Assembly: GCA_903873655.1 (NCBI GenBank)
Contig: CAIQPH010000042.1
Coordinates: 1 to 50,864 of the forward strand
Length of the DNA: 50,864 bases
From: an uncultured Holophagaceae bacterium
GTDB taxonomy: Bacteria; Acidobacteriota; Holophagae; Holophagales; Holophagaceae
Reading direction: 5' to 3'
The position numbers were made by a program, and so were the translations under genes. The notes beneath the pieces were generated by a model. The model did no database searches and had not been told where the DNA came from. It was given only the letters and a program-made list of their open reading frames with translations. Positions 1-50,864 of this stretch are shown here, one piece after another (position 1 is the first letter of the stretch; every line of letters begins with the position of its first letter).

Positions 1-1
1 C

Positions 2-394
2 CTTCGGCCATCGCGTCCTCCATGGTTGGTGGTTTTGAACGCGATCAACCTACCGGACTCGGTGGCCACCTTCTACTTCAAGCCGCCCAGCCGGACTTAC
101 AGACACTTTTATACACAACCCCTTCGAGTGGGTGAGAGGAAGAAGAACCGGGCCGAAGTCATCCATCTGGCCACGGGTTTCCTGGTCGGCTATCCCCCCT
201 GCCCGCACATTCGTCAGTTCAAATCTTTCATCGAATCGGTCTACGGCCTTCCCGTGATGATCGGCACGCACCCCATCCCTCAAAAATACATGGATGCCCG
301 TGGGAATCTGCCCTTCTGGGAGGATCTGAATATTCCAGAACTAGCCAAACCACTCCTGGAAGAGGCTTGCGAGATCAAGGTTGCCTACAACTGA
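2..394 (+). CDS. Hypothetical protein, C-terminal part (gene enters from left edge)
   Basis: The reading frame is open to the left edge, so this is the 3' part of a longer gene; the first internal start-like codon is a TTG at 26 with no convincing ribosome site, and I do not take it as the real start. The visible 130 residues are soluble, with a G-Y-P-P-C-P-H stretch in the middle and an I-G-T-H-P-I-P-Q-K-Y stretch after it, both of which look like conserved motifs rather than random sequence. Codon use fits the neighbourhood. It ends convergently with the leftward yeiH-like gene, 26 bases away. I do not recognise the family with any certainty and assign no function. Confidence 0.6.
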   Translation, partial: LRPSRPPWLVVLNAINLPDSVATFYFKPPSRTYRHFYTQPLRVGERKKNRAEVIHLATGFLVGYPPCPHIRQFKSFIESVYGLPVMIGTHPIPQKYMDARGNLPFWEDLNIPELAKPLLEEACEIKVAYN

Positions 395-420
395 ACTTGG
401 TGCCTGGCTTGAGATCTAGT

Positions 421-1374
421 TCATTTCGAAGTCAACAACCCCAGTTTTACAGCACCCAATCCGATCGACCCTACCAGCAACCAGAGCACCAGTCCCTGCA
501 TGAAGGGGCGTACGCCTACGCTTCGCAGTGCCTCACGATTGAGCCCCGCGCCAATGAGGAAGAGGGTCAGCACCAGCATCCGGCGGGCGACGACAGCGAT
601 CAGATGTCCGGGCGCGCGAAGCACAGGCACGAAGGTGACCAGGGCGGCCATGGCCAGGAAACCCGCGATGAACCAGGGCTTCTTCACAGGTGTGACGTCG
701 GCAGAGACCTCACCGCGCCGGGCCACCATCCAGCCGATGCCCAAGGTCAGCGGCACGATCCAGAGTGCACGCGCCAGTTTGACGGTCGTGGCAACTTCCA
801 GCGCCCGGGGTCCATAGGCAAGGCCGGCACCCACGACAGAACTGGTGTCATGGATGGCCAGGGCCGACCAGAGGCCGAAGGCCTCCTGGCCCAGGCCCAC
901 CGCATGGCCGATGGGTGGAAAGATCACCAGGGCGACCGCGTTGAGCAGGAACACGGTCGCCAGGGCGACGGAGATTTCGTGTTCCTTCGCACGGAGCACC
1001 GGCGCCACAGCGGCGATGGCACTGCCACCGCAGATGGCCGTGCCCACGGAGATCAGCAGGCCCGCGTCACGCTCAACCTTCATGAGACGTGCAAGCCACC
1101 AGCCCAGGGCCAGGACCAGCACAATGCTGATCGCCGTATAACCGAGGCCATGCAACCCCGCCTTCGCCACCGCCCGCAAGTTCATGTCCGCACCCAGGCC
1201 GACCACTGCGAGCGGGAGGAGCCGGTGGGTCCAGGTGCGTGTCAGGCTCTGCCATGGATTGCCCATTATCAATGCAATCAGCGCCCCGCTCACCAGCGCG
1301 GCAGCGGCCGGCGTGCTAGGAGCCAGGGCGAACCCGGCACCTAGTAAGAGGAGCAACGCCGCTGCGTAATTCAT
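421..1374 (-). CDS. YeiH/PSE-family putative sulfate (sulfite) exporter
   Basis: A 317-residue polytopic inner-membrane protein of the YeiH (UPF0324, Cons_hypoth698) family. The family signature G-T-A-I-C-G-G-S-A-I at residues 111-120 is intact, followed by A-P-V-L-R-A-K and the A-I-H-D-T-S-S-V-V-G-A-G segment. About nine to ten hydrophobic segments span the chain. Members are called putative sulfate exporters; some are controlled by sulfide- or sulfite-responsive repressors, but the transported substrate is not firmly known. It is the last gene of a five-gene leftward operon, 31 bases after the thioesterase. The company of a CoA-disulfide reductase-rhodanese points to export of an oxidised sulfur product. 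The family call is secure; the substrate is inference. Confidence 0.88.
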   Translation of the reverse strand: MNYAAALLLLLGAGFALAPSTPAAAALVSGALIALIMGNPWQSLTRTWTHRLLPLAVVGLGADMNLRAVAKAGLHGLGYTAISIVLVLALGWWLARLMKVERDAGLLISVGTAICGGSAIAAVAPVLRAKEHEISVALATVFLLNAVALVIFPPIGHAVGLGQEAFGLWSALAIHDTSSVVGAGLAYGPRALEVATTVKLARALWIVPLTLGIGWMVARRGEVSADVTPVKKPWFIAGFLAMAALVTFVPVLRAPGHLIAVVARRMLVLTLFLIGAGLNREALRSVGVRPFMQGLVLWLLVGSIGLGAVKLGLLTSK

Positions 1375-1405
1375 GCGTCCTGGGATGAGAGTGGGCCTTG
1401 CGTCG

Positions 1406-1879
1406 TCATAAGCTGGCGGAGAAACGCTCAGGCATTTGGACAGCTACAACTTCCCCACGAACGGTGATCCTACCATCGACGGATACGGTGGCTTCAACCA
1501 CCACCCGCCTGCCCTTGATCTCCTTCACCCGGCCGCGGATCTCCAGTTCAACGCCCAAAGGAGTCGGAGCCAGATAGTCCACATGCAGCGACGCCGTCAC
1601 AAAACGGTAGGCCGGCAGGCTGTCCATGGGCCGCCCGTCCTTCTTGTACATGGCCGCCGCTGCGGTTCCGGTGCCGTGGCAATCCACGAGGGACGCCAGA
1701 AGCCCACCGTACACATAGCCAGGGATGGCGGTGTGCTCGGGGCGCGGTTGGAAGCGGGTGACCGATTCCTCACCTTCCCAATAGGTTCGAATCCTCAGTC
1801 CCCGTTCATTCAGGCGGCCGCACCCATAGCAATGGGAGACGTTCTCTGGATAGAAATCCTGGAATGCCTTGGTCGGCAT
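1406..1879 (-). CDS. PaaI-family hotdog-fold thioesterase
   Basis: A 157-residue single hotdog domain of the PaaI type. It opens with the C-x-x-C-G-x-L-N-x-x-G-L element (Cys17, Cys20) common in this subfamily. The helix carrying the general-base acid is visible as G-G-L-L-A-S-L-V-D-C-H-G-T, with Asp66 in the catalytic position. It ends with the beta strands typical of the fold (R-V-V-V-E-A-T-V and G-R-I-T-V-R-G-E-V-V-A-V). Such enzymes hydrolyse acyl-CoA or other thioesters. It lies 54 bases after the CoA-disulfide reductase gene in the same orientation, so a CoA-linked or persulfide-derived thioester is a plausible but unproven substrate. Confidence 0.85.
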   Translation of the reverse strand: MPTKAFQDFYPENVSHCYGCGRLNERGLRIRTYWEGEESVTRFQPRPEHTAIPGYVYGGLLASLVDCHGTGTAAAAMYKKDGRPMDSLPAYRFVTASLHVDYLAPTPLGVELEIRGRVKEIKGRRVVVEATVSVDGRITVRGEVVAVQMPERFSASL

Positions 1880-1933
1880 GAATCCCCCATGATGCGAGTT
1901 CAGAATAAATGGTCGCTCTTCAGCCCAGGTTCC

Positions 1934-3640
1934 CTATTCACCGTCTTCGCTCTGCATGGCGGCTTCACAAGCAAGCGGAACGGTATGGGTTCCTTTCCAC
2001 ATGGCATAGCGACGGTAGCCTCCCGAGAGGTTGCGTACTTTGAACCCATGCTGGGTCAGCATGCGTGCGGCAATATAGCCCCTGAGGCCCACCTGGCAAA
2101 ACACCAGCAGCTCCTTATCCCTGGGGATCGCTGACAACTGGCCGCGCAACTCATCTACTGGGAGGCAGATGGATCCCGGAATGGAGCCTTGGGCATGTTC
2201 GCGGAGCGTTCGGACATCCATCAGCACTCGGGTGTCTTTGAGGTTCGCCAAGTCCTCGGGCTCCCAGAGTTCAACATCCTCGCGGCACACATTTGCAGCC
2301 ACGAACCCTGCCATGTTCACGGGGTCCTTGGCGCTGCCGTAGGGTGGGGCGTAGCAAAGTTCAAGATCCTCCAGGTCATAGACAGTAAGGCCTGCCCGCT
2401 GGGCTACCGCGATCACGTCGATCCGCTTATCGACACCCGCCATGCCCACGGCCTGGGCCCCAAGGATGCGGCCGTCTTCCGGAGCGAATAGAAGTTTCAA
2501 GGTGATGGGATGAGCTCCTGGATAGTAGGTGGCGTGGTCAGCTGGATAGATGTAGATGCGGCGATATGACATGCCCTTCCGCTTGATCGCGCTCTCGGAA
2601 AGACCTGTCATGGCGAAGCTGAGATCGAATACCTTGCAGATGGAGGTGCCCTGAGTGGCCTTGTATCGGCTGTCCCGGCCCAAAATCACCTCCGCCGCAA
2701 TCCTTCCCTGACGGTTGGCAGGGCCTGCCAATGGGATGAGCGAAGGGTCTCCGCTCACGAACTCACGGACTTCCACCGCGTCCCCCACGGCATAAATGCC
2801 AGCCTGGCTTGTGCGCATCTGGTCATCGACCAGGATGCCCCCAGAAGGCCCAATGGCCAGCCCCGCATCCCTTGCCAGGCGGGTTTCAGGTCTCACTCCC
2901 ACACTCATCACCGCCAGATCACAAGGGATTCTGTCTCCGTCATCCAGCGTGGCAATCAACCCTTCGCCCTCTTTCTCAAAGGACAAAACGGTTCGCTCCA
3001 GACGCAGATCCACTCCTTGTCGCCTCAATTCCTCATGCAGGGGGAAAGTCATCTCCACATCCGCCACTCCCAGGACATGCGGGAGACGCTCCACAAGAGC
3101 AACTTCCAGCCCACGGTGGCGCAACTGCTCTGCCAGTTCCAGACCGATGTAGCCAGCACCGACTACGAGTGCCCGGCCTATGCCAGCCTTCGATACCGTA
3201 GCCAGGATGGCATCCATGTCTCCCATGTTCCGGAGCGTGAAGACTCGCTCATGCTGGGCACCGGGGAGCGGAGGTCTGATGGCCTCTGCACCGGGGCTCA
3301 GGATCAGAGCGTCATAGGGCTCCCGGAGTTCCTGGCCAGTCTTGAGATTCCGGGCCAACACCTGCCGTGAGGCCACATCGATGGAGACGACTTCCGTGTT
3401 CACGCGCACATCGATCTCAAAACGCGCCTTCAGGCTCGCAGGTGTCTGGAGCAATAGGCGCGAACGGTCGGTGATGACTCCGCCGATGTGATAGGGCAAT
3501 CCGCAATTCGCGAAGGAGACGTATGGGCCACGCTCAAAGACCACGATGTTCGCTTTTTCAGAGAGCCTTCTGACGCGTGCGGCGGCGCTGGCACCGCCAG
3601 CAACGCCACCCACGATTACGATTCGAGGGGCACCAGACAT
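1934..3640 (-). CDS. CoA-disulfide reductase / NAD(P)H-polysulfide oxidoreductase with rhodanese domain
   Basis: A 568-residue flavoprotein of the CoADR-RHD type. The N-terminal FAD motif (G-G-V-A-G-G, residues 11-16) is followed by the single redox cysteine Cys46 in S-F-A-N-C-G-L-P-Y. A second nucleotide motif (V-V-G-A-G-Y-I-G-L-E) lies near residue 160, and the dimerisation domain follows. From about residue 465 a rhodanese domain begins, with its active-site loop C-Q-V-G-L-R-G and catalytic Cys515. Family members reduce CoA disulfide, CoA persulfide or polysulfide with NAD(P)H. It starts with ATG after an A-A-A-G-G-A ribosome site, 43 bases after the FmdB gene. It is the enzymatic core of the proposed sulfur operon. 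Confidence 0.92.
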   Translation of the reverse strand: MSGAPRIVIVGGVAGGASAAARVRRLSEKANIVVFERGPYVSFANCGLPYHIGGVITDRSRLLLQTPASLKARFEIDVRVNTEVVSIDVASRQVLARNLKTGQELREPYDALILSPGAEAIRPPLPGAQHERVFTLRNMGDMDAILATVSKAGIGRALVVGAGYIGLELAEQLRHRGLEVALVERLPHVLGVADVEMTFPLHEELRRQGVDLRLERTVLSFEKEGEGLIATLDDGDRIPCDLAVMSVGVRPETRLARDAGLAIGPSGGILVDDQMRTSQAGIYAVGDAVEVREFVSGDPSLIPLAGPANRQGRIAAEVILGRDSRYKATQGTSICKVFDLSFAMTGLSESAIKRKGMSYRRIYIYPADHATYYPGAHPITLKLLFAPEDGRILGAQAVGMAGVDKRIDVIAVAQRAGLTVYDLEDLELCYAPPYGSAKDPVNMAGFVAANVCREDVELWEPEDLANLKDTRVLMDVRTLREHAQGSIPGSICLPVDELRGQLSAIPRDKELLVFCQVGLRGYIAARMLTQHGFKVRNLSGGYRRYAMWKGTHTVPLACEAAMQSEDGE

Positions 3641-3683
3641 GAGGTCCTTTCAGAGGGAGGGTCGCCTTCGTGAGTGAAGACCG

Positions 3684-3905
3684 CTAGCCCCTTGCGAAAG
3701 GGCATGAACCCCCGGCACATGGGGAACTCGGCGCGTAACTGGACTCTTGGGCCCCAGCGGTGGCAACGGCCACGATGGACAACTGACGTCTCATCCCGAA
3801 TGCCTTACCGCAATCCGGGCAGCCATGGGCGTCAGGGGCGGAGATTCCTTCGAGTTTTTCTTCCTTCGCTCCGCAGGTCTGACATTTGTACTCATAGATC
3901 GGCAT
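3684..3905 (-). CDS. FmdB-family zinc-ribbon protein
   Basis: A 73-residue FmdB/CxxC_CxxC_SSSS putative regulatory protein. It begins M-P-I-Y-E-Y-K-C, the normal family start, with Cys8/Cys11 and Cys29/Cys32 forming the zinc ribbon; I chose this start over an upstream in-frame one because a GAGAGGG ribosome site lies directly before it. The short tail is Gly/Ser/Pro-rich and carries two more cysteines (P-C-A-G-G-S-C-P), which is longer than the bare ribbon. The biochemical role of the family is unknown. It is the second gene of the leftward sulfur operon, 81 bases after the thioredoxin gene. Confidence 0.85.
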   Translation of the reverse strand: MPIYEYKCQTCGAKEEKLEGISAPDAHGCPDCGKAFGMRRQLSIVAVATAGAQESSYAPSSPCAGGSCPFARG

Positions 3906-3986
3906 ATTTCCCTCTCGATTGCCTGTTGAGATTTCCGAACTGAGCGACGGCCAAATTCTGAACCTGGCCCCCAAGGAGTCCTGGGG

Positions 3987-4394
3987 CTACTTCCTCATGA
4001 GCCATGCTTTTAGGTCAGCCCCAGACGCGAAGGCTCCCACATGGCGCTTGAGTTCCTGACCTTTGCCATCCAGGACCAGCAACGTGGGGTAACCCTCGAC
4101 TCGGAAGTGCTCCGCGACCTTCATGTTTTCAGGCAGAGGCAGCCGGTGTCTTGTTTCCGTCATCAGGGAGACAGATACATACCCTGCAAGCGCCTTCTGG
4201 GCATCGATCGAAGGGAATACATTGTTCCTGAGATGCTGGCAAGGCGGACACCACTCGGCCCAGATGTCCACGAACAGGGGTTTGCCCTCTCTTAATGCTC
4301 GCTTCTGGGCTGAACCAAGGTCGTGCTCCCAGGTCACTGGACTCTGAGCAAGCGCCGAAACAGAGGCGACAAGGATGGCTGCGATCATTCTCAT
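3987..4394 (-). CDS. Exported thioredoxin-fold protein (WCPPC)
   Basis: A 135-residue thioredoxin-like protein with a cleavable signal peptide (residues 1-17, M-R-M-I-A-A-I-L-V-A-S-V-S-A-L-A) and the active site W-C-P-P-C (Cys49, Cys52). The cis-proline element is seen as V-E-G-Y-P-T-L. It looks like the DsbD-C-terminal/thioredoxin_7 type that acts in the periplasm. The start was set at the ATG preceded by GGGGGGAACTC; an upstream in-frame start would destroy the signal peptide. It is the first gene of the leftward sulfur operon and lies about 40 bases downstream of a promoter with a dyad in its spacer. A periplasmic thiol or persulfide reductant role is inferred. Confidence 0.85.
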   Translation of the reverse strand: MRMIAAILVASVSALAQSPVTWEHDLGSAQKRALREGKPLFVDIWAEWCPPCQHLRNNVFPSIDAQKALAGYVSVSLMTETRHRLPLPENMKVAEHFRVEGYPTLLVLDGKGQELKRHVGAFASGADLKAWLMRK

Positions 4395-4434
4395 GAGTTC
4401 CCCCCAGGCTGACCGTGTTCGAGTCACGGCAAAG

Positions 4435-4466
4435 TAAATACTTACATATACCTATATGGTTAACAA
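4435..4466 (-). promoter_or_regulatory. Candidate promoter and operator of the leftward sulfur operon
   Basis: Read on the minus strand there is a -35 like TTGTTA (4461-4466), then TAAGTA (4439-4444) after 16 bases or TATTTA (4435-4440) after 20 bases. The spacer is filled by a 14-base dyad, CATATA-N2-TATATG (4445-4458), with perfect arms. A dyad in that position is how many MerR-, ArsR- and CsoR-type regulators are sited. No regulator gene lies in the window, so the protein that binds is unknown. The -35/-10 assignment is by eye. Confidence 0.4.
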
Positions 4467-4593
4467 ATGTTTTTTATAAGTCACACCATTTTTTCACTTC
4501 GGTAGCGCCAAAGGGCCCTTCGACTAATCGGCGCCCTGTAATTCAACTTCCGCACATCGATTCAGGGAGATCTTTGAGTCGAATGAAAAAGGG

Positions 4594-4625
4594 TTTAGTT
4601 AGCCAAGCTATCATGTTAATATAAT
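4594..4625 (+). promoter_or_regulatory. Candidate promoter of copZ-copA
   Basis: A perfect TATAAT (4620-4625) lies 134 bases before the copZ start in the AT-rich spacer. The matching -35 is poor: TTTAGT or TTAGTT at 4594-4600 with a long 19-20 base spacing, as seen in promoters activated by MerR-type regulators such as CueR. I see no clear CueR dyad, so the regulatory mode is open. Confidence 0.3.
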
Positions 4626-4759
4626 TACTTAGGAATTTTAAAATCAACTGCTCTACTGCTGCAATTCAGGCGTGTAGCCGAATTGGAACAAATCTACACA
4701 GGACTTCGGGTCGCTGGTCCTTGCACATATTGGGCCTCAGGCCCGAAACGGAGGCACAG

Positions 4760-4966
4760 ATGGAGAGTCAGGTTTATCGAGTCCAGGGTATGACCTGTGG
4801 CGGGTGCGCGAAGCACGTTGAGAAAGCCCTGCGTTCCGTGGCGGGGGTGACTGGCGTGGCAATGGATGTGTCCAAGGGGACAGCCACCGTCGAGGGCACG
4901 GCGGCCTTCGAAGATATGGCCGCATGCGTGGCTGCGGCAGGCTATGAGATAGTCAGACCCGCCTAG
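4760..4966 (+). CDS. copZ: CopZ-like copper chaperone (heavy-metal-associated domain)
   Basis: A 68-residue single HMA domain. The metal-binding loop is G-M-T-C-G-G-C-A-K-H-V with Cys13 and Cys16, and the ferredoxin-like fold runs through to A-A-G-Y-E-I-V-R-P-A. The start is the ATG with a GGAGG five bases upstream; a further upstream in-frame ATG lacks a ribosome site. Proteins of this size bind Cu(I) in the cytosol and hand it to a P1B ATPase. The copA gene follows after 17 bases with its own GGAGG, so the two are one transcription unit. Confidence 0.88.
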   Translation: MESQVYRVQGMTCGGCAKHVEKALRSVAGVTGVAMDVSKGTATVEGTAAFEDMAACVAAAGYEIVRPA

Positions 4967-4983
4967 GCAACGACGGAGGTTGG

Positions 4984-7095
4984 GTGAGCAAGCAGACCTA
5001 CACGGTCTCAGGCATGACTTGCGCGGCCTGTGTCCGGCATGTGGAAAAGGCGCTCACCTCGACCCCGGGCGTTACAACCGCAGCGGTCAATCTGGCCACC
5101 TCCACCGTCTCTATCGAAGGCACGGCTTCCTTTGCGGCCATGGCTCGACAAGTAGATGATGCAGGCTATGGGCTGGTCCGCATCAAACTGGAGGCCACCG
5201 GTGGTGCGGTCGATGAACTAGCGCCTGCCTTGCGCCGAATGATCTTCGCATTAGCCCTGACCGCACCCATGCTGGCCACGATGATTCCAGGGCTGGGCTG
5301 GCATCTTCAGGGATGGGTGCAGGCACTCCTGGCTACGCCGGTGGTCTTCGGAGCGGGCTTGGGCTTCTTCAGGAGGGCCTGGAAACAGGCACTGCATGGC
5401 CAGGCCTCTATGGATACCCTCATCGCGCTCGGATCAGGCATCGCCTGGGCCTTCGCCATGGGTGAGTGGTGGAACAGTGCACATCATCTCAGCTTTGAGA
5501 CCGCTGCGGCTCTGGTGGCTTTTCTACTGACGGGGAAATACCTGGAGGCACGGGCCAAGTCTCGCGCCACGGATGCACTAACGGCCCTCCTGTCATTAGC
5601 CCCGCCCACGGCCCTGCGGATCGAACTGGATGGATCCGTGTTCGAAGTACCAGTGTCAGAGTTGCATCCCGGTGACCGGGCCCGAGTGCTGCCTGGACAA
5701 TCAGTCCCAGCCGACGGGCGTGTGACCACCGGGCTTGCAGAAGTGGATGAGTCCATGCTGACAGGGGAGCCTCTTCCAATAGCAAAGGCATCGGGTGATT
5801 CCTTGGTCGCGGGCACGGTGGTTCACGGCTCGGCACTGGAGATGGAGATTCTCGCGGTCGGAGCAGACACGCAGTTAGCTCACATGGCAGCCATGGTCGC
5901 TCAGGCCCAGGGTTCCAAGGCGCCTGCCCAGGATCTGGCAGATCGCATCAGTGCCGTCTTTGTTCCCACGATCCTGGTTCTTGCCGCGGTCACCTTCGCG
6001 GGTTGGTGGTGGCTGGGAGGTGGTTTTGCCCATGCCTGGCGCCCAGCCGTGACACTCCTTGTGATTGCCTGTCCTTGCGCGTTGGGTCTGGCCACCCCGG
6101 TGGCGGTTATGGTGGGTCTCGGCGCGGCTGCCCGGAAGGGTGTTCTGGTGCGAGACGCGGCCGCCCTGGAAGCCCTGGGGCAGGCCACAGACCTGGTTTT
6201 CGACAAGACCGGCACCCTCACTGAAGGTCGGCCGCGCTTGCGGCGAGTCATTGCCTGTGGCGCCATGTCAGGAGATGACCTCCTGGCGGTCGCCGCCAGC
6301 CTTGAACGGGATTCCGAACATCCCATCGCGCGAGGGATTCGTTCAGCCTTCAAAGGTGCTGTTCCACCCGTAGCTGATTTCCGGGTCCACCCTGGAGGTG
6401 GCATCTCCGGTGGGGTGAGCGGCCTGTCCTGGCGTCTAGGCAGCGAATCCTTTCTGGGCCTGACCTTCCAAGATGTGGATGAGGATGGGATAGCTATTGG
6501 GTTGGCTAACGAGGCTGGCCTTCAGGGTTTATTCATCCTGGGGGACCGCCTGCGCGAAGAAGCCCCCAGGGTCATTGCTGCTCTCAGCCAGCAGGGCCTG
6601 AAACTCCACCTCCTGACAGGGGATCGGAGCGCGCCCGCACATCTGATGGCGACTGCCGCTGGAATCTCCAGAGTGATCGCCGGAGTTCGTCCCGAGGGCA
6701 AACTGGCCGAGTTGAAGAAGTTGCAAGAACAGGGGGCGATAGTCGGCTTCGTGGGCGACGGAGTAAATGATGCGCCTGCCCTGGCCCAGGCCGACTGCGG
6801 CATCGCCATGGGTTCAGGCGCGGGCGAACAGGGCACTGGGGCCGCCATGGCTGCCGCGCCATTGGTGCTGCTACGTCCTGGCTTGGAGCCAATCCTTGCT
6901 GCTCGCAAACTCGCCGAAAAAACTCACCGCGTGATCCGTCAGAACCTGGGGTGGGCCTTTGGCTACAACCTGCTGCTGGTTCCTCTGGCAGCCTTGGGTC
7001 AACTCGAAAGATTTGGCGGCCCCATGCTCGCAGGCATGGCCATGGGATTGAGTTCATTGACCGTTGTTCTGAACGCTCTACGCTTGAGGCGATAG
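4984..7095 (+). CDS. copA: Cu(I)-exporting P1B-type ATPase CopA
   Basis: A 703-residue P1B-1 ATPase. One N-terminal HMA domain (M-T-C-A-A-C, Cys13/Cys16), then the actuator T-G-E (260-262), the transmembrane C-P-C (363-365), the phosphorylation site D-K-T-G-T (Asp407), the nucleotide-domain His-Pro (446-447) and the hinge G-D-G-V-N-D (591-596) are all present. The last two helices carry Y-N (661-662) and M-G-L-S-S (687-691), the residues that define Cu(I) rather than Zn/Cd specificity. It starts with GTG after GGAGG. It would pump cytosolic Cu(I) across the inner membrane, fed by the preceding CopZ. All key residues are intact. Confidence 0.95.
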   Translation: MSKQTYTVSGMTCAACVRHVEKALTSTPGVTTAAVNLATSTVSIEGTASFAAMARQVDDAGYGLVRIKLEATGGAVDELAPALRRMIFALALTAPMLATMIPGLGWHLQGWVQALLATPVVFGAGLGFFRRAWKQALHGQASMDTLIALGSGIAWAFAMGEWWNSAHHLSFETAAALVAFLLTGKYLEARAKSRATDALTALLSLAPPTALRIELDGSVFEVPVSELHPGDRARVLPGQSVPADGRVTTGLAEVDESMLTGEPLPIAKASGDSLVAGTVVHGSALEMEILAVGADTQLAHMAAMVAQAQGSKAPAQDLADRISAVFVPTILVLAAVTFAGWWWLGGGFAHAWRPAVTLLVIACPCALGLATPVAVMVGLGAAARKGVLVRDAAALEALGQATDLVFDKTGTLTEGRPRLRRVIACGAMSGDDLLAVAASLERDSEHPIARGIRSAFKGAVPPVADFRVHPGGGISGGVSGLSWRLGSESFLGLTFQDVDEDGIAIGLANEAGLQGLFILGDRLREEAPRVIAALSQQGLKLHLLTGDRSAPAHLMATAAGISRVIAGVRPEGKLAELKKLQEQGAIVGFVGDGVNDAPALAQADCGIAMGSGAGEQGTGAAMAAAPLVLLRPGLEPILAARKLAEKTHRVIRQNLGWAFGYNLLLVPLAALGQLERFGGPMLAGMAMGLSSLTVVLNALRLRR

Positions 7096-7139
7096 CCGTT
7101 TCATTTCGACCGATTCTTTGATTTCAACGGGATCATCCA

Positions 7140-7226
7140 ATGATCGATATCCACGATTTGGCTCTCCACGGAACCATCGACCAGATGTCCGCCACCGCCG
7201 TCTTCAGGAAAGCTTGGCCTGCATAA
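7140..7226 (+). pseudogene. Possible 28-codon gene fragment
   Basis: Between copA and the convergent cyuA an ATG opens a 28-codon frame (M-I-D-I-H-D-L-A-L-H-G-T-I-D-Q-M...) with strong G/C in third positions, as in real genes of this genome. It has no clear ribosome site and overlaps the 3' end of cyuA on the other strand. It reads like the start of an enzyme whose remainder has been lost, but it is too short to identify. Confidence 0.2.
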
Positions 7227-8457
7227 TGTCGAGGATTTCCACATCCGTACCAGCCATCCCGCGCTGAGCCAATCGGCCCAGGTTCAGCAAGGATGCTTCG
7301 CCAGTAGTCCCCACAATGCCATCTGTCCCAGGAATCCCGAACCCCGCCAGGGCAAGTTCGGCGGACCTGAAAGCAGCCTCGACGCCGGTCATTGCCTTCA
7401 TGGCACAGCCAATTTTGGCGCCATCGCAGATCAATCCAGCCAAATTGCCCACCATGTTGTGGATTGCCAGTTCTATCTGATGTAATCCACCGCCTTCCAG
7501 ATGCACCAGACCTGCGGCAATGCCAATCCCAGCGGCATTTGAGGCACCACAGACGGCAGACAAGGTTCCTAATCGGTAAGTGGTGGCCGTGGTCAGAAGG
7601 CAGGCTAGGGCCAAGGCTTCCTCGATTCGAGCCTCGGGATGGCCAGCCAGCCGACCCTTGAGTGCCATGGCCACGGAAACGGTGATGCCCTTGTTGCCTG
7701 AGCCCGCCAACGACATGACAGTGAGCGGCTCACCCGACATGCGTCCGAGTACACCGGCGCTGACCAACCTGGGGATCCGCGCCAATGGATCTCCCTCAGG
7801 CCCCGGCACAAAGCCCGCGGGCAAACGGCCCACACTGCACTCAGCCATGCCCATGTTCAGGACCATGCCTTCGCGAAGGAGAACGCGGTCGGCCTCAGTG
7901 ATGGTCTGTGACAGGGCTACTAGTTCCAGAAGCGACATCTGTCCCACCTGGTTCCGCACGAGGCTGGTTACCTCAGAACCTGGGCTGGCATCGCCTTGCA
8001 CAGAGGCAATCCCATCCGACTCCAAACGAACCAGACGGGTGTGCTCCTGCTCCAGCACCGCCCGACCCACGCCACTGGCACACCCCACAGTGCAATCAAT
8101 CAAAAGGTCGGCACTTTGGGCGTCCACCTGAACCTGGATATCACCCCGTTCGATCAGACGTTCCGCTTCTGACAATGCCTCCGGGGTTACAGCCTGAAAC
8201 ATCTCCAGTCCCAAGGAAGGGTCTGATAGCACGGCGCCCAGGGCCACAGCCCAAAGCAAGCCCGTCTTTCCCCCACTGTTGGGAATGCCCACGGCATGAC
8301 AATTTTTGTAGGTTCTGGCATCGAGCACCAGCCGCACCCTGCATGGGTCTCCCTTGCACTGACCGGCTGCCAGGCAGGCCGCATAGGCCACTGCGGCAGG
8401 TTCCGTGCAACCCAGGGCGGGTTTCCATTCAGCGGAAAGGTACTCGGTCAGGTTCAT
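7204..8457 (-). CDS. cyuA: L-cysteine desulfidase (CyuA/YhaM, UPF0597 family)
   Basis: A 417-residue protein of the UPF0597/L-cysteine desulfidase family, related to the alpha domain of iron-sulfur serine dehydratases. The N-terminal G-C-T-E-P (Cys17) and the later Cys303, Cys344 (I-C-D-G-A-K) and Cys351 are the cysteines expected for the [4Fe-4S] cluster and its neighbourhood. The G-G-K-T-G and S-G-N-K-G-I glycine loops are also seen. The enzyme breaks L-cysteine into pyruvate, ammonia and sulfide in the cytosol. It ends convergently with the CopZ-CopA unit. Sulfide made here would be relevant both to the neighbouring sulfur operon and to copper chelation, though that link is inference. Confidence 0.88.
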   Translation of the reverse strand: MNLTEYLSAEWKPALGCTEPAAVAYAACLAAGQCKGDPCRVRLVLDARTYKNCHAVGIPNSGGKTGLLWAVALGAVLSDPSLGLEMFQAVTPEALSEAERLIERGDIQVQVDAQSADLLIDCTVGCASGVGRAVLEQEHTRLVRLESDGIASVQGDASPGSEVTSLVRNQVGQMSLLELVALSQTITEADRVLLREGMVLNMGMAECSVGRLPAGFVPGPEGDPLARIPRLVSAGVLGRMSGEPLTVMSLAGSGNKGITVSVAMALKGRLAGHPEARIEEALALACLLTTATTYRLGTLSAVCGASNAAGIGIAAGLVHLEGGGLHQIELAIHNMVGNLAGLICDGAKIGCAMKAMTGVEAAFRSAELALAGFGIPGTDGIVGTTGEASLLNLGRLAQRGMAGTDVEILDIMQAKLS

Positions 8458-8591
8458 GGGCCCTCAAAGAACTGCCTAAAGCCTAGTCTCAACCTATGCC
8501 ACCAGCCGAGAGCCGGCTTACGGTACGGATTGTGCAAAGATGGCCGGGTTCCTGGAGGAGCGCCGCTACAAGCTTGCCCTCGGCCAGGGGG

Positions 8592-9308
8592 TCATCTTAG
8601 TTTGCCCTGATAAGGGGGTGCCAGGAGGGCCTCCACCAGCCTTTCCGGGGCACTGATCATGGCATCGTGGCCCGTGGCAATCTCAATCATCGTCCAGCCA
8701 GATTGCGTTCGGACCCGTTCCCTCATGCCGGCCATGGATGGCAGGGCTGGATCGTGGCAGTCGATGAAAGTCCGGGACATGGCGAGCCATGACCCCTGAT
8801 CAAACATGAGGGGCGCATCGTAGACGCCCCCGGGCTGGGGCGTGAGCCTTCGAGCCACCCAGTCCCGGTCGGCTCCAGACAGACCGAAAATGGCAGGGTC
8901 TGGTGGAAGCAGCATCCCCAACTCAGCAATGACGTGCCGACGTTCCGCCTGAATGGACTGCGGATGGCTTGTCGACCAGGCATCACCTGGGCGGGGAACA
9001 ACGGCATCCAGGTAGACCAGCTTCCCGATGCGGTTGGGCTGGCGAGTGGCCGCACCAGTGATCACCATTCCCGCATAACTGTGTCCCACCAATACGCAAT
9101 CCTTGAGTTCCTCCGCGATCAGGACCTGCACCACATCCTCGATGTGCGTCTCGAGGGTTATGGCAGGCGACAAGAGGTGGGCTCTCTCACCCACGCCCGT
9201 AAGGCTCACCGTGAATACCCGATGGCCCTGCTTCCACAGGGCGGTCACCACCCTGCGCCAGCACCAGGCACCATGCCATGCGCCATGGACAAGTACGAAG
9301 TCGGTCAC
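8592..9308 (-). CDS. Alpha/beta hydrolase (esterase-like)
   Basis: A 238-residue alpha/beta hydrolase. The oxyanion-hole element H-G-A-W-H-G is at residues 8-13, the nucleophile elbow G-H-S-Y-A-G gives Ser77, and a C-terminal G-H-D-A-M gives the catalytic His214. The sequence resembles the EstC / plant methylesterase-like group, which cleaves small esters. It starts with GTG behind AGGAGGATT. It lies 52 bases downstream of the acyl-CoA dehydrogenase gene in the same orientation and could be cotranscribed with it; the substrate cannot be told from the sequence. Confidence 0.88.
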   Translation of the reverse strand: MTDFVLVHGAWHGAWCWRRVVTALWKQGHRVFTVSLTGVGERAHLLSPAITLETHIEDVVQVLIAEELKDCVLVGHSYAGMVITGAATRQPNRIGKLVYLDAVVPRPGDAWSTSHPQSIQAERRHVIAELGMLLPPDPAIFGLSGADRDWVARRLTPQPGGVYDAPLMFDQGSWLAMSRTFIDCHDPALPSMAGMRERVRTQSGWTMIEIATGHDAMISAPERLVEALLAPPYQGKLR

Positions 9309-9360
9309 TCAATCCTCCTGCAGCCATTGTCTCATCTTCACGCTGACGCGAGACCGCGCG

Positions 9361-11196
9361 CTAGAACACCGCCTCCATGGGTGCGGTCTCCCCACTCAGC
9401 AGAGCCACGGAATGGGCTGCGACCAGGGGCAGGCCCCGGTGGGCGAAGTGGATCGCCGACTGGACCTTGTTCTGGTAGAAGGCGGCGTCACGGCTGCTCG
9501 CATGGAGGGCCCGGACAGCTCGTGAATCGCTGGCATCCACGCCCCGTTCAGCCAGGAGGGCCTGGGCCTTCTGTTTGGCCAGGCTGGCCTGCTGGAGGAG
9601 CAGGAAGCCACCGACCACATGGCCGAGCATGTCGAGGATGGGCACGGCATTGAGAATCGTCAGCAGAGCCGCGTTCTCGCGGGTGGGGATCTGGGTCAGC
9701 ACGGCGCCCAGGGCTTTCACGGCCTCGGCAAGCTGCCGAGCGGAAGCGCCGAGCACCGGATCTTCGGCCAGGGCTTGTGCGGCTTCAGCGGCCTGCTTCA
9801 ACAGGGCCTTCATGGGCCGCCCCTCCTGCATCCGGAACTTCCGGCCGACGAGATCCAGGGCCTGGATCCCATTCGTGCCCTCGTAGATCGACGCGATCTT
9901 GCAGTCCCGGAGATACTGCTCGGCGGGATAGTCCATGGTGTAGCCGTAGCCACCAAACACCTGGAGGGCCCACTCCGTCACGCGGAAACCCCAGTCGGTG
10001 CACCAGGCCTTGCTGATCGGCGTCAGCAGCTCCACGAGGCCCTGCCAGCGGTCGCGTTCCTCGCCCTGCGAGACATGCGCCATGTCCATGCACCACGCGG
10101 TGTAGGACACGAGCGCCCGCATGGCCTGCACATAGGCCGACTGGAGCAGGAGGGACCGCCGGACATCTGGATGTTCGATGATGAGCGACTGGCCGGCTCC
10201 CTTGCCTGCGTTCGGACCACGGCCCTGGAGGCGCTCCTTTGCGTAGGCCAGCGCGGCCTGGTGGGCGGCGGAGGCGTTGCCCAGGCCCTGAACGCCCACT
10301 TCGTAGCGGGCGGCATTCATCATCTGGAACATGTGGGCCAGTCCCTGCTCCTCCTGGCCCAGGAGGAAGCCCTGGCAGCCATTGTTGGCGCCGAAGACCA
10401 GGCTGCAGGTGGGCGAGCCGTGGATACCCAGCTTGTGCTCGATGCCCGCGCAGGCCACATCGTTGATTGCACCCAGAGAGCCATCGGGATTCACGCGCAG
10501 CTTGGGCACGACGAAGAGGCTGAGCCCCTTGGGCCCGGCCGGGGCGCCCGGCGTCCGGGCCAGCACGGCATGGATGATGTTGGGCGTCAGCCCGTGGTCG
10601 CCACTGGTGATGAAGATCTTCTCCCCCGTGATGAGATAGGACCCATCGTCTTGGCGGACGGCCTTGGTGGTGAGGGCCCCCAGGTCGCTGCCGGCGCCGG
10701 CCTCGGTGAGGCACATGGTGCCGGTCCACTCGCCGCTGTACATTCGCTCGCAGCAGATGGCCTTCAGCTCCTCGCTCCCGAAGGTCTCGATCAGGTGGGC
10801 GGCCCCGCGGGTGAGCAGCACTTGGAGGCCCAGCGAGGTATTGGCGCCCATGATGAACTCGCTGATGCCGGTGCCCACGGCCTCGGGCAGGCCCAGGCCC
10901 CCGAAGGCGGGATCCATGGTCGGGCTGATCCAACCGCCCTCGGCGAGATCCCGGTAGGCCTCGGCGAAGCCCTCGGGCAGCATCACCTTGCCGTGCTCGA
11001 ACTGCGCACCAACCCGGTCCCCTATTTCATTGCACGCGGCGACACTGCCCCGGGCTACCTTCAGGGCCTCGTCCAGCACCATGCCGAGTTGCTCCCGATC
11101 GACCTCCTCGTAGTGGGGGGTCTTCAGCACGGCATCCAGGTCCAGCCACTCGAAGAGGTTGAATCGGATATCACGATCATCGTCGAGGAACTTCAT
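9361..11196 (-). CDS. Acyl-CoA dehydrogenase (long, ~610-residue type)
   Basis: A 611-residue FAD acyl-CoA dehydrogenase. The FAD/substrate signature C-L-T-E-A-G-A-G-S-D-L-G and the strand K-I-F-I-T-S-G-D-H are present in the middle domain. The C-terminal helical domain has the arginine-rich R-D-C-K-I-A-S-I-Y-E-G-T-N-G-I-Q with the catalytic Glu of Y-E-G-T. The extra about 120 residues at the C terminus match the family's longer members. The start was placed at the ATG preceded by AGGAGGTCCC; an upstream in-frame codon lacks this. It would do the first beta-oxidation step and pass electrons to ETF, whose genes lie 30 kb away. The acyl-CoA synthetase gene is directly upstream. Confidence 0.93.
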   Translation of the reverse strand: MKFLDDDRDIRFNLFEWLDLDAVLKTPHYEEVDREQLGMVLDEALKVARGSVAACNEIGDRVGAQFEHGKVMLPEGFAEAYRDLAEGGWISPTMDPAFGGLGLPEAVGTGISEFIMGANTSLGLQVLLTRGAAHLIETFGSEELKAICCERMYSGEWTGTMCLTEAGAGSDLGALTTKAVRQDDGSYLITGEKIFITSGDHGLTPNIIHAVLARTPGAPAGPKGLSLFVVPKLRVNPDGSLGAINDVACAGIEHKLGIHGSPTCSLVFGANNGCQGFLLGQEEQGLAHMFQMMNAARYEVGVQGLGNASAAHQAALAYAKERLQGRGPNAGKGAGQSLIIEHPDVRRSLLLQSAYVQAMRALVSYTAWCMDMAHVSQGEERDRWQGLVELLTPISKAWCTDWGFRVTEWALQVFGGYGYTMDYPAEQYLRDCKIASIYEGTNGIQALDLVGRKFRMQEGRPMKALLKQAAEAAQALAEDPVLGASARQLAEAVKALGAVLTQIPTRENAALLTILNAVPILDMLGHVVGGFLLLQQASLAKQKAQALLAERGVDASDSRAVRALHASSRDAAFYQNKVQSAIHFAHRGLPLVAAHSVALLSGETAPMEAVF

Positions 11197-11291
11197 GGGA
11201 CCTCCTGAAGGCGGGAAGGTAGGTGCAGAGTCCTGAAAAGGCCGACGGCCACGGGCCCATCTTCGACCCTGCCGCAGACCCCAGTCCATGC

Positions 11292-12968
11292 CTACTTCAG
11301 TTCAGGGAACTGCTCCTCCCGGAACTCCGTGGGGGAATGGGTCTGTTCGGCGGCCCGCTTGCGCAGTTCCACCCGCCGAATCTTGCCGGAGATGGTCTTC
11401 GGCAGCTCCCCGAATTCGATGATCCGGATGCGCTTGTACGGCGAGAGTCGCTCGCGGATAAACCGGAACAGGGTCAAGGCTGTGTCCCGGTTCGGCTCGA
11501 AGCCAGCGCGCAGAATGATGTAGGCCTTGGGGACGGCCAGTTTCAGGGGATCCGGGCTGGGCACCACCGCGGCCTCGGCGACGGATTCATGCTCGATGAG
11601 GAACGATTCCAGTTCGAAGGGGCTGATCCGGTAGTCGGAGCTCTTGAAGACGTCGTCGGCGCGCCCCACGAAGAACAGATAGCCATCTTCATCCCGGACG
11701 GCAACGTCGCCCGTCCGGTAGAAGCCCTCGGCTTCGGCCTTCTGCATCTTGGCCGGATCATCCTTGTAGCCGGCCATCAGGCCCAGGGGTCGAGGACTGA
11801 GCCGCAGCGAGATCTCGCCCTCCACGGCCTCGTTCCCCTCAAGGTCCAGGAGCACCACATCGTAGCCCGGCAGGGCCCGCCCCATGGAACCTGCTTTCAC
11901 CGGCTGCCCCGGCGGATTGCCAACCTGGGCGGTGGTCTCCGTCTGCCCGTAGCCGTCGCGGATGGTGAGGCCCCAGGCCTTCTGGACCTGGCTGATGACC
12001 TCAGGATTCAGGGGTTCACCGGCTCCGACCAGTTCCCGGAGCTGTACCCGGTAGGCGGCGAGATCCTCCTGGATGAACAAGCGCCAGACCGTCGGCGGGG
12101 CGCAGAGCGTGCTCACGCCCTTGTCGGCGATGACCTGTAGTGTGGCAGCGGCGCTGAAGCGCGCGGACCGGTAGACGAAGATGCAGGCCCCGGCGTTCCA
12201 GGGCGCGAAGAAGCTGCTCCAGGCGTGCTTCGCCCAACCGGGAGAGCTGATGTTGTAGTGGATGTCACCTTCCCGCAGTCCGATCCAGTACAGGGTGCTT
12301 AGGTGGCCCACGGGATAGGACTGGTGCGTGTGGAGCACCAGCTTGGGTTTCGCCGTGGTGCCCGAGGTGAAATAGAGCAGCATGGGATCCGTGGCGCGGG
12401 TACTCGCGTCCGGCACATAGGACGGGGCCCCGCCGTACAGCTCCGCCACGTCCTGCCAACCGTCCACCTTGGCCCCCACGCTGATGCGGGTCAGGCTGGC
12501 ATCCAGGCCTTCAAACTTGGCTGTCTGCGCCGCGTCCACCACCAGGTGCCGGATCCCGCCGCGCTCGATGCGGTCGAGGAGGTCCGCCTGGGAGAGCAGC
12601 AGGGTGGAGGGCACGAGCACCGCGCCCAGCTTGATGCAGGCCAGCATCACTTCCCAGAGCGGCAGCACGTTGTCCAGCATGATGAGCACACCGTCGCCCC
12701 GCTTCACGCCCAGCGACCTCAGCGAGTTGGCAACCTGGTTGCTGCGAAGAGAGAGTTCCCGAAAGCTGACTTTGGTCTCGCTCCCGTTCTCCTCGACGAT
12801 CCAGAGGGCGGGTTTATCGTTGCCGGCGGCGTAGGCATCGAAGTGGTCGATCGCCCAGTTGAATGAACCCATGACGGGCCAGCGGAACTCGCGATAGGCC
12901 GTTTCACGGTCATCCCGGTGCTGCAGCAGCAGGTTCCTTGCGGCGATAAAAGCCTCGCGTCCATTCAT
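11292..12968 (-). CDS. AMP-forming acyl-CoA synthetase (medium-chain ACS type)
   Basis: A 558-residue ANL-superfamily ligase. The P-loop-like motif Y-F-T-S-G-T-T-A-K-P-K, the D-G-Y-G-Q-T-E-T core motif, the hinge Y-K-S-S-D-Y-R-I region and the C-terminal P-K-T-I-S-G-K-I-R-R (catalytic Lys529) are all intact. The W-A-K-H-A-W-S-S segment is typical of medium-chain or aryl acyl-CoA synthetases. It activates a carboxylic acid through an acyl-AMP to acyl-CoA for the following dehydrogenase. Lys529 is the residue that Pat/AcuA acetyltransferases modify in this enzyme family, and a Pat-like gene diverges from this one 107 bases away. The exact acid substrate is unknown. Confidence 0.92.
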   Translation of the reverse strand: MNGREAFIAARNLLLQHRDDRETAYREFRWPVMGSFNWAIDHFDAYAAGNDKPALWIVEENGSETKVSFRELSLRSNQVANSLRSLGVKRGDGVLIMLDNVLPLWEVMLACIKLGAVLVPSTLLLSQADLLDRIERGGIRHLVVDAAQTAKFEGLDASLTRISVGAKVDGWQDVAELYGGAPSYVPDASTRATDPMLLYFTSGTTAKPKLVLHTHQSYPVGHLSTLYWIGLREGDIHYNISSPGWAKHAWSSFFAPWNAGACIFVYRSARFSAAATLQVIADKGVSTLCAPPTVWRLFIQEDLAAYRVQLRELVGAGEPLNPEVISQVQKAWGLTIRDGYGQTETTAQVGNPPGQPVKAGSMGRALPGYDVVLLDLEGNEAVEGEISLRLSPRPLGLMAGYKDDPAKMQKAEAEGFYRTGDVAVRDEDGYLFFVGRADDVFKSSDYRISPFELESFLIEHESVAEAAVVPSPDPLKLAVPKAYIILRAGFEPNRDTALTLFRFIRERLSPYKRIRIIEFGELPKTISGKIRRVELRKRAAEQTHSPTEFREEQFPELK

Positions 12969-12981
12969 GGCGTCCTCGTGG

Positions 12982-13029
12982 TTGGCTGACCTTATCCAGC
13001 CAATCTAGTCCGGCCCGGACGGACCGTCC
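12982..13029. promoter_or_regulatory. Two dyads in the divergent ACS / Pat promoter region
   Basis: The 107-base gap between the divergent acyl-CoA synthetase and Pat-like genes contains TTGGCTG-N8-CAGCCAA (12982-13003) and GGACGG-A-CCGTCC (13017-13029). Both have perfect arms. They are reasonable operator candidates for a regulator that controls both directions, such as a TetR-type fatty-acid repressor, but no such gene is in the window. Confidence 0.35.
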
Positions 13030-13075
13030 AGAACGAAGAAGGGTCGTGGTAGGGTGGTCATGACGCAACAGATCC

Positions 13076-15523
13076 GTGGGTCGCCCCGTGTTCAGCATCA
13101 TTCCTGATGGCGCACATTTCCAAGAGTTCGCCCTGCTGAAAGATGGCCAGGGAATCCTCCTGCGCACCGCCTGTCCCGCTGACGTGGACCTAGTGGAGGC
13201 GTTCATGAATAGCCTTTCCCGGGAAACCCTGGCCCTGAGGTTCATGGGTGGGGTATCCCGGGTGTCCCGGAAGTTCGTGGAGGACCTCTGCGATGAGAAC
13301 CCTCACGAGTGCGTCTGCCTGCTGGCCGTAGAGGGGATGGAGGCGGACCAGCGGATCGTAGGGTTGGGCAACTACGTGGGCAAGGGCGATGGCATCGCCG
13401 AAGTGAGCTTCGTCGTCGCGGATGAGCACCAGGGCCGGGGCATCAGCAGCCTGATCCTCGAGCGGTTGGCGGGTCTGGCGGCCGGTGCCGGCTACGTGGG
13501 CTTTGAGGCTGACCTGCTCTATAAAAACGCGAAAATGGCCAATGTCTTCAGGGATTCGGGGTTCGAAACCCAGCGGGCCATGGAAGGGGACGTCATCCAT
13601 CTGCGGTTTCCCCTGAGTGCCGCCCAGAATCAGCGCGAGCGGGCGGAATATCGGGAACGGGTGGCGGCGGCGAATTCACTGGCCCCGCTGCTGAAACCCG
13701 CGACGGTGGCCGTGGTCGGGGCCTCCCGGAGTCCAGGCTCCATCGGCAATGCCCTTTTCCGGCACATCCTCCAGAGCCATTTCAAGGGCGTGGTCTATCC
13801 AGTCAATCCCATGGCCCGGGCCATCGAAGGGGTGGCGGCCTATCCCACCCTGGCTTCGCTGCCGGAAGCACCCGATCTAGTGATCCTGGCGGTGGCCGCC
13901 CCCAAGGTGATTCCGCTGGCGGAAGAGGCCCTCGATCGAGGCGCGCGAGGCTTGCTGGTCATCGCGTCTGGCTTTGCCGAGGCGGGTCCGGAAGGGGCCC
14001 TGCGGCAGGAGCGCCTGGTCCGTCTGGTGCGGAGCCGCGGCGCCAGACTGGTGGGACCCAACTGCCTTGGATTGCTGAACACGAATGCAGCCGTGCAGCT
14101 GAATGCCAGCCTGGCCGCGAACATGCCCCCGCGTGGGCGCGTGGGCTTCTTCAGCCATTCGGCGGCGCTCGGCGTGGTCATTCTCCAGTACGCGGCCGAG
14201 CGTGGCCTCGGCTTCTCCACCTTCGTCTCAGCGGGGAACCGGGCGGACGTGTCCGGCAACGACCTGCTCCAGTATTGGGAGGAGGATCCGGATACCGATG
14301 TGGCCCTCCTCTACCTGGAGACCTTCGGGAGCCCTCGCCGTTTTGCTCGCCTGGCCCGCCGGATCTCCAAGCAGAAGCCGGTCTTGTGCGTGAAGAGCGC
14401 CCGAAGCCACACGGGGCGGCGCACGGCGCAGGCCCACATCGGGGCCAGCCCCAGGAACGACGCGGAGGTGGAGGCGTTGTTCCTCCAGGCCGGCGTCATC
14501 CGGGCCGATACCCTGGAGGAGCTGTTCGACATCGCCCAGCTGCTGTCCCACCAGCCCCTCCCCCGGGGCAACCGCGTCGCCATCATTGCCAACTCCGGCG
14601 GGGTTGCGACGATCTGTGCCGATGCCTGCGAATCCCGGGGCATGCTCATCTCGGGTCCCGGCGTGGTGAACCTCCATGCCCTGGCCACGCCGGAACACTA
14701 CGAGCGGGCCTGCCTGGCGGCGCTCGAGCATCCGGACGTCGACGCCCTCATCGCCACTTTCGCCTGCCTGCGGAACAGCGATCCGGCCCTGGTGGCCAGG
14801 GCCATCCGCCGGGCCGCAGTGCATGCAGAGCGCAAGACCGGCATCGCCAAGCCGACCCTCCTCTCGTTGATGGGAGTCGCGGGCGCGGTTCCCGTGGGCC
14901 CTGCCGCCCAGAGTGATCACGGCGGCTTTCAGCGGACCTTCCCTTCCTACCGTTTCCCCGAGTCTGCGGCCATGGCGCTCTCCAAGGTGGTCGACTATGC
15001 CCGCTTCCGCCTGCAGCCACCGGGCCGGATTCCGACCTATGAGAACCTGCATGTGGGACCGGCCCGCCTCCTGGCAGAGCGGCTCATGGAGGGGCTTGGG
15101 GAGGCAGCTCCCTTGCTGCTTTCCCCAGCTCAGACCTGCGAACTCATGGAGAGTTTCGGCATCCCCATCGCAGACGGGGCCCCCGGGGACTCCGGGATTG
15201 CCATCAGTCTCTCGGCCGATCCTGACTTCGGCCCCATCTGGCGCTTCCACCGTCCCGGGCAAGAGTCGATCCTGCGCATCACGCCCCTGACCGACCTTGA
15301 TATCGCCGACGTGCTGACCAGGTTGCAGGTGCCTCATGGTTGCGGGCTGGCCGAGACCCTGGGCCGACTGACCCATCTGGTGGAGGAACTGCCCTGGATC
15401 TGCACCCTGGAGGCCGAGGTCCTCCTTCCTCCCGAACCCGATGCTGCTTGCCACTCCCTGCCACTGCCCTTGCAGTCCGGCATGCGGGTGGCCCTGGCCC
15501 GGGCTGAATACCGAATGACCTGA
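13076..15523 (+). CDS. Pat-like protein: GNAT acetyltransferase fused to a degenerate ADP-forming acyl-CoA synthetase
   Basis: An 815-residue fusion. Residues about 15-180 form a GNAT domain (A-E-V-S-F-V-V-A-D-E-H-Q-G-R-G-I-S, with the acetyl-CoA loop and a candidate general-base Glu). Residues about 200-330 are a CoA-binding Rossmann domain (V-V-G-A-S-R-S-P-G-S-I-G-N). Succinyl-CoA-ligase-like domains follow to about residue 640, with the His of the S-H-T-G motif kept as A-H-I-G. An ATP-grasp domain should come next, but from F-G-I-P-I-A-D-G (about 690) the chain jumps within a few residues to D-P-D-F-G-P-I-W (about 712), so the ATP-binding core is missing. GNAT-ACD fusions act as lysine acetyltransferases (Pat) that switch off acyl-CoA synthetases. 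The GTG at 13076 is used; GTG 13088 is an alternative. AcuB- and AcuC-like genes follow. Confidence 0.85.
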   Translation: MGRPVFSIIPDGAHFQEFALLKDGQGILLRTACPADVDLVEAFMNSLSRETLALRFMGGVSRVSRKFVEDLCDENPHECVCLLAVEGMEADQRIVGLGNYVGKGDGIAEVSFVVADEHQGRGISSLILERLAGLAAGAGYVGFEADLLYKNAKMANVFRDSGFETQRAMEGDVIHLRFPLSAAQNQRERAEYRERVAAANSLAPLLKPATVAVVGASRSPGSIGNALFRHILQSHFKGVVYPVNPMARAIEGVAAYPTLASLPEAPDLVILAVAAPKVIPLAEEALDRGARGLLVIASGFAEAGPEGALRQERLVRLVRSRGARLVGPNCLGLLNTNAAVQLNASLAANMPPRGRVGFFSHSAALGVVILQYAAERGLGFSTFVSAGNRADVSGNDLLQYWEEDPDTDVALLYLETFGSPRRFARLARRISKQKPVLCVKSARSHTGRRTAQAHIGASPRNDAEVEALFLQAGVIRADTLEELFDIAQLLSHQPLPRGNRVAIIANSGGVATICADACESRGMLISGPGVVNLHALATPEHYERACLAALEHPDVDALIATFACLRNSDPALVARAIRRAAVHAERKTGIAKPTLLSLMGVAGAVPVGPAAQSDHGGFQRTFPSYRFPESAAMALSKVVDYARFRLQPPGRIPTYENLHVGPARLLAERLMEGLGEAAPLLLSPAQTCELMESFGIPIADGAPGDSGIAISLSADPDFGPIWRFHRPGQESILRITPLTDLDIADVLTRLQVPHGCGLAETLGRLTHLVEELPWICTLEAEVLLPPEPDAACHSLPLPLQSGMRVALARAEYRMT

Positions 15524-15541
15524 AGCTCCAGGAGGACCCTG

Positions 15542-16171
15542 ATGTTCGTGCATGAAATCATGCGGAAACCGGTGACCGTGATCGATTCGACCACCCTGCT
15601 CGGGGAAGCGTTCCGGCTGGTCCAGACCCTTGGCTTCAGACATCTTCCCGTGGTGGATCAGGGTCGCCTGGTGGGGGTCCTCACAGACCGGGACATCCGC
15701 TTGGCGACCAGCAGCTTGTCACCCACCCCCCAGGCCGCCGACGCTCCCGTCACCCTGGCCATGAGCAGTCCGGTGTTGACCGCGGACCCGCTGGATCCCA
15801 TCGAGGATGCCGCCCGGATCATGCGCGATCGGAAGATCGGCTGCCTGCCCGTGATGGATGGTGGCGAACTCGTGGGCATCCTCACCAGCATGGACCTCCT
15901 GGACGCCCTGATGCTCCTGACGGGCGTCACCAAACCATCCTCGCGGATGGAGGTGGCTCTGGCTGACCGGCCCGGAGAGCTGGCCCGCCTCACGGCCTTC
16001 CTCGCGGCCCGACATGTCAACATCCACTCCATCCTCACCCACGCTGGGTCGGATGGCAGGATCCGCACGGTATTGCGGCTGGACTCGAGCCAGACGAGAC
16101 CGCTGGCCGAGGATATGCGGGCCGCTTCCTTCGACATCCTCTGGCCCCAACCGAAGCCATGGCAGCACTGA
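15542..16171 (+). CDS. acuB: AcuB-like CBS-CBS-ACT protein
   Basis: A 209-residue protein with two CBS domains (about residues 1-60 and 75-130; G-F-R-H-L-P-V-V-D and K-I-G-C-L-P-V-M-D-G-G-E-L-V-G-I-L-T are typical) and a C-terminal ACT domain (about 138-205; D-R-P-G-E-L-A-R-L). This is the AcuB architecture. CBS pairs bind adenine nucleotides and ACT domains bind small metabolites, so it is a likely sensor of energy or acyl-CoA status. It begins 18 bases after the Pat-like gene behind an AGGAGGACCCTG ribosome site and overlaps the acuC-like gene by 13 bases, which indicates translational coupling. In Bacillus the acuABC operon controls acetyl-CoA synthetase; the precise role of AcuB is unsettled. 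Confidence 0.88.
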   Translation: MFVHEIMRKPVTVIDSTTLLGEAFRLVQTLGFRHLPVVDQGRLVGVLTDRDIRLATSSLSPTPQAADAPVTLAMSSPVLTADPLDPIEDAARIMRDRKIGCLPVMDGGELVGILTSMDLLDALMLLTGVTKPSSRMEVALADRPGELARLTAFLAARHVNIHSILTHAGSDGRIRTVLRLDSSQTRPLAEDMRAASFDILWPQPKPWQH

Positions 16172-17292
16172 TCCATCGCCCGGAATATGCCGGGTACGAT
16201 TTCGGGCCGGAGCATCCCTTCACTCCGGCGCGACTCGAGATGGTCCTGGATCTGATCCGCTGCCTGGGCCACGAGGTCACGCCCATCGCGGCACCCGCCG
16301 CGACTCGGGAGGACATCCTCTCTGTCCATGACGAGGCCTATGTCGCCATGGTGGAGGCCCTGGGCCGAGGGCAGACCATCCCCGAGTCGGAGCAGTTCGG
16401 CCTGGGGACGCCGGACAACCCCATCTTCCCTGACATGGACCTGGCCACCCGCTGGCTGGTGGGCGGCACTCTCCACGGCGCCAGGATGCTGATGGCGGGG
16501 CAGGAAAAGCGGGTGCTCCAACTGGGCGGCGGACTGCACCATGCGCAAAAGGACCATGCGGCCGGGTTCTGCATTTACAACGATCTGGCCGTGGCCATCC
16601 AGGCCTTTTTGGCGCACGGCTGGCGGGTGGCCTACCTGGATATCGACCTGCACCACGGTGACGGCGTCCAGAACCTGTTCTACGCCCATAGCCGGGTGCT
16701 CACCCTCAGCATCCACGAGTCCGGGCACTACCTCTATCCCGGGACCGGCCACATCCAGGAACTGGGGGGAGGCTCGGCCCGGGGCATGAGCGTGAACATC
16801 CCCCTGGAGCCCTTCACCGGAGCTGACGACTACCTGGAGGCCTTCGATGCGATCGTACCTCGCGCCCTGGAATGGTTCTCACCTGATGTCCTGGTGGTCC
16901 AGGCTGGCGCCGATGCGCATTTCGCGGACCCGCTTGGGGACCTCGCCCTCACCACCCAGGCCTTCCAGGCGCTCTATCAGAGGATTTTCGAACTGGCCGA
17001 TGCCCATTCCCGGGGCGGGGCGCTCCTGACCCTGGGCGGCGGCTACGAAGCCCAGGTGGTGGCCAGAGTCTGGGCCATCCTGTACCTTACCTGCATGGGG
17101 CTCCCCCTGCCAGAGCACCTGCCCGCGGAGTGGCTGCAGCGCTGGCGGCACCTTCTGGGCGCGGGAATCGGCCGGGAACTGCACGACCCCGAGTCGGCCA
17201 TTCCTGATCTTCCCGGCCGGGAAATCCGCAGCCGCCGCAACCAGGACGTCGTCACCCGCCTGGTGGATTCGCTGCACCGCCTGTGGATCTGA
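16159..17292 (+). CDS. acuC: AcuC-like class I histone-deacetylase-family protein deacylase
   Basis: A 377-residue zinc hydrolase of the AcuC/HDAC family. The tandem His127-His128 (G-L-H-H-A), the zinc ligands Asp163 and His165 in D-I-D-L-H-H-G-D-G, the second metal Asp252 in G-A-D-A-H-F-A-D-P-L-G, and the late G-G-G-Y are all intact. The domain fills the chain, as usual. It removes acyl groups from lysine side chains in the cytosol, and is the natural eraser for the marks made by the Pat-like protein two genes upstream. The start overlaps the end of the acuB-like gene. All catalytic residues I can check are present. Confidence 0.92.
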   Translation: MAALIHRPEYAGYDFGPEHPFTPARLEMVLDLIRCLGHEVTPIAAPAATREDILSVHDEAYVAMVEALGRGQTIPESEQFGLGTPDNPIFPDMDLATRWLVGGTLHGARMLMAGQEKRVLQLGGGLHHAQKDHAAGFCIYNDLAVAIQAFLAHGWRVAYLDIDLHHGDGVQNLFYAHSRVLTLSIHESGHYLYPGTGHIQELGGGSARGMSVNIPLEPFTGADDYLEAFDAIVPRALEWFSPDVLVVQAGADAHFADPLGDLALTTQAFQALYQRIFELADAHSRGGALLTLGGGYEAQVVARVWAILYLTCMGLPLPEHLPAEWLQRWRHLLGAGIGRELHDPESAIPDLPGREIRSRRNQDVVTRLVDSLHRLWI

Positions 17293-17367
17293 AGCGGGCC
17301 GAGGTTCACCTGGGTTCCTTCCCCTTGGCGCACGCCGCGATGAGTTCGCTTCCGGTATCCTCGAACC

Positions 17368-17955
17368 ATGATCGGACGACTGCGCGGGGAACTCATCCAG
17401 AAGCTGCCAAACCTGGCGCTGGTCGAATGCGCCGGAGTGGGCTATGCGGCCGCCATCAGCCTTTCCACCTATGGGCTGCTGCCGGAGGCGGGAGCTCAGG
17501 TGGTGCTGCATACGGAACTGCTGGTGCGAGAGAACGACATCTCACTCCTGGGCTTCTCCTCCACCCAGGAACGGGAACTTTACCGCATGTTGGTGAAGGT
17601 GGACGGTGTGGGCCCTAAACTCGCTCTGGCGGCCCTGGGAGCGCTCTCCCTCGAGGACCTGGTGCGGGCCATCCGGACCCGCGACGTGCAGGTCCTCGTC
17701 CGCATACCTGGCGTGGGGAAGAAGACCGCGGAGAAGATGTGCTTCGAACTGTCCGAGAAGATGGGCGGCCTGTCGGGCCTGGATGGCCTCTCCGGCGTGC
17801 CCTCCACTGATCCCTGGGAGGAAAGCCTACGCTCCGCTTTGACGAATTTGGGTTTCAGGGAGGATGCCGTCCTGCCGGTCGTGGCGGGACTTCGCGCCTC
17901 GAAACCACCCTTGGCCGAAGCGATCCGCCAGGCCTTGAAGGCTCTGCAGCGGTGA
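17368..17955 (+). CDS. ruvA: Holliday junction branch migration protein RuvA
   Basis: A 195-residue RuvA. It begins M-I-G-R-L-R-G-E-L as usual (OB-fold domain I). The two helix-hairpin-helix motifs are V-D-G-V-G-P-K-L-A-L (about 74-83) and I-P-G-V-G-K-K-T-A-E (about 112-121). The C-terminal domain III that contacts RuvB covers about residues 150-195. The tetramer holds the four-way junction while RuvB pumps DNA. No ruvB or ruvC is next to it. The following gene overlaps by four bases (GTGA), so the two are co-translated. Confidence 0.95.
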   Translation: MIGRLRGELIQKLPNLALVECAGVGYAAAISLSTYGLLPEAGAQVVLHTELLVRENDISLLGFSSTQERELYRMLVKVDGVGPKLALAALGALSLEDLVRAIRTRDVQVLVRIPGVGKKTAEKMCFELSEKMGGLSGLDGLSGVPSTDPWEESLRSALTNLGFREDAVLPVVAGLRASKPPLAEAIRQALKALQR

Positions 17956-18878
17956 GCGTCCGCATCCTTGCCACGTCCCCCCTTGTCGGTCCGGCCCTGG
18001 CTGAACTTGGAGGCCGGTTTCCAGATTTGTGCCTGGCGGCCTTCCGATCACCGGCATGGAACGCGGCGCTGGCCGAGACTGAGGCGCTGGTGGTCCTGGT
18101 TTCCGAACAGATCTCGGAAGCCGATCTGGATTCAGCTCCGAACCTGAAGGCCATTGGGGCCTATTCCGTCGGCGTCAACCATGTGCCCGTGAAGGCCTGC
18201 GTGGCCCGTGGCATCGCCGTGGTGAACACACCCGGGGTGCTGACGGACGCCACTGCGGATCTTGCACTGGCTCTGCTGATGTCGGTCACGCGCCGCCTGG
18301 CGGAAGGTGAGGCCCTGGTGCGTTCGGGCGCATGGAAGGGCTGGGCGCCGGATCAGCTGCTGGGGTCGGGGCTTGGGGGCAAGAGCTGCGGCATCCTGGG
18401 CAGCGGACCCATTGGCCAGGCCTTCGCTCGCCGGGTCTGGGCCCTCGGCATGACGCCCATCTTCTGGGACCGGGAAGGTCGCGGTGGCGCAATAGATTTC
18501 GGGGCCGGCCAGGCCCAGCGTCTGCCTCTGGGGGACCTGCTCTCCCGCTGTGCCGTGCTCTCCCTGCACTGCCCGCTCACGGACCAGACCCGCGACCTCC
18601 TGGACCGATCCGCCTTGGAAAAACTTCCCGCAGGCGCTGTGATCATCAATACCGCCCGCGGCGGCATCATGAATGAAAACGCGGCCATCGACCTGCTGGA
18701 ATCAGGCCGCCTGGGCGGTGTGGGGTTGGACGTCTATGAGGGCGAACCGCGAATCAATCCCCGTTGGCTGGGGGCGCCCAGGACCGTCCTGCTGCCCCAC
18801 CTTGGCTCCGCCACGATGGAAACGCGTGCGGCGATGGCGCGGGTGCTTTGTGACGGTTTGGCCTCTGTCTTAGGATGA
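17952..18878 (+). CDS. D-isomer-specific 2-hydroxyacid dehydrogenase
   Basis: A 308-residue NAD(P)-dependent dehydrogenase. The Rossmann motif G-I-L-G-S-G-P-I-G-Q starts at residue 147. The catalytic triad positions are Arg236 (N-T-A-R-G-G), Glu263/Glu265 region (Y-E-G-E-P) and His283 (L-P-H-L-G-S-A-T). It matches the glyoxylate/hydroxypyruvate reductase and D-3-phosphoglycerate dehydrogenase-like group, but lacks any regulatory ACT domain, so SerA is unlikely. It starts with GTG overlapping the end of ruvA. The substrate is not predictable from sequence alone. Confidence 0.9.
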   Translation: MSVRILATSPLVGPALAELGGRFPDLCLAAFRSPAWNAALAETEALVVLVSEQISEADLDSAPNLKAIGAYSVGVNHVPVKACVARGIAVVNTPGVLTDATADLALALLMSVTRRLAEGEALVRSGAWKGWAPDQLLGSGLGGKSCGILGSGPIGQAFARRVWALGMTPIFWDREGRGGAIDFGAGQAQRLPLGDLLSRCAVLSLHCPLTDQTRDLLDRSALEKLPAGAVIINTARGGIMNENAAIDLLESGRLGGVGLDVYEGEPRINPRWLGAPRTVLLPHLGSATMETRAAMARVLCDGLASVLG

Positions 18879-18905
18879 TACGCTGGAGCCCACACGAGGC
18901 ATCCC

Positions 18906-20447
18906 ATGGCACGCCCTTGGCTCAAGCTGCTGGACCCCGGCCTGACGGCCCTCAAGGCCGCCGCCGGAACGTCCTTTGAAGATCGTCTGAACTTGGCCCG
19001 CGCCTTCAATGGTCGGGCCCGCCATGACGAGGCCCGGGAGATCCTGGACCAGCTGCTGGCCGAGAACCGCGCCCATGCGGAGGCGTGGTTTGAGCGCCTG
19101 CTCTGCTTCAGCGATCACGACGGCGAAGAGGAAGGTCTGGAACTGCTGGCTCAGCTGGAATCCCTCCGGGACGAGCATCCCCATGTGGGGGCCCATCTCC
19201 GTAACCTTGGCTACCTGCGGCTGCTCATGCATGATCTCGATGGCGCAGAGCAGACCCTCCACCAGGCCCTGACCTTGAATGGCAAGGATGCGAAGGCGCT
19301 CGAGCTGACCGGCCTCGTACAGCTGCACCTGAACCATACTCCTGAGGCCAAGGCCTGGCTGTTGAAGGCCCTGAGCATCAACCCGAAGGACCCGCGCACC
19401 CTGCGCCTGCTGGCCATCGCCCTGGAGCAGCTGGGTGATGCCACTGGGGCCGAGGCTCAGCTCGTGGCCGCGCTTCAAGCTGAAGAATGCTACTACTGGG
19501 GTTGGCACGCGCTGGGCGAGATCCTCCTGAAACAAGGGGAACTGGCGGAGGGCCTCCGCTGCATCCAGCGGGCGCGCAGCCTGCATGTGGGCGACCCGGC
19601 CAGCTATTTCATTCTCGCGGAGATTTTCAGCGAACAGGGCCACCTGGAGCTGGCCCAGGGGCAGCTCCACACGCTCATGCTCCTGGCGCCGCAAGCCACT
19701 GTGCTGGCCGAGGCTCAGGCCCTGCTGGGTGAATTGAAGCGGGACATGGGCGACCGCGATGGGGCCGCCTCTTACTTCAGCCTCGCCACCGAGACTGATC
19801 CAGACGCCGCGAACCCCTGGGCAGCCCTCGGCGACATGGCCCGCGAGGAAAGCCGCTGGGACGATGCTCTGCGCTGCTACCGCGAAGCCCTCATGCGCGA
19901 GCCCGACGCGGCTGATCTCCAGGTCCAGCTGGGCTATGTGCTGGTCGAAACCCGCCAGGGACCTGCCGCAGAGCAGGCATTCCTCCAGGCCCTTGAACTA
20001 GACCCAGGCGAATACAGTGCCTATCTGGGGCTCTCCGAGGTCTACCGCTTCGCCAACCGGCGCGAGGACCAGATGGGCATGGTGGACCAGGCCATGGCTC
20101 TGGCGCCCCAGGATGCCGACGTCTGGAACGCTAAGGGAGTGGCCCTGGAAGTCACCAAGCGCTGGAAAGAGGCCACCGAGGCCTACGAGAAGGCGCTGGC
20201 CTTCGAGCCCCAGCATCGCAAGGCGGCCAACAATCTGGGCTTCGTTCTGGAAAAACGCATGAACCATGGCGAGCCGGAACTTCGAGCCCAGGCGACTGAA
20301 GCCTGGAAGCAGCGCCTGCTCATCTGCCGTGACGAGAATCAGAGCCTGAAGATGGCCACCGAGCATCTGGCCAACCTGGGCGTGGATGACGACACCATCC
20401 GCGAGTGGTTGCGTCCTGGATTCCTGGAGCTCGAATCCCAGGAATGA
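18906..20447 (+). CDS. Tetratricopeptide-repeat protein
   Basis: A 513-residue cytosolic protein made almost wholly of TPR units. Repeats with the A-x-x-x-x-x-x-A-L-x-L-x-P pattern recur from about residue 40 to the end; the clearest are around A-L-T-L-N-G-K-D-A-K-A-L, A-L-S-I-N-P-K-D-P-R-T-L, A-L-E-L-D-P-G-E-Y-S-A-Y and A-L-A-F-E-P-Q-H-R-K-A-A. No signal peptide or membrane segment is seen. Such scaffolds mediate protein-protein contacts; no partner can be named. It starts at ATG after GAGGCATCCC, 27 bases downstream of the dehydrogenase gene. Confidence 0.88.
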   Translation: MARPWLKLLDPGLTALKAAAGTSFEDRLNLARAFNGRARHDEAREILDQLLAENRAHAEAWFERLLCFSDHDGEEEGLELLAQLESLRDEHPHVGAHLRNLGYLRLLMHDLDGAEQTLHQALTLNGKDAKALELTGLVQLHLNHTPEAKAWLLKALSINPKDPRTLRLLAIALEQLGDATGAEAQLVAALQAEECYYWGWHALGEILLKQGELAEGLRCIQRARSLHVGDPASYFILAEIFSEQGHLELAQGQLHTLMLLAPQATVLAEAQALLGELKRDMGDRDGAASYFSLATETDPDAANPWAALGDMAREESRWDDALRCYREALMREPDAADLQVQLGYVLVETRQGPAAEQAFLQALELDPGEYSAYLGLSEVYRFANRREDQMGMVDQAMALAPQDADVWNAKGVALEVTKRWKEATEAYEKALAFEPQHRKAANNLGFVLEKRMNHGEPELRAQATEAWKQRLLICRDENQSLKMATEHLANLGVDDDTIREWLRPGFLELESQE

Positions 20448-20490
20448 GCTCCAAGACTTACAGCAGTCACACGAATGTTTCCAGCCAGTT

Positions 20491-20511
20491 ACGGAAGGCC
20501 TGCTTCCGTTT
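20491..20511 (+). terminator. Possible terminator after the TPR gene
   Basis: ACGGAAG and CTTCCGT form a perfect 7-bp stem with a 5-base loop, starting 43 bases after the TPR stop codon. Only three T residues follow, so termination may be weak. Confidence 0.4.
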
Positions 20512-20643
20512 GTGGAAAAGCCTGCGGATTGACCTCTTCCTGGTGCGTTAAATCCTGTCTGGATACGGAGTTCCTTATGTATAAAGACCAAGAAGTTATT
20601 TATATTAATCGTTGTATATCAGTATTTCCATTGTTGACGGCAG

Positions 20644-20679
20644 CGGATTCTGCCGACTCGCCCAGAATCCGGGTTTTCC
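20644..20679 (+). terminator. Stem-loop, terminator-like
   Basis: CGGATTCTG pairs perfectly with CAGAATCCG over 9 bp with a 10-base loop, followed by GGTTTTCC. It sits in the convergent gap between the TPR gene and smc and could end transcription rightward; the T-tract is short. Confidence 0.4.
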
Positions 20680-20796
20680 ACAATTTCCGCTTTCTTTCGC
20701 ATTGACAAGATAATCCGCCTTACTACCCGGAACTGGAGAGGCGAAAATCGACTTGTCAACACATTCCCGTTACACCGAAGCCACCCAGGCAACCAG

Positions 20797-23700
20797 TCAG
20801 ACCAGAGCCTCCGCCTCGCGCAGATGGACGCTCACCAGCCGGGAGCAGCCGGCCTCCTCCATGGTCACGCCGTAGAGGGTGTCGGCAGCCACCATGGTGG
20901 GCTTCTGGTGGGTGATGACGATGAACTGGGTGTCGGCTTTCATCTTCTGCACCATGGCGGCGAAGCGGCCCACGTTGGCCTCGTCCAGGGGCGCGTCCAC
21001 CTCGTCCAGCACACAGAAGGGGCTGGGCTTGAAGTGGAAGATCGCGAAGAGCAGTGAGATGGCCGTGAGCGCCTTCTCGCCGCCGCTCAGCAGGGTGAGC
21101 GCCTTGGCGGTCTTCCCGGGAGGCTGCGCGGTGATCTCGATGCCGCACTCCAGGAGGTTCCTGGGGTCCTCCAGGCTGAGTTGGGCGCTGCCACCGCCAA
21201 AGGCCTCGCGGAAGACCTCCTGGAACCTGGCGTTCACGAAATCGAAGGCCTCCTGGAACCGTTCTTCGCTGGTGGCATTGATCTCCTGGATGGTGGATTC
21301 AAGGTTGCCGATGGCGGCGGTGACATCGGCCCGCTGTTCAGCCATGAAGGCCATGCGGGCCTCAGCCTCCTCCAGTTCCTGGATGGCAAGGGGATTTACT
21401 CCGCCCAGATCCAGTCGGCGACCCTGCAGTTCATTCAAGCGGGTCTGATGGACCAGTTCACCTTCCTCCCAGGCCTGCCGTTCCTGGTCAGTCAGGCCAA
21501 CCATGAAGGCCGGCACTTCCAGTCCCAGTGCCAGCTCGACTTCCTTGGCCAGGGCCTCCTGGCTTCCCTGGACCTGGGCGCCATGGATCAACACCTCCTG
21601 GTGCTGGGCCCGGGCATTCTCCAGCGCCTCCTGGAAATCGCGGGCCATCCGCTCCTGGACCCGCAGGGCCTCCTGGTCGAGTTCCAGCTTGGGCTGGGCT
21701 TCCCGGGCCTGAGCCTGCACCCCTTCCCGCTCCTGCAGCAGCACCTGGGTTTCCGCATCCAGTTCGGCGAGACGGCGGAGGCAGCCATCCCTGCGCTCCA
21801 GCAAGTCCTGGGCTTCCGCGTCCAGGCGCTGGCGTTCGGCTTCAAGATCGAAGCGGCCCCGCTGGGCAAGCTGCAGGTGGCGTTCATGCCCATCCCGCTC
21901 GGCCCAGGAGGCGTCCCGGCCCCGGGCGGCATCCAGCCTCTGCTCGCGGCATTCGTCGAGGCGCTGCCTGGCCTCCCGCACCCTGACCTCCGCCACGTGG
22001 ATGGACTCATCCAGCGCGGCATCACCAGTTTCTTCCGGATGCTCATCAAGCTCTCGCAGCAGGCCCTGGAGCCGCTTGATCTCCGTCTCGATCTGCTCCC
22101 ATAGGGTATCTGCCCGCTCGCTCGCGGCGCGGATCTCGGCCAACTGCGCCTGCAGCGACAACCGATGGGACTTGAGCGTGTCCGATCTCTGGCGCAGAGT
22201 GCGGAGATCCTCATCGATCTCCAGAGATCGCTCCCGGGCGGCGCGGGCATCATCTCCCCCTCCGCCCCGCAGGGCTTCCAGCTCTTCCAGGCGATCCAGA
22301 AGGGCCTCCCGCGTGGCGCGGGCCTCTTCCTGTTCGGCCCGCAGCTTGATGGGCGAGGCGGCGGGAGCAGAGATGCCTAGCTGCAGCGGACCATAGGGTA
22401 GGCGGATGTAGGTTGGAGACATGAAGGCCAGGTCCGGGTGCAGCAGGACGAGGTCCGGCAGGACCTCATCGGAGCAGCGGAAAGCCCTGTCCACCAGGGC
22501 CTTCAGGGGCCGCTCAGAACCGCTCCAGCGCACGTGCTCCCGGAGCGGCTCGCAACCTTCCGGAACGGGTGGTGGTGGCAGTTCGTGCCCCAGGGCCAGC
22601 AGGAGGTGCCCTGGGGCTCCTGAAGCCAGCTGGGCGGTGTTCGCATCGACCGAAAGCGACTGCAGCCAAACGCCGAACAGGCGCTCCAGATCCGGCCGCA
22701 GGGTCTCATCGACCGTCAGCAGCTCCACGAACGTGGGCGGCCTCCTCCCCTGCTCGCGCAACCAGGTGAGGCCCTTCCTAAGCTCCTCGTCCCCGAAACT
22801 CTGCGCGAGCAGATCCGAGATCTGCCGCAGTCGCCGCTCGGCGGCATCGAGCTCAGCTCCGGCACGGTGGTGGTTCTGGGCCAGGGTCCGCTGGGTCTCC
22901 TCCAGGGTCTCCGCACGGCGACGCTGGTCGAAGGCCGCCTCCTCGGCCTGTTCCAACTGGGCCAGAAGACCCTCCAGTTCCTGACCCGCCTTTTCAGCCT
23001 CTGCCTGGAGGCTCTCCAGGCGCGGCGCCCGGATGGCTTCGTCATGGTTCAGGGCATCCAGCCGCCCTTCGAGCTGGGCAATCTGGCTCTGGAATCCCAG
23101 GCGCTGCTTCTGACGGGCCAGGGCCTCCTTCTGGCTGTCGACCTTGCGCTCGCGCAGGGCGTGGAACTCAGCTTCCTCATGGCGAAGAGCGCCCAGGGCC
23201 AGCGCCACGGTCTCCTCGGCTGTGGCCAGCGCGGCTTCTCGGCCTTCGAGGCGCTCGGAGGCCTCCCTGAATAAGGCTTCCAGGGCCGTGAACGAGTCCC
23301 CTGACTGAGACAGCCGTTCAGTCAGGGCTTTTGCGCGTTCCTGTAGACGGCTCCGCTGCCCCTCGGCTTCATCCCGGCGTTCCTCCTGGAAGCCGCGCTC
23401 CTGGTCCGCGAGTTGGAGGCGCTGGTCCAGGGCCAGGATGGCGGCGGCGCGCCTGGCCTGGCTCTGCTGCTGCTCATACACGGAAAGGCGGAGGGATTCC
23501 ACTTCAGAGGCCTTCTCAGAGACCTGGGCCGTCAGTTCTGCCACCCGGCGCTCGATCCGATCCACCTGGTCGAGGATGCGCAGCTTGGCGGCTTCCAGCT
23601 CCATGGCCTTCCCAGCGAGCAGGATCCGCTGAGTGGCCTTGATCTCTGTATCCAGTTCCTTCGCCTTCCGGGCCCGCACAGCCTGGCGGCGGAGCGAATC

Positions 23701-24306
23701 CATCTGCTTGTTCAGTTCGAAGAGGATGTCGTCGAGTCGCTGCAGGTTGGCTTTGGTCTCCTCCAGCCGCTTCTCGGCATCGGCCCGGCGCAGTTTGTAG
23801 CGCGTGATGCCTGCGGCCTCCTCCAGCAGGATGCGACGGTCCTTGGGCTTGCTGCTCAGGATGAGGTCAATCTGCCCCTGCTGGATGAAGCTGTAGGCCC
23901 GCGTGCCCATCCCCGTGTCGAGCAGGAGGTCCTGGACATCCTTGAGCCTGGCCTCGCGTCCGTTGATCCGGTACTCGCTTCCCGTATCGCGATAAAGGCG
24001 GCGGGAAAGCGTGACTTCCCGCGTCGCCCCCGGCAGAGCCAAATCAGGCATCTCTAGCACAAGCTTCACTTCGGAAAGGCCCATGGGCCGACGTTTCGCG
24101 GTGCCCGAAAAGATCACGTCGGCCATTTCGGCGCCCCGGAGCATGGTGGGGCGCTGCTCCCCGAGGACCCAGGCCAGACTGTCTGAGATGTTCGATTTGC
24201 CGCAACCATTGGGCCCCACCACGGCCGTCATTCCGGCCGGGAAGCTGAGCTTCTGGGGGTCGGCGAAGGACTTGAATCCATGGAGTTCGAGGGAGATCAG
24301 GCGCAC
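20797..24306 (-). CDS. smc: Chromosome segregation protein SMC
   Basis: An SMC ATPase of about 1169 residues. The N-terminal head has L-E-L-H-G-F-K-S-F and the Walker A G-P-N-G-C-G-K-S-N. Two long coiled-coil arms rich in Arg, Glu, Gln and Leu flank a hinge near the middle (V-E-L-L-T-V-D-E-T-L-R-P). The C-terminal head has L-S-G-G-E-K-A-L and the Walker B F-C-V-L-D-E-V-D-A-P-L-D. I place the start at a GTG giving M-R-L-I-S-L-E-L-H-G-F, the usual SMC beginning, preceded by a GGAGCG; an upstream in-frame ATG at 24354 would add 16 atypical residues. It organises and segregates the chromosome with ScpA/ScpB, whose genes are not in the window. Confidence 0.95.
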   Translation of the reverse strand: MRLISLELHGFKSFADPQKLSFPAGMTAVVGPNGCGKSNISDSLAWVLGEQRPTMLRGAEMADVIFSGTAKRRPMGLSEVKLVLEMPDLALPGATREVTLSRRLYRDTGSEYRINGREARLKDVQDLLLDTGMGTRAYSFIQQGQIDLILSSKPKDRRILLEEAAGITRYKLRRADAEKRLEETKANLQRLDDILFELNKQMDSLRRQAVRARKAKELDTEIKATQRILLAGKAMELEAAKLRILDQVDRIERRVAELTAQVSEKASEVESLRLSVYEQQQSQARRAAAILALDQRLQLADQERGFQEERRDEAEGQRSRLQERAKALTERLSQSGDSFTALEALFREASERLEGREAALATAEETVALALGALRHEEAEFHALRERKVDSQKEALARQKQRLGFQSQIAQLEGRLDALNHDEAIRAPRLESLQAEAEKAGQELEGLLAQLEQAEEAAFDQRRRAETLEETQRTLAQNHHRAGAELDAAERRLRQISDLLAQSFGDEELRKGLTWLREQGRRPPTFVELLTVDETLRPDLERLFGVWLQSLSVDANTAQLASGAPGHLLLALGHELPPPPVPEGCEPLREHVRWSGSERPLKALVDRAFRCSDEVLPDLVLLHPDLAFMSPTYIRLPYGPLQLGISAPAASPIKLRAEQEEARATREALLDRLEELEALRGGGGDDARAARERSLEIDEDLRTLRQRSDTLKSHRLSLQAQLAEIRAASERADTLWEQIETEIKRLQGLLRELDEHPEETGDAALDESIHVAEVRVREARQRLDECREQRLDAARGRDASWAERDGHERHLQLAQRGRFDLEAERQRLDAEAQDLLERRDGCLRRLAELDAETQVLLQEREGVQAQAREAQPKLELDQEALRVQERMARDFQEALENARAQHQEVLIHGAQVQGSQEALAKEVELALGLEVPAFMVGLTDQERQAWEEGELVHQTRLNELQGRRLDLGGVNPLAIQELEEAEARMAFMAEQRADVTAAIGNLESTIQEINATSEERFQEAFDFVNARFQEVFREAFGGGSAQLSLEDPRNLLECGIEITAQPPGKTAKALTLLSGGEKALTAISLLFAIFHFKPSPFCVLDEVDAPLDEANVGRFAAMVQKMKADTQFIVITHQKPTMVAADTLYGVTMEEAGCSRLVSVHLREAEALV

Positions 24307-24564
24307 GCGGACAGCGCTCCGGGAAAGGCGGGTGGGAACATCTCCCTCCATCATTCCACAACCATGCGTAGGTTCTGCTTCCTGCTCGCGGCTCGCCCCT
24401 TGGGGATCGGCCAGAAGCCCGTTAGACTCAGATCTTCCCCAGGCCAGTCAGGAGTCACCTGTGCAGCCTTTCCCAGCCCCCGCATGCGAGCCTGCGGCAG
24501 AAGACCGGTCGGGGACCGGAGTGACCCTTCGTCGCCTAGGCGATGCTGAGGTGGGGAAGCGGCC

Positions 24565-25296
24565 GTGAAGCACCCCATCCTCGCACCGCCAGATGCCTCC
24601 CTGCTATGGCTCGAAGCCCACCGGGTCATCGCGGGGACTCGGCAGCGATCCCTCGACGGGTCTCCCTCTGAGGATCTGCTGGCCCAGGCTCTGGCGGACT
24701 TGCCCGCGGGTCCCACCCGATGGGTCGTGGAGGATCTCTGGACGCCTTCCGTGCTGATGCGGGATCTCACGGAACTGCCCCGCGGTGCCGAGGCCCAGGA
24801 GGCCTTCTTCCGCTGGCGGTTCATGCAGGCCCTGGCGCTTGAGGCGCCCCACTTCGTCCAGGCCATGGAAGTGGAGTCCGGCGTCTGGCTTGCGGCGGGG
24901 ATCCGCGAAGAGTTGCGCGAATCGATGCTCCAACTTAGCCTGCGGCTTGACCGGAACCTCCATGCCCTCACGCCGCGGTGGTTGCACCTCTACAACCTGC
25001 TGGCCCCGACTCTCGACCTCCCGGGCATCCTGCTGTCCTTGAGCCCCATGGCCTCCGGGAAGTACGCCGGAACCCTCGTGGCCTGGGGCCGGACCCTCTG
25101 CCTGCTGCGCCAGTGGTCTGAACCCCTGGCCCCAGAAGCCTGGATCGAAGAGCGTCTGGCACCCAGTGCCGCCTTCCTCCAACGGGAATCGCGCACGCCG
25201 CAACAACTCTTCATCTGGGGCGCACCGTCTTGGCCAGAGAGCAATTTGGCCCTGCACATCTTTGACGACCGCTCCGTTCTGGGCGAGGGGCACTGA
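24565..25296 (+). CDS. Unknown protein in the PilM/GspL position of a secretion/pilus operon
   Basis: A 243-residue soluble protein I do not recognise. It has no signal peptide or membrane segment, and no actin-like phosphate motifs that would prove it is PilM or GspL. It is rich in Trp and Leu, with stretches such as A-L-E-A-P-H-F-V-Q-A-M and L-A-L-H-I-F-D-D. It starts with GTG behind GAGGTGGGG, diverges from smc, and its TGA overlaps the ATG of the PilN-like gene (TGATG), so it is translationally coupled to it. Gene order alone suggests a cytosolic partner of the PilN-like inner-membrane protein; a much diverged PilM is possible. Confidence 0.75.
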   Translation: MKHPILAPPDASLLWLEAHRVIAGTRQRSLDGSPSEDLLAQALADLPAGPTRWVVEDLWTPSVLMRDLTELPRGAEAQEAFFRWRFMQALALEAPHFVQAMEVESGVWLAAGIREELRESMLQLSLRLDRNLHALTPRWLHLYNLLAPTLDLPGILLSLSPMASGKYAGTLVAWGRTLCLLRQWSEPLAPEAWIEERLAPSAAFLQRESRTPQQLFIWGAPSWPESNLALHIFDDRSVLGEGH

Positions 25297-26129
25297 TGGC
25301 TGTCCCGATCCTGAGCCTCAACCTCGCCCCCCGCCCAAGCCTGTGGCGCCAGCGCCACCAGGCGCTCGGCTGGGCTGCGCTGGGAGCGGGCTTCCTCTTT
25401 CTGGCTGGAGCCCTCGGTTTCACCTGGCATGCCTACCATCAAGCCAACCGGGCCGGTCGTGACGCGGTCAGTCTGACTGAGGAAGCCCGGCGCGCGGCTC
25501 AGCGGGAACAGCAACTCCAGGGTGCACTCCAGGACATGGACGCGACCCGCGAACAATCCCGATGGAAACTGGCCGAACGGATCCTGCAGGAGCGAAGCCT
25601 GCCCTGGTCCCGGCTCACCGCCGAACTCGAGCAGTGCATGGTCCCGGATATGCGACTGAAGGGCCTTCAGCGGGCCCGAAGCAACGCCCAACAGGTGGTG
25701 ATGAAACTCAAGGGTGAGGCCCGAACCCGCGAAGCCGAAGCGGCCTTCGTGGAGGCCCTGCGCGGCACGCCCGTCTTCGCCCAGGTCATTCTGGAGCGCG
25801 AGTCTGAACGGGCGGGAGGTGGTTGGGATTTCGAGATCAGCCTTCCCACCGCTACTGTGCCTCCCCCGTTCCAGGTGAAAGCCATCAAGCAGGCGCCCGC
25901 GTCCCCAGCCGGAGCGGCCGCGCGTCCCGCCGGACTCCCCGGGCGGACCCCCATCGCGACAGCCCGGTCGGCTTCACCCGCGCCGCCACCCCCCTCGCCT
26001 CCGGCCCCGGTGACTCCTGGAGTGCAGGTTCCTTCCCGCCCCCCACCACAGGCGGATACTCCAGAGCGAGGAAGGCCTTCCGGGCGACGTGTCAGGACCC
26101 GTACCAATCTCCCCGGGGACCCCGAATGA
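25296..26129 (+). CDS. PilN-like inner-membrane assembly protein
   Basis: A 277-residue bitopic protein. A short cytosolic N terminus (I-L-S-L-N-L-A-P-R-P, like the PilN I-N-L-L-P motif) is followed by one membrane helix (about residues 24-46), a charged coiled coil (about 50-95) and a small alpha/beta domain to about 190. The last 85 residues are an unusual Pro/Ala/Arg-rich tail (P-P-P-P-S-P-P-A-P-V), likely disordered and periplasmic. In type IV pilus and type II secretion systems this protein links the cytosolic PilM/GspL part to PilO/GspM. It overlaps the next gene by four bases (ATGA). Confidence 0.75.
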   Translation: MAVPILSLNLAPRPSLWRQRHQALGWAALGAGFLFLAGALGFTWHAYHQANRAGRDAVSLTEEARRAAQREQQLQGALQDMDATREQSRWKLAERILQERSLPWSRLTAELEQCMVPDMRLKGLQRARSNAQQVVMKLKGEARTREAEAAFVEALRGTPVFAQVILERESERAGGGWDFEISLPTATVPPPFQVKAIKQAPASPAGAAARPAGLPGRTPIATARSASPAPPPPSPPAPVTPGVQVPSRPPPQADTPERGRPSGRRVRTRTNLPGDPE

Positions 26130-26707
26130 AAAGCTCTCTGCACACGAGCCGCCTCCGGTTGGCCCTGGGAGCCCTGGGGGTGCTGTCGGGACTCGGAGTG
26201 GCTTTCTTCCTGCTTCCGGATGCCTCCCAGCAACTGGCCCAGAAGCTGAAAGCCAAGCGGGAAGCTGAACTCGGCCGGAATCAGCAGATCCAGCAGCTCA
26301 AGGAACTGCAGCAACTGGCTGACCGCATCCGGCGCGGACAGGAAACCATGACTGACCTTGAGTCTCATCTCCCCAAGGGTTCTGCCGGGGAGTTGCAGTG
26401 GAAGCTCAGCAAGACGCTCCATGCGCTGGCGCAGAAACATGGTCTCCGGCTGCAGTCAGTGAAATACGGCTTGCCGAGCCGGGAAGGCGCCCGGGGTACG
26501 GACCTGGAGGCGGTGGAGGTCGAATTCGTCGCACTGGGCGTCTATGCCAACCACAAGTCCTTCATGCTTGCCCTGGAGGGCTCTGGCCTGCCCTTCGCCG
26601 TGCGGGATGGTCGCCTGGAGGAAAGCCCGGAGGGCGCGCGCCTTGACATCGTGCTTCGGGCCTTCCGGAAGGCCAGCGGTCCTGAGCGCGAGGAGGGTGA
26701 GGCATGA
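26126..26707 (+). CDS. PilO-like inner-membrane assembly protein
   Basis: A 193-residue bitopic protein. One N-terminal membrane helix (about residues 10-32) is followed by a coiled coil (A-Q-K-L-K-A-K-R-E-A-E-L-G-R-N) and a periplasmic ferredoxin-like domain ending in the strand A-R-L-D-I-V-L-R-A-F. This is the layout of PilO/GspM. The ATG chosen overlaps the stop of the PilN-like gene; a longer in-frame extension upstream would lie wholly inside that gene and is rejected. The 3' end overlaps the PilP-like gene by four bases. It would pair with the PilN-like protein to form the periplasmic alignment subcomplex. Confidence 0.78.
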   Translation: MKSSLHTSRLRLALGALGVLSGLGVAFFLLPDASQQLAQKLKAKREAELGRNQQIQQLKELQQLADRIRRGQETMTDLESHLPKGSAGELQWKLSKTLHALAQKHGLRLQSVKYGLPSREGARGTDLEAVEVEFVALGVYANHKSFMLALEGSGLPFAVRDGRLEESPEGARLDIVLRAFRKASGPEREEGEA

Positions 26708-27351
26708 GCGCGCTCTCCACCAACTTCGACTTCCAGGGCATGCGCCAGGAACTCCGCTCCAACCCCAAGACGCAGATCGCCCTCGCCGCCTTCGCGTTGG
26801 TTCTCCTGTACGCCCTTTACACGTTCCTCGCCCCGGATGCGCCCAAGGGTCGGCGGGCTGCAACCGCCCGGACTGGATCCAACCTGGATCCCCGGCAGCT
26901 GCTGGGCCTCCGCCGCCTTCCAGACTTGGCCGCGTTGGGCAAGGCCGGCGAACTGCCGCCGGCCGCCAAGGTCCAACGGGATCTCTTCATGTTCGAGGCA
27001 CCACCCCCCCCGCCTGTCAAAGTGAAACCGCCCCCACCGCCACCACCACCATCTCCTGAGGAACTGGAACGCCAGCGCCTGGCCCAAGAAAAGGCCGCCG
27101 AATTTGCGGGTCGACCCCAGGATCTGCGCTACCTCGGCTTCTTCAAGGGCAGTCCGTCCGGCACCGTGGGTGCCTTCATGAGGGGTGAAGAGCCCGTCAC
27201 CCTGACCTCGGGCACCCTGCTCCAAGAACGCTGGAAGCTCGTGGCCATCCTCGATACCCGGGCCGAGTTCCAGAATACGAAATACCCGGACCTGCGTCTG
27301 GTCCTGGAGGTTCGCGAGGCCTCCGGTGGCGCACCTGTGAACCAGTTCTGA
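26704..27351 (+). CDS. PilP/GspC-like protein
   Basis: A 215-residue protein with one N-terminal membrane helix (about residues 24-42), a linker that includes a run of prolines (P-P-P-P-P-V-K-V-K-P-P-P-P), and a C-terminal beta domain (about 135-210) with L-R-Y-L-G-F-F-K-G and L-R-L-V-L-E-V-R-E. PilP is normally a lipoprotein and GspC a bitopic protein; the membrane helix here fits GspC topology, while the gene order fits PilP. Either way it would couple the inner-membrane platform to the N domains of the secretin encoded next. It overlaps the PilO-like gene by ATGA. Confidence 0.7.
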   Translation: MSALSTNFDFQGMRQELRSNPKTQIALAAFALVLLYALYTFLAPDAPKGRRAATARTGSNLDPRQLLGLRRLPDLAALGKAGELPPAAKVQRDLFMFEAPPPPPVKVKPPPPPPPPSPEELERQRLAQEKAAEFAGRPQDLRYLGFFKGSPSGTVGAFMRGEEPVTLTSGTLLQERWKLVAILDTRAEFQNTKYPDLRLVLEVREASGGAPVNQF

Positions 27352-27368
27352 TCCGAAGGATGCCCCCG

Positions 27369-29711
27369 ATGCCGATTCCCTCCTTCGCCTTGTTCCGCAA
27401 TTCCGTGCTGCTCGCCGCGTCCCTCCTGCTGGCCGTCGGCTGCACCCTCCACCGGGCCAACCAGGCCTTTGACGAAGGCCGCTACGATGATGCGGTCGCC
27501 GAATATCGCAATGTCCTCCGGAGCGACCCCACCAACCCGAAGGCCAGGATCGGGCTCAAGCGCGCCGCCCAGCAGGCTGCGGAATTCCACATGTCCCTCG
27601 CCCGCAAGGCTGAGCTGCGGGGTTATTCGGATACGGTATTGGCGGAGCTTCGCAAGGCGCTGGTGCTGGATCCCGACAATCAGATCGCTGGGGACTGGCT
27701 CATCCGGCTGGAGCAGAAGGCGGCCCGGGACAAGGCCGAGGCTGATGCCGTGGACGATCTTGAAGCCATGAAGGCGAAAGCCGACTCCATGAATGCCGTG
27801 CAGCTCAACCCCCGCTCTCTGGATGGCATCGACCTGAACTTCAGCCGGAAGACGAGCCTGCGGGAGATCTTCGCGACGCTCAGCAAGGCCTCCGGCGTGA
27901 ACATCATCGTGCACACGTCCTTCCAGGATCAGAGCATCTCCATCGATCTGCGGGGCCTGCCCTTCCAGCGGGTCCTGGATACGCTGATGCTCCAGAACGA
28001 CCTGTTCTACAAGGTCATGGACAAGAACACCCTCATGGTCTTCAAGGCCACGCCTCAGAACCGGGAGCAGTTCGAGAACATCATCATCAAGACCTACTAC
28101 CTGTCCAACGCGGATCCCAATGACCTCAGATCCACGCTCACAACCATCAATCCGCAGCTAAAGGTCTTCACGGACAAGCGGATCAATGCCCTCATTGTGA
28201 AGGCCAAGCCCCTGGATCTGACCATCGTGGATCAGGTCATCCGTTCCCTGGACAAGGCCAAGGCCGAGGTCATGATCTACCTCGAACTCATGGAGGTGAC
28301 CGAAAGCAGCCTGGAAACCATGGGCCTGCTGCCGGTAATGAATGCCACGGACTCCTCCGGCACCTACCGGCTGGGTGCCACCACTGTGAATAATTCTTCG
28401 GGCCTGAACACCAATTCTGGCGGGTTCACCGGCATCCACACCGCCGACATCCGGATGCTCTTCCCGAATCTCGCCCTCGATTTCCTCAAGGGCAACGGCG
28501 ACGCCCGCCTGGTGGCCAGCCCCAACGTGCGGGTGCTCTCGGGCGAGATCGGCGAAGTGAATATCGGCTCGAAGGTTTCCACCACTCAGAGTCAGCTCTC
28601 CCTGCCCACCACCGGAGGCTCCGCTGCAACCGCAGCTTCGTCTCTGCTGGGAGGCGTTGGGCAGACCTCATTCTCCTACGAGGACATCGGCGTCAAAATC
28701 AAGGTCGAGCCACGCGTGAACAACAATGGCGAGATCACTCTGAAGATCGAGAGTGACGTCACGACGCTGATCTCAGGGTCCACGCCTGGTCGTCCCGACA
28801 TCGGCAAGCGCAGCATCAAGACCATCGCCAGGCTACGCGACGGCGAGACTGCCATCTTCGGCGGACTCTTGAAGGATGAAGAGCAGAAGAGCCTCCAGGG
28901 CATCTGGGGCCTGGCCGATATCCCTCTGATTGGTGGTCTCCTGAGCAATCACAACAACAAGACGGCCAAGACTGACGTGCTCCTCACGATCCGGGCCGTG
29001 CTCGTGCGCAAGCCAGTCATGACCGAGCAGGACATGGCGCCTTTCAATCCGGAAGACGCCACCGCAAAAGCCGGCCCCTTCGCTGCAGTGCCCCCAAAGA
29101 AGGTCCCTGCTTCCGCACCTGTGACCAGCGCCCCCACACCAAGCCCGCTTCCAGTTCCGGTTCCGGCCCCGGTAGTGCCGCCCGCCCTGCCCAAGCCAGT
29201 CGCCCCCTCCCCTGCCAAAGCCACCCCTGACCAGCCGGCCAACCCGCCGCCCACCGCCCCGTCCGCCGCCATCCAGGAACAGAAGCCCGCAGCCCCCAGC
29301 AATCAGCCCCCCGCACCCTCGGACCTGGTGATCTTCATGTCGCCGGTGGCTTCGGAAATCAAGATCGGGGAGAGTGCCAAAATCACGCTCTCCGTGAGCG
29401 GTGGCCAGGGACTTACCGCCGGAACCCTGGAACTGCGGCTGCCACCAGGACTCCGCCTCCAGAGCGTCACTCCAGGGGAATTCATTGCCGGCGAGAGTGG
29501 CGGCATCCAGCAGTTTCCGGGCGAGAATGGCCTGCTGAAACTGGTCTTCACCCGCAGTTCCACCGGCACCGATGCCGGTCCCTTCGCCACCCTGGTGTTC
29601 GAGGGACTCAGCGCAGGCAATGCCCCGGTGGTCATCCAGAGCGGGCAGTTCCTCGTCGGCACCTCGCCCATTTCCGGGCGCTGGTCCAACGCCCTGGTGT
29701 CGGTGCAGTGA
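27369..29711 (+). CDS. Secretin (PilQ/GspD-like) with N-terminal TPRs and C-terminal cohesin-like domain
   Basis: A 780-residue outer-membrane secretin lipoprotein. The signal peptide ends in L-L-A-V-G-C (Cys25). Two to three TPR units follow (about 28-115), then STN and N domains (about 150-330: S-L-R-E-I-F-A-T-L-S-K-A-S-G-V-N-I-I-V) and the secretin core (about 330-560: V-A-S-P-N-V-R-V-L-S-G-E, then G-L-A-D-I-P-L-I-G-G-L-L). A Pro/Ala-rich linker (about 570-650) leads to a cohesin-like beta domain (652-780). The ATG at 27369 has AAGGA eight bases upstream; the ATG at 27360 has no room for a ribosome site. It forms the outer-membrane gate for the machine encoded by this operon. The cohesin end is unlike classical GspD or PilQ. 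Confidence 0.88.
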   Translation: MPIPSFALFRNSVLLAASLLLAVGCTLHRANQAFDEGRYDDAVAEYRNVLRSDPTNPKARIGLKRAAQQAAEFHMSLARKAELRGYSDTVLAELRKALVLDPDNQIAGDWLIRLEQKAARDKAEADAVDDLEAMKAKADSMNAVQLNPRSLDGIDLNFSRKTSLREIFATLSKASGVNIIVHTSFQDQSISIDLRGLPFQRVLDTLMLQNDLFYKVMDKNTLMVFKATPQNREQFENIIIKTYYLSNADPNDLRSTLTTINPQLKVFTDKRINALIVKAKPLDLTIVDQVIRSLDKAKAEVMIYLELMEVTESSLETMGLLPVMNATDSSGTYRLGATTVNNSSGLNTNSGGFTGIHTADIRMLFPNLALDFLKGNGDARLVASPNVRVLSGEIGEVNIGSKVSTTQSQLSLPTTGGSAATAASSLLGGVGQTSFSYEDIGVKIKVEPRVNNNGEITLKIESDVTTLISGSTPGRPDIGKRSIKTIARLRDGETAIFGGLLKDEEQKSLQGIWGLADIPLIGGLLSNHNNKTAKTDVLLTIRAVLVRKPVMTEQDMAPFNPEDATAKAGPFAAVPPKKVPASAPVTSAPTPSPLPVPVPAPVVPPALPKPVAPSPAKATPDQPANPPPTAPSAAIQEQKPAAPSNQPPAPSDLVIFMSPVASEIKIGESAKITLSVSGGQGLTAGTLELRLPPGLRLQSVTPGEFIAGESGGIQQFPGENGLLKLVFTRSSTGTDAGPFATLVFEGLSAGNAPVVIQSGQFLVGTSPISGRWSNALVSVQ

Positions 29712-29717
29712 GCCATC

Positions 29718-29988
29718 CGAGGGTGTCTGCAAATTCGCACGAGCCGCGCTGGGAGCGCCGGGCGAGCATGGCGAGGACAGGTCCCGCTGGCATGGTGGTT
29801 CCATGTTGAGGGCCTTGGACGACGTCAGGCGAAGCCCGTCGCCCCGGCCCGAAGGGACGGGGGCCGGCCGCGCGCCCAGCGGCGTCACCGCGCTTGAACG
29901 ATGTCACCGCATCGCCCTGCGCGCACTTCCTTGCTGGATCACGCGGCCGGCCCCCGTCGCGACTCGCGGGAATTTGCAGACACCCTCG
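29718..29988. mobile_element. 271-bp element with 31-bp imperfect terminal inverted repeats (MITE- or REP-like)
   Basis: The left end (29718-29748) and right end (29958-29988) are inverted copies differing at 3 of 31 positions; the outer 19 bases, CGAGGGTGTCTGCAAATTC, are identical. Inside is a second perfect 17-bp inverted pair, 29856-29872 and 29942-29958 (GACGGGGGCCGGCCGCG). No transposase frame fits in the interior. I see no clear target duplication at the flanks. It starts six bases after the secretin stop and ends inside the first codons of the pseudopilin. A non-autonomous transposable element or an extragenic palindromic repeat fits best. Confidence 0.6.
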
Positions 29989-30438
29989 CAGCGCGGATTC
30001 ACGCTGCTCGAGCTGGTCGTCACGGCCACCGTCCTGCTGATTCTCGCCTCCGTGACGGTGCCCTTGGCGCGAAATGGTCTGAAGCGTCAGCAGGAGCTGG
30101 AGCTGAGGCGTTCCCTCCGCGAAATGCGGTTGGCCATCGATGATTACAAGAAACAGGCCGAACAGCAGAAGATCAAGGCGCCGCCCCCCGAGGCCAATTT
30201 CTATCCTGAAAGCCTCGAGATCCTGGTGGAAGGCGTCCCCGCCGCAAAATCGCTCACCCGCAAGGTTCGCTTCCTCCGCCGCATCCCGATTGATCCCCTC
30301 ACCGGCAAGGCGGAATGGGGCCTCCGCAACACCAGTGATGACGCCAACAGCACCAGCTGGGGCGGCGGCCATGTCTACGATGTCTACAGCCTCTCCCATG
30401 GGACCGGCATGAACGGCATCCCCTACAGCCAGTGGTGA
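29974..30438 (+). CDS. GspG-like type II pseudopilin
   Basis: A 154-residue prepilin-type protein if the TTG start is used. The short leader M-Q-T-P-S-Q-R-G precedes the prepilin peptidase site G|F-T-L-L-E-L-V-V, with the conserved Glu at mature position 5, and a hydrophobic helix. The C-terminal part has I-P-I-D-P-L-T-G-K and a D-V-Y-S-L-S-H-G-T-G-M-N-G-I-P-Y-S-Q-W tail, as in GspG major pseudopilins. An upstream ATG (29803) would give an implausibly long leader. The TTG and the first five codons lie inside the right end of the 271-bp inverted-repeat element. It would be the main pseudopilin of the machine encoded by the genes before it. Confidence 0.82.
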   Translation: MQTPSQRGFTLLELVVTATVLLILASVTVPLARNGLKRQQELELRRSLREMRLAIDDYKKQAEQQKIKAPPPEANFYPESLEILVEGVPAAKSLTRKVRFLRRIPIDPLTGKAEWGLRNTSDDANSTSWGGGHVYDVYSLSHGTGMNGIPYSQW

Positions 30439-30532
30439 AGCAGAGAATCGGGTGTTGCCTCAAATGGGGCACCGCGCTAGGCTTGGAGTTTGGCACTTCC
30501 GGGTCCTGCGGGTCCCCGGGCCGTTCTTTCAA

Positions 30533-30618
30533 GCGGATATGGCGGAATTGGTAGACGCGCTAGTTTCAGGTACTAGTGTTCACAAGACGTGGGGGTTCGA
30601 GTCCCTCTATCCGCACCA
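30533..30618 (+). tRNA. tRNA-Leu (anticodon CAG)
   Basis: A class II tRNA with all arms visible. The acceptor GCGGATA pairs with TATCCGC, followed by A and an encoded CCA. The anticodon stem CTAGT/ACTAG encloses TTCAGGT with CAG at 30567-30569. A long variable arm follows, and the T arm contains GGTTCGAGTCC. CAG reads the leucine codon CTG, which is very common in this genome. Confidence 0.95.
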
Positions 30619-30650
30619 TTTTCTCGCCGGCTTCGCCAGCAAGAAAATGG
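30616..30650 (+). terminator. Long hairpin fused to the tRNA-Leu 3' end
   Basis: CCATTTTCT (beginning with the encoded CCA) pairs with AGAAAATGG, continuing through GCCGGC/GCCAGC with two mismatches to a three-base loop, a 16-position stem. There is no T-run after it on this strand, so it may be a processing or stability hairpin rather than a normal terminator. Confidence 0.45.
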
Positions 30651-30718
30651 TAGAAAAAAAATTTGGCACCTGGCCTTCACCAGGTTCGACCCACCTTCGG
30701 TACGGGACTGAGGGTTTT

Positions 30719-30755
30719 CGCCGCAGGCGATTACGGCAATGCGAAGCGTTGCCGT
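30719..30755 (+). promoter_or_regulatory. Structured 5' leader of rpsO (candidate S15 autoregulatory element)
   Basis: Upstream of rpsO are CGCC-GCA-GGCG (30719-30729) and then ACGGCAATGC-GAA-GCGTTGCCGT (30733-30755), a 10-bp stem with one T-G wobble and a GAA loop. The rpsO ribosome site (AGGAG) follows 26 bases later. S15 represses its own translation by binding mRNA leader structures in several phyla; the position fits such an element, but binding is not shown by sequence alone. Confidence 0.45.
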
Positions 30756-30790
30756 CAGGGTGACGGGCGATCCCCCGAAAAGGAGCCGAC

Positions 30791-31060
30791 ATGGCCCTCA
30801 ATGTGGAACAGAAGAAGATCATCATCGACGACTACAAGCAGCACGAGTCGGACACGGGCTCGCCCGAGGTGCAGGTCGCCATCCTCACCAAGCGCATCAA
30901 TGACCTCACCGAGCACTTCAAGACCCACACCAAGGACTACCACAGCCGCCGCGGCCTCATGATCATGGTCGGCCAGCGCCGCCGCCTCCTCGACTATCTC
31001 AAGAGGAAGAGCAAGGAACGCTACGCTGCCTTGATCGAGCGTCTCGGCCTGCGCCGATAG
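30791..31060 (+). CDS. rpsO: 30S ribosomal protein S15
   Basis: An 89-residue S15 of normal length. The conserved segments [24 protein letters not shown][10 protein letters not shown] and the C-terminal [11 protein letters not shown] are all present. It binds the central domain of 16S rRNA early in 30S assembly. The start ATG has AAAAGGAG nine bases upstream. A strong terminator follows 17 bases after the stop, so it is largely a single-gene unit. pnp, its frequent neighbour elsewhere, is absent. Confidence 0.98.
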
Positions 31061-31077
31061 CGCACTCGCCAGCTTGC

Positions 31078-31106
31078 AAAACGCCCGCGAAAGCGGGCGT
31101 TTTGTT
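31078..31106 (+). terminator. Rho-independent terminator after rpsO
   Basis: AAAACGCCCGC and GCGGGCGTTTT form a perfect 11-bp stem with a GAAA tetraloop, ending in TTTTGTT. A textbook intrinsic terminator. Confidence 0.9.
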
Positions 31107-31117
31107 ATGTTTAAAAC

Positions 31118-31792
31118 ATGTCACTGAAGCATCTGCCCCATCCTGAGCATCCCAATCCCTACGTCGTCCTCCATCGGCGCTTCTTCTATGACTCCCCCTG
31201 GATCCGACTTCGTGAAGACCGATTCCGCCACCGGCGGGGCGCCAACGGGAACTATGTGGTCTGTGGGTTTCAGCGCATCGCATGCGGGGTCCTGGCCCTG
31301 GACGATGAGGACCAGGTGGTCCTGGTCGGCCAGTGGCGCTATCCCCTGGAGATCTACTCCTGGGAGATCCCGGAAGGCGGGGGCGACGCGTCCGAAAGCC
31401 CCTTCGAAGCCATCCAGCGCGAGTTGGCCGAAGAGGCTGGTCTCCAGGCCCGGGTCTGGGAGCCACTCTGTTTCTTCCACCCGAGCAATTCCTCGACAGA
31501 GGAAGAGGCCTTTCTCTTCCTGGCCACCGGCCTCAGCCCCGCCGAGGGTCACCATGCGGAGGAGGATGAAGAGCTTGCGCTCCACCGGGAGCCCTTCGGA
31601 CACTGCCTTCAGCGCGTGCTGAGCGGAGAGATCACCGACAGCCTCTCGGTCATGGCCCTACTGGCCCTCCAGGCCCGGCGGAGCGGTGTCGCTTCAGAGC
31701 TGGACCCGGGCCTGGGCGAGCGCTTCTTCCAGCGGCCCGTGGACCATCCCTCTGCCGGACGGGCCCGCTGGGGGGCTCTGGATACGCCATGA
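31118..31792 (+). CDS. Nudix hydrolase (ADP-ribose pyrophosphatase-like)
   Basis: A 224-residue Nudix enzyme. The Nudix box G-G-D-A-S-E-S-P-F-E-A-I-Q-R-E-L-A-E-E-A (about residues 89-108, ending A-G-L) is complete, with the catalytic R-E-x-x-E-E. The upstream V-V-L-V-G-Q-W-R-Y-P-L-E-I-Y-S-W-E-I-P-E-G and the downstream F-F-H-P-S-N-S are as in ADP-ribose/sugar-nucleotide pyrophosphatases. The ATG lies only 11 bases past the rpsO terminator and has no recognisable ribosome site, so expression may depend on read-through and a weak start. It overlaps the next gene by ATGA. Confidence 0.9.
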   Translation: MSLKHLPHPEHPNPYVVLHRRFFYDSPWIRLREDRFRHRRGANGNYVVCGFQRIACGVLALDDEDQVVLVGQWRYPLEIYSWEIPEGGGDASESPFEAIQRELAEEAGLQARVWEPLCFFHPSNSSTEEEAFLFLATGLSPAEGHHAEEDEELALHREPFGHCLQRVLSGEITDSLSVMALLALQARRSGVASELDPGLGERFFQRPVDHPSAGRARWGALDTP

Positions 31793-32391
31793 TCCTCACA
31801 CTGCATCCCGAAACGCCTCAGCTGCGCCATCTCGAGCGCATCGCTGAGCTGCTGCACCGGGACGGAGTCATCGCCTACCCGACTGACACTCTGTTCGGGC
31901 TGGGCTGCCTCGCGTCCCGCAAAAAGGCTGTGGACCGCATCTTGCAGATCAAGGGTCGCGATCCCAAGAAACCCATGTCGATCCTCTGCTCCGACCTGGA
32001 GATGTTTTGCCGGTACACGCGGCACCTCGACACGCCCACTTTCCGCATCCTGAAACAGCTCTTGCCCGGGCCCTACACGGTGCTGCTCCCGGCGAGCCGC
32101 GAAGTGCCTCGCTACCTTCAGAACAAGCAGGTGGTGGGTCTCCGCATCCCCGACCACCCCTTCTGCCGGAATCTGGTGGCGCTGCTCGGAGAGCCCATCA
32201 TCACCACGAGTGCCGCGCTGCCGGACCAGTCTGTACTCAACACCGCCTGGGAGATCGAGGAGGAGCAGGGTCATACCCTCGATCTGGTAGTGGACTGCGG
32301 ACAACCCCTTGGCGTACATAGCACCATCCTCGATCTGAGCGGTGAGGAGCCGCAGCTGTTGCGCGAAGGCGCTGGCCCCTGGCCGCTTTGA
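31789..32391 (+). CDS. Sua5/YciO/YrdC-family protein (YciO-like)
   Basis: A 200-residue single YrdC domain. It has the nucleotide-binding start G-V-I-A-Y-P-T-D-T-L-F-G-L-G-C, the I-K-G-R-D-P-K-K-P-M-S-I-L motif with its basic residues, the P-G-P-Y-T-V-L-L-P strand and the T-T-S-A-A-L-P loop. YrdC/Sua5 enzymes make threonylcarbamoyl-AMP for the tRNA t6A modification. Details such as P-M-S-I-L-C-S-D-L-E-M and the lack of a Sua5 C-terminal domain favour the YciO branch, whose role is less clear. It overlaps the Nudix gene by four bases. Confidence 0.88.
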   Translation: MILTLHPETPQLRHLERIAELLHRDGVIAYPTDTLFGLGCLASRKKAVDRILQIKGRDPKKPMSILCSDLEMFCRYTRHLDTPTFRILKQLLPGPYTVLLPASREVPRYLQNKQVVGLRIPDHPFCRNLVALLGEPIITTSAALPDQSVLNTAWEIEEEQGHTLDLVVDCGQPLGVHSTILDLSGEEPQLLREGAGPWPL

Positions 32392-32395
32392 GCGC

Positions 32396-33970
32396 TCAAT
32401 CCACCCGGTAGTGGCAGCCCCGGCTTTCAGGGTTCTGCAGAGCGGCGTTCAGGATGAGGCGGGCGCAGATGATGCCGCTGCGCAGTTCCAGCAGCTCCCG
32501 GCTGAGCGAAGCCTGGTGGTAGAAGCGCTCGATGCGATGGGCCAGGTAATGCAGGTCGGCTTTCGCACGGTGCAGCCGGGCGCCCGTGCGGACAATGCCC
32601 GCATAGTTCCAGAGGGTGCTTCGGATGAGTCCCCAATCCTGGTCGATGAGCAGGGGATCCGTGGGCTCCGGCTGATCCGGCTTGCGCCATTGGGCCAAAT
32701 TGCTTGGATACGGCTGAGTGACGTCAGCCAATTCACGAACGGCGGCCTCGGCACTCCGGGTGCCCCACAGCAGGCCTTCCAGCAGGCTGGTGGAGGCGAG
32801 CCGGTTGGCTCCGTGCAGGCCGGTGCAGGCCACCTCTCCCGCCGCATAGAGCCCCGGGAGACTCGTGCGGCCAGCCAGGTCCACCAGCACACCGCCGCAG
32901 AAGTAGTGGGCGGCGGGCACCACAGGGATGGGCTGGAGCCGGGGATCCATGCCCTCGGCGCGGCAGGCCGCCATCACCGTGGGGAAATGCGAATCCAGGT
33001 CAAGTTTGGCCCCCACAGGCGCCAGATCGAGATAGACGCTGGCCTCCCCGCTGGACGCCATCTCCTGGAAGATGGCCCGGCTGACCACATCACGGGGAGC
33101 AAATTCCATGGATTCGGGGGCGAACTTCGCCATGAAGCGCTCGCCCTTGCGGTTCACCAGCCAGGCTCCTTCGCCTCGAAGGGCCTCTGTCAACAGAGTC
33201 CTGGGCTTGCCCGGCACGTAGAGTGCGGTGGGGTGGAACTGCACGTACTCACAGTTCACGATGCGGGCGCTGGCTCGATAGGCGGCCGCCAGACCATCGC
33301 CGGTGGCGCTGGGCGGATTGGTGGTGTGCAGGTACAGATAGCCCAGGCCGCCCGTGGCCAGGACGGTACGCCGGGCCAAGGCGCCCTCCACCTCGCCGCT
33401 GGCTGGATTGAACAAGAAGGCACCATGGACCCGGATGGAGTCGTAAACCCTCACTGGGTCGACGCAGTGGTGGGGACTGGTGATCAGGTCCACCAGGCAG
33501 AGCCCCTCCCGCAAGCGGATGTTCGGATGTTTCCTTACGGCTTCGTTGAGGGCCGTCTGGATCGCCAATCCGGTCGCGTCCTTGGCGTGGTAGATGCGGC
33601 GGGCACTGTGGGCGGCCTCAGCCGTGGGGGCAGGCGTACCATTCGTGCCGAGGTCGAAGGGGACGCCCAGGCGTTCCCAAAGGAACTCGCGGCAGAGCCG
33701 AGGGCCTTCCTCTGCCAGCAGCCGCACCGCCTCGTGCCGGCAAAGACCGGCTCCGGCCCCTTCGATGTCCGCCGCAAGCAGGTCGGGTGAATCCCCCTCC
33801 TCCGGTGGCGCCAGACCGATGATGCCGCCTTGGGCCCAGGCGGTGTTCGACCCTCCCAGCTCGTCCTTCGCCACCAGTACCACAGAGGCGCCCAGATCCG
33901 CCGCCTTCAGGGCAGCCGCACAGCCGGCGATCCCTGCCCCCAGGACCAGCAGATCGCTTTTCGCACTCAT
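32396..33970 (-). CDS. nadB: L-aspartate oxidase NadB
   Basis: A 524-residue flavoprotein. The FAD motif V-L-G-A-G-I-A-G (residues 9-16), the L-G-G-S-N-T-A-W-A-Q-G-G-I loop, F-H-P-T-A-L-Y, T-E-A-L-R-G-E-G and the E-V-A-C-T-G-L-H-G-A-N-R-L-A-S-T-S-L-L-E-G motif are all as in NadB. It oxidises aspartate to iminoaspartate for NAD synthesis with NadA. The ATG chosen (M-S-A-K-S-D) overlaps the stop of the DUF309 gene (ATGA) and has GGGAGC upstream; a longer in-frame version would run into that gene. nadA and nadC are not adjacent. It ends convergently, 4 bases from the YciO-like gene. Confidence 0.95.
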   Translation of the reverse strand: MSAKSDLLVLGAGIAGCAAALKAADLGASVVLVAKDELGGSNTAWAQGGIIGLAPPEEGDSPDLLAADIEGAGAGLCRHEAVRLLAEEGPRLCREFLWERLGVPFDLGTNGTPAPTAEAAHSARRIYHAKDATGLAIQTALNEAVRKHPNIRLREGLCLVDLITSPHHCVDPVRVYDSIRVHGAFLFNPASGEVEGALARRTVLATGGLGYLYLHTTNPPSATGDGLAAAYRASARIVNCEYVQFHPTALYVPGKPRTLLTEALRGEGAWLVNRKGERFMAKFAPESMEFAPRDVVSRAIFQEMASSGEASVYLDLAPVGAKLDLDSHFPTVMAACRAEGMDPRLQPIPVVPAAHYFCGGVLVDLAGRTSLPGLYAAGEVACTGLHGANRLASTSLLEGLLWGTRSAEAAVRELADVTQPYPSNLAQWRKPDQPEPTDPLLIDQDWGLIRSTLWNYAGIVRTGARLHRAKADLHYLAHRIERFYHQASLSRELLELRSGIICARLILNAALQNPESRGCHYRVD

Positions 33971-34743
33971 GCCAGCTCCCAAGTGGGGCGGTCCGGGGTC
34001 CAAAGGGGTGAGAGGTCCGCATCGTCAATCATTTGCCTCCCATGGTCGAGCCTTCGTGCCGTCAGGTCCAGGGCAGACTCCACGCGCACTTCTCCCCAGG
34101 GCGTGGCGATCCGCCCTTTACCGTCCTTCAGCCTGAGCAGGGCCTCTTCCCACAGCGTCACCAGGCCACCCAGGTTGTGCTGCTGAAGGTGGTGGTACCC
34201 ACCTGTCAGCAAAATGAGTCCCTGGAGAGCGCTCTTCAACTCGCCGTCGGCTACCATCCAAAGGGGCTCCAGGGCGTCATGGCACTCGTGGTAGAGACCG
34301 TGGTTGAAGAGGGACACCCCGCAGGCCAGCGGATACCGCTCCCCCGGAGACAATGGCGTCAGCGCTGCCAGCTGCCAGCCGCAACGCAGGCTCACCAGCG
34401 GCCCCCAGCCGGCCCACACCGGGGCCGGCCACCAGCCCTGCGGCCCTCCGACGGCCGTGTCGGACCAATGTTCGAGGTGGGCCGCCCAGGCAGCCGCAGG
34501 ATCGTGATGCCCGAGCGCCGATAGCATCCGGGCGGCATGGACCAGCAACTCAAATTCAGGAATGCCGCCGGGATGGACTTGTCGTAAACGAGACGCACCC
34601 AGGATGGTGGGCCAAACGAGGGTCTGCCTCGACGTTGGGTCGCGCAGCGCCGCCTCCATCCGGTCCTGGAAGAACCGCTGGATCTCTAGGGGGAGGCGGG
34701 GCTGCCGTTGCCAAAAAGGGGTGCGGTTGCAGTCGTCGCTCAA
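33967..34743 (-). CDS. DUF309-domain protein with unknown N-terminal region
   Basis: A protein of 258 residues if it starts at the TTG that overlaps the stop of yaaA (TTGA), with GGTGG four bases upstream. Residues about 155-225 match DUF309: L-F-N-H-G-L-Y-H-E-C-H-D-A-L-E-P-L-W followed by A-L-Q-G-L-I-L-L-T-G-G-Y-H-H-L-Q-Q-H-N. The His/Glu pattern suggests a helical metal- or small-molecule-binding bundle, but the function of DUF309 is unknown. The first 150 residues are Trp-rich and not recognised. It overlaps nadB by four bases, in a coupled run yaaA-DUF309-nadB. Confidence 0.75.
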   Translation of the reverse strand: MSDDCNRTPFWQRQPRLPLEIQRFFQDRMEAALRDPTSRQTLVWPTILGASRLRQVHPGGIPEFELLVHAARMLSALGHHDPAAAWAAHLEHWSDTAVGGPQGWWPAPVWAGWGPLVSLRCGWQLAALTPLSPGERYPLACGVSLFNHGLYHECHDALEPLWMVADGELKSALQGLILLTGGYHHLQQHNLGGLVTLWEEALLRLKDGKGRIATPWGEVRVESALDLTARRLDHGRQMIDDADLSPLWTPDRPTWELA

Positions 34744-35462
34744 GGGTCCACCAACAACCGAAGGTGCATCCCACCAAGGCGGTTCTCGCAAACGCCTGCC
34801 CATTGGCAGCCCGGAATAAGGCTCTGCAGCACTCGGCGGGGGTCCCCCTGCCGATGGGTCAGGATCCAGCGGGCCACAAGACCGCGATACCACTTCGAGT
34901 AGTGGCTGACTGCTTTCCCCTGATCGTCGAGGATCTCCAGCGTGTGCCTGGGCCTGGTCCAGCCTTTCAAGAGATCCGCGGAATCTCCAGGTAGCAATTC
35001 CCACAGAGGGCCTTCTGGGATGGCTGCCAACTGGTCAGGAAACGCCCGCCGCCAGTGGGCCTTCAGCCCGGGTATGGCTCCTGGTTTGAGCTTATAGGGC
35101 GGCAATGGTTCGTCACCACGCACAAGGCCGCGAAGATTGGACAAGATGAACACCTGCATCCAGGCTTCTGGCGGCAGCGAGGCTGCATCCAAAGCCTGGA
35201 AGGCCACGCCGGTGTAGCGGGCTAACGCCGGCAGCAGGGGCACGGGTCCCGTAAGCGCCAGCGCCTCGCTCCGCGCCTTGTCTAGGGCCAGGTCCTTCAC
35301 ATCGAAGGCCTTCCGGAGGGCCTCCGGGGATCCCCTCTTCGCCAGAGCGACCAGCCGCTCCCTCACCCACCTTTGAGCGGGCGTCTCCGGCAAACGGCCC
35401 TTGCTGCCGCCCGAGGCTTTGTCCTCGGAGGGGGCCAGCAGAATGGTTGGGGCAGCCTTCAT
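34740..35462 (-). CDS. yaaA: YaaA-family (UPF0246) peroxide-stress protein
   Basis: A 240-residue YaaA-family protein. It opens with I-L-L-A-P-S-E-D-K-A-S-G-G, matching the family's S-P-S-x-x-K start, and has Y-T-G-V-A-F-Q-A-L-D, I-L-S-N-L-R-G-L-V-R-G-D-E-P-L-P-P-Y-K-L and the C-terminal H-Y-S-K-W-Y-R-G segment. In E. coli YaaA binds DNA and limits iron during peroxide stress. The ATG overlaps the stop of the polysaccharide deacetylase gene (ATGA); an upstream in-frame reading would lie inside that gene. The call is to the family; the exact function here is assumed from it. Confidence 0.82.
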   Translation of the reverse strand: MKAAPTILLAPSEDKASGGSKGRLPETPAQRWVRERLVALAKRGSPEALRKAFDVKDLALDKARSEALALTGPVPLLPALARYTGVAFQALDAASLPPEAWMQVFILSNLRGLVRGDEPLPPYKLKPGAIPGLKAHWRRAFPDQLAAIPEGPLWELLPGDSADLLKGWTRPRHTLEILDDQGKAVSHYSKWYRGLVARWILTHRQGDPRRVLQSLIPGCQWAGVCENRLGGMHLRLLVDP

Positions 35463-36271
35463 CGGCCTTCCACCCAGGTTTCCAGGCTGATGAGCCGGAT
35501 ACCCGCCAGGAGGTCCCTCAGGTGGCTCCCGTAACCCCGCAGGCCCGCGCAGTGGGCGAAGCGGTGGCCAAACGAGGCCCCGGGCAGATCCGGCTGGCCC
35601 TCGTCCAGTTCCCAGGGATGCAGCACCAGCGGGGTTCCGGCGTCCTCCTGAGCCAAGGACTCCAGGGCCCGGCGCACCAGGCTGAAAGGCAGCACGCGGG
35701 GTCCCCAGCCCCAGAGCGGAGACCGCGGTGGCCCGGACCAGAGCACCGGGGGCGGCAATTCCCACAAGCCCTCACTCAGCTGGTGAGGGCGCCGCGGCCA
35801 GGAGGGATCGCCGATGACGGCCAGGGGCACGCGGCTGGAATCGTAGCGGAAGCCCAGTTCCGGCAGTTCCCGCCACCAGTCCACAGCAAACCCGCGCAGG
35901 CTCCATTCAGGGGCGCGATACCCCACCACGGCCTGCCCAGTCAGGTCTTCCAGCAGGGCTTTGCCATCCTGCAGGTCGGACTGCCAGGCCCCGTGAGCCA
36001 TCTCAAAGGCACGCCGGTGCGTGAGCCCATGCAACCCGATGCAGTGGCCTTCCGCGACGAGGCGTCGCAGCAGCGCCGGGTGCCGTCGCGCCTGATCCCC
36101 CAGGCAGAACCAGGTCGCCTTCGCGCCCAGTTCCGCGCAGAGTTCGAGGGCACGCTCCGTGGCCATAGGCAGGCGGCACTCGAAGCGGTCCAGGGCTTCA
36201 GGCTGGTCGTAGGGCGGACAGCAGAGCTGAAACCAGTCCTCCCAGTCCAGGGAAAGGGGAAGGCGAGGCAC
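35459..36271 (-). CDS. Polysaccharide deacetylase (NodB-like, carbohydrate esterase 4)
   Basis: A 270-residue NodB-fold deacetylase. The first motif is L-S-L-D-W-E-D-W-F (metal Asp), the second is G-L-H-G-L-T-H-R (the two metal His), and the third is G-Y-R-A-P-E-W-S. The S-L-D-W-E-D-W-F form resembles the exopolysaccharide-locus subfamily that normally reads S-x-D-V-E-D-W-F. It has no signal peptide, so it should act in the cytosol or on lipid-linked glycans at the membrane. It begins with GTG two bases after tolQ and overlaps yaaA. Its substrate is unknown. Confidence 0.87.
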   Translation of the reverse strand: MPRLPLSLDWEDWFQLCCPPYDQPEALDRFECRLPMATERALELCAELGAKATWFCLGDQARRHPALLRRLVAEGHCIGLHGLTHRRAFEMAHGAWQSDLQDGKALLEDLTGQAVVGYRAPEWSLRGFAVDWWRELPELGFRYDSSRVPLAVIGDPSWPRRPHQLSEGLWELPPPVLWSGPPRSPLWGWGPRVLPFSLVRRALESLAQEDAGTPLVLHPWELDEGQPDLPGASFGHRFAHCAGLRGYGSHLRDLLAGIRLISLETWVEGR

Positions 36272-36273
36272 GC

Positions 36274-36969
36274 TCAGGTGAAGTTCCGCTCGGAGAGGCT
36301 GATGAACTCGAGGGAGAAATCATCGAGCTCCGTCTGGAACTGCTTGAGCTGGCCCTGGAAGAAGTTGTAGGCCATGAGAGCCGGGATGGCCGCCACCAGG
36401 CCGATGGCCGTGGCTACCAGGGCTTCGGAGATGCCCGGTGCCACCGTGGCGAGGTTCGCGTTGCCCGTGGTGCCGATGCCCCGGAAGGCGTCGATGATGC
36501 CCCAGATGGTGCCAAAGAGGCCGATGAAGGGGCTTACGGCAGCCACGGTGGCCAGTCCACCCAGGGACCGCTCGAGCCGACCCATCTCCACCACGCTGGC
36601 CCGCTGGAGGCTGCGTTCCACCGCCTCCATGCTGCGCAACTGGGCGCGGCCCTCCTGGCCAACTCCGCGCAGCTGGTAGGTGACTTCGCCATAGCCCGCC
36701 ACGAACAGGCCCACGAGCGGGCTCAAGGCGAACTTCTCCAGGTGCTGCTTGAATTCCCGCCAGTCCGTCGAGCGCTTGAAAGCCACCCGGAACTGCTCCG
36801 AGATGCTGCGGCTCCTGCGGTAGAGCAGGGCTTTCCGGATGATCACCACCCAGCTGAGCAGCGAGAAGGTGATGAGGATCACCAGCACCGACTTGGAGAC
36901 AGGTCCCGCGTGGAGCATGACCTCCAGCAAATTGACCTCGTTGCCCGTGGGTGCTGCCAGGATCGCCAT
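36274..36969 (-). CDS. tolQ: TolQ/ExbB/MotA-family proton channel protein
   Basis: A 231-residue inner-membrane protein with three membrane helices (about residues 18-40, 130-150, 170-195). The conserved E-R-S-L-G-G-L-A-T-V-A-A-V-S-P-F-I-G-L-F-G-T-I-W-G-I-I-D-A-F region and P-G-I-S-E-A-L-V-A-T-A-I-G-L-V-A-A-I-P are diagnostic of TolQ. The start ATG has GGAGATGGC upstream. TolQ normally works with TolR and TolA to energise the outer membrane; no tolR, tolA, tolB or pal gene follows, which is unusual. It heads a leftward run that ends in nadB, and diverges from ugd. Confidence 0.9.
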   Translation of the reverse strand: MAILAAPTGNEVNLLEVMLHAGPVSKSVLVILITFSLLSWVVIIRKALLYRRSRSISEQFRVAFKRSTDWREFKQHLEKFALSPLVGLFVAGYGEVTYQLRGVGQEGRAQLRSMEAVERSLQRASVVEMGRLERSLGGLATVAAVSPFIGLFGTIWGIIDAFRGIGTTGNANLATVAPGISEALVATAIGLVAAIPALMAYNFFQGQLKQFQTELDDFSLEFISLSERNFT

Positions 36970-37027
36970 GCCATCTCCTTCCTCCGAATGATAGCAAGCT
37001 ACACTGGTTCCTTTGCGCGAGGACGTC

Positions 37028-38383
37028 ATGCAGGTGCTGGTCATCGGTTCGGGATACGTGGGGCTGGTGGCCGCCACCTGCTTCGCCGAGGCAGGTCACA
37101 GGATTCTAGGCGTGGACGTGGATGCCGCGAAGGTGGCCACTCTGTCCCGGGGCGAATCGCCCATCTTCGAACCTGGCCTGGATGACCTCCTGAAGAAGCA
37201 CTTGGCGTCCGGGGCCCTGCGCTTCAGCACTGATCTCAAGGAGGGCATCGCGGAGGCCGACGCCGCCTTCATCTGCGTAGGCACGCCGCAGAGCGACGAC
37301 GGCAGCGCGGATATGCGGTACGTGCTGGCGGTGGCCGGCCAGATCGGTACCGCCATGGCCCTCCGGTCCAAGGCTGCCAAGCCTCTCATCGTGGTGGACA
37401 AGAGCACGGTTCCAGTCGGGACCGCGGCGCGGGTCCATGCGGAAATCTCGGCACGAACGGATCGTGCCTTCGAGGTGGTGAGCAATCCCGAGTTCCTGCG
37501 CGAAGGCTCGGCCATCGGTGACTTCCTGGAGCCAGACCGGGTGGTGGTCGGCTGCCAGACGGATCACGCCGAAACCGTGATGAAGGCCCTCTACCAGCCC
37601 TTCCTCGACCGCAGCGGCGGCAAGTGGTTCCGCATGGATCCCGCCAGCTCGGAACTCACCAAGTACGCGGCCAACGCCATGCTGGCCCTGCGCATCAGCT
37701 TCATCAACGAGATCGCCAACCTGGCCGAGGACGTCGGTGCAGACGTGGATCACGTGAAGGCAGCCATCGGCGCCGACCGGCGCATCGGCCCCGCCTTCCT
37801 GAATCCGGGACCCGGCTTCGGCGGCTCCTGCTTCCCCAAGGACCTGCAGGCGCTGCTCAAGGCCGGCCGTGAGCATGGCCACCCGCTCATGTCCCTGGCC
37901 ACCACCGTGGAGGCCAACCGGCTCCAGAAACAGGTGCTCCTGCGGAAGGTGAAGGCCTTCTTCAGCGTGAAGCCCGGTGTTCCCGCCCCATTGAAGGGCA
38001 GGCGCTTCGCCCTCTGGGGGCTGGCGTTCAAGGCCAACACGGACGATATCCGCGAAAGCATGTCGCTTGAGCTGATCGAGGGTCTCCTGACCCTTGGCGC
38101 CGAAGTGGCGGTCCACGACTTCGCCGCCATGGAGGCCGTGAAGGCGAGGATCGGCGGCAAGGTCCACTATGCGGAAACCCCCCTGGCCGCCTGTGAAGGC
38201 GCCGATGCCCTGCTCATTGCCACCGAATGGCCCCAGTATCGCGACGCTGACCTTGAGGCCGTGGCCAGGGCCCTCAAGGCACGCCGCATCTTCGATGGCC
38301 GCAACCTGTTCCGCCCCGAGGCCATGGAAGCCAAGGGCTGGACCTATTTCTCCATCGGCCGCCGGGCCGTGATGTCTAGCTAG
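37028..38383 (+). CDS. ugd: UDP-glucose 6-dehydrogenase
   Basis: A 451-residue UDP-sugar dehydrogenase. The NAD motif G-S-G-Y-V-G (residues 7-12), the V-D-K-S-T-V-P-V-G-T strand, the N-P-E-F-L-R-E-G loop and the catalytic Cys268 in G-F-G-G-S-C-F-P-K-D are all intact, and the C-terminal UDP-binding domain is complete. It oxidises UDP-glucose to UDP-glucuronate in two NAD+ steps, feeding envelope polysaccharides. The ATG chosen has GAGGAC upstream; a TTG 15 bases earlier is less likely. It diverges from tolQ with 58 bases between starts. Confidence 0.95.
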   Translation: MQVLVIGSGYVGLVAATCFAEAGHRILGVDVDAAKVATLSRGESPIFEPGLDDLLKKHLASGALRFSTDLKEGIAEADAAFICVGTPQSDDGSADMRYVLAVAGQIGTAMALRSKAAKPLIVVDKSTVPVGTAARVHAEISARTDRAFEVVSNPEFLREGSAIGDFLEPDRVVVGCQTDHAETVMKALYQPFLDRSGGKWFRMDPASSELTKYAANAMLALRISFINEIANLAEDVGADVDHVKAAIGADRRIGPAFLNPGPGFGGSCFPKDLQALLKAGREHGHPLMSLATTVEANRLQKQVLLRKVKAFFSVKPGVPAPLKGRRFALWGLAFKANTDDIRESMSLELIEGLLTLGAEVAVHDFAAMEAVKARIGGKVHYAETPLAACEGADALLIATEWPQYRDADLEAVARALKARRIFDGRNLFRPEAMEAKGWTYFSIGRRAVMSS

Positions 38384-38392
38384 GAGCCCACA

Positions 38393-38740
38393 ATGACCCG
38401 CGTCCGCCTCGAGGAGATCGCCCACGCCCGCAGCGGCGACAAGGGGGATGGCTCAAACGTGGGTGTCATCGCCTACACGGATGTCGGCTACCGGCTGCTC
38501 CAGCAGGAACTTACTGCGGAGCGCGTAAAGCAGCATTTTTCACATATCTGCGGGGGCGCCGTCGATCGTTTCGAGGTGCCTAATCTCAAGGCTATCAACT
38601 TCATCCTGCATGACTCCCTCGGCGGGGGCGGCAGTGAGAGTGTGAAAACCGACGCCCAGGGGAAGACCCACGGGCAGGCTCTGCTTAGAATGGAACTGGA
38701 TCTCCCAGACACCATGTCACTGGCGGGTCTGAAACCCTGA
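38393..38740 (+). CDS. AtuA C-terminal (ferredoxin-fold) domain protein
   Basis: A 115-residue protein matching the C-terminal part of AtuA (formerly DUF1446). It begins L-E-E-I-A-H-A-R-S-G-D-K-G-D-G-S-N-V-G, the family signature, and ends with L-H-D-S-L-G-G-G-G near the C terminus. AtuA is needed for acyclic terpene (citronellol) breakdown; its C-terminal domain also occurs alone, as here, often near acyl-CoA genes. The usual AtuA N-terminal partner is not in the window. It starts 9 bases after ugd and is followed 30 bases later by tatA. Its role is unknown. Confidence 0.78.
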   Translation: MTRVRLEEIAHARSGDKGDGSNVGVIAYTDVGYRLLQQELTAERVKQHFSHICGGAVDRFEVPNLKAINFILHDSLGGGGSESVKTDAQGKTHGQALLRMELDLPDTMSLAGLKP

Positions 38741-38770
38741 GCACCTGCAGTCCAACTGATGGAGAAACCC

Positions 38771-38953
38771 ATGAATCTCGGACCAGGCCATCTGCTGTTG
38801 ATCGGCATCGCCCTGCTGATCTTCTTTGGCCCCTCCCGCCTGCCGGAACTTGGCAAGAGCCTCGGCAAGGGCATCCAGGAGTTCAAGAAGGCCAGCCGCG
38901 AACTCACGGAAGCCGCCAGCGGGGAAGCTACTAGCGACAAGGACAAGAAGTAG
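38771..38953 (+). CDS. tatA: Sec-independent protein translocase TatA
   Basis: A 60-residue TatA-type protein. The N-terminal membrane helix (G-H-L-L-L-I-G-I-A-L-L-I-F-F) is followed by the hinge F-G-P-S-R-L-P-E-L-G-K and an amphipathic helix, then a charged tail. The second ATG is the better start because GGAGA lies seven bases upstream of it; the ATG 12 bases earlier has no ribosome site. TatA rings form the pore for folded proteins. tatC follows 64 bases later, separated by a hairpin. No tatB is seen, so a two-component TatA/TatC system or a tatB elsewhere is possible. Confidence 0.92.
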   Translation: MNLGPGHLLLIGIALLIFFGPSRLPELGKSLGKGIQEFKKASRELTEAASGEATSDKDKK

Positions 38954-38970
38954 TCCACGGAATTCCAATG

Positions 38971-39000
38971 GCCCGGCCTCTCCGCAGGGGCCGGGCTCTT
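38971..39000 (+). terminator. Hairpin between tatA and tatC
   Basis: GCCCGGCC and GGCCGGGC form an 8-bp stem with a 10-base loop, followed by TCTTT. It may attenuate transcription so that TatA is made in excess of TatC. Confidence 0.55.
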
Positions 39001-39017
39001 TACTCTGATCGAGGACC

Positions 39018-39818
39018 ATGGCGCTTCCCAGCACACCGCCAGACAAGATGAGCTTCTGGGAGCACCTGCAGGAGTTGCGGGTGCGCATCGTCCGCTCCCT
39101 GCTCATCGTGCTGGCCGTCTTCACCTTCACCTACGGGTTCCCCTTCGGGTACCACGACATCCCCTCCTTGCGGTTCAAGCTCTGGACCTGGGCCCAGTTG
39201 CCCTTTCTGAAGGCCATGGCCAAACAGACTGGCAAGGCCATCTCCGAGCTCCAGCCGTTCGCCTTCACGGACCTGACCGAGCCGTTCTTCAGCATGATGC
39301 GGCTGTCCCTCTGGACCGCCGGATTCCTGGCCGCGCCCTTCCTCTTCTACCAACTGTGGGCCTTCATCCGTCCGGGACTGATGCCGAAGGAACGCCGTCT
39401 GGTGGTCCCCTTCGTGGTCATCACCTCCGCCTGCTTCATCGGCGGCGCTGTCTTCGCCTACTTCCAGGCCATCGGCTTCCTCGGCGACATCCTGTTCCAG
39501 GAAGCCGCTGCCGCTGGCCTTAGAGCCAACCTGCACGCGTCCGAGTACCTTGACCTCTTCATCTGGACCATCGTCATCACCGGCGTCATGTTTGAGCTGC
39601 CGGTGCTGTTCTACTTCCTGGCGCGGTTCCGCCTGGTGACCGCCCGGTGGATGCTGAAATACTGGCGCCACGCGACCCTGATCATCGTCATCTTCAGTGC
39701 CTTCTTCACGCCGGGCGACGTGATCGTCACCGCCATCTTCTTCAGCGTCCTGCTCCTGGGCCTCTACTTCATCTCCATCCTCGTGGCCTGGCTTGCCGAG
39801 CCTCGTCAGCCCAGGTAA
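39018..39818 (+). CDS. tatC: Sec-independent protein translocase TatC
   Basis: A 266-residue TatC with six membrane helices. The cytosolic N terminus has the twin-arginine-recognising F-W-E-H-L-Q-E-L-R-V-R-I, and the first periplasmic loop and the L-W-A-F-I-R-P-G-L element are conserved. The central F-V-x-x-S-A-C-F-I-G-G-A-x-F-A-Y-F and the late F-S-A-F-F-T-P-G-D-V segments also match. TatC is the signal-peptide receptor of the Tat pathway. It starts with ATG after GAGGACC. Its 3' end overlaps the convergent murG by 13 bases. Confidence 0.95.
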   Translation: MALPSTPPDKMSFWEHLQELRVRIVRSLLIVLAVFTFTYGFPFGYHDIPSLRFKLWTWAQLPFLKAMAKQTGKAISELQPFAFTDLTEPFFSMMRLSLWTAGFLAAPFLFYQLWAFIRPGLMPKERRLVVPFVVITSACFIGGAVFAYFQAIGFLGDILFQEAAAAGLRANLHASEYLDLFIWTIVITGVMFELPVLFYFLARFRLVTARWMLKYWRHATLIIVIFSAFFTPGDVIVTAIFFSVLLLGLYFISILVAWLAEPRQPR

Positions 39819-40894
39819 TTCCCCAGATCATCCAGACAAAGCTCTACTGCCCGGTTGGGTTCAGGGGCCATGGACAGGGATTGTCGGGCTTGGGGATCTC
39901 CCATGAGCCTAAGCAGCGCCGCCTCCAGGGACTGGCTCAGATCCGCCGACTGGTCGAGGACCTCGGCCCGTCCTTCCGCGGCCATGGCCAGGGCGTTCAT
40001 GCGCTGGTGGCCATTGGCGCTGGTGGGCAGCGGTACCAGGATCGCCCCGCGCCCCGCGTCCTTCAGTTCAGCGCAGGTGCTGGCTCCGGCCCGGCTCACC
40101 ACCAGGCTAGCGGCTTCCATGGCCTCATCCATGCGGGTGATGAAGGGAACCAGCTCGTGGCGTGGATGATGCGACCGCCCCTTCAGTCGCTCCAGGTCCG
40201 CCGGACCCGCCTGATGGAGGATCGTCCAGTCGGGCATTCCGTCCAACAGGCTCGGAGCGATCTCCAGCAGGGCTTCGTTGAGGGCGCGAGCACCGCCGCT
40301 CCCGCCAAGCACCAGCAACTGGAAGGGCGGCAGCAAGTCCCCGGCGGATTGGAACTCCCGCAGGAAGGCATCACGCACAGGGGTTCCGACCACGCGGCAA
40401 TCAGCACCGGGCAACAGGAGCCGGATGGCTTCCATTCCACACCACACGCGCCGCGCCTGCAGTGCCGTCTGCTTCACCAGGGCGCCGGGGGCCGCGTTGC
40501 TTTCATGCAGGAAGAAGGGGATCTCCAGGGCCCGGGCCGCCAGCAGGGCCGGTGCGGCCGCGTAGCCGCCCGTTCCGATGACCGCCCGTGGCCGTTCCCT
40601 GCGCCAGAGGGATTTCAAATGAGACACGGCACGCCAGAGCTTCCAGGCCGACTTCGCCATGCGCAGGGGTGAGCGACCCACCAGGCCTTCAACATCCAGC
40701 AGGAGGTGGGGCCACGGACCAGCCGGGAGTTCCCGGGCCTCGATGCCCCGGCGTGCACCCACGAAACAGATCGGGCGGGCAGGCCATCTTGCGCGGGCAC
40801 CCTCTGCCAGAGCGATGGCGGGGAAGAAATGTCCTCCCGTACCACCCCCGGTCAGGATGAGCGCATCTCGGAAATTCGGCCCGGCCTCTCGCAT
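39806..40894 (-). CDS. murG: UDP-GlcNAc:undecaprenyl-pyrophosphoryl-MurNAc-pentapeptide GlcNAc transferase MurG
   Basis: A 362-residue GT28 glycosyltransferase. The N-terminal glycine loop G-G-G-T-G-G-H (residues 16-22), H-E-S-N-A-A-P-G, the second loop G-G-S-G-G-A-R-A-L-N and the donor-binding S-R-A-G-A-S-T-C-A-E-L are all present. It adds GlcNAc to lipid I, making lipid II at the inner face of the membrane. It is detached from the usual mur-fts cluster. It starts with ATG after GGACGGAGC, and diverges from the etfBA operon. Confidence 0.95.
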   Translation of the reverse strand: MREAGPNFRDALILTGGGTGGHFFPAIALAEGARARWPARPICFVGARRGIEARELPAGPWPHLLLDVEGLVGRSPLRMAKSAWKLWRAVSHLKSLWRRERPRAVIGTGGYAAAPALLAARALEIPFFLHESNAAPGALVKQTALQARRVWCGMEAIRLLLPGADCRVVGTPVRDAFLREFQSAGDLLPPFQLLVLGGSGGARALNEALLEIAPSLLDGMPDWTILHQAGPADLERLKGRSHHPRHELVPFITRMDEAMEAASLVVSRAGASTCAELKDAGRGAILVPLPTSANGHQRMNALAMAAEGRAEVLDQSADLSQSLEAALLRLMGDPQARQSLSMAPEPNRAVELCLDDLGNYLG

Positions 40895-41079
40895 GCTCCG
40901 TCCACCATACCGGAAGGCCCGGAAATCCTACCCCGGGACAACCTTGTGACCTACCCGGAGGCAAGCCTGGCTCTCGGCAAAAACCTCTGAAAACCCGCTG
41001 GGGTTATGGGTCTTCAGGTTAAACTCTTCCTTTGGGTCGGCTATCCGCAGGCCTGTCCATGACGCATCAGGGAGCGCCC

Positions 41080-41829
41080 ATGAAGATCCTCGTCGCCCTC
41101 AAGCAGGTACCCGACACCGAAACCCGAATCAAGGTAGCCGCTGATGGGCGATCCCTTGATCCTGCGGACGTCAAGTGGATCATCAGTCCGTACGATGAGT
41201 TCGCCCTGGAAGAGGCCATCCGCATCAAGGAAGGCAAAGGCGCCGAAGTGATTGCCCTCTCCGTGGGCGGCGACAGCGTCAAGGATGTGCTCAAGAACGC
41301 GCTGGCCCTCGGGGCGGACTCTGCTGTCCTGCTCAGGGGTGATGGTCAGAGCGATGCCTTCGCCGTGGCCCAGATGATCGCCGCCTTCGCCAAGGACAAG
41401 GGCTTCGACTTGATTCTCTGCGGCAACAAGGGACTGGGCGGCGACAACGCCGCCATGGGGCCGATGCTGGCAGAACTGCTCGGAGTGCCCCAGGCCGGCG
41501 TGATCGTGAAGCTCGATCTGGGCGACGGCACCTTCCGGGCCGAGCGCGAGATCGAGGGCGGCTCTGAAATCGTGGAGGGATCCCTGCCCGCCGTGATCAC
41601 CGCGCAGAAGGGCCTCAACGAACCCCGCTACGCCAGCCTGAAGGGCATCATGGCCGCTAAGAAGAAGACCATCGAGGAAATCGAGGCTGCGCCTGCGACT
41701 GCAGGCGTGCAGATCACTTCCCTGACCCTGCCGCCAGAGCGCCCTGCAGGTCGCAAGATGGAAGGGGACCCCGCCGCCCAGGCCAGCAGCCTCCTCCAGG
41801 CCCTCAAGGACGAAGCCAAGGTCTTCTAG
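41080..41829 (+). CDS. etfB: Electron transfer flavoprotein subunit beta
   Basis: A 249-residue EtfB. It begins M-K-I-L-V-A-L-K-Q-V-P-D-T-E-T, with the A-L-A-L-G-A-D-x-A segment, the AMP-binding G-L-G-G-D-N-A-A-M-G-P region and the recognition-loop part (P-R-Y-A-S-L-K-G-I-M-A-A-K-K-K) conserved. With EtfA it carries electrons from acyl-CoA dehydrogenases to the quinone pool. The ATG has GGGAG seven bases upstream; an in-frame ATG earlier gives an atypical leader. etfA follows after 40 bases. Confidence 0.95.
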   Translation: MKILVALKQVPDTETRIKVAADGRSLDPADVKWIISPYDEFALEEAIRIKEGKGAEVIALSVGGDSVKDVLKNALALGADSAVLLRGDGQSDAFAVAQMIAAFAKDKGFDLILCGNKGLGGDNAAMGPMLAELLGVPQAGVIVKLDLGDGTFRAEREIEGGSEIVEGSLPAVITAQKGLNEPRYASLKGIMAAKKKTIEEIEAAPATAGVQITSLTLPPERPAGRKMEGDPAAQASSLLQALKDEAKVF

Positions 41830-41869
41830 GACGCCCATCTTCAGACAGCCGATTCGAAAGGACGACGCC

Positions 41870-42841
41870 ATGATTCTCGTATTCTGTGAACTGAAGGAAG
41901 GCCTGCTCCGCAAGCCCAGCGCCGAGGCGCTCAGCGAAGGCCGCCGCCTGGCGGATGCTTCAGGCAAGCGACTCGGCGCCCTCTTTGCCGGCGCCTCCTG
42001 CGCCGGAGCAGCCGAAGCCGCCAAATACGGCGCCGACGTGATCCTCACGGCCGAGGCCCCCACCCTGGCCTCCTATTCCAGCGATGCCTATGCTGCTGTC
42101 CTCGCGGATGCCGTCAAGGCCAAGGGTGCCACCGTGCTATTGGCCGCCGCCACCGCCGTCGGGAAGGATGTGGCCCCGCGCGCCGCCGCCCGCCTGGGCG
42201 CCGGGTACGCTTCTGATGTGACCGGACTTTCGATGGTAGACGGCAAACTTCAGGCGGTGCGCCCCGTCTATGCCGGCAAGGCCTTCGCCACCACCACCTT
42301 TGCCACTGCGGTCCAGGTCGCCACCACCCGCCCGAACGTGTTCCCCGCCGCCGAGAAATCCGGCGCGGGGGCCGTGGAATCCCTTCCTGCGCCTTCCGGT
42401 GATTTCAAGTCCGTGGTGAAAGAGATCCTCGCCAAGGCCAGCGGGAAGGTGGACTTGAGCGAGGCCAACATCATCGTGAGCGGCGGACGTGGCATGAAGG
42501 ACGGCGCCAATTTCAAGATCCTCGAGGAGCTGGCCGACGCCATTGGCGGCGTCGTGGGTGCCTCCCGGGCGGCCGTGGATGCGGGGTGGGGTCTGCCCCA
42601 CAGCATGCAGGTGGGGCAGACCGGTAAGGTCGTGAGCCCCACCCTCTACATCGCCTGCGGCATCAGCGGCGCCATCCAGCACATTGCCGGCATGAGCGGC
42701 TCGAAGTTCATCGTCGCCATCAACAAGGACTCGGAAGCCCCCATCTTCAAGCTGGCCAGCTATGGCATCGTCGGTGACCTGTTCGAGGTGGTTCCCGAAC
42801 TCACCAAAGCGGCCAAGGCCATGGGCATCGGCCAGGCCTGA
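41870..42841 (+). CDS. etfA: Electron transfer flavoprotein subunit alpha
   Basis: A 323-residue EtfA. The C-terminal FAD domain shows [43 protein letters not shown] and [10 protein letters not shown], the family signature. It is the FAD-bearing partner of EtfB. A ribosome site AAAGGA precedes the ATG. It ends [11 protein letters not shown]; a near-copy of this ending lies about 70 bases downstream, out in the spacer. Confidence 0.95.
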
Positions 42842-42884
42842 AGCTCAACCCACGGAACCACCTGTCCCTTGATGCAGGGAGTCT

Positions 42885-42907
42885 CGGTATCCCCGAAGGG
42901 GATACCG
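42885..42907 (+). repeat. Perfect 10-bp hairpin downstream of etfA
   Basis: CGGTATCCCC and GGGGATACCG pair perfectly around a GAA loop. No T-run follows. It may stabilise the etfBA messenger or be part of the decayed sequence that follows it. Confidence 0.45.
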
Positions 42908-42909
42908 GG

Positions 42910-42945
42910 AAGGCGGCGAAGGCTTTGGGCATTGGTTCCAACTAG
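42910..42945 (+). pseudogene. Remnant of a second etfA 3' end
   Basis: Eleven codons and a stop read K-A-A-K-A-L-G-I-G-S-N-stop, nearly the same as the real EtfA ending [11 protein letters not shown]. Twenty-one of the first 27 bases agree, and most of the differences are at third codon positions, so it looks like a diverged homologous coding end rather than a recent copy. No upstream EtfA coding remains. Confidence 0.45.
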
Positions 42946-42962
42946 CCGTCGTTCTTCACTCC

Positions 42963-42996
42963 AAAAAATGGCCCAGCCTTTGCCGGGTCATTTTTT
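42963..42996. terminator. Bidirectional rho-independent terminator after etfA
   Basis: AAAAAATGGCCC pairs with GGGTCATTTTTT (one G-T wobble) around a 10-base loop. The six T residues end etfBA transcription, and the A-run gives a T-run on the other strand for the leftward gene at 43011-43238. Confidence 0.88.
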
Positions 42997-43010
42997 AGAG
43001 CGAGAAATGA

Positions 43011-43238
43011 CTATACCGGTTCAAAGCCCTCCTCCCACAGGAAGGCCCGGGCGTCCTCGGGGTCCCCGAATCTGGCGATGACCATGTCGCCTTCATTGCC
43101 GTCCCCATCCAGGGCATCGAGGCTGTTCCGCTCCCGGATAACACAGGCGCCGCCAATCTCATCCAACCCGAACTGCACCAACTCCCGGAGGCACCCATGC
43201 TCATCCCGCCAGAGTTCAACCAGCAGATCTGTTCCCAT
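43011..43238 (-). CDS. Small acidic hypothetical protein
   Basis: A 75-residue acidic protein of unknown function. It has alternating strand- and helix-like stretches (T-D-L-L-V-E-L-W-R-D, D-M-V-I-A-R-F-G-D-P-E-D-A-R-A-F-L) that resemble a small alpha/beta ferredoxin-like fold; this is only a visual impression. The ATG has GGGGA six bases upstream. It follows the cNMP-FHA gene after a perfect 15-bp hairpin and ends at a strong bidirectional terminator, so it is likely expressed with that gene. Confidence 0.65.
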   Translation of the reverse strand: MGTDLLVELWRDEHGCLRELVQFGLDEIGGACVIRERNSLDALDGDGNEGDMVIARFGDPEDARAFLWEEGFEPV

Positions 43239-43247
43239 CTTTTCCCC

Positions 43248-43280
43248 ACTTAGCTTTTCCGTGCAACGGAAAAGCTAAGT
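43248..43280 (-). repeat. Perfect 15-bp intercistronic hairpin
   Basis: ACTTAGCTTTTCCGT and ACGGAAAAGCTAAGT pair perfectly with a three-base loop. It covers the stop codon of the cNMP-FHA gene and ends just before the ribosome site of the small gene downstream. It lacks a T-run after it on the minus strand, so a role in translation coupling or mRNA processing is more likely than termination. Confidence 0.6.
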
Positions 43281-43997
43281 CTTTTCGAAGAACAACACAA
43301 CCATCCCAAATCCCACGCGATCGCCGTGTTTCAGTTCCCTGGGCTCGCCGGGCTGGATGCGTTCGCCGCGCACGAAGGTCCCATTGGCCACGCCCGGCTC
43401 CTCCAGCAGGAAGTACCGGTGGTGTTCGCAGAGGATGCGGGCGTGGCGGCGGGACACGCTCAGGTTGTGGTCCTCTTCGGTCAGGTCGATATCGGGATGC
43501 ACGCCCGTGGTGGGGTCGAACCGGCCTATGAGGGACCCGTGGGACAGGATCGGATGGGGCTTGCCGCTGAGTACCGACACGAGGTTGGCCACCGGCGCCG
43601 AGGGGGCCTTGACCGGTCGGTTGGCATCCATGGCCTCGACCCGCTCACCCAGTTCCCGGTGCCGCTGGGCGAGGCGCTGCATCATCTTCACGGATACTTC
43701 CGGATTCTGGCGGATCATCCGCAGGAAGGTGCCCCGGGTGATCGCGATGAGATCCGAATCCTCCAGGGCCATGGCCGTATGCTGGCGCGGGAGGGCTTCC
43801 AGCAGGCTGCCCTCTCCGAAGAAATCCCCCTTGGCGAGTTCCTCAGCCCAGTCTCCCTGGGGCTCCTCAGAGACATACATCCGGATCTTGCCCGACAGGA
43901 TGATGTACATCTGCTGGGCCATCTCCCCCTTGCGGTAAACGATCTCCCCCTCGTGGAAACGCAGCTTGCTTTGATCGATGAAGCTGGGTTCAGCCAT
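43275..43997 (-). CDS. Cyclic-nucleotide-binding and FHA-domain protein
   Basis: A 240-residue protein with two domains. Residues about 10-120 are a CRP-like cNMP-binding barrel (I-L-S-G-K-I-R-M-Y-V, G-D-F-F-G-E-G-S-L-L, R-Q-H-T-A-M-A). Residues about 150-240 are an FHA domain with G-R-F-D-P-T-T-G-V-H-P-D-I-D-L, S-V-S-R-R-H-A-R-I and N-G-T-F-V-R-G, the phosphothreonine-binding pattern. No DNA-binding helix-turn-helix is present, so it is not a CRP regulator. It would connect nucleotide sensing to phosphoprotein binding; no kinase gene is nearby. Confidence 0.88.
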   Translation of the reverse strand: MAEPSFIDQSKLRFHEGEIVYRKGEMAQQMYIILSGKIRMYVSEEPQGDWAEELAKGDFFGEGSLLEALPRQHTAMALEDSDLIAITRGTFLRMIRQNPEVSVKMMQRLAQRHRELGERVEAMDANRPVKAPSAPVANLVSVLSGKPHPILSHGSLIGRFDPTTGVHPDIDLTEEDHNLSVSRRHARILCEHHRYFLLEEPGVANGTFVRGERIQPGEPRELKHGDRVGFGMVVLFFEKT

Positions 43998-44050
43998 GGG
44001 GGTCCCGGAGTGCTCTCTAGATTAACCCAGGGTGTGGGCCAGGAGGAACT

Positions 44051-44566
44051 TCACACACCCGGTTTGAAGCACCGAGCCATCAGATCCTCCAGGATCCGGG
44101 CCTCGGTGGCCGAGAAACCGTCCTGGTGGGGGCAATCCAGGTCGAGCACCGCCGCCAGCTGTCCACCGATCCAAATGGGAACCACCAGCTCACTGCGGGT
44201 GGCATCGTCACAAGCGATATGGCCGGGGAAGACGTGGACATCAGGCACCAGCTGTGTCAGACCCGTGCGGGCGCAAGCCCCGCAGACGCCTTTCTCGAAG
44301 GGGATGCGGAGACAGCCCATGCCGCCCTGATAGGGTCCGACAGCCAACATCCCGTGGGCCACCTGGCGGTAGAACCCACACCAGTTCGCTTGAGGAAGCG
44401 TCTCCCAGAGCAGGCAGGCCAGGGTCGCCTGGATGGCCACTTCCTCCGTTTCGCCCTCGAGAACGGCCTCGATCTGCGGCAGTGCCTCCCGCAGTCGCGC
44501 CACCCGCTCCCCTTCGGGCAAGAGGGTGCCCCGCGCCACCTTGGCCAGCAGGATGCCCTCGCTCAT
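44051..44566 (-). CDS. msrC: Free methionine-(R)-sulfoxide reductase (GAF type)
   Basis: A 171-residue GAF-domain enzyme. Cys85, Cys95 and Cys119 fall at the three catalytic positions of fRMsr (G-C-L-R-I-P-F-E-K-G-V-C-G-A-C-A-R-T and H-I-A-C-D-D-A-T-R-S-E-L-V-V-P). It reduces free methionine-R-sulfoxide in the cytosol with thioredoxin. About 45 residues at the N terminus are longer than the minimal domain but still normal. It is leftward, and its start diverges from lpxK by 23 bases. Confidence 0.88.
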   Translation of the reverse strand: MSEGILLAKVARGTLLPEGERVARLREALPQIEAVLEGETEEVAIQATLACLLWETLPQANWCGFYRQVAHGMLAVGPYQGGMGCLRIPFEKGVCGACARTGLTQLVPDVHVFPGHIACDDATRSELVVPIWIGGQLAAVLDLDCPHQDGFSATEARILEDLMARCFKPGV

Positions 44567-44589
44567 GTATCCTCCGCTAACCTGTTGCT

Positions 44590-45666
44590 ATGTCCATTCT
44601 GCGCTACCTGGCCGTCCCCCTGTCCCCCCTCTACGGGGCGGTGGTGCGCGCCCGGAACCGGAGTTTCGATGCCCATCCCGAGCGGGCCGCCCGCGCAGGC
44701 GTCCCGGTGGTGTCCGTGGGCAACCTGAGTACCGGCGGGACCGGGAAAACCCCGCTGACGCTCTTTCTGGCAGAAAGACTGGAGGACGCCGGATGGCCCA
44801 ATGCCGTGCTCTCGCGAGGCTATGGCGGGCGCCGGGATGTGGACCCCATGAGCGTGGAACCGGACTCGAACCCCCGGGAGACCGGTGACGAACCCCTGCT
44901 CATGGCCCGCCGCCTGGGCGCCCACCGGGTGGTTGTGGGCCGGAAACGCCACAACGCCGCCTTACGGGCCCTCTCACAGCGACCGGATCTGCGCTGCCTG
45001 CTGCTGGACGATGGTTTTCAGCACCGGGCCCTGCATCGCGATCTGGATCTGCTCGTGCTGGACGGTGTCCGCCGCTGGGGCGACGGAAGGATGCTCCCTG
45101 TGGGCGACCTGCGGGAACCCATGGCCAGCGGGGCCCGCGCCCATGCCCTGGTGGTGACGCGGGCCGCGCGGGTGTCGGACCGCAGCGAGATCGAGGCCTG
45201 GTGGTCCTCCAACGGGTCAGGAGGACCCATCTTCTGGGTGGATCTCGCGCTGCAGGGGATGCGCCGTTGGGATTCGGGAGCGTGGGCCTCCCTGCCCCTT
45301 GCAGGAGCCGGTCCGGCCTTCGCCTGGTGCGGGCTTGGCCATCCCGAGGCCTTCTATGCCGACCTTCTGCTGGCTGGTCAGGCCTGGGTCGGATCCCACA
45401 GCTTTCCCGATCATGATGGCCCCACTCCGTCGGATCTCCGACGACTGCAGGACCAGGCTCGTCTCGAAGGCGCGGAATGGCTGGTCTGCACCGAGAAGGA
45501 CGCCGTGAAACTGACCGCCGAGCATGCCAGGGTCCTGGCAGCCCCGCTTTATGTGGCGGAGCAGCACGTGATCGGTGGGGAGCCGCTACTCACTTGGGTG
45601 CTGTCCCAGCTGGGCTGGAGCGCGGGGCTGAGCGGCTCCGGCCCACCTTCCCTAATGATGACCTAA
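44590..45666 (+). CDS. lpxK: Tetraacyldisaccharide 4'-kinase LpxK
   Basis: A 358-residue LpxK. The P-loop V-G-N-L-S-T-G-G-T-G-K-T-P (residues 43-55), S-R-G-Y-G-G, L-L-D-D-G-F-Q-H-R and the late C-T-E-K-D-A-V-K-L are conserved. It phosphorylates the lipid A precursor at the 4' position at the inner membrane, so the organism makes lipid A. Starting at an ATG with GCTAACCTG upstream, it has only a weak ribosome site. The next gene, livK, begins 56 bases later. Confidence 0.94.
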   Translation: MSILRYLAVPLSPLYGAVVRARNRSFDAHPERAARAGVPVVSVGNLSTGGTGKTPLTLFLAERLEDAGWPNAVLSRGYGGRRDVDPMSVEPDSNPRETGDEPLLMARRLGAHRVVVGRKRHNAALRALSQRPDLRCLLLDDGFQHRALHRDLDLLVLDGVRRWGDGRMLPVGDLREPMASGARAHALVVTRAARVSDRSEIEAWWSSNGSGGPIFWVDLALQGMRRWDSGAWASLPLAGAGPAFAWCGLGHPEAFYADLLLAGQAWVGSHSFPDHDGPTPSDLRRLQDQARLEGAEWLVCTEKDAVKLTAEHARVLAAPLYVAEQHVIGGEPLLTWVLSQLGWSAGLSGSGPPSLMMT

Positions 45667-45722
45667 GGGTTATGCTCGCACCATCGAACCACCTCCAACC
45701 AGCCACTTGAAAGGAGAACAGG

Positions 45723-47000
45723 ATGCTCAAGCAAACTGCCTTTGGAACTCTCGTGCTCGCGGCCCTGGGCCTGCACGCGGGAGACACAGTCAAGATCGCC
45801 CTCACGGGCCCCTACTCCGGGGGCTCCGCGCCCATGGGCACGTCCACGCGTGACGGATCGAAGCTCGCCATCGCCGAGATCAACGCGGCGGGCGGCATCC
45901 AGGTGGGCGCCAAGCGGATGAAGATCGAGATCATCGAGCGGGACGACGAGGCCAAGAACGAGCGCGGCGCCCTCATCGCCCAGGAACTGGCCGCCATGGG
46001 TGATCTCTCCGGCGTCATCGGCACCGTCAACACAGGTGTCTGCATGGCGGGCGACAAGCATCTGCAGGAACAAGGCATCACCAAGATCATCTGCCCCGCC
46101 GCGGGCTCGGCCTCCATGACGCAGTGGGCCAACAAGCCCGACAAGCCCGGCGTGAAGGAAAACTCCATCTTCCGCTTCGCTGCCTACGATGGCATCCAGG
46201 CGGCCATGGTGGTCGAGGAGGCCATCAATCGGAAGTTCAAGAAGGTGGCCGTGGTCTTCGATTCCACCAACTACGGCGTGTCCGGCCGCGACGACATGCT
46301 GGATCAGATCAAGAAGCAGGGGAACAAGCTCGAGGTGGTGGCCCAGGAGAAGTTCAACATCGGCGACAAGGACATGACCGCCCAATTGCTGCGGGCCAAG
46401 TCCGTCGGTGCCGAGGCCATCCTGATCTGGGCCATCGGCCCCGAACTGGCCGCCGTGTCCAACGGCGCCGCCAAGATCGGCATGAAGTCCTCGCTCATCG
46501 GCGGCTGGACCCTATCCATGTCCAACTACATCGACAACGCCGGTAAGAATGGCAACGGCACCCTCATGCCGCAGACCTTCATTGAAGAGCCCATCACCCC
46601 CAAGGCCAAGGCCTTCATTGACGGCTTCCACAAGGCCTACAAGGTTGATCGCATGCCCTCCGCCGTGGCCGCCGCTCAGGGCTATGACGCCGTCTACATC
46701 TTCGCCGCCGCCGTGAAGCAGGCGGGCAGCACGGACACCCACAAGATCAAGGAGGCCCTGGAGGACCTGAAAGAGCCCGTGAAGGGCGTCATCGCCACCT
46801 GGAACCACCCCTACACCAAGTGGGATCCAGCGGATGTCGCCACCCACGAGGCCTTCCGTCGCGAGCAAGTCGTCATGGGCATGGTCCAGGACGGCCGCGT
46901 GGTCTTCGGCAATGAGTCCGACAAGGCCCGGCTCATCAAGGAGGCGACCGGGCTGACTCCCGCCAAGGCCAAGACCAAGGCCAAAGCCAAGACCAAGTAA
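45723..47000 (+). CDS. livK: Branched-chain amino-acid ABC transporter, substrate-binding protein
   Basis: A 425-residue periplasmic binding protein of the LivK/LIVBP type. A short signal peptide (about residues 1-19) precedes V-K-I-A-L-T-G-P-Y-S-G-G-S-A-P-M-G, the usual start of the mature fold, followed by G-S-K-L-A-I-A-E-I-N-A-A-G-G-I. It ends in a lysine-rich tail, T-P-A-K-A-K-T-K-A-K-A-K-T-K, which is not part of the fold. It has GAAAGGAG before its ATG. The terminator after it probably lets it be made in excess over the membrane genes that follow. Confidence 0.93.
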   Translation: MLKQTAFGTLVLAALGLHAGDTVKIALTGPYSGGSAPMGTSTRDGSKLAIAEINAAGGIQVGAKRMKIEIIERDDEAKNERGALIAQELAAMGDLSGVIGTVNTGVCMAGDKHLQEQGITKIICPAAGSASMTQWANKPDKPGVKENSIFRFAAYDGIQAAMVVEEAINRKFKKVAVVFDSTNYGVSGRDDMLDQIKKQGNKLEVVAQEKFNIGDKDMTAQLLRAKSVGAEAILIWAIGPELAAVSNGAAKIGMKSSLIGGWTLSMSNYIDNAGKNGNGTLMPQTFIEEPITPKAKAFIDGFHKAYKVDRMPSAVAAAQGYDAVYIFAAAVKQAGSTDTHKIKEALEDLKEPVKGVIATWNHPYTKWDPADVATHEAFRREQVVMGMVQDGRVVFGNESDKARLIKEATGLTPAKAKTKAKAKTK

Positions 47001-47016
47001 CCTCCGCCACCGCGCT

Positions 47017-47045
47017 CCGGGGGGCTTCGGCCCCCCGGTCTTTTT
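47017..47045 (+). terminator. Terminator between livK and livH
   Basis: CCGGGGGGC and GCCCCCCGG pair perfectly around a TTCG tetraloop, followed by TCTTTTT. Partial read-through would feed the downstream transporter genes. Confidence 0.88.
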
Positions 47046-47071
47046 CTCGACCAACCAAGAATGGGCCCGGC

Positions 47072-47950
47072 ATGAATGCATCGATCATCGGCCAGATGGC
47101 GGTCAGCGGCGCGTTGATGGGGCTGGTCTACGCGCTCATCGCCTACGGCTTCCAACTGACCTACGCCACCAGCAAGAGCATCAACTTCGGTCAGGGCGAG
47201 CTGGTGATGGTCTCGGCCTTCTTCAGCCTGACCCTCACCAACCTGGGCCTGCCCTACTGGGCGATGATTCCAGGCGGCCTGCTGTTCGGCGCCCTCATGG
47301 GCCTGGTGGTGGAGCGGGCCGGGGTGCGGCTCGCCCTCGAGCAGAGGAGTGAAGGCTGGATCCTGCTAACGATCATCATCGGCCTCTTCTTCTTCTCTGC
47401 GGCCGAGAACATCTGGGGCCGCGACGACCGGCCCTTCCCCACGCCGATCTCTGCCGATCCGATCCGTGTGCTCGGCGTGGACATCACTCGCCTCGAAATC
47501 TCTGTGGCCGTAGGCGTGCTGGGCATCATGGGCCTCATCGAACTCTTCAAGCGCCGCACCCTGCTGGGCAAGGCTTTCGAGGCGGTCTCAGCGGACCGCG
47601 ATGCGGCAGAACTCATGGGGATCTCCGCCACTCGCACGGTCATGCTCTCATATGGGCTGTCAGGTGCCGTGGCCGCCCTGGCGGGCATCCTGGTCTCGCC
47701 CATCACCACCGTCGGCCCCACCATGGCCTCGGCCCTCATTCTCAAGGCCTTCTCCGTGGCTGTGGTCGCGGGTCTGGATTCTGGCTTCGGGGTGGTGCTC
47801 ATCGGCATGTTCCTGGGCGCACTGGAAAGTCTGTCCAGCTTCTACTTGGGCAGCGGCTGGCGCGAAGCACCAGGACTCGTGTTGCTGATCCTCGCCCTGG
47901 CCGTGCGCCCCACCGGCGTGTTCGGCAAAGCAGTGATCAGGAAGGTCTGA
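47072..47950 (+). CDS. livH: Branched-chain amino-acid ABC transporter permease LivH
   Basis: A 292-residue permease with about eight membrane helices. It shows G-L-V-Y-A-L-I-A-Y-G-F-Q-L-T-Y, the N-F-G-Q-G-E motif, and the ABC-contact loop region A-F-E-A-V-S-A-D-R-D-A-A-E-L-M-G-I. This is LivH-like. It pairs with the LivM part of the next gene product to form the channel. It starts 27 bases past the terminator that follows livK. Confidence 0.92.
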   Translation: MNASIIGQMAVSGALMGLVYALIAYGFQLTYATSKSINFGQGELVMVSAFFSLTLTNLGLPYWAMIPGGLLFGALMGLVVERAGVRLALEQRSEGWILLTIIIGLFFFSAAENIWGRDDRPFPTPISADPIRVLGVDITRLEISVAVGVLGIMGLIELFKRRTLLGKAFEAVSADRDAAELMGISATRTVMLSYGLSGAVAALAGILVSPITTVGPTMASALILKAFSVAVVAGLDSGFGVVLIGMFLGALESLSSFYLGSGWREAPGLVLLILALAVRPTGVFGKAVIRKV

Positions 47951-47973
47951 CCCATGCTGGAACAGGCTCTCAC

Positions 47974-49929
47974 ATGAAACGCATCCTCCTCCTCCGCGGC
48001 GCCGAGCTCATCGTCTTCGCCTTCCTCGCCACCATTCCCATGCTGGTGGTGAACCCCTACGCGCTCGGCCTGCTCACCCTGCTGGCCATCTACGGCATCC
48101 TACTCATTGGCCTGGACGTCACCGTGGGCTACCTGGGTCAGGTGAACCTCGGCCATGTGGCCTTCCTTGGATTGGGGGCTTATGCTGCGGGGCTCGCCGT
48201 CACCAGGTTCGGCCTGGGCATGGGTCCGGCCCTGCTGGCCGCCATGGCCGTCGGACTGGTGTTGGGCGGCCTGCTGGCCCTGCCCGCCCTCCGCCTGGAC
48301 GGGCCCCAGTTCGCCCTGGCCACTCTGAGCTTCGCCGCCCTGAGCACCACTGCACTCAACGAGCTCGAAGGCGTTACCGGAGGAGCCCAGGGTCTTAGCC
48401 TCATCCGGCCTCCGGTCTTCGGCCATGTGATGACGCCGCCGCTCTTCTACTGGCTCTGCATGGCGCTGCTGGCTGTGGTCTGGATGCTCATGCGCAACCT
48501 ACTGGCGTCTCAGTGGGGCCGGGCCTTCGAGGCCCTGCGCGACAGTCCCATCGCCACGGACGCCATGGGCGTCGGCACCTACCGGCACAAAGTGGCAGCC
48601 TTCTCTCTGGGTTCGGGTCTGGGCGGTCTGGCGGGCGGGCTCTACGCCTTCAACTTCCAGTACCTCCAGCCCCAGAGCTATACCTACGACCTGATGATCA
48701 TCCTGCTGCTGGGGGTGGTGCTGGGGGGGCGCAAGAGCCTGTGGGGCGCCTTTGTCGGCGCCTCGGTCATCGTCCTGCTGCCCAACCTGCTTTCAAACCG
48801 CCACCTGTTCCAGATCTTCTCTGGCCTCGGCTTCGCCATGGCTCTGGCCGCGGGTGTGCGCGGGTTGGTGAAAAAAACCACGCGCCCCTTCCAGGCCCTG
48901 GCCCCTGTAGCAGCCATGGGCATCCTGGTGGTAGGTGGACTGGTGGTTGAGAACACCGAGAATTGGCGCAAGGCCATTTTCGCCCTGATGCTGTTCTCGG
49001 TGGTGGTGGGCCTGCCCGAAGGCCTCATGGGTTTCCTCTCCATCTTCCTGGCGAAGCTCTTCCGGGTACCCCACGCGCCCCTGCCGGAGCCCTCGGACCT
49101 GGGAACTGTATTGCCCTCCAGGGCCGCCGATGGCACACCCCTGCTCATATTGGATGATCTGAAGCGCCATTTCGGAGGCGTGAAGGCCGTGGATGGAATT
49201 TCCATGACCATCCGTTCCGGGGCCATCCATGGCCTCATCGGACCCAACGGCTCCGGGAAGAGCACCCTGGTGAACGTCATCTCAGGGTTGTATCCACCCA
49301 CTTCCGGTCGCGTTCAGCTGAGAGGCTCCACTCTGCCCTCGGGCAGCCTGTTCCGGGTGGCCCAGGCCGGCGTGGCACGCACCTTCCAGAACCTCCAGCT
49401 CTTTGGCGAACTCACGGCCATCGAGAACATCATGGTGGCCCTCAAGGGCGTTTACCGTAGCCCCTTGCCCTTGGTACTGCTGGGTCTGGGCCGCCCCGAG
49501 GAACGCCGGGCCCAGTCAGACGCCCTGGCCCTGCTGGACCTCATTGGATTGAAAGACCAGGCGCGCACGAAAGCCAAGGACCTCACTTACGGCGCCCAGC
49601 GGTTCCTCGAAATCGCCCGCGCCCTCGCCCGCAAACCAGACCTGCTCATCCTGGACGAACCTGCGGCGGGGCTGGCCCACCCCGATGTGATCCAGCAGAT
49701 CGAGATCATCCGGCGAGTCCACCAGCGGGGCATCTCCATCATCCTCATCGAGCATCACATGGACGTGGTGAGCGAACTGTGCGACACGGTGACGGTGTTG
49801 GATGGAGGCAGGATCATCGCTGAAGGCACCCCCGAGGAGGTCAAGCGCCATCCGAAGGTGGTGGAAGCCTATCTGGGCCAACCCATCCAGCCCGAGCTTT
49901 CCGGCGACGCCTCGCCACTTCCGGCGTGA
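47974..49929 (+). CDS. LivM-LivG fusion: permease and ATP-binding protein
   Basis: A 651-residue fusion. Residues about 1-300 are a LivM permease (L-G-Q-V-N-L-G-H-V-A-F-L-G-L-G-A-Y-A-A and the loop G-R-A-F-E-A-L-R-D-S-P-I-A). About 305-375 add two further hydrophobic stretches. The ATPase begins near 390: Walker A G-P-N-G-S-G-K-S-T (423-431), signature L-T-Y-G-A-Q (537-542), Walker B with Asp561-Glu562, and the H-loop H-H-M-D-V-V. It joins in one chain what are normally separate livM and livG products. It overlaps the GTG upstream of livF; its own start is 23 bases after livH. Confidence 0.93.
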   Translation: MKRILLLRGAELIVFAFLATIPMLVVNPYALGLLTLLAIYGILLIGLDVTVGYLGQVNLGHVAFLGLGAYAAGLAVTRFGLGMGPALLAAMAVGLVLGGLLALPALRLDGPQFALATLSFAALSTTALNELEGVTGGAQGLSLIRPPVFGHVMTPPLFYWLCMALLAVVWMLMRNLLASQWGRAFEALRDSPIATDAMGVGTYRHKVAAFSLGSGLGGLAGGLYAFNFQYLQPQSYTYDLMIILLLGVVLGGRKSLWGAFVGASVIVLLPNLLSNRHLFQIFSGLGFAMALAAGVRGLVKKTTRPFQALAPVAAMGILVVGGLVVENTENWRKAIFALMLFSVVVGLPEGLMGFLSIFLAKLFRVPHAPLPEPSDLGTVLPSRAADGTPLLILDDLKRHFGGVKAVDGISMTIRSGAIHGLIGPNGSGKSTLVNVISGLYPPTSGRVQLRGSTLPSGSLFRVAQAGVARTFQNLQLFGELTAIENIMVALKGVYRSPLPLVLLGLGRPEERRAQSDALALLDLIGLKDQARTKAKDLTYGAQRFLEIARALARKPDLLILDEPAAGLAHPDVIQQIEIIRRVHQRGISIILIEHHMDVVSELCDTVTVLDGGRIIAEGTPEEVKRHPKVVEAYLGQPIQPELSGDASPLPA

Positions 49930-49940
49930 AGGAGAATTCC

Positions 49941-50657
49941 ATGCTACAGGTGGAGAATCTCCATGCGGGCTACGGTGCCAGCGAAGTGCTGACTGGAACT
50001 ACTCTGGCCGTAAAACAGGGCACGCTGGTGGCACTCATCGGCGCCAACGGCGCCGGGAAAACCACGACCATGCGCGCCATCTCCGGCGGGCTCAAGCCCA
50101 GCCGGGGCCGGGTGCTACTGGACGGACGAGAGGTTCAGGGCCTGGATGCCTCCCGCATCGCGCGCCTGGGCCTCGCCCACGCTCCTGAAGGACGCAAAGT
50201 CTTCGGCCCGCTGTCCGTGGAGGACAACCTCCTGCTGGGGGCCTTCGGGAGACTGCCCCGGTTCTTCGGCTACCACGCTAAAGCCAAGGCGGACCTGGAG
50301 CGGGTCTACGACCTGTTCCCCAAATTGAAGGAGCGGACGAAGCAGGCTGCGGGCACGCTGTCGGGCGGAGAGCAGCAGATGCTGGCCATTGGCCGTGCCC
50401 TGATGGCCCGTCCCAAGGTGATGCTGCTGGATGAACCCTCCATGGGCTTGGCGCCGGTCATCATTCAGGAGGTTTTCCGCACCATCCTCCGCCTGAAAGA
50501 GGAAGGCATCACCCTCCTGCTGGTAGAGCAGTTCGCCAGGAGCGCCCTGGAAGTGGCAGACTACGCCTACGTCATGGAGCGCGGCCGCATTGCCATCGAA
50601 GGCACACCCGCCGAGCTGAGCCGCAACGAACGCGTCATCGCGGCGTATCTGGGCTAG
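49941..50657 (+). CDS. livF: Branched-chain amino-acid ABC transporter ATP-binding protein LivF
   Basis: A 238-residue ABC ATPase. Walker A G-A-N-G-A-G-K-T-T (34-42), the signature L-S-G-G-E-Q-Q, the Walker B V-M-L-L-D-E-P-S-M-G-L-A-P and the H-loop equivalent L-V-E-Q-F-A are complete. The A-x-A-P-E-G-R-K-V-F-G element is LivF-specific. The ATG was chosen because GGAGA lies eight bases upstream; a GTG 15 bases earlier has none. It is the second ATPase, working with the LivG part of the fusion before it. Confidence 0.94.
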   Translation: MLQVENLHAGYGASEVLTGTTLAVKQGTLVALIGANGAGKTTTMRAISGGLKPSRGRVLLDGREVQGLDASRIARLGLAHAPEGRKVFGPLSVEDNLLLGAFGRLPRFFGYHAKAKADLERVYDLFPKLKERTKQAAGTLSGGEQQMLAIGRALMARPKVMLLDEPSMGLAPVIIQEVFRTILRLKEEGITLLLVEQFARSALEVADYAYVMERGRIAIEGTPAELSRNERVIAAYLG

Positions 50658-50703
50658 GGAGCTTGGCCCGAACCCGTCTCTTGGGTTAGCATGGACCCCT
50701 GCC

Positions 50704-50778
50704 GCGGGCGTAGTTCAGTGGTAGAACGTCAGCTTCCCAAGCTGAATGTCGTCGGTTCAATCCCGATCGCCCGCTCCA
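50704..50778 (+). tRNA. tRNA-Gly (anticodon CCC)
   Basis: The acceptor GCGGGCG pairs with CGCCCGC, followed by T and an encoded CCA. The anticodon stem TCAGC/GCTGA encloses TTCCCAA with CCC at 50736-50738. The D arm (TAGTTCAGTGGTAGA) and T arm (GGTTCAATCCC) are normal. Confidence 0.95.
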
Positions 50779-50795
50779 ATCAATGCAGCACTGAC

Positions 50796-50828
50796 AAGGC
50801 CTTCCACCCACCCGGAAGGCTTTGTTTC
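50796..50828 (+). terminator. Terminator after tRNA-Gly
   Basis: AAGGCCTTCC and GGAAGGCTTT pair over 10 bp (one G-T wobble) around an 8-base loop, followed by GTTTC. An ATG at 50829 opens a frame to the right edge, but it has no ribosome site and only 12 codons are visible. Confidence 0.7.
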
Positions 50829-50864
50829 ATGTCCCGCTCTACTCTGAGCCTACTTGGGGCACCC

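Follow-up and report, generated by a model that had tools for sequence, protein, structure and literature searches.

Type II MITEs, of which QMITE2, the Correia elements and Chunjie are examples, are elements of less than 500 bp with terminal inverted repeats that are shared with an insertion sequence (IS), no transposase, and an interior unrelated to that of the IS; they form stable stem-loop structures, and some copies have target duplications (PMC10969869). The usual view is that MITEs are the decayed offspring of a single IS and depend on that IS. A 271-bp inverted-repeat element (positions 29718-29988) lies between a secretin and a pseudopilin gene in the 50,864 nucleotides of DNA from an uncultured Holophagaceae bacterium analysed here, a stretch that is called the window in what follows. 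It is very probably a non-autonomous type II MITE and belongs to a large acidobacterial family of modular build, in which a conserved two-hairpin interior lies between ends derived from ISs, these being the outer 18-20 bp of the 31-bp repeats; we infer that the elements are mobilised in trans and that their ends are copied.

The initial annotation gave the element 31-bp ends that match at 28 positions, the outer 19 of them identical, and a nested perfect 17-bp pair; direct reading of the arms and of the nested pair confirms the element and its length, and the end-pair score as well as the sequence bears out the ends. The imperfect arms extend over 39 nt (29718-29756 and 29950-29988). The outermost C and G of the interval fall at the position of the target duplication, and the mobile unit proper most likely spans 29719-29987 (GAG...CTC). 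On the plus strand the left terminal inverted repeat (29718-29736; in the unit proper from 29719, GAGGGTGTCTGCAAATTC) equals in its outer 19 bp the right one (29970-29988, minus strand; unit proper to 29987), both being defined by the match of the arms. It is continued by an inner part (29737-29744, plus strand) that, by arm match and fold, pairs imperfectly with the right side. Next comes the first internal hairpin, A (29745-29847), defined by the fold of the window copy and by covariation over 141 copies, and fold and covariation likewise define a small central stem with a spacer of the CCCGAAGGG type (29848-29854, limits approximate) and the second hairpin, B (29855-29959, limits approximate), the base of which is the perfect pair 29856-29872/29942-29958. 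No open reading frame belonging to the element itself is apparent, and the open frames that run through it are expected at such a GC content, in agreement with the earlier reading of it as non-coding. With 271 bp, inverted repeats at its ends (28/31) and no transposase gene, it falls within the size and structure by which MITEs are recognised. A chance origin can be excluded, since either strand folds better than dinucleotide shuffles by about 9-10 s.d. (z -9.4 and -10.6), and since the best terminal-repeat score in 100 random segments is 13, against at least 14.5 for each of the 160 repeat-bearing copies described below. There is no second copy within the window, as had been noted before; only matches of 18-24 bp were found. 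These lie at 23020-23043 (24 bp, 92%) and 42319-42336 (18 bp, 100%), match hairpin parts of other family members, and could be either relics or chance.

The gene upstream of the element (27360-29711, plus strand) encodes a GspD/PilQ-like secretin and the one downstream a GspG-like pilin, with profile scores that for both lie under the curated equivalog cut-offs; for the N-terminal prepilin domain of the pilin, the cut-off is exceeded. The body of the pseudopilin gene (29989-30438, plus strand) is intact, with 81-94% identity to relatives. A tRNA-Leu gene (anticodon CAG) is found just downstream of it, at 30533-30618. In ten named relatives (Geothrix and other Holophagaceae) and throughout the genus the site is uninterrupted, and when the two flanks were joined into a single query, the match was unbroken in nearly every genus genome and split in two in the genome of the window alone. 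In the named relatives, and in the genus genomes readable at the site, the pseudopilin starts with a GTG that overlaps the secretin stop (GTGAGCCGCCAGCGCGGATTC, GTG...MSRQRGFTLLELV). Relatives thus carry the empty site, which proves that the window element is an insertion. It has parted the pseudopilin body from its native start: the window sequence and the relatives place the original GTG at 29708-29710 (plus strand), still overlapping the secretin stop and no longer in frame with the pilin body. Frame comparison points to a TTG within the right repeat (29974-29976, plus strand), in frame with the pseudopilin, as a candidate new start codon; translation from it would yield MQTPSQRGFTLLELV, which is plausible as a prepilin leader. 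Provided that the frame was unbroken before the insertion, comparison with the empty sites suggests CCATCAGCGC as the target and TCA as the duplication, which would now be degenerate, reading TCC on the left (29716-29718, plus strand) and GCA on the right (29988-29990, plus strand).

Copies are abundant outside the window, both in the same genome and in the genus. The host genome, which is 88.7% complete and amounts to 3.47 Mb in 328 contigs, contains four further copies near full length at 87-92% and many partial ones, and the listed coordinates, including those from queries of two other subfamilies, give at least 32 distinct related places, all of these copy numbers being lower bounds. Queries from these two other subfamilies found copies in 41/47 and 38/47 genus genomes, and many of the genomes sampled are MAGs. 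By interior matches 179 distinct places were located, of which 160 have terminal repeats, with a commonest spacing of 270 bp, and the other 19 are nearly all short fragments or cut by contig ends. In a phylum-wide sample, interior matches were found in two other genera of the family and, outside the class, in four genomes that belong to a single family; in one more genome the match to the interior covers just a short stretch. Copies in other genera and in another class of Acidobacteriota keep the three-helix build of about 270 bp and have different ends, for example AGGGCCTATCCGTAAAATAGG. As an illustration, loci L380-L385 (in genomes G180, G155, G188 and G163, of a family outside the class of the window genome) retain the architecture of the element with other ends.

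Departures from the standard length also occur. Longer variants of about 325-413 bp were seen at L069 (G016:C99), L055/L072 (G008:C6), L151 (G045:C1) and L392 (G053:C75), and at least some of them appear to carry an extra hairpin-forming stretch in their central part. At the other extreme, a 49-bp remnant (L117:1137-1185, G011:C63) has its terminal repeats joined and the interior deleted. Single terminal repeats with no good partner within 4 kb are present in the host genome, G000 (L104-L111: C197:5084-, C281:2311+, C287:7183+, C47:12700-, C188:15254-, C202:5917-, C253:6323+ and C268:16758-). About five of these precede a likely start codon by 30-100 bp, and several are variants with a -10-like TAAAAT or TAGAAT; such solitary repeats may be relics that perhaps act as promoters.

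The two ends of one copy resemble each other far more than the ends of different copies do: over the outer 20 positions, agreement is 94% within copies and 34% between them, and the ends fall into 22 clusters at 80% identity. In 45 pairs of copies (19 copies in all) interiors that are at least 92% identical are combined with ends that are at most 60% identical; the interiors are 92-96% identical and the ends only 31-59%, with both ends altered together and the divergence focused on the outer 18-20 bp at both sides. The interior closest to that of the window copy (92%) bears another end subtype, AGAGCGTGTCTTAAAATTC. On the interior tree, CTAGGG ends require at least four changes on starred branches, and GTCCAAGT ends occupy two separate starred clades. 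End types are nevertheless clustered on this tree (31 changes versus 78.5 when shuffled), which means that ends are mostly inherited.

An IS with matching ends, such as a MITE should have, was found in genome G003, where the outer 18 bp of the element are identical to those of the window copy. It encodes an IS5-type transposase with DUF4096 and DDE domains, and it is classed here as an IS5-family element, whether or not it is active; its copy is split by contig ends, its reading frame is broken by a stop, and the opposite end lies on a different contig and reads TTTTGCAGACATCATC followed by TAA. The coding part (L113:5094-6217, G003:C2) has an N-terminal HTH_32/IS630-like portion ahead of the IS5 DUF4096 portion, a combination that struck us as unusual. 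When 18-mers from the MITE ends were compared with 33 IS loci of the genus, there were 27 matches at up to two mismatches, against none for reversed controls; IS5 and IS1182 transposases were confirmed, and matches were accepted as IS ends only after a check of their position. Accepted ends of IS5-type elements are, in addition to the one in G003, which is of the end type of the window copy, CTAGGG ends in G019, G012, G058 and G047 and a AGAGTGCCTAAC end in G048 (L128). For IS1182-type elements they are GGAGCCTGTCCAAGTAA ends in G050 and G053 and a TGAGCCTGTCGCACAACC end in G048 (L342), which has its partner end at 2222-2239. Within the single genome G012, the IS L127 and the MITE L213 have the 18-bp end AGGGTCTGTTTTCAGAGT in common. 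A AGAGCGCC end in G011 is a possible further candidate, and a search for a second end at that locus found none. In G042 (L338) an apparent IS end was rejected, as the match sits inside the transposase ORF, and end matches in L134 and L348 were set aside as unproven or probably due to chance.

What the MITEs and the ISs have in common is limited to the ends (18 bp in the case of the G003 element): the MITE interior is not shared by any of the examined IS loci, and among them no autonomous IS with the same interior was found. Many end variants have no IS partner among the 33 loci. Most copy-rich genomes today have no DDE_Tnp_1 transposase, so that mobilisers seem to come and go, and in the genome of the window IS5-type genes were found only as partial or unmatched ones. 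Targets of the types TNA and CTAG are both known for subgroups of the IS5 family. Among 141 copies, TNA is found at both sides of 33, with an identical middle base in 18 of those, and CTA on the left with TAG on the right flanks 15. Identical 3-bp flanks are found in only 21 of the 141 (shuffled mean 10.7, maximum 22 in 2000), which indicates that many insertions are old or that their boundaries were set wrongly.

A common fold recurs in the 141 copies of 255-285 bp, built from a terminal stem, a small central stem and a pair of hairpins, each about 100 nt long. Compensatory changes are present in the outer stem as well as in both hairpins, the three helices of the element. Over 75 pairs, canonical cells make up 96% in the terminal stem and 97.5% in the hairpins, against 64% and 80% when shuffled, and two or more Watson-Crick types occur at 20/20, 24/29 and 19/26 pairs of the three helices; selection of copies by their terminal repeats biases the terminal stem toward pairing and leaves the hairpins unaffected. 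G.T accounts for 1.9% of cells and A.C for 1.2% across the family, in statistics that ignore relatedness. With the same disregard of relatedness, 77 copies have 133 G.T against 59 A.C, while in the other 64, one large clade, G.T is no commoner than A.C, and over all 141 copies the comparison of G.T with A.C as a test for RNA gave no consistent strand signal. Template switching has been reported to homogenise the arms of inverted repeats (PMC8604942) and to produce multibase compensatory changes (PMC8794818). Because both effects are documented, and because G.T is so rare and in a large part of the family not in excess of A.C, we infer that pairing is maintained at the level of DNA.

The element is present in many copies, inserted and strongly paired, and its ends match those of ISs, but these facts could be accounted for in more than one way. 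The ends could belong to a conventional MITE lineage in which they drift by point mutation and are kept matched by the need to fit a single transposase, without any exchange of ends. This agrees with the clustering of end types on the interior tree and with the many ends that differ by just a few matched substitutions; we consider it rather unlikely in view of the nearly identical interiors with both arms changed, the recurrence of one IS-type end in separate interior clades, and a like compensatory pattern in the interior hairpins, which to our knowledge no transposase needs. The strong fold and the covariation in all helices would also be expected of a mobile structured RNA gene or cis-regulatory RNA, with selection on a transcribed three-way junction and mobility as an incidental property. 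Stable stems are known for MITE transcripts (PMC10969869), and the excess of G.T in the 77 copies leaves room for a role of RNA, but the low share of G.T in the family, its lack of excess in the other 64 copies, the match to IS ends and the target duplications make this explanation improbable. A known RNA family could be rejected, since Rfam 15 has none that matches above its gathering score (the sole match scores 29.5 bits, where the gathering score is 90).

As for the kind of repeat, the initial annotation had left a choice between a MITE and a REP/BIME-type unit. The many copies, the empty sites, the TNA duplications in the family and the IS5-family element with the same outer 18 bp support the former. 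A palindromic unit moved by a RAYT-like enzyme would fit the nested GC-rich palindromes and the copy number; it is very improbable, as REP/BIME units are palindromes of 20-40 bp and the element measures about 270 bp, with 31-bp terminal repeats like the ends of DDE-transposase ISs and with duplications at TNA or CTAG targets. That the sequence, which lies directly at the start of the pilin gene, serves this gene as a conserved leader or regulatory region can practically be dismissed: it is absent here in the relatives examined and present at many unrelated places, and the empty sites rule out a pilin leader.

We therefore return to the type II MITE, which is apparently a modular element that swaps its transposase partner through an exchange of both ends, and the manner in which ends are exchanged and kept alike is probably template switching. 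Under such a mechanism, whichever IS5- or IS1182-type transposase fits the ends would move the element in trans. The hairpins would bring both ends next to each other in a three-way junction, where template switching on DNA could copy one end onto the other, so that the arms stay complementary; once one end had been turned into that of another IS, the other end would follow, and the element would gain a new transposase partner. The window copy has the ends of an IS5-family element, and its own insertion split the pilin body from its start, with the TTG as a possible substitute. More tentatively, and with somewhat less than even confidence, the structured interior may be ancient, occurring in at least two classes of Acidobacteriota, and may parasitise ISs by repeated swaps of both ends, the hairpins copying a new end across so that a single acquisition would suffice for a switch of partner.

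If this is true, an interior that outlives its ends, together with matched end pairs from different IS families, would represent an independent lineage of hyperparasites, and it would explain how non-autonomous elements persist after transposase loss. The family also lends itself naturally to testing whether template switching gives rise to compensatory changes, and it is hence a warning for claims of RNA structure based on covariation alone. In open-licence literature, seen mostly as titles and abstracts, we found no bacterial MITE family described in which a single interior is combined with the ends of different IS families.

Compared with known systems, the present family resembles type II MITEs in its size below 500 bp, IS-shared terminal inverted repeats, lack of a transposase, IS-unrelated interior and stable stem-loop structure, and in having target duplications in some copies (PMC10969869). 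It differs from them in being GC-rich and not AT-rich, in having a conserved interior with variable ends, in that at least two IS families (IS5 and IS1182) give ends to one interior, and in keeping one length and a build of three helices in different classes of the phylum. The IS5 family (NF033580, transpos_IS5_3) shares with it the outer 18 bp of the window copy and the TNA or CTAG targets, and the IS1182 family (NF033551) has ends in L328 (GGAGCCTGTCCAAGTAA) from which those of L289 and L288 differ at 1/18 positions; from both families the MITE is set apart by having neither a transposase nor a shared interior, and the window copy does not have ends of the IS1182 type. Within a MITE copy both ends are alike, whereas the two ends of the ISs in G003 and G048 differ at several positions. 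The bcr1 repeat of the Bacillus cereus group is, like the present element, mobile and non-coding with a predicted fold, and by its description it is shorter and has one end type. The Tn3-derived TIMEs are likewise non-autonomous, about 262 bp long and able to form mosaics, but they have conserved 38-bp ends of the Tn3 type and 5-6-bp duplications, so that in TIMEs it is the ends that are the constant part (PMC4133298).
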